Virus record (IMG/VR): IMGVR_UViG_3300025889_000182
Span: 1 to 49,590 of that record
Reading direction: 5' to 3' (one strand)
Length of the DNA stretch: 49,590 nucleotides
Source: a virus
This document shows positions 1 to 49,590 of the stretch, in pieces. The first letter of the stretch is position 1, and every line of letters starts with the position of its first letter. The notes beneath the pieces are model-generated. The model was given only the letters and a program-made list of their open reading frames with translations, searched no databases and was not told the DNA's origin. A program made the translations under genes and the position numbers.

Positions 1-1
1 T

Positions 2-613
2 CATACATTATCATCCAGAACCCTATCATTAGCAGCCAGAAAGCCATACGAGTATCTTATCTCGCGAGGACTGGATGATTTCGATATTCTTCGCTGGAAA
101 ATGGGCTATTGCCTTGCTGGAGAGTATAGAAACAGGGTAATTGTGCCTTCATTTGACGATGATGGCGATGTAAATTATTTTATCAGCCGCTCGTTTATTG
201 GCGATTCTTATAAATATAAGAACCCCAGAGCATCAAAAGACATCATTTTCAACGAACTTTTCGTTGATTGGGAGTCCGATTTGATACTTGTTGAAGGTGT
301 TTTCGATGCTATTGTCGCCGGAAATGCTGTTCCCATCTTGGGTTCTACATTAAGAGCAGACTCAAAACTGATAAAAAAGATCGTATATCACGATACACCT
401 GTATATCTTGCCTTTGACGAAGACGCACAGAAGAAAGAAAATGCAGTCATTCGTATGCTTTCCAAGTATGATATCGAACTATATAAAATAGACACCACTG
501 GATATGATGACGTTGGTTCTATGTCTCGCCAAATATTCGAGCAGAGAAAGAACAGTGCATCTTTTATTGATGGTGATAACTATTTACTGCTAAATATGTT
601 GGAGGCAATTTGA
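2..613 (+). CDS. DnaG-type DNA primase, C-terminal part (5' end outside window)
   Basis: The frame is open from the window edge, so 203 C-terminal residues are visible and the start lies upstream. The first visible part (YEYLISRGLDDFDI) matches the helical segment that precedes the TOPRIM core in DnaG primases. LILVEGVFDA supplies the TOPRIM glutamate and VYLAFDEDA the DxD metal site. The protein should make RNA primers for lagging-strand synthesis. The zinc-binding domain, if present, lies outside the window. T4 uses the more divergent gp61, so a DnaG-like primase is a replication difference from T4. The stop codon overlaps the next ATG (TGATG), so translation is probably coupled. A related TOPRIM protein of another role is possible but less likely. 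Confidence 0.8.
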   Translation, partial: HTLSSRTLSLAARKPYEYLISRGLDDFDILRWKMGYCLAGEYRNRVIVPSFDDDGDVNYFISRSFIGDSYKYKNPRASKDIIFNELFVDWESDLILVEGVFDAIVAGNAVPILGSTLRADSKLIKKIVYHDTPVYLAFDEDAQKKENAVIRMLSKYDIELYKIDTTGYDDVGSMSRQIFEQRKNSASFIDGDNYLLLNMLEAI

Positions 614-2361
614 TGAAGATCACACGAGAAAGACTAAGACAGATTATTATGGAAGAAGCCGCACTTGGGAGATATGCATTTCCGAAAGTAGCGGTCACTC
701 CGGATCCAGAAAAGGCGAAAGAAGAAGATACACCACTCGAAAAAGAATTGGCTATCCGTATAAATGCTCACTTTCGCAAGAACTATCCTCTTCGCCAGCA
801 AACAGCAGACCAAATACAAGCCTTAATGTCTGACTATCCCGGTGTTTTTAGAATGTATACCGGCGGCGATGTCTATAGAGGAATGCATGCTCCAGCAGAA
901 TTGACAAAAACAATCTTGGTTGATAAATGGAATGTCTTGACACCTCTACAGAGAGGCCAACCCACGACAGATGACGGAGGAGTAGGAGAAGGTGATGTTG
1001 TCGGATCTTCTTGGTCTAAGAAGTTAGAAACTCCGGGTTGTTTTGTTGACAAAATGCGTAAACCAGAAAATTATGGTTTTATATTGGTAGCAAGTACAAG
1101 TGAAAACAAATTTATCGATGAAGCGCCATTAACCAACTATAAATTCGCCAGTTATGGTAAGCCGGATGCCGTGACAATCGACCCCGGCGAAGAACAGCCG
1201 CAGAAACCTGTTGCGGTTGGCGGGAATGAGCGCTGGGCACCAGAAGGATGCGGCGCAAACCAGTATGAAGCAGTCGGCATTGGCCCGATAAAGATGACAA
1301 GAGCCATCATTACTAAAATACCTAACGGCGCGACAAAACAAGATGTTCTGGCCGTACTGGGTGGAAGAGTACCAGATTATATCCAATTTACCAACGAAGT
1401 AAAACAGCAGTTGGAATCCGCTCCGCAGCAAGAACAGCCAGTAACCGAAAACAGAATGAGAATCACACCAGAAAGACTAAGAGAGATTATCACAGAAGAA
1501 GTAAGACAAAAACTTTTGGTTGAGCAGATAAAAAAAGATCTGCTTCAAGAAGGCTTAGTCGATTTTGTCAAAAAGTTTTTTGATGAAGATTACTATGAAA
1601 ATATGATGAACGATTTGGAAGGTGGCGAAATACAAAAAGTTGCCCCACCACCACAAAAGAAAAAAGATAAAAAACTATTTTTTGATCTTCCCGGTAAAAG
1701 AAGAATAATCCAATTAGCTTTAATCGGTCTTTTTGCTGGTGGTGTAGCCGAGGGATTGGGGACATATGCTGATTCTTATGATCCTGCCGAACTGGCAGCA
1801 GCAGAGAACATCAGAGATGCAATGGCTGCGGGACAGGAGAATGCACAAAACATAAGTAATTTTATGCAAATGGCTACTGCTGAAGGCGAAACACCGACAG
1901 GAGATATATATCAAGATTTAGATCAAATTAGAAATACATATGGGGATAGACTTGAAGCAGCCCCCATTAGTCCGGGTTTTGGAATGATGGCTAATGGAAA
2001 AATCGCCAAGGGATTTGCTTATGTTCCGGCTGATCAAATACCTGACGATGAATTATTGCCTGCAATTGGTATGACCAAAGCTGATTATGAATTGCTTTTG
2101 AGAATGATCTGGCTAGCCGGAGATTCAGCAGGAGATGAACGCTTGGAACAATATGTCACAGGTGGTGGACGTCGAGGATCCTCAGTATTCTGGTCTTATC
2201 ATGATGATTTGTACTCGCCTGTTCTTGATGTGCAACATTCTGATGAGGCTACGCAAGAAAAAATGAGAGAATTATATGGAGAAGAAGCCGATCAGTTTCT
2301 TTTGCTCCCATTGGAGTGGTCCGTGGCCTATGATCTCCTACAAAAAAGAGCCGCAAGATAA
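613..2361 (+). CDS. Tagged two-domain protein with ADP-ribosyltransferase-like N-terminal half; predicted capsid cargo
   Basis: 582 residues. I chose ATG 613 because GGAGG at 601-605 is well spaced and the protein then begins with the tag MKITRERLRQIIMEEA. Residues 75-225 resemble the R-S-E ADP-ribosyltransferase fold: VYRG (R89), SSWS (132-135) in the place of the STS motif, and ANQYE with a QxE pair (Q217, E219). T4 packages such an enzyme, Alt, in the capsid and injects it. A second tag, MRITPERLREIITEEV, begins at residue 282, after which an unrelated half follows with a lysine-rich stretch and a possible membrane segment near residues 365-390. Cleavage at both I-x-E sites would release two proteins. 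Both family and processing are inferred from motifs. The function of the second half is unknown. Confidence 0.6.
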   Translation: MKITRERLRQIIMEEAALGRYAFPKVAVTPDPEKAKEEDTPLEKELAIRINAHFRKNYPLRQQTADQIQALMSDYPGVFRMYTGGDVYRGMHAPAELTKTILVDKWNVLTPLQRGQPTTDDGGVGEGDVVGSSWSKKLETPGCFVDKMRKPENYGFILVASTSENKFIDEAPLTNYKFASYGKPDAVTIDPGEEQPQKPVAVGGNERWAPEGCGANQYEAVGIGPIKMTRAIITKIPNGATKQDVLAVLGGRVPDYIQFTNEVKQQLESAPQQEQPVTENRMRITPERLREIITEEVRQKLLVEQIKKDLLQEGLVDFVKKFFDEDYYENMMNDLEGGEIQKVAPPPQKKKDKKLFFDLPGKRRIIQLALIGLFAGGVAEGLGTYADSYDPAELAAAENIRDAMAAGQENAQNISNFMQMATAEGETPTGDIYQDLDQIRNTYGDRLEAAPISPGFGMMANGKIAKGFAYVPADQIPDDELLPAIGMTKADYELLLRMIWLAGDSAGDERLEQYVTGGGRRGSSVFWSYHDDLYSPVLDVQHSDEATQEKMRELYGEEADQFLLLPLEWSVAYDLLQKRAAR

Positions 2362-2509
2362 AGAAAATACTTGCCAGCACCATGTTTCTGTGCTATTCTA
2401 TATGTATGGAAACAAAAAAGATCACAAGATTCGTTAGCAAACTCATGGTGGAAGCCATGATTTTGTACTTTTTCTTTTACTTTTCTATCTTTTTTTGGAG
2501 CATGGTATT
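2362..2509 (+). other. Intergenic stretch with a small hairpin
   Basis: 148 bp between two long genes. It holds a 6-bp perfect hairpin, TCATGG/CCATGA with a TGGAAG loop, at 2443-2460, followed by TTTTGT and a pyrimidine-rich run. This could be a weak terminator or a 5' mRNA structure for the recombination gene. I see no clear sigma70 promoter and no ACTATTTATT element here. It also contains a candidate microprotein, listed separately. Confidence 0.4.
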
Positions 2510-2513
2510 TTGA
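2382..2513 (+). CDS. Candidate 43-aa membrane microprotein
   Basis: ATG 2382 opens a 43-codon frame; an in-frame ATG at 2406 would give 35 residues. The N-terminal half is basic (METKKITRFVSKL) and the C-terminal half is a run of Phe, Tyr, Ile and Trp that would form one transmembrane helix. Its TGA (2511-2513) overlaps the TTG start of the gp47/46 fusion as TTGA, the same coupling geometry as the ATGA overlaps elsewhere in this window. No good ribosome binding site precedes either ATG, and the composition could be a chance product of the T-rich leader. I keep it as a possibility only. Confidence 0.25.
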   Translation: MFLCYSICMETKKITRFVSKLMVEAMILYFFFYFSIFFWSMVF

Positions 2514-5500
2514 AGTTCGCACATATTTCCGACACACACATCAAAAATCTAAAATTTCATTACGAATACAACATAGTTTTCAACAAGCTATACGAAGAAC
2601 TAAAAAGTCTTGGTGTGGATTACATTATCCACACAGGCGACATCGCCCACACAAAAACACAGATCTCTCCGGAGTTCGTTCAGATGTGTTCCGAGTTTTT
2701 TCGGAATCTGTCTGATATTGCCCCGACATATATTATTCTCGGCAACCACGATGGTAATCTAAAAAACAGCAGTCGTCAAGATGCTATCACTCCCATCGTC
2801 GAGGCACTAAATCTACCAAATCTTTATTTGCTAAAAGATTCTGGCGAAACACACTTGGACAACAACTTTTGTCTAAATGTGCTTTCTGTGTTTGACCGAG
2901 ACAACTGGACACAGCCAACAGATACAAATAAAATTAATATTGCTTTGTATCATGGGTCTATTAGCAACTGCAAGACCGATAGCAACTGGACTATGAGTTC
3001 TGGCGAAGACGAGATCAGCATCTTTGATCATTTCGACTTTGCTATGCTTGGCGATATTCATAAGACACAGCAAATGGACGATGAAGGTCGCATTTGGTAT
3101 GCTGGTTCTACCGTTCAGCAAAACCATGGAGAAACAGACAACAAAGGTTATTTGATTTGGGATATCCAAGATAAAAATACTTTTTCTGTAAATCATCACA
3201 CAATCCCCAATCCTATTCCGTTTTTCACAATAAATCTTACTCCCAAGGGGCAGATGCCTAGAAATATTTCTGTGCCTGAAAATGCTCGTCTGCGGCTCGC
3301 CAGCAACAACAATTTGCCTCTACAAGCAATGCATAAGGCACTCGAAGTAGCAAAGCATCGTTTCAAGCCAGAAAGTATTACTTTCTTGAACCGAGCAGCA
3401 GGAGAACGAGGAAGTGTTACAGAAGTCGATGACCGCTTCAAGAACGAAAACCTACGAGATATTAAAGTTCAAGAGCGAATTATCGCAGAGTATCTGGAAG
3501 AGTTCGAAGTTGACGACGACACCATCAATGCCGTTTATGAACTAAATAAAAAATATAATCGCATCATCGAAGAGTCGGAAGACATTTCCAGAAATGTAAA
3601 TTGGAAACTCCGCCAGTTCAAGTGGGACAACCTTTTCAACTACGGCAAAGACAACAGCATCAACTTCGACAACTTGGGCGGTATTATCGGCATCTTCGGT
3701 AAGAACTTTTCTGGTAAGAGTTCCGTTATTGATGCCGCACTATACACGATGTTCAACACAACTTCCAAGAACGAACGGAAGAACCTCAATATCATCAACC
3801 AGAACCAGAATACTTGTAATGGCTATATCGAGATTGAGGTTGGCACAGATATTTACAAAATTACCAGAACATCAGAGAAATATACCAAGCGTCTAAAAGG
3901 CGAAGAAACACTAGAAGCCAAAACAGATCTAAACTTTGAGAAGTATGATATGATTACAGGCGTAACCACTTCTCTAAACGGCACCACCCGCATGCAGACG
4001 GATGCAAATATTCGCAAGACCTTCGGCACCATTGAAGATTTTTCTATGTCCTCATTGGCCTCACAGCACGGAGCATTTACATTTCTAGACGAAGGATCTA
4101 CCAAGCGAAAAGAAATTATTGCTAAGTTTCTTGACTTGGAGTTGTTTGATAAGAAATTTAAGACAGCAAAAGAAGACTTTGTTGGCTACAAAGCACTTAT
4201 TCGCAAGAACGAGAACCGAGACTTTGATACAGAAATCCAAAACACTTTGGATAATGTAAAAGAATTAAAAGCATCCTCAAAGCAAAACGAAGCCCGTTGT
4301 CGTGTTCTGGCAGCAAGTCTGTCGTCCCTAAATGCGGAACTAACAACTCTACAAACACAAATCGATAGTTTGCCATCAGAGATTATTGATATTGGTAAGT
4401 TGCTAAACTCCAAGGAAGAAGCAACAAATGTCATTTCTTTGCTACAAGAAAGCATTGCTACAGATATAAACAACATCCGTACAAAGGAAGATCGACTACA
4501 AAAAGCACAAACTTTCTTGTCTGCTATTGATATTGGAGAGTTGAGAGCAAAGAAAAAGACTGCTGATGACCTACGAAACACAGCAAAGGGCCTAAAGTCA
4601 GAACTTGACGATATTGATAAGAAGCGACAATTGCTCGGTAGTATTCCTTGCGGAAGTGACTTTCCAACTTGCCGTTTCATCAAGGATGCTCATGTTTCTG
4701 TTATGAATGCTCAAACCGTCGAGAGCCAACTAAAACATGCTCTCGATACTTACCGCTCTCTCAAGATTGATGAGGTGGATACACGACTAACTCAATACAA
4801 CGAAATCGAAACTCTATCCACAACTTTGGATAAGGAAATCTCAAATCTAAAACTAAAGGTTGAGAGAACCCACAATACAAAGACAAGCAAAGAGTTCGAT
4901 TTGCGAGAGATCGACATCAAGATCAACGAGTACAATCAAAACAAAGAAGTCATCGAGAACCTACAAGAACTACTATCACAAAAGAAAAGCACAGAGAAGC
5001 AAATTAAAAAAGCAGATGCAGAGGTAGATAAGTGCGAAAAGAGTAACATTACACTCTATAAGAACATCGGCTCCGCAGAACAGAAACTACAAACCATCAG
5101 AGAAGAGAAAGAAGCACATCAAGCACTAATGCGCGAGTATTCTGCTTGCGACCTATTCCTTCGCTGTATGCATCCAAATGGTATTGCTTATGATATTATC
5201 AAGAAGCGAATCCCAGTTATCAACCAAGAGGTCGCAAAGATCTTGGCGAACATTGTAGATTTCGAAGTATTTTTTGAGAGCAATAACAATAAACTTGATA
5301 TTTTTATTAAGCACCCATCACATGACCCACGACCTATCGAAATGGGTTCTGGTGCAGAAAAGACAATGGCGGCTATTGCGATAAGACTGGCTCTACTTAG
5401 TGTTTCATCGCTTCCAAAGGCGGATATTTTTATTTTAGATGAGCCGGGAACTGCTTTGGACGAAGAAAATATGGAGGGCTTTATTCGTATCTTGGAACTA

Positions 5501-5617
5501 ATTAAGGTATATTTCAAAAACGTTCTATTGATCTCGCATTTGGATTCACTTAAGGATTGTGTAGACATGCAGATCGTTATTGAAAAAAATAAAGGATATG
5601 CGAGGATAAATCAATGA
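2510..5617 (+). CDS. Single-chain Mre11-Rad50 (gp47-gp46, SbcD-SbcC) recombination nuclease
   Basis: 1035 residues. I place the start at TTG 2510, nine bases after GGAG (2497-2500), giving the SbcD-like N-terminus MKFAHISDTH. Residues 1-320 are a calcineurin-like phosphoesterase: D8/H10, GDIAH (43-47), GNHD (78-81), GDIHK and an AGSTVQQNHGE segment. A Rad50/SbcC ATPase follows: Walker A GKNFSGKSS (397-405), long coiled-coil arms, a Cys pair (C714, C721) at the hook position, ABC signature near 945, and Walker B ILDEP with D977/E978. T4 has these as two genes, 47 and 46, working in recombination-dependent replication and host DNA degradation. The frame is uninterrupted. The hook is CX6C rather than CXXC. 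The TGA overlaps the next ATG. Confidence 0.9.
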   Translation: MKFAHISDTHIKNLKFHYEYNIVFNKLYEELKSLGVDYIIHTGDIAHTKTQISPEFVQMCSEFFRNLSDIAPTYIILGNHDGNLKNSSRQDAITPIVEALNLPNLYLLKDSGETHLDNNFCLNVLSVFDRDNWTQPTDTNKINIALYHGSISNCKTDSNWTMSSGEDEISIFDHFDFAMLGDIHKTQQMDDEGRIWYAGSTVQQNHGETDNKGYLIWDIQDKNTFSVNHHTIPNPIPFFTINLTPKGQMPRNISVPENARLRLASNNNLPLQAMHKALEVAKHRFKPESITFLNRAAGERGSVTEVDDRFKNENLRDIKVQERIIAEYLEEFEVDDDTINAVYELNKKYNRIIEESEDISRNVNWKLRQFKWDNLFNYGKDNSINFDNLGGIIGIFGKNFSGKSSVIDAALYTMFNTTSKNERKNLNIINQNQNTCNGYIEIEVGTDIYKITRTSEKYTKRLKGEETLEAKTDLNFEKYDMITGVTTSLNGTTRMQTDANIRKTFGTIEDFSMSSLASQHGAFTFLDEGSTKRKEIIAKFLDLELFDKKFKTAKEDFVGYKALIRKNENRDFDTEIQNTLDNVKELKASSKQNEARCRVLAASLSSLNAELTTLQTQIDSLPSEIIDIGKLLNSKEEATNVISLLQESIATDINNIRTKEDRLQKAQTFLSAIDIGELRAKKKTADDLRNTAKGLKSELDDIDKKRQLLGSIPCGSDFPTCRFIKDAHVSVMNAQTVESQLKHALDTYRSLKIDEVDTRLTQYNEIETLSTTLDKEISNLKLKVERTHNTKTSKEFDLREIDIKINEYNQNKEVIENLQELLSQKKSTEKQIKKADAEVDKCEKSNITLYKNIGSAEQKLQTIREEKEAHQALMREYSACDLFLRCMHPNGIAYDIIKKRIPVINQEVAKILANIVDFEVFFESNNNKLDIFIKHPSHDPRPIEMGSGAEKTMAAIAIRLALLSVSSLPKADIFILDEPGTALDEENMEGFIRILELIKVYFKNVLLISHLDSLKDCVDMQIVIEKNKGYARINQ

Positions 5618-6444
5618 AACTTATTATGGAAAGCTGGAAGAGATTTGTAAATGAGGAAGCGGATCCCAATAAACTAGATCCCAATATGTTCCCGCTCAAA
5701 TTGTCTGACGTCGAGCCAAAACGTGCTAATTTCTTGTCGAGAACAGGCACAAAAGACGAGCTAGCCCCGGATGATCAAATTAAAGTTGAGCATAAACCAG
5801 AAGGCATTGCACCAGTTCAGCAGCTTAAGCCTTCACAATCTAGTATGAATATTGGCAAAGCTTTGGCTATGGCTTTAAATATGATGTGGGATGGACACGC
5901 AATTAGCGCCGGGGGAGATCTAGGTGCTTTTATTAGTGAAGACGGGTATATTATGGATGGTCACCATCGATGGATTGCGACTGCTATGATCGATCCAAGT
6001 CTTCAAGTTGGTGGATATTTAGTACATTTTCCCGGCGAAAAACTAGTTCCTGTTTTGAATGCAATGACAAAAGGCATGTTTAGGGTCAAACAAGGCAAGC
6101 CCGGTACTGGCGGCTTTGACCAATTCGTTCCCGAAAAAATTAAACAAACTTTGCTAGCCTATGCCAAAAACGGAAAAGCTTGGGGTATGAAAGCAGAAGA
6201 TGTTATGGAGGTTTTGGAAAAATTTACAGGCCAGCAGGGAGAAGCCGCTGTAGAAGCCGCTGCGAACAAAATGGCTCAAAATGTACAGACATTAACAATG
6301 GAAACACCTCCTTGGGCCCCTGCACGCCCAGATATGCCTGTTATTGATGGTGGTAAGAGGGTGAAAAAAGCCGCCGATGCTCTACAAAAAGGCCAAATTA
6401 ATGTCAATCCGCCTTACAAGCCAGCGAGAGATCCTAATCTATAG
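5614..6444 (+). CDS. Tagged ParB/sulfiredoxin-like domain protein; predicted capsid cargo
   Basis: 276 residues, starting inside the previous stop (ATGA). The N-terminus MKLIMESWKRFVNEEAD is one of two examples of the MKLIMExWxRFV tag; it ends in V-N-E, close to the T4 gp21 cleavage consensus. Residues 70-165 contain GYIMDGHHRW (111-120), the signature of the ParB/sulfiredoxin nuclease-like superfamily, in which the G-H-H-R loop binds nucleotide. The C-terminal third is rich in Ala and Gln and has no motif I recognise. ParB-like domains bind CTP or act as nucleases or kinases in other phage and plasmid proteins, so the substrate here is open. The tag suggests delivery with the virion rather than action in replication. 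Confidence 0.6.
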   Translation: MKLIMESWKRFVNEEADPNKLDPNMFPLKLSDVEPKRANFLSRTGTKDELAPDDQIKVEHKPEGIAPVQQLKPSQSSMNIGKALAMALNMMWDGHAISAGGDLGAFISEDGYIMDGHHRWIATAMIDPSLQVGGYLVHFPGEKLVPVLNAMTKGMFRVKQGKPGTGGFDQFVPEKIKQTLLAYAKNGKAWGMKAEDVMEVLEKFTGQQGEAAVEAAANKMAQNVQTLTMETPPWAPARPDMPVIDGGKRVKKAADALQKGQINVNPPYKPARDPNL

Positions 6445-6477
6445 TTAAAAAGAGACTAAGAATAACAAGCTAGAAAT

Positions 6478-6960
6478 ATGAACTACTCTTTTGACTACGA
6501 CAATACTCTTATCAAGTATAAGGGTATTCGAGATTCAGAAGGTAAACTAATAGATGTGATATACGACGGCCCTCATTACGAAAACATCTCAATATTGAGA
6601 AAGTTGTCTGATGAGGGTCATACCATTTATATTATTACCTCACGAATCGAATATGACCCAATCGATTTTAAATTTGATTGGGATACCAGTCCTTTGCCAC
6701 AAGAAACAATAAAAAACTTAAACTTGCCAATAGAGGCAGTTATTTATACTAATGGTCGCAAAAAACTTGAAAAGCTGTTGCTACACAAAATAAAAAAACA
6801 CTGGGATGATGACATAAAGGAGTGCGAAGAGATATTTAAGTATAACAACCTTTCATATCCAAAGTCTATTGGACATCAAATTGAATGCTGTTTGGTTGAT
6901 GTTGAAGAAGGCTTAACTGTTGGATTGAGAGAAAAATTTATGAGGTTAGCAAAACTATGA
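6478..6960 (+). CDS. HAD-superfamily phosphatase
   Basis: 160 residues. Motif I is SFDYDNTL, with D6 as predicted nucleophile and D8 as acid/base. IITSR (52-56) is motif II. The NGRKKLEK segment can supply the motif III lysine, and KHWDDD the acidic motif IV. The size and lack of a large cap resemble phage and bacterial HAD phosphatases that act on nucleotides or on 3'-phosphate ends. The exact substrate cannot be read. The ribosome binding site is poor. The gene opens a run of overlapping genes, the next start being in its own stop (ATGA). Possible roles are nucleotide salvage or DNA/RNA end repair; both are inference. Confidence 0.7.
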   Translation: MNYSFDYDNTLIKYKGIRDSEGKLIDVIYDGPHYENISILRKLSDEGHTIYIITSRIEYDPIDFKFDWDTSPLPQETIKNLNLPIEAVIYTNGRKKLEKLLLHKIKKHWDDDIKECEEIFKYNNLSYPKSIGHQIECCLVDVEEGLTVGLREKFMRLAKL

Positions 6961-7229
6961 GCATCAATATGAACACTGATTTACTTTGGAAAATATTTAC
7001 CGTTATTTTGGGTACTTTGATTATGCCTTTGGCTGGATGGGTCTGGAGCACAAATGTACAGCTAGCAGAACTACAAAATGATCTTAGTCACCTAGAGACA
7101 CAAGTAGATACAGTTCAAGAAGAAATGAAAAAAGTTGATGATGTTGCACTAACCTTAGTCGGTGTCGAAAGAGACATCCAGCATGTAAGAGAAATCCTCA
7201 ATCGTATTGAGGAGCTAATCGTACAATGA
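6957..7229 (+). CDS. Membrane-anchored coiled-coil protein
   Basis: 90 residues. A hydrophobic helix near residues 8-28 (KIFTVILGTLIMPLAGWVW) is followed by a heptad-like coiled coil from about 33 to 88. The architecture is one membrane anchor plus a coil, as in holin-associated proteins or inner-membrane spanin subunits. There is no catalytic motif. It starts in the stop of the phosphatase gene and its own TGA holds the next ATG, so it belongs to a coupled set. A lysis role is possible because other small membrane proteins follow within 4 kb, but nothing proves it. Confidence 0.6.
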   Translation: MSINMNTDLLWKIFTVILGTLIMPLAGWVWSTNVQLAELQNDLSHLETQVDTVQEEMKKVDDVALTLVGVERDIQHVREILNRIEELIVQ

Positions 7230-7480
7230 GTTTCTTTTTAATTTCTTTGTTATTGGTTGATTTAGAAGATTCTTCTATGATGGAAACAGAAGCTATGGCT
7301 ATTCAGCTTTATTTAGAGGATTTATTAGGTCATGAAAAACATTGTCCTCAAATTGAGTGGGAACAACCCGATATTGAAGTTTATAAAGAAACTTTGGTTT
7401 CCCATTTGCCAGAGGGTTGTGTTCCACAAGAAGAAGCCCAAGAACCAGAAGGTGAATCAGATGAAAATCAGCAAGGCTAG
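7226..7480 (+). CDS. Small acidic protein with signal-like N-terminus
   Basis: 84 residues, start coupled to the previous stop (ATGA). The first 11 residues, MSFFLISLLLV, are hydrophobic, but no positive charge precedes them and the segment is short, so it is a weak signal peptide or anchor. The rest is strongly acidic, with two Cys and a Glu/Gln-rich end. I recognise no family. The last 20 bases overlap the start of the tagged GNAT gene in another frame. Confidence 0.5.
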   Translation: MSFFLISLLLVDLEDSSMMETEAMAIQLYLEDLLGHEKHCPQIEWEQPDIEVYKETLVSHLPEGCVPQEEAQEPEGESDENQQG

Positions 7481-8216
7481 AATAAGAAAAATAATATTAG
7501 AAGAAATCAATAGAAAACTTTTAATTGAGAAAAAAACTGTTTTAGATCCCTCTGAATATGGTGCGATGATGGAGACTGCCTCTGGCGAAATGGATATTCA
7601 TGTCTACAAAATAAATAAAGATAATGATACCGACCAGATCGAAGTTATTGGAACCATCACTCTAAGCAAAACTGAAGAGCCTTGTATTCCCAGAACTTAT
7701 CAAGTAGATTCTATCGCGGTAAAAGAAGCCTATCATGGAAAAGGCATTGGTTTAGACCTTTACCGTTTTGCTATGGGTATTTTGGATAAGCGAGGATATG
7801 GTATTACATCTGACCACAGCAGCGGAACAAAACAAAAGGCAACAGAGTTTTGGGTTCGTTTAGGTTCTGATGCCGATAGGAATGCTGGCTTGGCTTACAA
7901 GAGACAGACCGATATGGGTAATGATACTTTCGATTATGACGGAAGCACACCAGATCCAAATGATGATTGTGAATCTGTTATGCTTAGTGGAAACAATGCT
8001 ACGGATCATAGTTTCCGTATCAACCCTTCCGAGGCTGGTTCTGCTCGCAGCCAACTTATGCAACTTATGAAAAATCATATACTTATAAGAAGGGAATTCG
8101 AAAGAGGCCAAATCAAAGTTTCCAGTTTGAGAAGCCTAAGTGCAAGTGTATTGGAGAGATACATTATAAAAGAAGCAACAAAAGTCTTTATTGAAGAATA
8201 CGGAAAAGCAGCATAG
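7461..8216 (+). CDS. Tagged GNAT-family N-acetyltransferase; predicted capsid cargo
   Basis: 251 residues from ATG 7461. The frame is open further upstream, but this ATG gives the tag MKISKARIRKIILEEI and is preceded by AAGGTG at 7449-7454. VDSIAV (82-87) and YHGKGIG (91-97) match GNAT strand beta4 and motif A (R/Q-x-x-G-x-G/A), which binds the acetyl-CoA pyrophosphate. The domain spans roughly residues 45-160. The C-terminal 90 residues are unassigned. The natural idea is a virion-delivered acetyltransferase that modifies a host protein or small molecule at infection. The substrate is unknown. The overlap with the previous gene is 20 bases. Confidence 0.65.
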   Translation: MKISKARIRKIILEEINRKLLIEKKTVLDPSEYGAMMETASGEMDIHVYKINKDNDTDQIEVIGTITLSKTEEPCIPRTYQVDSIAVKEAYHGKGIGLDLYRFAMGILDKRGYGITSDHSSGTKQKATEFWVRLGSDADRNAGLAYKRQTDMGNDTFDYDGSTPDPNDDCESVMLSGNNATDHSFRINPSEAGSARSQLMQLMKNHILIRREFERGQIKVSSLRSLSASVLERYIIKEATKVFIEEYGKAA

Positions 8217-8224
8217 GAGTTTGT

Positions 8225-9358
8225 ATGTCTAACGACGAGTTTTCATTTATGCCCCCAGCCGAGGCACCACCACTCTTTAACCAAGAAGAGGACAATTTTG
8301 ACGAACAGGTGGCAGCAGAGGATTTTGGAATGGTTGAGGATTTTGGCCTTCAGATGGAGTTTTCCGATGAAGACCTCCTCCCTCAAAATACCGCTCCCTC
8401 TTCGTTAAATATTGGTTTCGTGGGTGTCGGTGGTGGAGGCAACAAAATGGCACATGCCATGATAGAGATTGGTTTTACCAAAACTCTATTGGTTAATACA
8501 ACAGGCAAAGACATCCCAAGAGGTGTTGGAGAGAAACATGTAGTATTGATCCCCGATTCTGACGGAATCGGTAAAAACACACAATACGGTAAAGATGTAC
8601 TATCACAGAATGGTGCTGTTGTTGAAGATGCCCTTAGAATGCGACTAGGACATGTAGACTGGCTGTTTGTTTTTGCTGGCGGTGGTGGCGGTACTGGATC
8701 ATCTGTTACAGCATTACATCCAGTATTTGAGAGATATATGACCTCTATCCAAGCAAGCGGCAAAGTTATTTATGTTGTATCTTGGCCGACAGCACAAGAA
8801 AAGCTAAACCCAACAATTGCTCGTAATGCTCTAACACTTATCAACGATGTATCTGGTTATCCGCATATCGTTCTTGACAACGAGCGATCAACGAGACTAT
8901 TGAGAAACCAAGTTGGTATGCTTGGTATGTATCCAATGGCGAATACTCAGTTCGGTAAGATGCTCGCTCAGATTTTAAAACTATCCACAGAAGTATCACC
9001 TATCCAGTCTTTCGATTCTCGTGACTTGGAAACTTGCTTGGGTAATGATGGAAGGGCATTTTTTGGTTCTACAATGGTAAAAGACCCGACAGGGGCAAAT
9101 TTAGGCTCAGTTATTATGCATAACTGTATGAACCGCTCATCTTGTCCTCCACCAAAAGGCAAGGCAGCAGCGGGTTCTTTGATACTTGTCGTATCCGAAG
9201 AGATGGTTGCTGACCCAAGAATATCTAAACAATTAGAATCAGCCATCGCTTTTGTCGGTGGCCGTTGCGAAACACTTTTCTCCGGTGTTTATGTTCGCAA
9301 AAATGTACCCGGTCTTATTGCGATACTATCTATGAATGGTATAGAAAGAGGGAAATAG
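8225..9358 (+). CDS. Tubulin/FtsZ-like GTPase
   Basis: 377 residues with AGGAG just upstream. An acidic disordered leader (1-60) precedes a tubulin/FtsZ core. IGFVGVGGGGNKM (63-75) matches the FtsZ N-terminal glycine loop, and AGGGGGTGSS (151-160) is the tubulin signature. VIYVVSWPTA...IVLDNERS follows the FtsZ pattern of strand, helix and IPNDKL segment. FDSRDLETCLGNDGRAFFGS (263-282) aligns with the FtsZ T7 loop region, and both catalytic aspartates (D264, D267) are kept. A GTP-dependent filament is therefore plausible. Phage tubulins such as PhuZ position replicating DNA or the phage nucleus in phiKZ-like phages. Here the neighbours are virion-cargo and packaging genes. Its role is unknown; interference with host FtsZ is an alternative. 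Confidence 0.8.
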   Translation: MSNDEFSFMPPAEAPPLFNQEEDNFDEQVAAEDFGMVEDFGLQMEFSDEDLLPQNTAPSSLNIGFVGVGGGGNKMAHAMIEIGFTKTLLVNTTGKDIPRGVGEKHVVLIPDSDGIGKNTQYGKDVLSQNGAVVEDALRMRLGHVDWLFVFAGGGGGTGSSVTALHPVFERYMTSIQASGKVIYVVSWPTAQEKLNPTIARNALTLINDVSGYPHIVLDNERSTRLLRNQVGMLGMYPMANTQFGKMLAQILKLSTEVSPIQSFDSRDLETCLGNDGRAFFGSTMVKDPTGANLGSVIMHNCMNRSSCPPPKGKAAAGSLILVVSEEMVADPRISKQLESAIAFVGGRCETLFSGVYVRKNVPGLIAILSMNGIERGK

Positions 9359-9359
9359 T

Positions 9360-9533
9360 GTGAAAATCTCAAAAGAAAGATTGATGGAGATCATAAAAGA
9401 AGAAATCGAAGCGATAGAAGAGGAAGAAAAAAATAATCCTTGGGCTATTTGCACGGCTTCTGTTGGTCGAGAAGACAAAGAAAAATATGAGAAGTGTGTA
9501 AAAAGTGTAAAGAAAGATAACAAAGAGAGGTAA
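9360..9533 (+). CDS. 57-aa tagged small protein (GTG start)
   Basis: GTG 9360 is preceded by GAGG (9348-9351) and gives 57 residues. Residues 1-16, MKISKERLMEIIKEEI, are the shared tag. The remainder is charged, with NPWAICTASVG and two Cys (C31, C46) in the segment WAIC...KYEKC. The tag is thus nearly a third of the protein. After cleavage at I-K-E about 43 residues would remain. I recognise the WAICTASVG pattern only as a recurrent small phage protein of unknown role. The reading frame sits exactly between two genes, which supports it being real. Confidence 0.6.
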   Translation: MKISKERLMEIIKEEIEAIEEEEKNNPWAICTASVGREDKEKYEKCVKSVKKDNKER

Positions 9534-9535
9534 AA

Positions 9536-9751
9536 ATGATGGAAGAAATGAAAGAAGCCGCAGCAGGCAAACTAGATAAATTTACAGAGAAGATCATTTC
9601 TAGAAAGTTTCTAGTATGGATCTCGGCTACAACTCTAATGGCTTATGGCCTATTGGATTCGGCTGACTGGGTAGTTATCTCAGGTCTATATCTAGGCGGT
9701 CAGTCTGTTATTGATGGTATCGTAAAACTTAAGGGCCTTGGCCCTAACTAA
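9536..9751 (+). CDS. Small two-helix membrane protein, holin candidate
   Basis: 71 residues; ATG 9536 or 9539 are both compatible with GAGAGG at 9525-9530. A charged N-terminus is followed by two hydrophobic segments, KFLVWISATTLMAYGLL and DWVVISGLYLGGQSVIDGIV, joined by a short acidic turn (DSAD). Size and topology fit class II holins. No endolysin lies beside it, so the lysis role is inferred from architecture and from the membrane/coiled-coil genes at 10288-11059. Confidence 0.5.
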   Translation: MMEEMKEAAAGKLDKFTEKIISRKFLVWISATTLMAYGLLDSADWVVISGLYLGGQSVIDGIVKLKGLGPN

Positions 9752-9770
9752 ATTATCAGGAGACAAAACA

Positions 9771-10259
9771 ATGAGTATTACAAAAAAAGAATTGAGACAG
9801 ATTATCAAAGAAGAAGTTTTAAAAGAGTTACGGCGGATAGATGAGAGAGAATCGTATATACCACAATATACGGGTGTTGCTTATGGGGCAAGGGAATCAA
9901 AGGCGGAAGGACTCATGGATAAAATAAAAGCAGATTTAAAAGCTCTACAAAAAATTGAAAGAGGAAGCGCGGTCAGCAGGTTTATGAAAAAGAGCGAACG
10001 AAGCAATTATTTTGATAAGATTATAAAAAATGGCCGAGGCTTCGAAGACCTCATGTGCGGACTTGGGGGTTGCAAAGGCGCAGCCCGGCCCCTCGACATT
10101 AGTGATTTTTGGATTGGAGTATATAATCCGAAAGGAGGTAATGTATATGCGGTCTATGCTGTTTGGGATATGGATGACCTCCCAGAGGAAATGAGACATC
10201 CTAAACCCGGAGGTTCAACTAGGCCGATAGACCTCAAAACATTTCAGAAAATGCTTTAG
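9771..10259 (+). CDS. Tagged protein of unknown function; predicted capsid cargo
   Basis: 162 residues. The frame opens earlier, but ATG 9771 has AGGAG at 9758-9762 and gives the tag MSITKKELRQIIKEEV ending in I-K-E. A basic/acidic helical linker follows, and then a compact C-terminal part (about residues 85-162) with GRGFEDLMCGLGGCKG and strands around FWIGVYNPKGG and YAVYAVWDMDD. I do not recognise the fold. The tag, spacing and position among other tagged genes suggest a packaged protein. Confidence 0.55.
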   Translation: MSITKKELRQIIKEEVLKELRRIDERESYIPQYTGVAYGARESKAEGLMDKIKADLKALQKIERGSAVSRFMKKSERSNYFDKIIKNGRGFEDLMCGLGGCKGAARPLDISDFWIGVYNPKGGNVYAVYAVWDMDDLPEEMRHPKPGGSTRPIDLKTFQKML

Positions 10260-10287
10260 AAACTTGTTTCCAGAATTCAAACAAATA

Positions 10288-10662
10288 ATGCAGTATCTTT
10301 GTTTCATAAAAAAGCATTGGAAAGAAATACTTTTAATTTTACTTTTGGTTGGCTTTGTGCTAAGATCTAAGCATGAGGCCAATCAAGTACGTCTTGCACA
10401 TTCAGCGACAGAAGCCGCACTACAAGAAGAAATAGAAATGCTAAAAAGTATTCATGCTGACGAAATAGAGCAAAGAGAAAAAGCTTTGGAAGAATATAAA
10501 GAAAGCATGAGAGTTCTAGCAGAAGAATACAGAAGAGCATTAGAAGAAATTTCTAGATTGAGATCAGAACAAAAAGAACAATATATAGAAGACTTCTCGC
10601 AAGACAAAGATGCTTTGGCTGAAGCAATAATGATAAGATACGGATTTACTTATGTTCCTTAG
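10288..10662 (+). CDS. Membrane-anchored coiled-coil protein, inner spanin-like candidate
   Basis: 124 residues from ATG 10288; an upstream TTG at 10264 would add eight residues. An N-terminal helix, EILLILLLVGFVL, is followed by a long Glu/Lys/Arg-rich coiled coil (about 30-105). This is the topology of the inner-membrane spanin (Rz-like) and of several other phage envelope proteins. The last 11 bases overlap the next gene, which has a signal peptide, another resemblance to spanin gene pairs. There is no catalytic motif. Lysis is the favoured but unproven role. Confidence 0.5.
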   Translation: MQYLCFIKKHWKEILLILLLVGFVLRSKHEANQVRLAHSATEAALQEEIEMLKSIHADEIEQREKALEEYKESMRVLAEEYRRALEEISRLRSEQKEQYIEDFSQDKDALAEAIMIRYGFTYVP

Positions 10663-11059
10663 TTTTTTACTGATATCAACAGCAATCGCTGATGATACTT
10701 TTACTTTTCTCTCAGAAGGCCAACCCGCGCCTTTTGAGGGAACTTTATTTAACCCCAGCGCCACCGCAGAGTTGTTGGTTACAGCAGAAGAGTTTGAGGC
10801 ACAATGTATTTTAGAAACCGAATATCAACTTGACATTCAAGGAACGGAGTATAAATTACATTTAGATAACCTAACTGCGAGCCACGATGCAGCAATAGCC
10901 AGACATCAGCAAACAATCATCACACAACAAGCTAAGATTGACGAACTGCAAACAATTATAAAGTCAAACTCTGGTCAAAGCAAATGGTTATGGGCTGCTG
11001 CTGGTGCTGTGATCGGCGCTGGTACAACTTATGGTGCTTACAGGCTGTTCAATGAATAA
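10652..11059 (+). CDS. Secreted or membrane protein with PAPFEG motif and C-terminal helix
   Basis: 135 residues, starting within the end of the previous gene. MFLSFLLISTAIA is a likely cleavable signal peptide. The mature start has GQPAPFEGTLFNP, a motif I associate with small phage envelope proteins found beside lysis genes. A coiled coil follows (residues 60-105), then a hydrophobic Gly/Ala-rich helix WLWAAAGAVIGAGTTYGA near the end. It would be periplasmic and anchored by its C-terminus. It may partner the protein just upstream. Function is unproven. Confidence 0.5.
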   Translation: MFLSFLLISTAIADDTFTFLSEGQPAPFEGTLFNPSATAELLVTAEEFEAQCILETEYQLDIQGTEYKLHLDNLTASHDAAIARHQQTIITQQAKIDELQTIIKSNSGQSKWLWAAAGAVIGAGTTYGAYRLFNE

Positions 11060-11444
11060 AAAAGATCCAAACACATTAGCAGCTATCGAACAAGCGATAG
11101 CAAAGAAATACGGCAAGGAAGCAATACAGAACCCTAATGCAAATTGGGATGAAGAAAAAGAAAAGCAATACTTGTCGGAGATGAAAGATATGTATGCCAA
11201 AGTTCGCAACCATGAGGATTCTGGTGAAAAAGTAGACATGAATGGCATTAAAGTATCAAAAAAACTATTTAATAGAGATTCACTTGGTATATGTCCTGTT
11301 TGTAGTTCTATGCCGAAGCGAACCACTGACGATGTTTGTATGTTAAAGTTTGACTGCTGTAGTCGCTGCTATGTACAATATGTCGAAGGTCGCGAAGAAA
11401 GATGGTTGTCTGGTTGGAGGCCGAACAATGAAATTAACAACTGA
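11052..11444 (+). CDS. Zinc-binding protein of unknown function
   Basis: 130 residues from ATG 11052, overlapping the previous stop by eight bases. The alternative ATG 11031 would add MVLTGCS. The N-terminal half is helical and charged. The C-terminal half has CPVC followed by C, CC and C, an arrangement that could bind one or two zinc ions. The end GREERWLSGWRPN is Trp/Arg-rich. I believe similar sequences recur among T4-like phages without assigned role. The 3' end overlaps the next tagged gene. RNA or DNA binding is a guess from the zinc site and basic tail. Confidence 0.55.
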   Translation: MNKKDPNTLAAIEQAIAKKYGKEAIQNPNANWDEEKEKQYLSEMKDMYAKVRNHEDSGEKVDMNGIKVSKKLFNRDSLGICPVCSSMPKRTTDDVCMLKFDCCSRCYVQYVEGREERWLSGWRPNNEINN

Positions 11445-11700
11445 AAAATTGAGACAGATTATTAAAGAAGAGCTAGAGCAAATGGGAAATCCTGAGTATG
11501 ACGGTGAGGCTTCCATGATGAAGTCACAGTTATACAAGATTTCTAACTATGCTAGAGAGCTACATAATATGATTGGCGACAACGACAACCTACCAGAGTG
11601 GATGCAATCTAAAATCGCTCAGATCGATCAGATGATCGGATCTGTAAAACATGCACTAGAATACGATCAAGTTTCCGGTGACTACGAAGAGAACCAATAA
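11428..11700 (+). CDS. Small tagged helical protein, predicted capsid cargo or core protein
   Basis: 90 residues. ATG 11428 is chosen because TTGGAGG (11414-11420) precedes it and it gives MKLTTEKLRQIIKEEL. The rest is helical: YKISNYARELHNMI and LPEWMQSKIAQIDQMI, with a Tyr/Asp/Glu-rich end. The LPEWMQSKI pattern recurs, to my knowledge, in small proteins of environmental phages of unknown role. The tag implies entry into the prohead. It may be a minor core protein comparable in role to T4 gp67/gp68, or an internal protein. Confidence 0.55.
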   Translation: MKLTTEKLRQIIKEELEQMGNPEYDGEASMMKSQLYKISNYARELHNMIGDNDNLPEWMQSKIAQIDQMIGSVKHALEYDQVSGDYEENQ

Positions 11701-11711
11701 GGAATAATAAA

Positions 11712-12254
11712 ATGGCAACTGTTTATGAAATTGTACAAGGACTATCCCAAGCCGCAGCAAATGCTTACGACGGAGCACTAGACGAAGACGGCAAGCCACT
11801 ATTGGCTGGTCTTCGCCGTGAGGAAGGAAGCCCACTACTTGACAAGCGAGTTATGGATGGCTTCAATGTTCGCTTTATGGGGAATATGATGTGCCTATCA
11901 TATCATTCAGAGGTACAACTCAAGGAAGTATATGCCAATGGTTTCGAAGAAGATGTCGAGAGACAGATGAACGAGATCGTAAAATTCCTTAGAAAAGAAT
12001 ACTCCAAGATCACTGGCGAGTCTGTCGCTCTTACCAAAGAAGGCGAAATTGATATTTTTGTTGAGAACTCCACCAGAGTTCGTTCTTGGTTTACCGCTAA
12101 ACTAAACTATAAGGTTGGTGGTTTAGACGAGCAGATGGCTGTTGCTGTTGAATCCACCGATAGACTTGATAACAACTGGAAGTCATTCTTAGATCAAGGT
12201 GGTTGGAATGGCTCTGGCGGCAAACGCCCACAAAATGATACTCGTAAAAAATAA
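11712..12254 (+). CDS. Conserved-position protein before terminase; small terminase candidate
   Basis: 180 residues with AGGAAT upstream. It starts MATVYEIVQGLSQAAANAYDG and contains a long mixed alpha/beta middle and a Gly/Lys-rich end. In T4 the gene just before gp17 is gp16, the small terminase, of similar length. That is the only reason for the candidate label: I see no helix-turn-helix and no central coiled coil typical of small terminases. It may instead be a virion or packaging accessory protein. It ends 4 bases before the gp17 start. Confidence 0.45.
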   Translation: MATVYEIVQGLSQAAANAYDGALDEDGKPLLAGLRREEGSPLLDKRVMDGFNVRFMGNMMCLSYHSEVQLKEVYANGFEEDVERQMNEIVKFLRKEYSKITGESVALTKEGEIDIFVENSTRVRSWFTAKLNYKVGGLDEQMAVAVESTDRLDNNWKSFLDQGGWNGSGGKRPQNDTRKK

Positions 12255-12258
12255 ATGA

Positions 12259-13842
12259 ATGACTTTCCAACTAAACCGAAAACAGCGTGTCCAAGAGATA
12301 TTGAAGTGTGGCAAAGATCCGTCATACTTCCTTAAGACATATGCCCGTATCTCTCACCCGCTGCATGGTTTAGTTCCGTTCAAAACTTACGATTTTCAGG
12401 ATGATCTTCTCAAAGACTTCAATGACTATCGTTTCAATGTTATTCTAAAAGCCCGTCAGTTAGGTATTTCTACCATTACTGCCGGGTATGTTGTTTGGAT
12501 GTTACTTTTCCACCGAGACAAGAACGTCTTGGTTATGGCTACTAAATTTTCCACAGCAGGAAACTTGGTAAATAAAGTCAAGAAGATTATGAAGAATCTT
12601 CCAGACTGGTTGCGTATAGCCAATATCGAAATCGACAACAGAACTTCATTTGTATTATCAAATGGTTCGCAGATCAAAGCCTCTTCAACTTCCGGCGATG
12701 CTGGTCGTTCAGAGGCTCTTTCTCTTTTGGTTCTTGACGAGGCAGCACACATTGAGGGTCTTGAAGAACTATGGACTGGTTTGTATCCTACACTATCTAC
12801 AGGTGGTCGCTGTATTGCCCTTTCCACACCCAACGGGGTAGGAAACTGGTTTCATAAAACTTGTACCGATGCGGAGGCAGGGGCAAATAATTTTCACCTC
12901 ACAAACCTCCCGTGGAATGTTCATCCTGATAGAGACAAAGAATGGTTTATAAAAGAAACCAAGAACATGTCGAAACGACAAATCGCACAGGAGTTGGAGT
13001 GCAACTTCAATACTTCTGGTGAGACTGTTATCGACGGCGACGATATTGAGTGGCTACTATCACAAGTCAAAGAGCCAAAGTACAGAACTGGCTTTGACCG
13101 CAACTTCTGGATATGGGAAGAGTACGACCCTTCTTGTAACTACCTAATGGTCGCTGATGTCGCAAGAGGTGACGGAGAAGACTATTCTACATTCCATATC
13201 ATCCAGTTGGAAACTCTATCTGTTATTGGCGAATACCACGGAAAACCAAACCCAGATCTATTCGCCACTATGATAAACCAAATTGGTCGAGAGTTTGGGA
13301 ATGCTATGTTGGTTGTAGAAAATAATAATATTGGTTTTGCTGTACTGGATAAACTTATCGAAGCACAATATCCCAATCTTTATCACTCTATCAAATCAAC
13401 ACACGAGTATATCGAGCAACATGTAGCAGATACTATCACAAATTCTGTTCCCGGCTTTTCCACCAGCATGAAGACCCGGCCTCTAATTATAGCCAAATTA
13501 GAGGAGTTTATAAGAAATAAACTAATTAAGGTATATTCGACTCGTACCATCAACGAAATGAGAACTTTCATTTGGAACAATGGTAAGCCACAGGCTATGA
13601 GAGGATATAACGATGATTTGGTTATGGCTCTCGCTATTGCCTGTTGGGTTCGGGATACAGCACTGCAAGCAAATGCCAGAGATCTAAATTATCAAAAAGC
13701 CTTCGCCGATGCCATCATTACCAGCAAGACAACCTTTAATACACAAATAAAAGGGCAAAGGGGCTATAAAAGAAACGAACTTTTTGATAAAATGACGGAA
13801 GCCGAAAATCTATATTCACAATATAGTTGGATTATAAAGTGA
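12259..13842 (+). CDS. 17: Terminase large subunit (gp17-like)
   Basis: 527 residues. The ATPase domain has a degenerate Walker A, ARQLGIST (65-72), and Walker B LLVLDEA (156-162) followed by a coupling segment with LSTPNG. The C-terminal RNase H-like nuclease begins with MVADVARG, D300 being the predicted first metal ligand, and includes VVENNNIG. It powers DNA packaging into the prohead through the gp20 portal and cuts concatemers. Length is near T4 gp17 without its extensions. The start ATG 12259 lacks a strong ribosome binding site; another ATG at 12255 is in a different frame and stops after 26 codons. Confidence 0.95.
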   Translation: MTFQLNRKQRVQEILKCGKDPSYFLKTYARISHPLHGLVPFKTYDFQDDLLKDFNDYRFNVILKARQLGISTITAGYVVWMLLFHRDKNVLVMATKFSTAGNLVNKVKKIMKNLPDWLRIANIEIDNRTSFVLSNGSQIKASSTSGDAGRSEALSLLVLDEAAHIEGLEELWTGLYPTLSTGGRCIALSTPNGVGNWFHKTCTDAEAGANNFHLTNLPWNVHPDRDKEWFIKETKNMSKRQIAQELECNFNTSGETVIDGDDIEWLLSQVKEPKYRTGFDRNFWIWEEYDPSCNYLMVADVARGDGEDYSTFHIIQLETLSVIGEYHGKPNPDLFATMINQIGREFGNAMLVVENNNIGFAVLDKLIEAQYPNLYHSIKSTHEYIEQHVADTITNSVPGFSTSMKTRPLIIAKLEEFIRNKLIKVYSTRTINEMRTFIWNNGKPQAMRGYNDDLVMALAIACWVRDTALQANARDLNYQKAFADAIITSKTTFNTQIKGQRGYKRNELFDKMTEAENLYSQYSWIIK

Positions 13843-13850
13843 GAAAATAA

Positions 13851-15845
13851 ATGCCAAGAAACAACGGGAGAAATCCCACAAACCCACAATCAGAACTTTT
13901 CAAAGCCCTAACAAGAATGTTTTCAGGGCCTATTATCAATTATCGTTCGCAGTCTGGTCGCCGTATCAGAAAGCAACATTTAGATAAGTATAGTTCCAGA
14001 TTCAAGTCTGCTTCCGGTCAGCAGTTCAAGAAGTCTATCTATAACCCTCTTGATAATATCGCTACTGCCGCTATTGCTAACCAACGAAGAGTGGAGAGAT
14101 ATGTAGATTTCGATCAAATGGAGTACATGCCTGAGATCGCATCATCGTTAGATATTTATGCTGACGAAATGACCACTTATTCCGACTTACGACCAATGCT
14201 AAATATTCGTTGTCCCAACGAAGAAATCAAAGCAGTTCTAACCATTCTTTTTGATCAGGTGCTAAATGTTCAGTACAATCTATTCGGTTGGAGTCGCACT
14301 ATGTGTAAGTACGGGGATTTTTTCCTTTATCTTGATATTGATGATAAATTCGGAGTCAAGTCAGTAATTGCTCTTCCACCACAGGAACTCGAAAGACTCG
14401 AAGGACAAGATGCGACAAACCCCAACTATATCCAATATCAGTGGAACTCTGCTGGTATGACCTTCGAGAACTGGCAGGTCGCTCACTTCCGTATTCTTGG
14501 TAACGATAAGCAGATCCCATACGGAACTTCTATCCTCGAACCTGCTCGTCGTATCTGGCGACAACTAACACTTATGGAAGATGCGATGATGGCTTATCGT
14601 GTCGTTCGTTCTTCCGAGAGAAGAGTGTTTAAAATTGATGTTGGTGCTATTCCGCCACAAGATGTCGAGCAGTACATGCAAAAGATCGTCGGCCAGTTAA
14701 AGCGACACTCTGTTGTAAATCCCGACACTGGCCGTGTAGACTTACGATACAACCCAATGTCTATCGAAGAGGACTATTTTATTCCTGTTCGTGCTGGTTC
14801 TGTTACTGATATTCAGTCTCTTGCTGGCGCACAGAATATCACAGCCATCGACGATATCAAGTATCTTCGCGACAAGTTGTTCTCTGCTCTCAAAGTTCCC
14901 CAGTCTTACTTGACTATGGGCGAAGGTGCAACAGAAGATAAAACAACACTCGCAGCCAAAGACATTCGTTTCGCTCGCACCATTCAGAGACTACAGCGAG
15001 TCATCATTGCAGAACTAACAAAGATTGGTATTATCCACCTTTATACCCTTGGTTTCCGTGGCGATGATCTTTTGAGTTTCGACCTACACCTAAATAACCC
15101 AAGCAAGATCGCAGAACTACAGGAACTCGAACATTGGAAAACCAAATTTGATATTGCTGCTTCTGCTACAGAAGGCTACTTCTCTCGTCGCTGGATTGCC
15201 GAAAATATTTTCAGCATGTCTCATGATGAATTTATCCGTAACCAGAGAGAAATGTATTATGATAGAAATCACGATGCTAAACTCCAGCAGGTTGCTGAAG
15301 AAGCAGCCGCAGGAGGTGGCGGCGGTGGTGGTGACCTAGATCTAGGTGGCGGTGGTGACTTAGATCTAGGTGGCGGTGGAGACTTGGATCTTGGCGGCCC
15401 TGAAGAAATGCCTGCTGTTGATGCTGGTGGCGAAGCCGCTGCTGCTCTTGGAGGCGGGGATGAAGGCGGTGGCGGCGGAGACGACTCGGCACTACTCGCA
15501 GTCCCTCCCGGCTCCCGTAACTCTCCTCGTCTAACCCCCGGAGCAAAGGGCAAAGTATATTATCCCAAGAAGGTCGATAGGCGAAATGCTGGTGCAAGAA
15601 CCCGACATTTCGATAGTCTAAGAGCATCAGAAAAAAGCAGCAACACAACCAGAAATGTATTTCCCGGTGCCGAGATAAATACCCTTGCAAAGCCCACAAG
15701 TGTAAGCGCGGGTATTTATGCCGAAGGTGAGACTATTTATAATGAGGCAGAGCAAAACGAAGAACGCAAGTTATTCGAGATCAACGATTCTTTGCGAAAT
15801 TTGTTGTCTGACTTAGATAAAAAAGAAAAACTTCTAACGGAATAA
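13851..15845 (+). CDS. 20: Portal protein (gp20-like) with a Gly/Asp repeat near the C-terminus
   Basis: 664 residues, longer than T4 gp20 (524). The portal core is recognisable in IYNPLDNIATAAIANQRRVER, the YGTSILEPARRIWRQL segment and the ALKVPQSYLTMGEGA region. After the core comes a low-complexity linker of about 75 residues including three GDLDLGG-type units, then a basic segment with PGAKGKVYYPKKVDRR. The portal forms the dodecameric packaging vertex, nucleates prohead assembly, and docks gp17. The added linker is absent from T4 and could interact with the scaffold, which carries the same GDLDLGG motif once. Confidence 0.95.
   Translation: MPRNNGRNPTNPQSELFKALTRMFSGPIINYRSQSGRRIRKQHLDKYSSRFKSASGQQFKKSIYNPLDNIATAAIANQRRVERYVDFDQMEYMPEIASSLDIYADEMTTYSDLRPMLNIRCPNEEIKAVLTILFDQVLNVQYNLFGWSRTMCKYGDFFLYLDIDDKFGVKSVIALPPQELERLEGQDATNPNYIQYQWNSAGMTFENWQVAHFRILGNDKQIPYGTSILEPARRIWRQLTLMEDAMMAYRVVRSSERRVFKIDVGAIPPQDVEQYMQKIVGQLKRHSVVNPDTGRVDLRYNPMSIEEDYFIPVRAGSVTDIQSLAGAQNITAIDDIKYLRDKLFSALKVPQSYLTMGEGATEDKTTLAAKDIRFARTIQRLQRVIIAELTKIGIIHLYTLGFRGDDLLSFDLHLNNPSKIAELQELEHWKTKFDIAASATEGYFSRRWIAENIFSMSHDEFIRNQREMYYDRNHDAKLQQVAEEAAAGGGGGGGDLDLGGGGDLDLGGGGDLDLGGPEEMPAVDAGGEAAAALGGGDEGGGGGDDSALLAVPPGSRNSPRLTPGAKGKVYYPKKVDRRNAGARTRHFDSLRASEKSSNTTRNVFPGAEINTLAKPTSVSAGIYAEGETIYNEAEQNEERKLFEINDSLRNLLSDLDKKEKLLTE
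15321..15392 (+). repeat. Three tandem 24-bp units in the portal gene
   Basis: Units at 15321-15344, 15345-15368 and 15369-15392 each encode about GGGGDLDL. They differ mostly at third codon positions (CTA/TTA/TTG and GGT/GGC/GGA), so the repeat is old or kept at the protein level. Gly-rich runs continue on both sides. Confidence 0.9.
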
Positions 15846-15849
15846 AATC

Positions 15850-23428: not shown

Positions 23429-23457
23429 TATAGTATCTGTTTCTTAACAGAAACTCT

Positions 23458-23491
23458 GGGTGCCTTCCTTTATGGAGGGCATCCTTTTTTT
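23458..23491 (+). terminator. Rho-independent terminator
   Basis: GGGTGCCTTCC pairs with GGAGGGCATCC over 11 bp (two G-U pairs) around a TTTAT loop, then seven Ts. It closes the unit of the gene at 22067, and a promoter-like element follows within 10 bases. Confidence 0.85.
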
Positions 23492-23497
23492 ATACAC

Positions 23498-23507
23498 ACT
23501 ATTTATT
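23498..23507 (+). promoter_or_regulatory. ACTATTTATT element, late-promoter candidate
   Basis: Exact copy of the ten-base element, preceded by TATACAC, 38 bp before the ATG at 23536 and directly after a terminator. Confidence 0.6.
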
Positions 23508-23535
23508 GTGAGGCGAGAGTAAAAAGGAATTATTT

Positions 23536-25839
23536 ATGGCTTACAATATTCTTAAAGGCAACGTTCAATTTTCTAAATCTACAACTGGCTCCATTGAGAG
23601 CATGGTAGATGATCACAGTGATCAAAGTGTCGGAGGCGTAAAAACATTTACATCAGCACTAACTGCTAGTGCTTTCTACGATTCGACTTCTGGAACACCA
23701 ATCACCGCATCTCCAATTGGCAACCTATATAATGCAGCAGAAGGAAGATTAGCCATCTTCAGTGGATCTTCAGATTTAACTGCCAGTGCTGCTTTGGTAT
23801 ATAATAATTCTACTTTTACTTTAGAATCTCTCGCACACATTTCTAGTTCAGCAAATATATCTGGATCTGCTTTTTATGGTTCTGGTGTCGGCTTAACAAA
23901 TCTACAAGCAGGAAATATTGCAGGTACAGTATCAGCAGCAAATATTAATATTGGAAATGGTTTAAATAATAATGCTGGTGCTTTGGAAGTCTCAGCTTCT
24001 AATAACAGCATCAATATCGCCGCTAATGGGATTTCTATCAATGGAGCAGGCAGCACCAGCGGATTAATAGTAGGCGGATCGGGGTTGGCTGTAGATCCCA
24101 GCAGAGCAACTTCTACACCCGGCTTAAACGGCACTGACGAATTCTTGGCTTCAACTGCTGGTACTCTGTATAAAGTTTCTATTGATACTCTAGAAACATA
24201 CCTACAAAGTACTTTAAACTTTGGACAAGTTGCGGGAGCAAATACACAAGTACAGTTTAATAGTGCTGGAGCATTTGGAGCAGATGCCGGATTTACCTTC
24301 AATGCTGGAACATTAGCAGTTCCAAATGTTAGTTCTTCTTCTACTATTTCTGCTTCTTTCTTTTACGGTAATGGCTCAAATTTGGTAGATATTGACGGCG
24401 CGAACTTGATCGGAACTGTTTCGGCAGCAAACATTAACAAAGGCAATGGCCTTTACAATAATGGCGGAGCTTTGGAAGTCTCCGCCTCAACAGGTATTAC
24501 TGTAACCGGAAATGGTGTAGAAGTGACCGCCAGTGCTACTAGTGGATTAAATGTTACATTATCAAACGGTTTGGCTATTGATCCATCAAGAGCGGTGAGT
24601 CTTGTTGGAGGAGTTTCGGGTTCCGATGTAATTTTATTATCAGACAACAGCGATGCCGGAAACTTAAAGAAAACAGACTTCAATACAGCCAAAGAATATA
24701 TGCAAAGTGCTTTGACCTTTACTTCTCCCGGTGGATCGAATACTCAAGTACAATATAACAATAGCGGAGATTTTGGAGGTTCGCCTTCCTTTACTTTTAA
24801 CTCAGCCACAAACTCTATCTATGTGTCTGGTAGTTTAACAGCTAGTAATATTGTGCCGAATGCTGATCAACAGTACAATATCGGTCAAGAAACTCTAGGT
24901 TATGAGAATCTATATGCTAAATTTTTAAATGGTGGTATCTCCTTAACGGTTGTTAATGATGAGGGAGCCAGTATTACAAAAGGCCAAGCAGTATATATCA
25001 AGGGAATCAGTGGTGGTAATCCAACAGTTGCTCTTGCGGCATGTGATGATAGTAATAAAATGCCTGCTTTTGGCTTGGTTGCTGATGGCACTATAACAAA
25101 TGGATCCACAGGTCGAGTTGTTACATTCGGAGCACTAAACTCTATTGATACCAGTGCTTTCTCTCTGGGCGATACTCTTTTTATTCAAACTGGATCCGGT
25201 GGTGTATCGGGTAGCTTAACAAATTCTGCTCCAACTGGATCGGGAAATCTAATACAAAATATCGGTAAGGTAGTTGAGAACTCACCCAGCGGTCGTGTTA
25301 GAATTGGTGGAGCAGGCAGAACAAATGCTACACCAAACTTGGATAAGGGTTATATATTTATTGGTAACGACAGCGATCAATCGGTGCAGGATAACACAAT
25401 TTATGTTTCCGCATCAGCAAATCAAGTTGGTATCAACACTACTACCACCACACATACCTTAACTGTCAACGGACCCGTTTCTGGCACCATAATTTATGGA
25501 GATGGAAGTAACCTAACGGGCATCTCTGGCGGTTCCAGCACCTCAATTAATATTTTTACAGCTAGTTTTAATGTTCTCAATACTTATGATGTTGTAGGAA
25601 TGTCTACTTCTGGCTCAGTAGTTACTGCTTCACTTCCCGGTGCTTCCAGTTTGTCTTCTGGACAAAGATTAGTTTTCAAAGATGTCGGTGGAAGTGGAAG
25701 TGTAAATAACCTCGTTATCGAACCTTCTGGTTCAGAAACCATTGACGGTGCATCTACTCTAAAAATCACAAACAACTGGGGAGCAGCCACAATTGTTTCT
25801 GATGGTGTCGGTCAATACTTTATCATAGGAACAAACTGA
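23536..25839 (+). CDS. Large fibre-like virion protein
   Basis: 767 residues, MAYNILKGNVQFSKSTTGSI. Two long diverged repeats of roughly 170 residues carry FYGSG/FYGNGS, TVSAANIN, GNGLxNNxGALEVSAS, AVDPSRA and TQVQFNSAGAFG. Then comes a beta-rich region (SLTVVNDEGASITKGQAVYI...VADGTITNGSTGRVVTFG), as found in phage fibre and decoration proteins, and the shared C-terminal module with LVFKDVGGSGS, SETIDGASTLKI and a VSDGVGQYF end. Codons are AT-rich, unlike 22067. The final base is shared with the next ATG (TGATG). Confidence 0.65.
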   Translation: MAYNILKGNVQFSKSTTGSIESMVDDHSDQSVGGVKTFTSALTASAFYDSTSGTPITASPIGNLYNAAEGRLAIFSGSSDLTASAALVYNNSTFTLESLAHISSSANISGSAFYGSGVGLTNLQAGNIAGTVSAANINIGNGLNNNAGALEVSASNNSINIAANGISINGAGSTSGLIVGGSGLAVDPSRATSTPGLNGTDEFLASTAGTLYKVSIDTLETYLQSTLNFGQVAGANTQVQFNSAGAFGADAGFTFNAGTLAVPNVSSSSTISASFFYGNGSNLVDIDGANLIGTVSAANINKGNGLYNNGGALEVSASTGITVTGNGVEVTASATSGLNVTLSNGLAIDPSRAVSLVGGVSGSDVILLSDNSDAGNLKKTDFNTAKEYMQSALTFTSPGGSNTQVQYNNSGDFGGSPSFTFNSATNSIYVSGSLTASNIVPNADQQYNIGQETLGYENLYAKFLNGGISLTVVNDEGASITKGQAVYIKGISGGNPTVALAACDDSNKMPAFGLVADGTITNGSTGRVVTFGALNSIDTSAFSLGDTLFIQTGSGGVSGSLTNSAPTGSGNLIQNIGKVVENSPSGRVRIGGAGRTNATPNLDKGYIFIGNDSDQSVQDNTIYVSASANQVGINTTTTTHTLTVNGPVSGTIIYGDGSNLTGISGGSSTSINIFTASFNVLNTYDVVGMSTSGSVVTASLPGASSLSSGQRLVFKDVGGSGSVNNLVIEPSGSETIDGASTLKITNNWGAATIVSDGVGQYFIIGTN

Positions 25840-26576
25840 TGTCGGATTTATTTTTGAGAAATGGCGAATGGATTGTCAATGATGATATCGATCCAGCAGC
25901 AGTTACATTAGACGAACTTATAGATTTGACGGATGGAAGTTGGGGTCTTGATGATTCAGCAGGGTTTGTAAGTAGTGTTTCAATCGATGCTAATGGAGTT
26001 CACACTATCACTTTCAATGCTATCACACCCGGAAGCAATGACTATCGAAACTACAATGGAGCAAACTTCACGGGACCTCGATGGTATCGTCCGCTAACTA
26101 TTAGTGGTGTGAGAGTAACTTCTGATGATTCTATAGCCATTCACACTTATGTAGAACATGGAACCCCAGCATTAGCTTTTGCCAGTAATGTAACCCACGG
26201 TATTTGTCTAGATCCAACATCAACTGTCATTTCTTCAATCGAAATGATTGGTGGCGGTTATACCAGATCAGGAGGAACGACTCCTATTTATATGGTCGGA
26301 AACTTTGCCGCCTCGAACTCTGTTGCGACCAGCGGAGATAATAAAGCCCTATGTTCCCACATTCTTTATGGAAGAGAAGGACATCAAGGAGTCACTGCTA
26401 TAAGAAACTCCGACGGTCGAGCAACCGCAACATCAAGAATTATTGGTCAGATAACCACGGGTATAGATTTATATGAAGTTGTTGCTATTGGAACTCAATT
26501 AGATGGAACAACCATTACTGGTGGTGCTGATGAAAAGTTTTATTTCAAAAGAAGAATACTGATTTTGAATCCATAA
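25839..26576 (+). CDS. Virion structural protein candidate
   Basis: 245 residues, coupled to the fibre gene. N-terminus MSDLFLRNGEWIVNDDIDPA, then a beta-rich domain with DYRNYNGANFTGPRWYRPL and a Gly/Thr-rich region. It may be a receptor-binding tip, a fibre-associated protein or a fibre chaperone. No family is recognised. Confidence 0.5.
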   Translation: MSDLFLRNGEWIVNDDIDPAAVTLDELIDLTDGSWGLDDSAGFVSSVSIDANGVHTITFNAITPGSNDYRNYNGANFTGPRWYRPLTISGVRVTSDDSIAIHTYVEHGTPALAFASNVTHGICLDPTSTVISSIEMIGGGYTRSGGTTPIYMVGNFAASNSVATSGDNKALCSHILYGREGHQGVTAIRNSDGRATATSRIIGQITTGIDLYEVVAIGTQLDGTTITGGADEKFYFKRRILILNP

Positions 26577-26618
26577 CCACAAAAGTAATACACATTTTTT
26601 CGTTTAGTATTATACAAT

Positions 26619-26628
26619 ACTATTTATT
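26619..26628 (+). promoter_or_regulatory. ACTATTTATT element, late-promoter candidate
   Basis: Exact copy preceded by TATACAAT, 31 bp before the scaffold ATG. It would drive gp22 and, with only 20 bases between the genes, also gp23. Confidence 0.6.
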
Positions 26629-26649
26629 TTCGTAAAATAGGAGAATTTT

Positions 26650-27999
26650 ATGCCCACTTTACTCGAACAGGCGATTATCGATGCCAAATCTCTCAGAGAA
26701 GCAGCACTAAAGAATGCAGAAGATGCAGTTATCAATAAGTATTCCGACGAAGTACGCAAGACTTTGAATACTCTTTTGGAACAAGAAGATGGAGATTTGG
26801 ATTTAGGCGGTGACATGAACGAGGACGCTCCGGATGCCGCTGCTAGCACCGATGATCCATTCGCGGAAGATATCGAAGAGGTTCCTTATGCAGCAGAAGA
26901 CGATATGGGTAAACTTGACGGCAACAGCATGTTGCGTAACTCTCCTACTGCTGGCGAACCACAGACCATCAACCTTGACCTTGGCGCATTGGCCGAGCAT
27001 GCTCGTCGTCTAAACGAGAGCATGGAAACAATTGAAGTCGAAGAAGAAGATGTCGAAGAACTTTCCGATGGCCTCGAAGACCTCGCTGATATGGTAAGAC
27101 GACTACTCAGCGGCGAAGAAGATGAGGAAGAGGAAGACGACGAAGAGTACGAGTTCGACGAGGAAGAAGAGGAAGAGGACGAAGAAGAAGACGAGATGAA
27201 TGAACTGAAGAGTCTCGGACCGGTGGGCTATAACTACACCGGCCCCTACAACGATCCAACCTACAAAAAAGGCGAAGACGAAGAAGAGGACGATAAAAAG
27301 AAAAAGAAGAAATCCAGCACCTTTGGTATCGCTGGTAAAAAGAAACTCGAAGAAGAGGAAGACGAGCAGTCTGATTCTGACTTAGAAAATGACGAACTCG
27401 AAGATGCCGCAGACACAATGGAAGAAGACTTCGACTTCGATGCTCTCACAGATGCAATTATGGAAAAGCTAACCGTTGATATGGGTGCAACACTATCCGG
27501 TTGGGCTGGACGATCCGCTGCTGATAAAGCACATCAAATGGAGTTGGAAATGGCTCATCGCCGTTCCACCGATATTCAGCAGGAACTAGAAACTTTAAAG
27601 AAAGCACAGGAAGAGCTTGTTTTTGAGAACAAGAAACTCACCAGTGAACTTTCTAAATACAGAACCGCGATTGGCGAGTTAAAAGAAAGTGTTGAGGATA
27701 TTAACCTTTCAAATGCTCGTCTACTTTATACCAATCGAGTATTGAGAAATACCTCCTTGAATGAGCGACAAAAAGATAAAATTGTCGAAGCTATTTCGAA
27801 ATCGGATTCGGTAGCAGAAGCAAGAACGATCTACAATACACTTCAAAGCACAGTGCAGTCCACTCCACAGAGAGGGCCAAAATCATTGAGCGAAGCAATT
27901 AATCGTCCTACTTCACTTATTCGTGCGACTCGTAAAGAGTCAAAAGAGCCAACTGATATTTTCGCAGATCGAATGAAGCAGTTGGCAGGCATTAAATAA
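26650..27999 (+). CDS. 22: Prohead core scaffolding protein (gp22-like)
   Basis: 449 residues, larger than T4 gp22 (269). The C-terminal third is the recognisable part: a coiled coil followed by ARLLYTNRVLRNTSLNERQ, KDKIVEAISKSDSVAEARTI and the end DRMKQLAGIK. The centre is extremely acidic (long Glu/Asp runs about residues 155-185), consistent with the acidic internal peptides made by gp21 cleavage in T4. Residues near 47-53 read GDLDLGG, the motif repeated in the portal. It forms the transient prohead core around which gp23 assembles. The gp23 gene follows after 20 bases. Confidence 0.9.
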   Translation: MPTLLEQAIIDAKSLREAALKNAEDAVINKYSDEVRKTLNTLLEQEDGDLDLGGDMNEDAPDAAASTDDPFAEDIEEVPYAAEDDMGKLDGNSMLRNSPTAGEPQTINLDLGALAEHARRLNESMETIEVEEEDVEELSDGLEDLADMVRRLLSGEEDEEEEDDEEYEFDEEEEEEDEEEDEMNELKSLGPVGYNYTGPYNDPTYKKGEDEEEDDKKKKKKSSTFGIAGKKKLEEEEDEQSDSDLENDELEDAADTMEEDFDFDALTDAIMEKLTVDMGATLSGWAGRSAADKAHQMELEMAHRRSTDIQQELETLKKAQEELVFENKKLTSELSKYRTAIGELKESVEDINLSNARLLYTNRVLRNTSLNERQKDKIVEAISKSDSVAEARTIYNTLQSTVQSTPQRGPKSLSEAINRPTSLIRATRKESKEPTDIFADRMKQLAGIK

Positions 28000-28019
28000 A
28001 TTCTTGGAGGTATAATATA

Positions 28020-29798
28020 ATGTCTAGTATTGTTGAAAGATTGACCGAAGGTGTTGTCAATCGTGATATGAAGGCCGAAGGTACTGCACTTCTCCGTAAG
28101 TGGCAGCGCACTGGTCTACTTGAGGGTCTATCCGATGAGCGTGCTCGTCACGGTATGGCTCGTCTACTTGAGAATCAGGCTAAGGAGCTTCTTCGTGAGT
28201 CTTCTTCTATGTCTGCTGGCGATGTTGAAGGTTTTGCTTCTGTCGCTTTCCCAATTGTTCGTCGCGTTTTCGCTGGCCTCATCGCCAACGATCTCGTTTC
28301 CGTTCAGCCAATGAGCCTCCCAGCAGGACTCATTTTCTTCCTTGACTTCGTGTTCTCGCCAGATCTAAATGGTGGTACTGATAGTGCTGCTGGCCGCATG
28401 GGTAACACTTATAATAAGTCCATCTACGGTACTGATCAGGTCGGTTCCCAGATCACTGGTGGTGTTGATCTAGTTGGCTCGACTCTAAAAGAAGACTTCG
28501 GTGGTCCTCGCACTGCAACCGCTCGTGGTTATGCATATGCTTCCCCAACTGGTTCTGCTGCTGCTATGGGTTCTTCTACCGTCGTTGCACAGTTCTCTCT
28601 AACAGGTTCCACTCTAGAACAGCGCAGAGATTATCTGCTCTACGATCCAGATATTTTAGCAGTTAGTTCTTCTGGCGGTGCTTATGGTGTTGCTGTTATC
28701 AGTATTCCAAAGGCCGCTCTCACTGGTTCTACCACTGGTCAGCCAGCAGACTTTGATAACCTAGCTGCCTTTAACCTTAGCGATGTAACCGAGTTCACTG
28801 GTATTACTACTGGCGCTCGTCAGATTCGTCGTTTGACCCACCTAAACGGAACCAATGTTGAGTTTGTTATCTTCGGTACTGAAGCACAAGTTTCTTATCA
28901 GACTCCCATTGCAATCCCCGGTGGTGGTATCACCATGACCTTCCCAATTAAGGACAATATCGCTGCTGGTTCTACCCTAGGTACTGTTGTAAGCCAAGTC
29001 CAGTGGGGTCTAGAAGGTTCCGGTGAGATCCCAGAGATCGACATCAAGGTAGACAGCATTGCTGTTACCGCTCAGACCAAGAAGCTCAAGGCTAAGTGGA
29101 CACCTGAGTTGGGTCAGGATCTCAACGCATACCACAACTTGGATGCAGAGGTCGAGCTAACTGGTATCCTCTCTGAGCAGATCGCTCTAGAAATTGACCG
29201 TGAGATCCTTGCTGACCTCGTTAACGGTGCAACCGCTGCTACCTTCTACTGGAGCCGTAGCCCCGGTCTATTCGTTAACCGTTCGACTGGTGTTGAGATC
29301 GGCGCTTCTGCTGCCGCTCCTGACTTCACTGGTACTGTCTCCGAGTGGTATGAGACTCTCGTTGAAACCATCAACGATGTTTCCGCTCAGATCCACCGTA
29401 AGACTCTCCGTGGCGGTGCTAACTTCATCGTCTGCGGTCCAGAAGTCGCAAACATCCTTGAGTTCACCAGTGGCTTCCGTGCTTCCGTCACCCACGACGA
29501 TGAGAGCGGTTCCATCGGTGCTGTCAAGGCTGGTTCCCTAAGCAAGAAGTTCGATGTTATCGTCGATCCTTACTTCCTACGCAACGTCATCCTAGTTGGT
29601 CGTCGCGGTAGCTCTTTCCTTGAAAGTGGCTATGTCTATGCTCCATACGTCCCACTACAGACAACTCCAACCATCTTCGGGCCTGAAGACTTCGTCCCAC
29701 GTAAGGGCGTTATGACTCGCTATGCCAAGCAGATGGTTCGTCCTGATATGTACGGTCTAGTTATCGTCAGCGGCTTGCTCGGCGAGTCTGGTTCCTGA
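28020..29798 (+). CDS. 23: Major capsid protein (gp23-like)
   Basis: 592 residues versus 521 in T4. The N-terminal helical region ends LLRESSSMSAGDVEGF; L-R-E there fits the gp21 cleavage consensus that matures T4 gp23. The HK97-fold core includes FPIVRRVFAGLIANDLVSVQPM, PAGLIFFLDF, the KLKAKWTPELGQDLNAYHNL segment and a C-terminus with MVRPDMYGLVIVSG. A region about residues 115-300 is longer and Gly/Ser-rich compared with T4. Codons are strongly biased, as expected for the most abundant virion protein. TTGGAGG precedes the ATG. Confidence 0.95.
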   Translation: MSSIVERLTEGVVNRDMKAEGTALLRKWQRTGLLEGLSDERARHGMARLLENQAKELLRESSSMSAGDVEGFASVAFPIVRRVFAGLIANDLVSVQPMSLPAGLIFFLDFVFSPDLNGGTDSAAGRMGNTYNKSIYGTDQVGSQITGGVDLVGSTLKEDFGGPRTATARGYAYASPTGSAAAMGSSTVVAQFSLTGSTLEQRRDYLLYDPDILAVSSSGGAYGVAVISIPKAALTGSTTGQPADFDNLAAFNLSDVTEFTGITTGARQIRRLTHLNGTNVEFVIFGTEAQVSYQTPIAIPGGGITMTFPIKDNIAAGSTLGTVVSQVQWGLEGSGEIPEIDIKVDSIAVTAQTKKLKAKWTPELGQDLNAYHNLDAEVELTGILSEQIALEIDREILADLVNGATAATFYWSRSPGLFVNRSTGVEIGASAAAPDFTGTVSEWYETLVETINDVSAQIHRKTLRGGANFIVCGPEVANILEFTSGFRASVTHDDESGSIGAVKAGSLSKKFDVIVDPYFLRNVILVGRRGSSFLESGYVYAPYVPLQTTPTIFGPEDFVPRKGVMTRYAKQMVRPDMYGLVIVSGLLGESGS

Positions 29799-29819
29799 TT
29801 TAAATAATTGGTAGCCTCT

Positions 29820-29854
29820 AAGCCCCTCCCATGCGGAGGGGCTTTTTATTTTTC
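29820..29854 (+). terminator. Strong Rho-independent terminator after gp23
   Basis: AGCCCCTCC (29821-29829) pairs perfectly with GGAGGGGCT (29835-29843) around a CATGC loop, followed by TTTTATTTTT. Confidence 0.92.
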
Positions 29855-29858
29855 TATA

Positions 29859-29868
29859 ACTATTTATT
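29859..29868 (+). promoter_or_regulatory. ACTATTTATT element, late-promoter candidate
   Basis: Exact copy a few bases after the gp23 terminator, 40 bp before the ATG at 29899. A TATACTATAAGGAGG leader follows. Confidence 0.6.
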
Positions 29869-29898
29869 ACAGCGTATACTATAAGGAGGTGGTTTAAA

Positions 29899-30081
29899 AT
29901 GAATCCACGGAAACGCAGACACTTAAAACTTCAAGCAGCACAACCTGCTGCTCCCGCACCTGAGCCAGTTGTTGAGGTTGCTCCACCAGCACCGGAACCA
30001 GAGCCAGTTGCCGAAGTTGAAGAAGTTGTAAAAGAAAAACCAAGAAGCCGTCGTTCTTCTAAAACTCGTAAATCTTCGTAA
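29899..30081 (+). CDS. Small Pro/Ala/Glu-rich protein with basic ends
   Basis: 60 residues with AGGAGG upstream. A basic start (MNPRKRRHLKLQ) leads to a Pro/Ala/Glu/Val repeat region and then a basic Ser/Arg/Lys tail (PRSRRSSKTRKSS). It lies just after the major capsid gene, under its own promoter-like element. Both ends could bind nucleic acid while the centre is extended. A head-associated or DNA-condensing role is possible, but there is no homology evidence that I can give. Confidence 0.55.
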   Translation: MNPRKRRHLKLQAAQPAAPAPEPVVEVAPPAPEPEPVAEVEEVVKEKPRSRRSSKTRKSS

Positions 30082-30095
30082 GGATATTTATATAA

Positions 30096-31376
30096 ATGCC
30101 AACAAATCTCAATCCAGTTTCACAAACTAGTGCTATAATCTTATCTTCGACAGGAGATCCTGCTGCTGTTGCCGCTGCCGTTCCATATGGAGTTTATAAT
30201 AGTACAGATGAGTTCTTGACTGGTGCAGCGACACAAGTTGATTATGTCTATAAGAAATTGGGTGGAGATGTTGTTGACATTGAACTTACAAATGCAAATG
30301 TCTATGCGGCATATGAAGAAGCAGTATTAGAATATTCTTATATTGTTAATTTACATCAGAGTGAAAATATTCTTTCCGATGTTCTTGGACAGTCTACAGG
30401 CACTTTTGATCATAAGGGTGAAAGATTGACCGGCCCTGAGAATGTCAATCTTGCCTATCCAAGATATCAATTTTCATATGCTAGAAAGGTTGGCGATGCT
30501 GTCGCTACCTCTGCCGGGTTTGGCGGCACTGTACCAATCTATTCTGGCTCTTTCAAGCCAACTGTCGGTGTTCAAGATTATGACCTACAGACTATTCTTT
30601 CTGGTGCTTCTGCTACTGGTGTAGACGATGCTGGCAATGCTGTGCCTTTTGCTGGCAAAGTTGGAAGAAACAGGGTCATTATCACAAAAGTATTTTATAT
30701 GTCTCCCAGAGCAATGTGGAGGTTCTATGGATACTATGGCGGTATTGGTGTTGTAGGCAACTATTCCACCTATGGTCAGTTCGCTGATGATTCTACATTT
30801 GAGATTATACCAACATGGCAGAATAAATTACAAGCAATAATGTATGAAGATTCCATTTATACCAGAACTTCTCATTATTCCTATGAAATTAAAAACAACA
30901 TGTTGAGACTTTATCCTTCACCAGATCAGTTTGCTTTCTCTGATTCGGCTCTAAGCCGCATCTGGGTAAACTTTTATGTTGACCAAGGTGATGGATGGGA
31001 GGAAAATGAGGATGTCGCAGATGGTGTTAAAGGTATTAATAACTTTAATACAATTCCATTCGATAACTTGCCGTATGCAAATATCAACTCTATCGGTAAG
31101 CAATGGATTCGTAAGTATGCTCTTGCACTTTGCAAAGAGATGCTTGGACAGATTCGCGGGAAGTTTACAACAGTGCCTATTCCGGGTGAGAATGTAACAC
31201 TAAATCATTCTGAATTGTTATCTCAGGCAAAAGAAGAACAAGACCAGTTAAAGAATAGTCTGAACGAAACACTACAGAGAATGAGATATATCGATCTCTC
31301 CAAAGCTGATGCAGAAATTTCGGAGGCTGCTGCGAACGCTCTCAGACAATCTCCGCTACCAATCTTCGTGGGGTAA
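30096..31376 (+). CDS. Neck/head-completion protein candidate (gp13 position)
   Basis: 426 residues. VDYVYKKLGGDVVDIELTNA followed by VYAAYEEAVLEYSYIVNLHQ is a helical pattern I associate with a virion structural protein of environmental T4-like phages found after gp23. The centre includes RAMWRFYGYYGGIGVVGNYS and the C-terminal part ends with coiled-coil sequence. By gene order it corresponds to the T4 gp13/gp14 neck genes. Structural role is likely; the exact equivalence is inference. Confidence 0.55.
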   Translation: MPTNLNPVSQTSAIILSSTGDPAAVAAAVPYGVYNSTDEFLTGAATQVDYVYKKLGGDVVDIELTNANVYAAYEEAVLEYSYIVNLHQSENILSDVLGQSTGTFDHKGERLTGPENVNLAYPRYQFSYARKVGDAVATSAGFGGTVPIYSGSFKPTVGVQDYDLQTILSGASATGVDDAGNAVPFAGKVGRNRVIITKVFYMSPRAMWRFYGYYGGIGVVGNYSTYGQFADDSTFEIIPTWQNKLQAIMYEDSIYTRTSHYSYEIKNNMLRLYPSPDQFAFSDSALSRIWVNFYVDQGDGWEENEDVADGVKGINNFNTIPFDNLPYANINSIGKQWIRKYALALCKEMLGQIRGKFTTVPIPGENVTLNHSELLSQAKEEQDQLKNSLNETLQRMRYIDLSKADAEISEAAANALRQSPLPIFVG

Positions 31377-31380
31377 CTAA

Positions 31381-31872
31381 ATGGCTGATAACGAATGGGA
31401 AAGACCAGCAGCGCCACCTCCTCCCTTATTCTTGGGAGAGAAGGAGCGAAATCTTGTCAAGCAAGTCAATGATGAACTTATCGAAAAGGTCATCGGCCAG
31501 CAGTTATTATATTATCCCATCGACTTGGAAACAACGAACTTTCATCCATTATATGGAGAGGCAATAGAAAAAACTTTCTTGCCTCCTGTCCGTGTATATG
31601 CTTTAGTTGAGAACACTGAGTTCAGTACATCATATATGGAAGGCGCTGGTATAGATAAGAACTGGGAAATAACAGTTCATTTTCACAAGCGTCGTTTAGA
31701 AGAAGACCAAGATAATTTTGTAAGAGAAGGTGATTTTGTTCTTTACAACGATAACTATTATGAGATAATGAAACTCACACAGACCCGCTTGTTGTTCGGA
31801 CAAGCACAACGAGAGTTTGAGATTTCTGCTTTATGTAAGAGAGCACGTAAGGGGATGTTTGATGCTACCTGA
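31381..31872 (+). CDS. Head-tail connector candidate
   Basis: 163 residues. Pro-rich start (RPAAPPPPLFLGEKERNLVKQ), then LLYYPIDLETTNFHPLYGEA and a beta-rich half with EITVHFHKRRLEE and YEIMKLTQTRLLFGQ. It lies between the gp13-like gene and the next connector gene, starting four bases after the previous stop. The fold is compatible with small neck adaptor proteins. It overlaps the next gene by 11 bases. Confidence 0.5.
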   Translation: MADNEWERPAAPPPPLFLGEKERNLVKQVNDELIEKVIGQQLLYYPIDLETTNFHPLYGEAIEKTFLPPVRVYALVENTEFSTSYMEGAGIDKNWEITVHFHKRRLEEDQDNFVREGDFVLYNDNYYEIMKLTQTRLLFGQAQREFEISALCKRARKGMFDAT

Positions 31873-32737
31873 AGATTTTGATTTTACAATGTTGCCAGTC
31901 GGAACTGACTTAAGATTATCAGAAATTGGTGTGTTGGCATCTACAATGGAAACCATTGATTATGCGATTACAGAGTGGCTTACAGACGATCTAAAACTTT
32001 CAGCGACCACCAATGAGGGCTGGAAAAAAGTACCTGTTTTGTGGGTGTCACCAGAACGTACATTCCAAGTAAAGAACGATAAAGACTTGCGTGATGGCAA
32101 AGGTGCTCTCAACCTTCCTTTGATCAGTATCGAAAGAACAACTGTATCTAAGGATCCAAGCCGAAAAGGCGGATTCCAAGCTCATACTTATTCACAAGAT
32201 TTAAATGGCAGATCTGGTCGCATTGTAATAGCCCGTAGAATTGTAAAAGATAAAACCAGAAACTTTGCTGTTGTAGGTAATACTAGAAGAGCTAACTATA
32301 CCGATCCTTCAGGAACTCCACAGAAGCATTATCCCAGAGTAAATAAAAATATAGTTATACAGACTCTAAGTGTACCCATACCTGTTTATGTTAATATTGA
32401 ATATAAGATCTCCATCAAAACAGAATATCAACAGCAAATGAATCAATTGGTAACCCCTTTTATTTCAAGAACAGGACAGATAAATTCTTTTGTTTTGAAA
32501 AGAGACGGCCACATATACGAAGCTTTTATCGATCAAAGCTTCTCGCAAAACAACAATATCGGTAACTTAGGAGAAGATAGCCGTATGTTCATGACCGATG
32601 TTACAATCAGAGTATTGGGTTATTTGATTGGCGAAGGCGAGAATGATGATCGTCCAATAGCCAGAATCGATGAAAATTTTGTAGAAATAACATACCCTGT
32701 AGAAACAACGCTTAACAGTTCCTTAATATTAGAATAA
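31862..32737 (+). CDS. Neck or tail-completion protein candidate (gp14/gp15 position)
   Basis: 291 residues from ATG 31862, preceded by AAGGGG (31850-31855); the frame is open further upstream but that part overlaps the previous gene. Central features are VPVLWVSPERTFQVKNDKD, GRIVIARRIVKDKTRNFAV, YKISIKTEYQQQMNQLVTPF and KRDGHIYEAFID. The protein is beta-rich, as expected for a tail terminator or neck ring. It precedes the sheath operon, the place of T4 gp14/gp15. Confidence 0.5.
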   Translation: MLPEDFDFTMLPVGTDLRLSEIGVLASTMETIDYAITEWLTDDLKLSATTNEGWKKVPVLWVSPERTFQVKNDKDLRDGKGALNLPLISIERTTVSKDPSRKGGFQAHTYSQDLNGRSGRIVIARRIVKDKTRNFAVVGNTRRANYTDPSGTPQKHYPRVNKNIVIQTLSVPIPVYVNIEYKISIKTEYQQQMNQLVTPFISRTGQINSFVLKRDGHIYEAFIDQSFSQNNNIGNLGEDSRMFMTDVTIRVLGYLIGEGENDDRPIARIDENFVEITYPVETTLNSSLILE

Positions 32738-32793
32738 TTATTGGTTTTCACTTCCTGAACAAAAAGTAAAAACACCCTTTTGGTTCCTGACCT

Positions 32794-32803
32794 ACTATTT
32801 AAA
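32794..32803 (+). promoter_or_regulatory. ACTATTTAAA element, late-promoter candidate
   Basis: Variant of the late element 60 bp before the sheath ATG. A GCAAC/GTTGC hairpin with a TTGT loop (32819-32832) follows in the leader, then AGGAG at the ribosome binding site. Confidence 0.5.
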
Positions 32804-32853
32804 TATGATTAAACCACAGCAACTTGTGTTGCAACAGAAGGAGAAATATAATA

Positions 32854-35775
32854 ATGCCAGTTAATAGTTTTAAATTTGTGTCGCCGGGTGTTTTCATCAA
32901 CGAGATTGATAACTCTTACACACCTAGGCAATCAGATGCTATCGGACCAGTTGTTGTTGGTCGTTCAACCAGAGGTTTGGCGATGCAACCAGTTACCGTT
33001 CAGTCTTACTCTGAGTTTGTAGAGATGTTCGGTGATACTGTGCCGGGAAGTGCTGGCGATGATGTTTATCGTGAGGGCAACTATCAGTCTCCAATGTACG
33101 GCACTTATGCTGCTCGTGCTTTCCTTAACTCAAATGTCGCTCCTTTAACTTATGTTCGTTTGCTCGGACAGCAATCAACCAATAACGATGGCACCGCTGC
33201 TGGCCGTGCTGGTTGGAAAACAAATAATGTTGACCTAGCTAATGGAGCTACCGCTGGTGGAGCTTATGGCTTGTTTGTCGGCCCTTCTGGTTCTACTGGT
33301 AATTTCGTTGGCGATAATTCTCTACAGCTAGCCGCTGTTATTTATGTCCAGAGTGGCTCAGTTCAGCTTTCTGGTGCATTGGCCGGCCCGGAAGGCCCCA
33401 TTTCCCCTGCGGTTGTTGCATCTTCTACTCTAATCGAGAGTGATACCAATGGCAACTTTGTAATCCAGATTAGTGGCTCTGGCGGAACTGATGTTAAGAA
33501 AACAATTAACCTAAATCCTGATTCTACTGATCATTATATCCGTGATGTTCTCAACACCAACCCACAGGTGGCTTCTGATGCCGGTAGTTTCTATCCAGCA
33601 TCTTCTTTTGTCGATTACTGGCTAGGTGAAACTTTCGAACAGGAAGTTTTAGACCAGAACTTAAGCGGCATCAGAGTTGGTATCATTGCAGGTCTAATGT
33701 CTGGTTCTTCCAACTCCGGCCCCGCTAACATGAAGGGTGTCCGTTCTCAAGAAGCAATCGCAGGCTGGTTTATCGGACAGGATACTGAAACTGCTAGCAG
33801 CTATGAGCCACAAAATGCACAAAAGCTATTCCGTCTTATCGGTCGCGGTCATGGTGAGTGGCTACATAAGAACTGCAAAGTTTCTATTGAAAAGATTCGT
33901 CCTTCCACCACAACAACCAGTCCTTACGGATCATTCTCGGTTGTTATCCGCAGACTAACTGATACAGATTCCAATCCACAGATCTTGGAACGCTTTGACA
34001 ACTGTAACTTAAACCCAGCATCTCCAAATTATGTTGCTAGATTAATCGGTGATATCGAGCAGCGTTGGGATGATGTCAACAATGTACTTAAGGCTTATGG
34101 AACATATGAGAACAAGTCTCGTTATGTTAGAGTTGAAATGGATGATACCATCGACTCTGCTGGTGGTGGTGCTCTTATCCCATTCGGATATTACGGCCCA
34201 CCAAAGCTTAAGAATGTTACCGAACTTCATGCTACTGGTTCTGATCCTGCTGCCAATGTCAATCTTCAGTCTGATGGAAAGATCATTAACCGTTACTTGG
34301 TTCTTGGAGATGGTCTTCCCGGATACACCGACGTCGGCTCTAATCCCGGCTTAGGCATGCAGATCTCTTCTTCTTTCGCTAACTGTACTGCATCTTTCGC
34401 TTTCCCACAAGCACGATTGAGAGTCAGTGCTTCATACAACAACCTAAACGATTCCAAAGCTTACTTCGGTTTCGACACATATCGACTAGGAAATGCTAGC
34501 ACAACTGATTCGATTGTTGGTCTAGGGGATGTACACAGATTATGGTATTCTGGTCTAGGCCAAGATCTTGGTTACCCCACAGATGTCACCACTTCTGCTG
34601 ATGATGCACTTGATGGCTTCTCATACATCTTCAGCATGGATGATTTGACTGGCAGTGCTCCAGCCACTTATGCAAGTGGATCCAGAAAGGAAGGCACAAG
34701 TTATACTGCTGTAAACGGCTATGTGGCACTATTAAACACAGCAGAATTGCGAAAGTTCACGGCACCATTCTGGGGTGGTTTTGATGGATTCGATATCACC
34801 AAGCCTGATCCAATGTACAATAATGCTATGAGCGATAGCTCAACGGAAGATAACAGTTATGTCTACCACACATATGCTCGTGCTATTCAGACTGTTGCGG
34901 ATCCAGAATATATTAACATGAATCTCATGTCTATTCCGGGTCTAACCAACAATTCTCTAACCTCTCTTATGATTAACACATGTGAAGAGAGAGCAGATGC
35001 ATTGGCTCTTATCGACCTTCCAAATGTCTATATCCCAACTCATGAGCAGTATTATTCTAATAAGACTTCTAGAATCGGCACTACACCACAAGGTGCAGCA
35101 ACCGCTCTCAAGAATCGTAGAATTGACTCTTCTTACGGAGCCACTTTCTATCCTTGGGTACAGACAGTAGATCGCACAACCGGACAGGCACTTTGGGTTC
35201 CACCAACAGTAGCAATGATGGGTGTCTTAGGTTCTTCCGAGAGAACATCGGCTGTATGGTTTGCCCCAGCAGGATTCAATCGCGGTGGTCTTTCCAACGG
35301 TGCCGCTGGTCTTCCAATCAGCGGTGTCAGTGAACGTCTAAGCTCCAAGGATCGTGACACCCTCTACGAAGCACGAATTAACCCAATTGCCTCCTTCCCA
35401 TCCGAGGGTATCGTAGTCTTCGGCCAGAAGACTCTACAGGAACGCGAGTCTGCACTAGATCGTATCAATGTTAGACGCTTGGTTATCTACCTCAAAAAGC
35501 AGATTTCCATTCTCTCTACACAAGTACTATTCGAGCAGAATGTAGAGGCAACTTGGAATAACTTCAAGGGATTGATCGAGCCTCTACTAGCAACTGTTAA
35601 AACTGGCTTAGGTATTACCGATTATCGCCTAATACTAGATAGCAGTACAACAACTCCTGATCTTGTCGATAGAAATATTCTATATGCCAAGATCATGGTT
35701 AAGCCAGCGAGAGCCATAGAGTACATTGCAATCGACTTTGTTGTTGCCTCAAGTGGCGCGTCATTTGATGACTAA
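32854..35775 (+). CDS. 18: Tail sheath protein (gp18-like)
   Basis: 973 residues from ATG 32854 (AGAAGGAG upstream); T4 gp18 has 659. The start VNSFKFVSPGVFINEIDNS and the C-terminal domain (VAMMGVLGSSERTSAVWFAP, NPIASFPSEGIVVFGQKTL, RINVRRLVIYLKKQI, MVKPARAIEYIAIDF) are typical of contractile sheath subunits, which hand C-terminal and N-terminal strands to their neighbours. The extra 300 residues lie in the middle (roughly 110-650), in surface-like Gly/Ser-rich sequence. It forms the outer contractile layer around gp19. Confidence 0.95.
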   Translation: MPVNSFKFVSPGVFINEIDNSYTPRQSDAIGPVVVGRSTRGLAMQPVTVQSYSEFVEMFGDTVPGSAGDDVYREGNYQSPMYGTYAARAFLNSNVAPLTYVRLLGQQSTNNDGTAAGRAGWKTNNVDLANGATAGGAYGLFVGPSGSTGNFVGDNSLQLAAVIYVQSGSVQLSGALAGPEGPISPAVVASSTLIESDTNGNFVIQISGSGGTDVKKTINLNPDSTDHYIRDVLNTNPQVASDAGSFYPASSFVDYWLGETFEQEVLDQNLSGIRVGIIAGLMSGSSNSGPANMKGVRSQEAIAGWFIGQDTETASSYEPQNAQKLFRLIGRGHGEWLHKNCKVSIEKIRPSTTTTSPYGSFSVVIRRLTDTDSNPQILERFDNCNLNPASPNYVARLIGDIEQRWDDVNNVLKAYGTYENKSRYVRVEMDDTIDSAGGGALIPFGYYGPPKLKNVTELHATGSDPAANVNLQSDGKIINRYLVLGDGLPGYTDVGSNPGLGMQISSSFANCTASFAFPQARLRVSASYNNLNDSKAYFGFDTYRLGNASTTDSIVGLGDVHRLWYSGLGQDLGYPTDVTTSADDALDGFSYIFSMDDLTGSAPATYASGSRKEGTSYTAVNGYVALLNTAELRKFTAPFWGGFDGFDITKPDPMYNNAMSDSSTEDNSYVYHTYARAIQTVADPEYINMNLMSIPGLTNNSLTSLMINTCEERADALALIDLPNVYIPTHEQYYSNKTSRIGTTPQGAATALKNRRIDSSYGATFYPWVQTVDRTTGQALWVPPTVAMMGVLGSSERTSAVWFAPAGFNRGGLSNGAAGLPISGVSERLSSKDRDTLYEARINPIASFPSEGIVVFGQKTLQERESALDRINVRRLVIYLKKQISILSTQVLFEQNVEATWNNFKGLIEPLLATVKTGLGITDYRLILDSSTTTPDLVDRNILYAKIMVKPARAIEYIAIDFVVASSGASFDD

Positions 35776-35789
35776 AAATAAAATAGTAT

Positions 35790-35799
35790 ACTATATAAT
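35790..35799 (+). promoter_or_regulatory. ACTATATAAT, promoter-like element before the tube gene
   Basis: Within AGTATACTATATAATAAAG, 33 bp before the gp19 ATG. It is a weaker match to the ACTATTTATT series. The tube gene, needed in large amounts, would benefit from its own promoter. Confidence 0.35.
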
Positions 35800-35822
35800 A
35801 AAGAAAAGGAGATTATAAAACA

Positions 35823-36398
35823 ATGGCATTTTGGACTGATTCCGCTATGGCACCAAAGAGAAACTTTAGATTTAAAGTTCAATTTTCGAATAGCGATTTT
35901 TCTTCTGCGGCTGACCTCGGTAATTCTACTGAATTATATTTCGCAAAAACTGTAACCAAGCCTTCATTTGCAATGGGAGGCACGGAGCATGCTTATCTTA
36001 ATCACACTTTTAAGTTTCCCGGTCGCATTACTTGGTCTGATGTTACCATAACTATGGTTGATCCGGGCGGTGCTCAAGGAGTTGGTTATGTTCTAGCCAG
36101 TATGTTAAACAAAGCCGGATATGTCCTTCCTGCTTCTAATGTTTATAATACAATCTCTAAAGAAACTGCTATTGCATCGATTGGAGGCTCAAATTCGGTT
36201 GTCATTACCCAGATGGACGCAGCGGGCAACGCGGTAGAGCAGTGGACACTTTATAATGCTTTTATCGCTGATACTTCTTTTGGATCTCTAGATTATGGTA
36301 GTGAAGATTTGACAGAATATAGCATTACCATCAAGTATGACTGGGCACAGCTAACTACTGATAACGGAGCAGTTGACTTTACCACAGCAGCATCATAA
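35823..36398 (+). CDS. 19: Tail tube protein (gp19-like)
   Basis: 191 residues, near T4 gp19 (163). MAFWTDSAMAPKRNFRFKVQF is a typical start; LYFAKTVTKPSF and the C-terminal LTEYSITIKYDWAQL complete the tube fold. Hexameric rings stack into the inner tube through which DNA passes. It follows the sheath gene as in T4. Confidence 0.95.
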   Translation: MAFWTDSAMAPKRNFRFKVQFSNSDFSSAADLGNSTELYFAKTVTKPSFAMGGTEHAYLNHTFKFPGRITWSDVTITMVDPGGAQGVGYVLASMLNKAGYVLPASNVYNTISKETAIASIGGSNSVVITQMDAAGNAVEQWTLYNAFIADTSFGSLDYGSEDLTEYSITIKYDWAQLTTDNGAVDFTTAAS

Positions 36399-36426
36399 TA
36401 GTTACTTAAAATAGAAGAGGTGAGAA

Positions 36427-37266
36427 TTGAGTAGAAGAAATAGTGAGCGCATGGGAAGCCATGCGACTCCAACGGCTCCGGCACCACAATCACAATTTGC
36501 AGATTTCTCATTTGTGGTGCCGACCGAGTTTGTTAGTCTTCCTTCAGAGGGAAAATATTACCCAGAAGGACATCCACTTCACAACAAAGATGTCATAGAA
36601 ATCAAGCATATGACTGCCAAAGAAGAAGATATTCTTACTTCCAAGGCTTTGTTGTCAAAGGGTATCGCAATAGATCGTGTTCTACAGAATGTAATTGTAG
36701 ATCCGGCGATTTCTTTGGATACATTGTTGGCAGGCGATAAAAATGCCATTGTAATTGCTTTGAGAGCAGTTAGTTACGGAGCAGACTACGAAACAAAAGT
36801 AGATTGCCCTTCCTGTGATACTTCAGTGACTTATAAATTTGATTTAAATAATCCGACTATAAATCACGGAGAAGTTGTAGAAGTCTATAATATGAAGCAA
36901 AATCAAAATGGAACTTTTGATGTTATCCTGCCGATTACAGAGATTACCGCCACATTTAGATTATTGACTGCAAGAGATGAATCTAATATACTACAAAATC
37001 TAGCGAAAAGCAATAGTGGAATTGAAAATAATATTACAGAACAATTAAATCTTATGGTTGTGGCTTTTAACGGTGAAACCGATCGAAATACAATCAGATA
37101 TGTCATTGATAAATTGCCTTCTATGGACTCTATGCGGATCAGGACAGCATATAGATTTGTTAACCCTACCGTAGAACTAAACCAAAAATTCGAATGCTCT
37201 AACTGCGGCTATGAAGCCGAAATGGAGGTTCCGCTTACTGCGGATTTCTTTTGGCCTCAACGATGA
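36427..37266 (+). CDS. T4 baseplate-family protein with zinc ribbon; tail chaperone or hub candidate
   Basis: 279 residues. TTG 36427 is the start, with GAGG at 36417-36420. After a Ser/Pro-rich leader, VVPTEFVSLPSEGKYYPEGH, IEIKHMTAKEEDILTSKALL and IDRVLQNVIVDPAISLDTLL match the T4_baseplate family (PF12322). A four-Cys zinc ribbon is present: CPSC in the middle and CSNCGY near the C-terminus. It sits between tube and tape measure, where long-tailed phages keep their tail assembly chaperones, and overlaps a +1 open frame at its end. It could therefore be a chaperone for the tape measure, a hub assembly factor, or both. Confidence 0.7.
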   Translation: MSRRNSERMGSHATPTAPAPQSQFADFSFVVPTEFVSLPSEGKYYPEGHPLHNKDVIEIKHMTAKEEDILTSKALLSKGIAIDRVLQNVIVDPAISLDTLLAGDKNAIVIALRAVSYGADYETKVDCPSCDTSVTYKFDLNNPTINHGEVVEVYNMKQNQNGTFDVILPITEITATFRLLTARDESNILQNLAKSNSGIENNITEQLNLMVVAFNGETDRNTIRYVIDKLPSMDSMRIRTAYRFVNPTVELNQKFECSNCGYEAEMEVPLTADFFWPQR

Positions 37267-37270
37267 ATAT

Positions 37271-37480
37271 ATGGAGAATGTTTACGAACAGTTCTTCTTT
37301 TTACAATACAGTGGTGGTTGGAGCTTTACAGAAGCTTATAATCTTCCAATTGGGCTAAGAAGGTGGTTTGCAAAACGATTGGTTAAGCAGATCAACGATG
37401 AAAACGAAGCTATGAAGAATGCTAGTAATAATTCTGGTAAATCTCAGACTTTAACAAGATATAATCAACCAAAAAGATAA
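37271..37480 (+). CDS. Small tail-assembly protein, +1 frame partner of the upstream gene
   Basis: 69 residues from ATG 37271, four bases after the upstream TGA. Its frame is open back to 37211, overlapping the end of the upstream gene in the +1 frame, and the encoded FGLNDEY before the ATG reads like ordinary protein. The body is MENVYEQFFFLQYSGGWSFT followed by EAYNLPIGLRRWFAKRLVKQ, similar in pattern to the short T-type chaperone domains. It may be made independently by coupling, or as a fused extension through a +1 shift. A terminator follows. Confidence 0.55.
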   Translation: MENVYEQFFFLQYSGGWSFTEAYNLPIGLRRWFAKRLVKQINDENEAMKNASNNSGKSQTLTRYNQPKR

Positions 37481-37516
37481 GCCTGTGTGAATAATCCTAT
37501 TTCACAGGCTTTTTTA
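37479..37516 (+). terminator. Rho-independent terminator before the tape measure gene
   Basis: AAGCCTGTG (37479-37487) pairs with CACAGGCTT (37503-37511), followed by TTTTTAT. It closes the sheath/tube unit. Confidence 0.85.
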
Positions 37517-37523
37517 TGTAATA

Positions 37524-37533
37524 ACTATTTATT
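37524..37533 (+). promoter_or_regulatory. ACTATTTATT element, late-promoter candidate
   Basis: Exact copy, eight bases after the terminator T-run and 28 bp before the tape measure ATG. Confidence 0.6.
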
Positions 37534-37551
37534 TTTTAGAGGTACTGTCTA

Positions 37552-39837
37552 ATGGCTGAAGGTAATAACAATAATCCAACTCCAACTGATCCTACAAAGT
37601 CTGATATTGAGCTTAATGAAAATTTGGCAAAAGTATTTGAGAATTTAACTAAAACTGCCAAGCAAAAGCTAGAAACAGCCCAACAAGCGCTTGAAGTAGA
37701 AAAGCAAGCATTAGATATATTAAAACAACAAGCAGCTTCAAAGGCCACAATTGCTGCTGCCGAAGCAGAGCTTAATCAAAACAAAATAAAATTTCAGAAA
37801 CTACAGAGAGAAGTGCAAAAAAAAGATGCCGAAGATCAGCTTGCGAAAATAGAGAAAAACTATGCCATAGAACAACAAAAACTAAAAGAATTACAAGAAG
37901 AATTAAAAGTAGTACGAGATTTACAGCCCGGTAGTGGTGATGATCAAACTTATATTAATCAATATAATAAACTTCTAGAAGAAGCGACTAGTAACATTAA
38001 AAAACAAGAAGAAGCTTTAAACAAATTAACCAAAGAACAAGAAGAACACACGAATACTATAATCGATATCAACAATGAAACAGCAAAACAAACCATCATT
38101 CAAGCAGACTTAAGTGCGATGAAAGAGCAATATGCTGCGAGAGAACAAAAAATTAATACACTCTTGACATTTAATGTTAAAAAAATAGCTGGAGAGTATA
38201 TAAAATCATTAGTAGCACAAGAAAAAAAGATAAGCCTTGCCAAGCTTGAAACAGAACAATTGAGAGAATTAGCTCAGGCACAAGGTCTGACTGCCGATAA
38301 AATGGTAGAGTTAGGTCTTGGGGTTAAAAATGCCAATGGTGATTTAGTTTCCCAAAGCGAAGCTACTCTAGAAGCATCCGGAGCTATGAATAAAATGGGC
38401 GGCGGAATAGGCAAATTAATTATGAAGGCCGGCCCTTATGGTGTTGCAATTGCAGCCGTCGCCGGGGCAGCCTTTTACTTTGGTAAAAAAGTATTTGAGG
38501 CAACCAAGCAACTCCAAGAACAAGAAGTCGCTATGGAAAGAACCACTGGTGTTACCGGCCCTATGGCTGATGCAATACAAAATGCAGCAGTACAAAACCA
38601 GCAATTAGCAGTATCTCTTGAAGAATCTTATGCACAAGCAAAAGCTCTTACAACGATTTTTACTGACTTTACCAGCCAAGCTACTGATACAACGAATAAG
38701 TTAGTGCGTGTCGCTGGTGTTTTGTCTAGATTTGGAATGACAGCAGAAAACTTTGCACAATCTATCCAAATTTCCACAAAAGCATTGGGAATGAGTGCTG
38801 AAGGTGCAGCACAGAACTTGATTAATTTAGAACAATATGCCAGAGATATTGGTGTTCCTTTTGAGCAAATGTCGGCAAATTTTTCACAAGCCGGGAACAT
38901 GATGGCTAAAATGGGTGCTCAAGGAACACAATCATTTAGAGATTTAAGTTTAGTGGCAAAAAGAACGGGTATGGATCTGCAAAGACTAATCACGATAACT
39001 GAACAATTCGATACTTTTGAAGGTGCTGCAACATCAGCCGGTAAATTAAATGCTGCTTTAGGCCAGAATTTTGTCAATGCTATGGATCTTATGATGGAAG
39101 AAGATCCAGCACAGAGATTTATGATGATCCGTGATGCGATCATGCAAACAGGTCTTACATTTGATGATATGACCTACAAACAAAAAGTTTTCTATGCAGA
39201 AGCGGCAGGGCTACAAGATGTTTCTGAATTATCGTTATTGATGAGTGGCAGAATGGATCTTTTGGCTGGTGCAACGAATAGAAGTGCTCAATCATATGAA
39301 GAAGCGGCTCAAAGAGCAGCCGAATTGGCGACATTTCAAGAACAAATGGGTAAACTAATGGCAAACCTGTCGAAAGTGGCCTTACCATTGGTTGAAGGTC
39401 TTAACCAATTGGGCGAAAATATGGGAGTTTTCAGTGCCGAGACTAGCGGAGCGCATAATGCTTTGGCGGTAGAGAGGCATTCACCAACATTTTTAGAAAC
39501 TATGACATATTATTTGCCAGAAGGACTAAAAATGACTGGTCAAATGATGGATGCAGCAACATCTTCTACCCAAAAAATGACAACTACAGTTAGACAAGGC
39601 ATTAGTGGTGGTGAAACATCGTTACCAAATTATGCTCAGACAATGGTTAGCAGAGCAGAAGCTCCAATATCAGCCATGAGTCAAGCGGCACCGGGTAGAA
39701 ATACTTCTTCCACAGTTTCTCAGCAACCAATTACAGTACAAGTTGGCGATAAGCCACTAGTTAAGATGGTATTGGATACAATTGCAGATCATGGTGCTGG
39801 TACAATCGGAAATATGATCAAGAATATCAATCAATAA
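37552..39837 (+). CDS. Tail tape measure protein
   Basis: 761 residues. Residues 10-200 are a long coiled coil rich in Gln, Lys and Glu. A hydrophobic segment, AGPYGVAIAAVAGAAFYFG, near 295-315 could insert in the host membrane during ejection. The helical middle contains VAGVLSRFGMTAENFAQSIQ and repeated Ala/Met-rich helices, typical of tape measures. It sets tail length and guides tube assembly; at about 1.5 angstrom per residue it predicts a tail near 110 nm. In T4 this role belongs to gp29. It begins a new transcription unit that runs through the baseplate genes. Confidence 0.88.
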   Translation: MAEGNNNNPTPTDPTKSDIELNENLAKVFENLTKTAKQKLETAQQALEVEKQALDILKQQAASKATIAAAEAELNQNKIKFQKLQREVQKKDAEDQLAKIEKNYAIEQQKLKELQEELKVVRDLQPGSGDDQTYINQYNKLLEEATSNIKKQEEALNKLTKEQEEHTNTIIDINNETAKQTIIQADLSAMKEQYAAREQKINTLLTFNVKKIAGEYIKSLVAQEKKISLAKLETEQLRELAQAQGLTADKMVELGLGVKNANGDLVSQSEATLEASGAMNKMGGGIGKLIMKAGPYGVAIAAVAGAAFYFGKKVFEATKQLQEQEVAMERTTGVTGPMADAIQNAAVQNQQLAVSLEESYAQAKALTTIFTDFTSQATDTTNKLVRVAGVLSRFGMTAENFAQSIQISTKALGMSAEGAAQNLINLEQYARDIGVPFEQMSANFSQAGNMMAKMGAQGTQSFRDLSLVAKRTGMDLQRLITITEQFDTFEGAATSAGKLNAALGQNFVNAMDLMMEEDPAQRFMMIRDAIMQTGLTFDDMTYKQKVFYAEAAGLQDVSELSLLMSGRMDLLAGATNRSAQSYEEAAQRAAELATFQEQMGKLMANLSKVALPLVEGLNQLGENMGVFSAETSGAHNALAVERHSPTFLETMTYYLPEGLKMTGQMMDAATSSTQKMTTTVRQGISGGETSLPNYAQTMVSRAEAPISAMSQAAPGRNTSSTVSQQPITVQVGDKPLVKMVLDTIADHGAGTIGNMIKNINQ

Positions 39838-39848
39838 GGTAACAATTA

Positions 39849-40814
39849 ATGGATTATTTTAACTCTCAAAGATATGGTGGTGGATTACCCGATGTTACCG
39901 ATGCTTATGGTAACAACGGATTTTATATTTCTTTTCACCACCTAATTTCCGGAAAAAACTTAAAATTCAAAGCATATCTCTCTTCTTTTAACGAATCGTA
40001 TTCCTCTGATTATGCTGCGGAACCAGTATTTGGTAGATCTGATCCAATTTATGCTTTTCGTAGTACTACTAGAAGCATAGCATTGTCTTTTAAAGCGGTT
40101 GCTTCATCAATCCAAGAGGGTTATGAAAATCTAGCAAAAATACAAGTTTTATCTCAATTTCTTTATCCTGCTTATACCGAAGATAACAGTGCCACTACGA
40201 TATCACAGGCTCCTTTGATTAGATTAAAGATGATGAACTTTGTCAATGATGCTAAAAAACTCATACCTCCTCCCACTACAGACGGTGAAGGAGAAACTAT
40301 AAGAGCTTCATCAGTCTACAGCAGTTATAAAGTCTCAACAGAACCAGAAGATGGGCTTCTAGGAGTCATTACCAGCATGACAGTAATGCATAATCTAGAG
40401 GGCGATGCAGGAGTATTCGAAAAAACAGACGGCACTGTGATACCAAAGTATATTGAAGTAACGATATCTTTCTCACCTATTCACGAGCACACTCTGGGCT
40501 GGGATCAAAATAAACAGTTCTATGAGAATTCTTTCCCATATGGAACAGCTTTGGCACGGGCAGGTGCAGCAGAGGGGGATGAAGAAGTTCAGCCTTCAGA
40601 AGAAAGTGTTCAAGTTTCAGGTGAACAGGTAGAAAATAATGATGTCGCAGCAGAAAATGCAGTAACTGCAACACGTTATTCCAAAGATTTCAAACCCGGA
40701 ACTATGGCTCCTTTAAGTGAACAAATAGAAGCCGGAGGTGGAAATCCATACAATGTAACAGGAATCGATACATATATTAGTAACTATCAAACTATAAACA
40801 GATCGGGTAACTAA
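39849..40814 (+). CDS. Baseplate tube-initiator candidate (gp48/gp54 position)
   Basis: 321 residues, similar in length to T4 gp54 (320). The core has FHHLISGKNLKFKAYLSSFN, FGRSDPIYAFRSTTRSIALS and LAKIQVLSQFLYPAY, a tube-like beta fold in a helical frame. PKYIEVTISFSPIHEHTLGW is a late strand. The C-terminal 90 residues are acidic and probably disordered. Position after the tape measure and before gp53 suggests the ring on which the tube starts. Equivalence to gp48 or gp54 is inferred from order and fold pattern. Confidence 0.55.
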   Translation: MDYFNSQRYGGGLPDVTDAYGNNGFYISFHHLISGKNLKFKAYLSSFNESYSSDYAAEPVFGRSDPIYAFRSTTRSIALSFKAVASSIQEGYENLAKIQVLSQFLYPAYTEDNSATTISQAPLIRLKMMNFVNDAKKLIPPPTTDGEGETIRASSVYSSYKVSTEPEDGLLGVITSMTVMHNLEGDAGVFEKTDGTVIPKYIEVTISFSPIHEHTLGWDQNKQFYENSFPYGTALARAGAAEGDEEVQPSEESVQVSGEQVENNDVAAENAVTATRYSKDFKPGTMAPLSEQIEAGGGNPYNVTGIDTYISNYQTINRSGN

Positions 40815-40816
40815 CA

Positions 40817-41158
40817 ATGGCAGATAAAAGAACAGCAAGACAACAACCGATTCAAATTGATCCAGATTATTATTCTTCTTTATTGAAAAAAAGAGGAATA
40901 AAAGCTGCGACTTTATATAATACTCGCAGATTGGCAAATCCAACTACCGCTCAAAGAGCGAGTATTCAAACAATCAGACATGTCTGGAAATATGGAGATA
41001 GATATTATAAATTAGCCGATCAGTATTACGGAGATGTAAATTATTGGTGGGTTATTGCTTGGTATAATGCTTATCCAACAGAAGCACATATTTCTAATGG
41101 TTATGTTATCTTTATACCTTTAAATTTAGAAGACACTCTAAATGTGTTGGGAGTGTAA
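40817..41158 (+). CDS. 53: Baseplate wedge protein with LysM-like domain (gp53-like)
   Basis: 113 residues. The C-terminal part is LysM-like: WKYGDRYYKLADQYYGDVNY followed by WWVIAWYNAYPTEAHI and a short final strand. T4 gp53 (196 aa) carries such a domain and joins the wedges to the hub. The protein here is shorter, with a basic N-terminal extension. It is placed two bases after the previous gene. Confidence 0.75.
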   Translation: MADKRTARQQPIQIDPDYYSSLLKKRGIKAATLYNTRRLANPTTAQRASIQTIRHVWKYGDRYYKLADQYYGDVNYWWVIAWYNAYPTEAHISNGYVIFIPLNLEDTLNVLGV

Positions 41159-41162
41159 GTAA

Positions 41163-44100
41163 ATGGCAATATATGCAGAAGAAGAATTAAGAAAGAAATG
41201 TCCCCAAATAACCCAATCTTCTAAAGAAGAGTTTCTTGATGCAAACACGGATTTTTTAACACAAATGGGTGTAAATGTAACAAACGGTTTGCAAGCCGCT
41301 CAAGATTTAATGACAGAAGACCAGAGGAATACATTACTGACAGATGATATGGTGGCTGAACTTTCATTTGTTCGGAATTGGCAAACAACCGGTAATTACC
41401 GCCCCGGAAGAGTATTCTTTCCTTTAGAAGTGCGTATTGAATCCATCAAAAGAGCATTGGAAACGGATTCTACAAACAATCCGAACAACAAACCAAATAA
41501 TGATCGAATAATACAAAGTTTAAGCAGGGATAACATATATGGCGGCGAAGATAAATGGAACTCATTAGTTGATCGATCAAGTACAGCGGAACTGATCTTT
41601 GATTGTTTGACCTCAGAAATTTCAACTTTAGAAGATTTTTTTGTCAACAGTGACTATGCTTTTGCGACTCGGTTGGCTGGAACATTTATTGGAGTTCAAG
41701 GTCTTCTTGATCTTTATATGATAAGAGACATATCTAATAGAGCCGCTGCTAACAATGCACAGCAAAATGGTTTGACATTTGGCGACATTTTTGATGCTTT
41801 CCATGAGCAAGCTACTTTAGAGCATAGAGAACAGTGCTACATGCTAACACATCTTTATACCTTAGCAAATATTAAAAAGAGATTAGATCATGGAATTTCA
41901 GATGTTGAGTTTACTTATTTGGGTTCCGATGGCGCAACTAAAAAAAGCTTAAGATTTAAACAGCCATTAAAACAACTGCCATATACAAATGAAAACAAAA
42001 ATAAAAGTGTTTTAATCGACGGTGTTCCATTCGGCTTAATGAATACATTAACACAAAATCCGAATAAAAGTGCATTTTTTAATATGAGAAATGAAGTTTT
42101 ATCTTCTTTACAGCCGTTAATGAGATTTTACAAAGTTATTTTTAATCCAGATCCATCACCCAAGTGTCCGGTTGAAAAAGAAATAGAAATAAAATTTGAT
42201 TCACATTTTACAAACGATGATCTTAGCTCTATGCTAGCTAGCAAAAAAGTTAGAAGTCCGGGTGTTGGCATAAAAAGTTTTAATTTTTCATATGATGGTG
42301 CAAACTTTTTTGCTAGTAAAAAATCAATTAAAGCAAAATTTGTTATAAGTGCCAATTCGATGTCCGATTTGTTTAAACAAAGAGGTTCGGGAGACAATAC
42401 TTATAGATATTCAGACCTCATCATTCACACGGGCAAAGATCAGCAAGCTTCCACAATCGAGAGAAGCCCAACTAGAGGCATCCAAGGCGATAAAATTAAC
42501 TTTAGACTTAAAGCGGTTATTGGCTGGCAACTACCTACTAATTCAACAGACAGGATATATGATGAAAGTGTCAAAGAAGCTATCAACAATTCTTATGTTA
42601 CTTTAAATTTAGTCCCTACTACAAGAAATTTTGAAATAGACCAAGCTGGCAGAGTTACTTTGTCAATCGACTATTTGGCATATACAGAAGAATACTATGA
42701 CAATCCGGGGTTTAATATATTTACCCAGCCTGATGTAGCAAAAGAGCAATTAAAAAGAAAAGTTAAAGATTTAGATCAAAGCAAAAAATGCAAGGTGACC
42801 GCTGCCAATTTAGATAAAGTTGATGATACATTAAATAAAAAAATACAAGAAGAGAAAGAAAAATCACTACGATATATTGTTGAATCTTTGATAAAAAACC
42901 AAATAACTTCTAGAATCTATCAGATCGGAGGACTGACTTCTAAAAATCTAACTTTATTTGGCAATAACGGCCCTTATGGTGCAGCAGCCCGTTCTGAAGA
43001 TGTTGCAAGTTTGGAGCAAAAAATAAAGGTCTTATCTATTAACGATGCGGAGCAGTTACTTAGTACGATAATGGAAGAAATAACTCCAGATCCGAATCAG
43101 CCAACAGCAACTTCCAATGAAGAAACCGCAGAAGAAAACCTAATTGATCACATATTAAGTTTCTTTTATCTTGGAGATTTAGTAGATGTTATTTTATCAA
43201 ATATAAGCGATTCTTTGGAAGAGATGATCAACTTATTGAATAATTCAACAGAGTTTACCTATGATGGGGAACAAGTTGATGCAGATATATTAGAACAACA
43301 GAAAAAGATATATAAAAGATATCAAAAAAACTTTGAAAAGTTAAGAATAGTATTAGGCCCGGTTGAGATAGTAAGCCCAACAAGCTACACTTCTCAAATA
43401 ATCAATCTATCAGATATCCCTATTTCTGTAAAGCACTTTATGGAGTGGTTGTCCTCTGTTCTGCTTGACAAGGGTGAATCTGTTATGACTCTTCCTAGTT
43501 TTATGAATCAGCTAATAAATAAATATATAATTCAATTTATGAATAACGATACTTGTTTTGGAGGCCGAGCGAAACAAAGAATCCAACTACAACAATCATC
43601 CATGACAGATTATCCAGAATTTGATAGCGACACACAGACAACTGATAATCTAACTAGAATATGTAATACACCAAATCATATATGTGGTGGAGGATCTTCT
43701 GGTGACTATAAAGTGAAATGCCCCAGTAACAACGGAGGTGATAAAAAATGTACGAAGCGTTTATTTATCCCTCCCAATTATACTATTACTAACAACGGCT
43801 CAATTTTAATAGCAATGGGGATAAAAAATAATCCTCGTTCGAGTTTGTCTGTTTGCGAAGAATATAATATAATGATGTTTTCTGCTGGCAGGGCACTTCC
43901 GATAGAGCAGCTAAAAGGCGATAAAGCATCCGACGAAGCAAAAGGAATCTTCCATTATCAAATAGGGAGAGACGAGGGCATAGTCAAAGACATAAGCTTA
44001 TCTAGAACTGATTCGCGAGGACTGGCGGAAGTTAGATATGAACAAGACGGCTATGATGGATTAAAACAATTTAGAGAACTATACGATCACAATATCCGTA

Positions 44101-44381
44101 CAGCATTAGATGTAACAATGTTCCCCGGTACTTATATTTTTGTTGATCCAAAGGGATTTGATCCTGCTGCTACATTGGAAAATATCGATATTACAGAACT
44201 TGGATTAGGCGGATATCTATGGGTTTGGAAAAGTGATCACTCGATAAGCCCCGGCAGTGCCGAAACAACGATATATACGAAATGGGTCGCTTCTGCTGTA
44301 TTGGATAATGCTACAGAAAGAATAGGCGATGGCGAAGAAACAAGCGAAAGATCCAACTGTGCAGATGTAGAAAACAATTAA
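41163..44381 (+). CDS. Large baseplate protein, possible hub component
   Basis: 1072 residues. Helical N-terminal region (1-270), then beta-rich sequence with EIEIKFDSHFTND and FVISANSMSDLFKQRGSGDN, a helical centre with acidic stretches, and a Cys-containing insertion near 830-865 (CNTPNHICGGG, KCPSNNGGDKKC). The C-terminal end (TMFPGTYIFVDPKGFDP, LGGYLWVWKSDHSISPG, TTIYTKWVAS) resembles the last barrel of gp27/gpD-type hub proteins. I therefore favour a hub or central baseplate role. No single family is certain. It starts four bases after gp53. Confidence 0.5.
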   Translation: MAIYAEEELRKKCPQITQSSKEEFLDANTDFLTQMGVNVTNGLQAAQDLMTEDQRNTLLTDDMVAELSFVRNWQTTGNYRPGRVFFPLEVRIESIKRALETDSTNNPNNKPNNDRIIQSLSRDNIYGGEDKWNSLVDRSSTAELIFDCLTSEISTLEDFFVNSDYAFATRLAGTFIGVQGLLDLYMIRDISNRAAANNAQQNGLTFGDIFDAFHEQATLEHREQCYMLTHLYTLANIKKRLDHGISDVEFTYLGSDGATKKSLRFKQPLKQLPYTNENKNKSVLIDGVPFGLMNTLTQNPNKSAFFNMRNEVLSSLQPLMRFYKVIFNPDPSPKCPVEKEIEIKFDSHFTNDDLSSMLASKKVRSPGVGIKSFNFSYDGANFFASKKSIKAKFVISANSMSDLFKQRGSGDNTYRYSDLIIHTGKDQQASTIERSPTRGIQGDKINFRLKAVIGWQLPTNSTDRIYDESVKEAINNSYVTLNLVPTTRNFEIDQAGRVTLSIDYLAYTEEYYDNPGFNIFTQPDVAKEQLKRKVKDLDQSKKCKVTAANLDKVDDTLNKKIQEEKEKSLRYIVESLIKNQITSRIYQIGGLTSKNLTLFGNNGPYGAAARSEDVASLEQKIKVLSINDAEQLLSTIMEEITPDPNQPTATSNEETAEENLIDHILSFFYLGDLVDVILSNISDSLEEMINLLNNSTEFTYDGEQVDADILEQQKKIYKRYQKNFEKLRIVLGPVEIVSPTSYTSQIINLSDIPISVKHFMEWLSSVLLDKGESVMTLPSFMNQLINKYIIQFMNNDTCFGGRAKQRIQLQQSSMTDYPEFDSDTQTTDNLTRICNTPNHICGGGSSGDYKVKCPSNNGGDKKCTKRLFIPPNYTITNNGSILIAMGIKNNPRSSLSVCEEYNIMMFSAGRALPIEQLKGDKASDEAKGIFHYQIGRDEGIVKDISLSRTDSRGLAEVRYEQDGYDGLKQFRELYDHNIRTALDVTMFPGTYIFVDPKGFDPAATLENIDITELGLGGYLWVWKSDHSISPGSAETTIYTKWVASAVLDNATERIGDGEETSERSNCADVENN

Positions 44382-44397
44382 TAATGGAGGATATACA

Positions 44398-45636
44398 ATG
44401 GCTTTTTTAAAAACAAACAACAATAATTCTGCTTCTGAATTGTTTACACAAAATTTAAATTATGCTTCGTTATCAACCTCCTCTAGATACAATAATTTGC
44501 AATATTTTTTCGCTGAAAAAGCTTTGTATGGCAGGGTTAATCGCAACTTTGTTCCGATTACTGTTACAAGATATAAAAATGTCTTAAAAACAATTGTTGG
44601 AAATTCAACAAAACAAAATGATATAAAAGTTTTAAATTTTGTTGCCGATGCTTTCGCAGATCTTCAACAAAATTTTTTGAAATCTAGTTTGACAAATAAA
44701 ATAAGCAATTCTGATCCTTACTTATCAAACTTAAAAGCATACAAAGCATATGTTAATCCATATGAATTATATCAAAAATACATCAGAAGCTACCAAAATG
44801 CAGTCAAATCTGATCCACTAATGGACTCTGAAAATATATCAGACTTTAACACTATGATCAAAAACATGCAAGAAATATCTCGTGTTTCTGGTTTAAAAGC
44901 TCCTTTAACTTTCACCGCTTTCGTAAAAAACAAGCTATCACCGATAAACATTTCTGGATTGGTAATCGAAATAGCAGATTTAAATCCTGTAGATGATTAT
45001 GGAAAATATACAAATTTCATCAATAGTAAAAACTGGAACTATTATTTAAATGCTTGCAGAGCATACGGATTTATGGTAGATTCTAATGTGCCTTGGAGAT
45101 TAGTGGCTGATATAGGATCTAGTGTTATGCTTTCATATGCTAAGAGATATGGTTTTGATAGTGTAGAATCAATATTATTTAATTATTATGATACAGCAAA
45201 CTATCAATATTATAATAATTTTCCAGAACAGATGTTAGGATTTTATAATAATTTAAAACCAAAGTCAATAGTAAAAGTAGAAGATTGTAATGGAAGGATT
45301 AGAAGAACAAGAATATATCCTAAAAATTATAATATTGATAATTTAAAAAGACAATATGGAGAAAATAATTTTATTGCTTTATATTGTAATTTAAGATTTA
45401 ATGAAGAAGAAAGATCATATTCTGATTTAGAAAAAAATAAACTTCTTAAAAAAACATTCAACTTAAGCAAAACAATCAGTGTTCCTTATGCTTTGGATGA
45501 ATTTGAAAGAGAAATAAATAAAACATTTGACTATCAAGGCAGTTTAGGTTACTATGTTGAGAAGGTGAAGGTATTACGGGAAGAGGAAGTATTTGGCGAG
45601 GGAACAAGAAGTAGCAACCAAACTGCGAGGTACTAA
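44398..45636 (+). CDS. Virion or baseplate structural protein, unknown function
   Basis: 412 residues, AT-rich and rich in Asn, Tyr, Ser and Lys. MAFLKTNNNNSASELFTQNL starts the protein, with GGAGG upstream. A helical centre contains LVADIGSSVMLSYAKRYGFD, and the end is disordered (GEGTRSSNQTARY). It closes the baseplate unit, so a structural role is likely. Its TAA directly abuts the TTG of the polymerase gene. Confidence 0.5.
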   Translation: MAFLKTNNNNSASELFTQNLNYASLSTSSRYNNLQYFFAEKALYGRVNRNFVPITVTRYKNVLKTIVGNSTKQNDIKVLNFVADAFADLQQNFLKSSLTNKISNSDPYLSNLKAYKAYVNPYELYQKYIRSYQNAVKSDPLMDSENISDFNTMIKNMQEISRVSGLKAPLTFTAFVKNKLSPINISGLVIEIADLNPVDDYGKYTNFINSKNWNYYLNACRAYGFMVDSNVPWRLVADIGSSVMLSYAKRYGFDSVESILFNYYDTANYQYYNNFPEQMLGFYNNLKPKSIVKVEDCNGRIRRTRIYPKNYNIDNLKRQYGENNFIALYCNLRFNEEERSYSDLEKNKLLKKTFNLSKTISVPYALDEFEREINKTFDYQGSLGYYVEKVKVLREEEVFGEGTRSSNQTARY

Positions 45637-46809
45637 TTGTATTTTCAGACATTAGATGACAAGAAAGAGTGTGTCGGAATCTACACAGACGGTAAAATAT
45701 TTTTTGATGATATGCCCCAGAATCTAAAACGAACTTGGGCTTACACAGGTTCGATTGAGGACGATGGGGTTGAATACGCTCATATTTATGCTTCGGGCAA
45801 GTCTTTGGAGGAAGCTTGTCCAGAAGATCTTAAAGATGAGTTCCTTGAATCACAGAAAAAATTAAAATCCTGTCTGAAAAGTTTCTACACATCCAAGATT
45901 TCTTTGAGGGAATATTGTATTTTCGATATGATCCCACATAGATTTCTTATGCAGTTCTGTGAGATCCGTAATAAAATCACAGAACATGTATTCCAGACTT
46001 GTGAAAAGCCAAAGAACTACGAACTTTTGAGCGAGTCATTTAAGTTATTGCACAAAATTAAATATAAGGAGTTGAATCTTGACGTTCATGATTGCCGGGA
46101 GCTACAAATCAAAGAAAAAGACAGGCAAAAAGTAGCAGAGCTTTTGCAGACCAGATATGTGGATTATAACCTGTTTGGAGCGGCCACAGGACGGCTCACA
46201 ACGAATAAAAAAAGTTTTCCCATACTGACTATCAAGAAAAAGTTTAGAAGGCTTATAAAGCCTAATAATGACTGGTTTGTCCAACTGGATTATAATAGTG
46301 CCGATGTAAGAACTTTTATTAATTTGATCGGCGAAAAGCAACCAGAAGGCGATGTCCATGAATGGAATGTTGAAAACCTGTTTGGTGGCTCTTGTACGAG
46401 AGAAGAAGCAAAAGTAAAATTCTTTGCTTGGCTCTTCAATCCAGAGTCAGACATCGTACAAAACCCTCGATACAACAGAGACAATATTCTGGATAAATGG
46501 TATAAAAATGGTGTGATTTCGAACCCATACCGACGAAAAATAAATGTGGATGAAAGGCGAGCCTTGTCCTATTTAGTACAGAGCACAACCAACGATAGAA
46601 TTCTTGATCGGGCTATTGAGATTGATGAACTTCTAAAAGACAGAAGATCTTACATTTCATTTTTTATTCACGATGAGATAGCTATTGACTTCGCTCATGA
46701 AGACAGAGACTTAATACCAAAAATAAAAAATATATTTGAGTCTGGTGGGTTCAAGTCAAACATAAGTGTCGGAAAGAATTATTTTGACTTGAAAGAAATA
46801 AAACAATAG
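45637..46809 (+). CDS. Compact family A DNA polymerase
   Basis: 390 residues. TTG 45637 follows the previous TAA without a gap; GAGG lies at 45627-45630. ATGRL (183-187), motif A QLDYNSADVR (217-225, D218 catalytic; the usual Glu of the motif is Asp), an O-helix-like TREEAKVKFFAWLF (254-267) and motif C FFIHDEIAI (342-350) identify a Pol I-type polymerase. The 3'-5' and 5'-3' nuclease domains are absent, and the thumb is short. T4 uses a family B enzyme, so replication here is different. Either the nuclease is a separate gene outside this window or this enzyme does repair. Confidence 0.85.
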   Translation: MYFQTLDDKKECVGIYTDGKIFFDDMPQNLKRTWAYTGSIEDDGVEYAHIYASGKSLEEACPEDLKDEFLESQKKLKSCLKSFYTSKISLREYCIFDMIPHRFLMQFCEIRNKITEHVFQTCEKPKNYELLSESFKLLHKIKYKELNLDVHDCRELQIKEKDRQKVAELLQTRYVDYNLFGAATGRLTTNKKSFPILTIKKKFRRLIKPNNDWFVQLDYNSADVRTFINLIGEKQPEGDVHEWNVENLFGGSCTREEAKVKFFAWLFNPESDIVQNPRYNRDNILDKWYKNGVISNPYRRKINVDERRALSYLVQSTTNDRILDRAIEIDELLKDRRSYISFFIHDEIAIDFAHEDRDLIPKIKNIFESGGFKSNISVGKNYFDLKEIKQ

Positions 46810-46818
46810 AGGTGTAGG

Positions 46819-47658
46819 TTGATATCAGTTGTAGGCTTGGGCAATGCTGCTTCAGTAATAGCAGAAAAATTTTCTACCAGCCCAAATTATAATGTTTTTC
46901 TTCTCGGCTCAAAGGTTGCCGAGGGCAAAAATAATTTTGTCCTCAAATCTTTCCAAAATCCAGAAGAATATGAAAATAATATTCCTGATCTAACCAACTT
47001 ATTCGAGAACATAGACGAAAATATCCAGTTTTTTGTCGTTGGCTCATCGATGAGTTCAAATTACTCGTTAGGTGTATTAGAACAAATAAAAAATAAGAAT
47101 ATTGACTTGTTTTACATCAAACCAGACACAGATTTAGTATCTGGGGTGCCAAAACTGGTAGAAAATGCCGCATTTGGGGTCTTACAGGAATATGCTCGTT
47201 CTGGGCTTATTAACTCCATTACCCTTATATCTAACAAAAACTTGGAAAGTGTCTTGGGAGATGTCCCAATTAAAAAATATTACGATACCCTGAACCAAAC
47301 TATCTTTTCGTCCATTCATTATTTGAATTATTTTTCGCACAACGAGCCGGAAATTGGAGTTCAGACAAAGCCAGCAAATGTTTGCCGGATTCGCTCGGTT
47401 GGAGCACTAAATATGCAGAATCTTGAAGAAAAGTGGTTCTTTGATCTTGACAATCAGAGAGATCTCTGCTATTATTTATGCATAAACAAGGAGAAGTTGG
47501 AAACAGACGGAAAAATACATAAAAAGTATGTAGACATTCTAAAAACCAAACCGCGAAATGCTTTTCGCAATATTTCGTACTCTATTTATGAAACAGATTT
47601 AAAATCTGACTTTGGGTTCTGCGTTGCCCACACAAACGCAACACAAAATAATACTTGA
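46819..47658 (+). CDS. Tubulin/FtsZ-like protein lacking the GTP signature (putative)
   Basis: 279 residues; TTG 46819 with AGAGGTG upstream. MISVVGLGNAASVIAEKF resembles the N-terminal glycine loop of FtsZ-like proteins. QFFVVGSSMSSNYSLGVLEQ is at the place of the tubulin signature, but GGGTGS is missing. LFYIKPDTDLVSGVPKLVEN followed by AAFGVLQEYARSGLINSITL and ISNKNLE follows the FtsZ order of strand, linker, helix and IPNDKL loop, in parallel with the protein at 8225. I infer a tubulin-fold relative that has lost or changed GTP binding. A Rossmann-type protein is the alternative. Confidence 0.45.
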   Translation: MISVVGLGNAASVIAEKFSTSPNYNVFLLGSKVAEGKNNFVLKSFQNPEEYENNIPDLTNLFENIDENIQFFVVGSSMSSNYSLGVLEQIKNKNIDLFYIKPDTDLVSGVPKLVENAAFGVLQEYARSGLINSITLISNKNLESVLGDVPIKKYYDTLNQTIFSSIHYLNYFSHNEPEIGVQTKPANVCRIRSVGALNMQNLEEKWFFDLDNQRDLCYYLCINKEKLETDGKIHKKYVDILKTKPRNAFRNISYSIYETDLKSDFGFCVAHTNATQNNT

Positions 47659-47683
47659 CATGATACGGCAAGTATAGTAGAAT
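47655..47683 (+). promoter_or_regulatory. Sigma70-like promoter of the SSB gene
   Basis: TTGACA (47655-47660), a 17-bp spacer and TAGAAT (47678-47683) form a near-consensus host promoter. The start codon is 55 bp downstream of the -10 box. It fits early or middle expression of the SSB, separate from the late units. Confidence 0.8.
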
Positions 47684-47737
47684 GGTAGATGCTAAGGAAA
47701 GCTTGGTATACTTTAACAACAAAAGGAGAAAAGTAAC

Positions 47738-48505
47738 ATGGCAATTAATATGGATCTTATGCGACAGAAGCTCGCAGCACTACGAGGCGATACCCGTGGA
47801 ACTTCCTCGGAGACTTCTGTCTGGTTTAAACCCGAAGAGGGCGAAACCAATATTCGGATTGTTCCGGCTCGCGATGGCGACCCGCTAAAGGAAATGTTTT
47901 TCCATTACAATGTAGGTGAACACAAGGGTGGTGTTCTTTGTCCTAAGAAGAACTTTGGAGAGTCTTGCGCTATCTGTGACTTCGCATCCCAACTATGGCG
48001 CGATGGTTCTGAAAACAACGACGACGAAACCAAGAACCTCGCAAAGTCCCTTTTCGTTCGTACCCGTTATTTCTCGCCAATTGTCGTTCGCGGTCAGGAA
48101 AGCGAAGGAGTAAAGGTATATGGATACGGAAAGAAGGCTTATGAAATGCTTCTTGGATACATCCTTGACCCTGATTACGGTGATATTTCTGATGAAAACC
48201 ACGGCACTGACATCAAGTTGACCTACACAAAGCCAACAAAGCCCGGTGCTTTCCCACAAACTACTCTCAAGATGAGTCGCAACACCTCCCCTCTAACCGA
48301 CTCTCGCGGTGAGACTGAGACACTATTGGGTTCTATGCCTGACTTTGATACTCTCTTCAAGCGCTATACTTCTGCCGAAGTAGAAGCCATCTTGAACGAG
48401 CAACTATCAAGTGATGGCTCCGCAGAAGGCTCTTCTCGCGAAACTACACGATACGGCTCCAATCCTGTAGATGATGCCTATAACGAACTCCTCGCCGGTA
48501 AGTAA
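47738..48505 (+). CDS. 32: Single-stranded DNA-binding protein (gp32-like)
   Basis: 255 residues, T4 gp32 having 301. N-terminal MAINMDLMRQKLAALRGDTR is the basic cooperativity region. The OB-fold core holds a zinc site: H62, C68, C77 and C80 in EHKGGVLCPKK and GESCAICD, as in gp32. KSLFVRTRYFSPIVVRG and YGKKAYEMLLGYI are core strands and helix. The C-terminal tail is Ser/Glu-rich and acidic, the usual docking site for replication proteins. AAAGGAG precedes the ATG. It has its own sigma70-like promoter and terminator, and codon use is comparatively biased, fitting high expression. Confidence 0.92.
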   Translation: MAINMDLMRQKLAALRGDTRGTSSETSVWFKPEEGETNIRIVPARDGDPLKEMFFHYNVGEHKGGVLCPKKNFGESCAICDFASQLWRDGSENNDDETKNLAKSLFVRTRYFSPIVVRGQESEGVKVYGYGKKAYEMLLGYILDPDYGDISDENHGTDIKLTYTKPTKPGAFPQTTLKMSRNTSPLTDSRGETETLLGSMPDFDTLFKRYTSAEVEAILNEQLSSDGSAEGSSRETTRYGSNPVDDAYNELLAGK

Positions 48506-48523
48506 GAGTTAGTTTGATCCGCT

Positions 48524-48553
48524 GGCAGACCGGAAAAAGTCTGCCTTTTTTTG
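48524..48553 (+). terminator. Rho-independent terminator after the SSB gene
   Basis: GGCAGAC (48524-48530) pairs with GTCTGCC (48539-48545), then seven Ts. It separates the SSB unit from the restriction-modification unit. Confidence 0.9.
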
Positions 48554-48564
48554 TTTTAAAATCC

Positions 48565-48593
48565 TTGACATTATCGATGTTTTTTGATAATAT
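48565..48593 (+). promoter_or_regulatory. Sigma70-like promoter of the restriction-modification unit
   Basis: TTGACA (48565-48570), a 17-bp spacer and TAATAT (48588-48593). A GGAGG ribosome binding site and ATG 48618 follow. Confidence 0.7.
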
Positions 48594-48617
48594 GTAAGAG
48601 TAAAAAGGAGGTTAGTG

Positions 48618-49430
48618 ATGTCTACCGATGCTAGGCAAACAGGTGGAGAGCGAGGCAGAAAAGAAGGCTTTTTGTTTGAACAAAGACTTCGAGAGTCTAT
48701 TTCCGGAAAAGAGGTAGCATGGGGAATTGATATTTTCAATGAGCGGAAAACAACCCCTAAAACAGACCTTATTTCTGTTAGGAAAGTTAATCAACGAAAT
48801 GTTACCGAGAATATTTCTCTAAAAAACCCAAAAAATGAGAGAATGTCAGTTCAACTCCAGATCGGCTCAGTGAACCGTTTTAGCAAACTATTCGAAATAT
48901 CACAACAAATTATGGATGTTATGAATCCGTTTTTTGGCAACGATCCACTTCTTTCGACAAAAGAAGGGTATAAAAGCAATCCACAATTTAAAAATCTATG
49001 CAATAAGTGGGGTATCAAATATACCAATCTTAATGCAAAAGACGAAGTAAGGCGGTGCCGTGTTTCCGGGTCAAATATCCCACAATTTAAAGATTTTCTG
49101 ATTTGGATTGATCAGAACAAAAGACAGATTAGCGAGTTTGTTCTATCGACCGGATTCAATAATCCAACTAAGCATCCTGAGACAATCGCAGATACTATCA
49201 TGTTTGCAGCCAAAAAGAATGATTTGAATAGCATTGAAAAGTTCGCTATTTCAGATATTATTGATAAGATTGCTACAAATGCAGAAGTAAAGCTTAGAAA
49301 ATCAGGCACCGTGATTGAAATAGGCCCCATAACTTTGCAAATGAAAGGTTCTGGCACAGGAGCATCTTATCATTACATGCAATTTAATATGTCGTTAGTA
49401 GATCTTAGAAAGTTCATGAAGGAGGGGTAA
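48618..49430 (+). CDS. Putative PD-(D/E)xK restriction endonuclease
   Basis: 270 residues from ATG 48618, six bases after GGAGG; the GTG at 48615 is too close to that site. The N-terminal third has GRKEGFLFEQRLRES (possible Glu), PKTDLI and ENISLKNP, an order that fits the E...D...(E/S)xK catalytic core of many type II enzymes. QLQIGSVNRFSKLFE follows. The C-terminal half ends in a beta-rich domain (GPITLQMKGSGTGASYHYMQ). The next gene is a cytosine-5 DNA methyltransferase, the classic partner. Cleavage site and activity cannot be read. A related DNA-binding nuclease without cognate methylation is the alternative. Confidence 0.65.
   Translation: MSTDARQTGGERGRKEGFLFEQRLRESISGKEVAWGIDIFNERKTTPKTDLISVRKVNQRNVTENISLKNPKNERMSVQLQIGSVNRFSKLFEISQQIMDVMNPFFGNDPLLSTKEGYKSNPQFKNLCNKWGIKYTNLNAKDEVRRCRVSGSNIPQFKDFLIWIDQNKRQISEFVLSTGFNNPTKHPETIADTIMFAAKKNDLNSIEKFAISDIIDKIATNAEVKLRKSGTVIEIGPITLQMKGSGTGASYHYMQFNMSLVDLRKFMKEG

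Positions 49431-49590: not shown

Follow-up and report, generated by a model that had tools for sequence, protein, structure and literature searches.

What does a phage gain from a gene that appears to encode a second, signature-less tubulin in its DNA replication block? The question is raised by the window analysed here, a stretch of 49,590 nucleotides read on one strand (IMG/VR record IMGVR_UViG_3300025889_000182, positions 1-49,590). A first-pass annotation had paired the protein of the reading frame at 46819-47658, hereafter B, with an intact tubulin-like protein encoded at 8225-9358, hereafter A, and had proposed that the two form a two-component tubulin system. For B we computed the gene, its family, its fold, the loss of its motifs, its genomic slot and the selection acting on it.

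The window covers part of the genome of a large T4-like myovirus and includes a terminase, a portal (phrog_213), a major head protein (phrog_138) and a tail sheath, and related contigs reach 194-196 kb. In contig G018 the A gene is divided between the two contig ends, and in contig G014 the distance from A to B fits only if counted through the contig ends, the pattern that circular permutation of the genomes would produce. By terminase, the nearest named relatives are Flavobacterium Immutovirus (47% identity), Microcystis phage Mel-JY01 (44%) and a 484-kb uncultured phage (43%). The window also contains an ORF of 1040 aa (2495-5617) that matches the SbcD-like as well as the SbcC-like subunit, which gives the appearance of a fusion.

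B is a conserved gene of marine phages

The B reading frame (46819..47658, + strand; 279 aa) is intact, opens with a TTG start codon after AGGTG and contains the segments VVGSSMSS, LFYIKPDTD and ITLISNKNLE on which the pairing with A had been built. A pattern scan of IMG/VR recovered at least 590 relatives. Two long contigs led to a second clade of greater divergence (46-48% identity to the window copy), and a member of this clade used as scan query returned 37 loci. The dN/dS of B is about 0.1, and B is a real gene under purifying selection. Among named phages no relative was found, the sole match (Cellulophaga phage phi10:1, E 0.02) being attributable to chance, and the bacterial and archaeal genomes searched held no relatives of A or of B.

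A is by sequence a complete tubulin-family GTPase

The partner assigned to B is indeed intact as far as its sequence can tell. A (8225..9358, + strand; 377 aa) carries VGVGGGGNKM, GGGGGTGSS and DSRDL, and matches PF00091 (2e-7; 34.5 bits with frame neighbours and 31.8 in a separate search, against a cut-off of 33), TIGR00065 (6e-13) and FtsZ chains among the PDB sequences (2e-9). Over 17 relatives there is no variation in the T1 loop, the GGGGGTGSS loop or the T7 acids D264 and D267, and dN/dS against the nearest relative is about 0.02. The structural model of A is poor (pLDDT 51), probably because the alignment is too uniform, so that the assignment rests on sequence; the best structural match of this model is CetZ (3zid), with Z 17.7. 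No relatives of A were found among named phages, and PF00091 detected no third tubulin in six long genomes.

Mean column identity of A over the 17 relatives is 91%, including a 60-residue N-terminal tail that precedes the tubulin domain. Such strong conservation may suggest many binding partners.

B has a predicted tubulin fold that sequence comparison does not reveal

B had been read as paralleling A segment by segment, and this parallel proved no better than that of shuffled sequence: 96 of 300 shuffles of A scored at least as high as A itself against an HMM built from 120 B-family sequences. BLASTP of B against A returned nothing (E 8.5), and hhalign of the two family alignments gave 0.7-0.8% probability, with only the first glycine loop aligned. 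Given these negative tests, the motif parallel is not evidence by itself, and it is the predicted fold of B that carries the observation beyond chance.

Comparisons of B with Pfam, PHROGs and NCBIfam were empty or far below cut-off, neither PF00091 nor TIGR00065 matched, and searches of the PDB sequences, with one sequence and with two profiles in hmmsearch, found no tubulin. The sole Pfam hint, GARS_N (E 0.007, below cut-off), was rejected as a generic Rossmann match. One divergent B member reaches the FtsZ model TIGR00065 with E 0.18 at the colinear T6-H7 region; this match and the T1 loop of the second clade, GIGEAGCN, are hints in the right places.

AlphaFold2, given 25 aligned family members and no templates, produced a model of B with pLDDT 88.6 and pTM 0.87. 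Foldseek of this model against the PDB found FtsZ (E 4e-13, TM 0.70), and VIA-align 2 found CetZ at Z 22.3 (rmsd 3.1 Å over 256 of 279 residues), TubZ at 20.7 and tubulins at about 20. All 722 of 722 chains aligned to the model at Z of at least 8, and among the matches listed all belong to the tubulin superfamily. The best viral structural matches are phage FtsZ, tubulin and PhuZ, with PhuZ of phage Noxifer at a Foldseek E of 2e-6. The match spans the GTPase domain, H7 and the C-terminal domain; the model runs through S1-S6 and H7 to strands S7-S10 and H10, with no helix at the places of H8 and H9. On this modelling, B almost certainly adopts the tubulin/FtsZ fold over its full length, as had been supposed. 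Were the fold a modelling error and B another Rossmann-type protein, its want of a significant sequence match to tubulins, the lone GARS_N hint and the poor quality of two of the five AlphaFold2 models (pLDDT 58-60) would be accounted for. Conversely, a Z of 22 over 256 of 279 residues, C-terminal domain included, and the presence of only tubulin-superfamily chains among the matches listed render such an error highly implausible.

Motifs kept and lost in the B family

Conservation was counted over 120 aligned sequences, with pocket residues placed from the alignment and the secondary structure and not by coordinate superposition. In the first glycine loop (T1; 46834..46857, + strand; residues 6-13, GLGNAASV), G6 is kept in 119 and G8 in all 120 sequences. 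At the T4 position (47041..47061, + strand; residues 75-81) GSSMSSN stands instead of GGGTG(S/T)G. The loss of GGGTGS, which had been called from the window copy, extends to the family: GSSxSSNY or close variants occupy the position in most of the 120 sequences, G75 is nearly invariant, and one divergent member has CGSGRTAN.

The description of B as signature-less nevertheless calls for qualification, in that the part of the pocket that recognises the base appears to have been kept. From T6 to early H7 (47233..47304, + strand; residues 139-162), N139 is present in 118 of 120 sequences, Y or F at 155 (Y155 in the window) in all, and N159 in all, their equivalence to FtsZ/tubulin positions being one of alignment and not of coordinates. 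The spacing of these three residues is what we take to be that of the guanine-base contacts in FtsZ and tubulin. P102 and D103 are likewise nearly invariant, and mean entropy is 0.89 bits in the pocket loops against 1.26 bits in the rest (p 0.02, with loop limits chosen by the analyst). Judged by these patterns, base binding by B may survive, and there is an even chance that B still binds some nucleotide.

The T7 catalytic motif (NxDxxD/E) and H8 are not recognisable in B, either in the AlphaFold2 model or in the 120-sequence alignment. No acid is invariant in residues 174-190, and the window copy has N187. Positions 176, 178 and 187 each carry an acid in 72-85% of members, which leaves a T7-like acid conceivable; hydrolysis by the canonical mechanism is unlikely. 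B fails two defining sequence features of the tubulin/FtsZ family. Hence, sharing the predicted fold and failing these features, it is best described as a variant of the tubulin fold, outside the canonical tubulin/FtsZ GTPases.

Two further elements bear on what such a variant might do. The turn between H5 and S6 (YARSGL) is almost invariant and lies on the lower side in tubulins, like a conserved longitudinal contact. B might on that account form a non-canonical filament or ring of its own, with nucleotide bound, little hydrolysis and no dependence on A; however, H8 and the T7 motif, which make the canonical lower contact, are the very elements not recognisable in B, and we consider a filament of this kind improbable. 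The last strand (DFGFCVAHTN), highly conserved and over FGFCVAHTN also nearly invariant, is not typical of tubulins. Together with the missing canonical catalytic motif, it would suit a tubulin scaffold reused to bind RNA, protein or some other ligand, with neither a filament nor a replisome function. The base-contact positions of the pocket are still conserved, though, and this reuse seems to us distinctly improbable.

B occupies a nearly constant slot between polymerase and SSB

The placement of B between a polymerase and a single-strand DNA-binding protein (SSB) is confirmed by profile matches. Directly upstream lies a family-A DNA polymerase (45637..46809, + strand; 390 aa; PF00476 6e-8; PHROG pol 3e-14), and downstream a gp32-like SSB (47738..48505, + strand; PF08804 5e-15). 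A promoter-like site between B and the SSB (47655-47683) and a terminator-like hairpin after the SSB (48524-48545), both consensus matches only, suggest that B may belong to the polymerase transcript.

We surveyed this slot in 161 loci with B. The polymerase is directly upstream in 152 of the 155 loci where both genes are visible, the remaining three having inserts of 1.4-2.6 kb between them, and the SSB begins no more than 200 bases downstream of B in 153 of 154. Six loci lack a polymerase match; four of them end inside B. Loci L007 and L008, which show no polymerase in their 1.8 kb and 0.6 kb of upstream sequence, fall in the same subclade as the insert-bearing loci.

The window polymerase, at only 390 aa, seems to lack a distinct exonuclease domain within its ORF. 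The three inserts (L005, ~3061-4488; L006, ~4145-6671; L009, ~1044-3631) encode several proteins, mostly pentapeptide-repeat-like, with a leader of the form MKLTKPxLKQIIKES. A segment of the MKITKxxLKQIIKEE type, N-terminal or near it, is common to many unrelated proteins, both in the window (7332-8216, 9360-9533, 9738-10259) and in these three loci between polymerase and B. By analogy, these proteins could possibly share it as a targeting tag that directs them, for instance, to the prohead.

In Immutovirus, Mel-JY01 and the 484-kb phage, the slot of B is occupied by a conserved family of 129-151 aa with the motif HRKKESNTLYTINALN (L254, 1346-1801; L252, 7621-8064; L257, 5785-6174). This family shows no similarity to B, and a search of B-bearing genomes did not turn it up.

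A and B occur together within one lineage

Relatives of A and B do occur together, and the pair is carried by a widespread group of large marine phages. Among 30 related contigs, 14 have both genes, in every case on one strand, B following A at a distance of about 38-42 kb, and the other 16 end before the expected place of the missing gene. With the window included, both are present in all 15 of the contigs whose length allows the question to be asked. Neither gene was found in the named relatives (Immutovirus, Mel-JY01 and the 484-kb phage) or in eight Immutovirus-like contigs (52-167 kb, five of them >120 kb), with contig G002 as positive control. The presence and absence of A and B is a single difference between lineages and so counts as one phylogenetic event.

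Across the lineage, identity to the window copy is 80-84% for A and 47-62% for B. Distance correlations over 13 genomes were 0.25 for B-A (partial -0.36), 0.87 for B-terminase and 0.59 for B-polymerase; after removal of two deep-branching genomes, the remaining 11 gave 0.38 for B-A, 0.76 for B-terminase, 0.85 for B-portal and 0.88 for B-polymerase. The method is noisy, since the top correlate of B shifts from terminase in the larger set to polymerase in the smaller, and it has little power for A, which is nearly constant (mean distance 0.10). The rates of A and B covary no more than those of other gene pairs, which lends no support to an obligate copolymer.

Neither outcome that had been named as refuting the original proposal, a predicted fold unlike tubulin or relatives that never share a genome, was obtained. 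These results nonetheless divide the idea of a two-component tubulin, with B as cap, regulator or bridge or, more broadly, as a protein that joins, seeds or caps A filaments: co-occurrence stands, within one lineage, and special covariation does not. The idea would also fit the absence of both genes in the nearest relatives, CetZ being the best match of both models, and an upper pocket that is conserved in B above an altered lower region, as expected of an end-specific seed or cap. Because the lower face (T7/H8) is lost and the upper nucleotide face kept, B might occupy a single end of an A filament, as gamma-tubulin does, and link that filament to DNA under replication. It has to be set against this that the shared presence is one event, that the B-A correlation is low (a test of little power), that A is far more constant than B and that the genes lie some 40 kb apart. 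We therefore regard a two-component system as possible but unlikely, though it is the chief competitor of the explanation that we prefer. The more specific idea of an end-specific seed or anchor coupling A filaments to the replication fork, as a viral analogue of gamma-tubulin or the kinetochore, appears rather doubtful.

Discussion

Taken together, our findings are best explained, tentatively and at somewhat less than even odds, by B being a replication-associated pseudo-tubulin. Such a protein would retain the tubulin/FtsZ fold in full and, probably, the side of the nucleotide pocket that binds the base; it would have shed the phosphate loop GGGTG(S/T)G, H8 and the catalytic T7 motif. Probably made together with the phage DNA polymerase, it would most likely be an accessory of replication that binds nucleotide without hydrolysing it and serves as a scaffold or switch close to polymerase and SSB, and not a self-sufficient cytomotive filament. 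We infer the nucleotide binding, the absence of hydrolysis and the replisome partner; adjacency of B to the polymerase and SSB genes does not prove physical interaction. Counted in favour of a replication accessory are the correlation of B with the polymerase (0.59-0.88, against 0.25-0.38 with A), the position beside polymerase and SSB, the nearly invariant pocket residues and the low dN/dS. That B would serve replication without A is a shade more tentative again, and a replication-associated pseudo-tubulin is somewhat more likely than an A-B copolymer.

How does B compare with known members of the superfamily? Its best structural match, CetZ (archaeal tubulin-like cell-shape proteins; PDB 3zid, 4b45), is 11% identical to B, which is shorter and viral. 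CetZ keeps GGGTG(S/T)G, T7 and H8. A and B both belong to the tubulin superfamily and both match CetZ (3zid) best; A has all the canonical motifs, whereas B is degenerate and faster-evolving. PhuZ and phage TubZ (phiKZ, 201phi2-1, c-st) are phage-encoded tubulin folds, as B is predicted to be, but B lacks the signature and is accompanied by a second, complete tubulin. PhuZ has the catalytic T7 aspartate (PMC3678025). Phage tubulins have been described singly (PMC7824862, PMC13282480, PMC7950403), and we found no report of a second tubulin in PhuZ/TubZ phages.

The nearest precedent for degenerate relatives of the superfamily is FtsZl1 (Makarova and Koonin 2010), which is defined by a kept GGGTG(S/T)G loop, a coiled coil and an alpha-helical C-terminal domain. 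Neither T6-H7 nor the C-terminal domain of the superfamily can be recognised in FtsZl1, and canonical filaments are doubtful for it (PMC2875224). B is the reverse: where FtsZl1 keeps the loop and has lost the C-terminal half, B has lost the loop and keeps T6-H7 and the C-terminal domain. Membership of FtsZl1 was rejected for B, which is without the loop and has a C-terminal domain of tubulin type.

Our search of the open-access literature turned up no account of a phage with two proteins of tubulin fold, nor of such a fold being encoded in a replication operon. Members of the B family abound in ocean viromes and escape the profile libraries now in use (Pfam, PHROGs, NCBIfam), and assigning the family a predicted fold goes beyond the reach of these libraries. 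Should B prove to bind polymerase, SSB or A, DNA replication would have a pseudo-tubulin attached to it, and ideas on how specialised tubulin subunits arise could be put to the test in a simple system.
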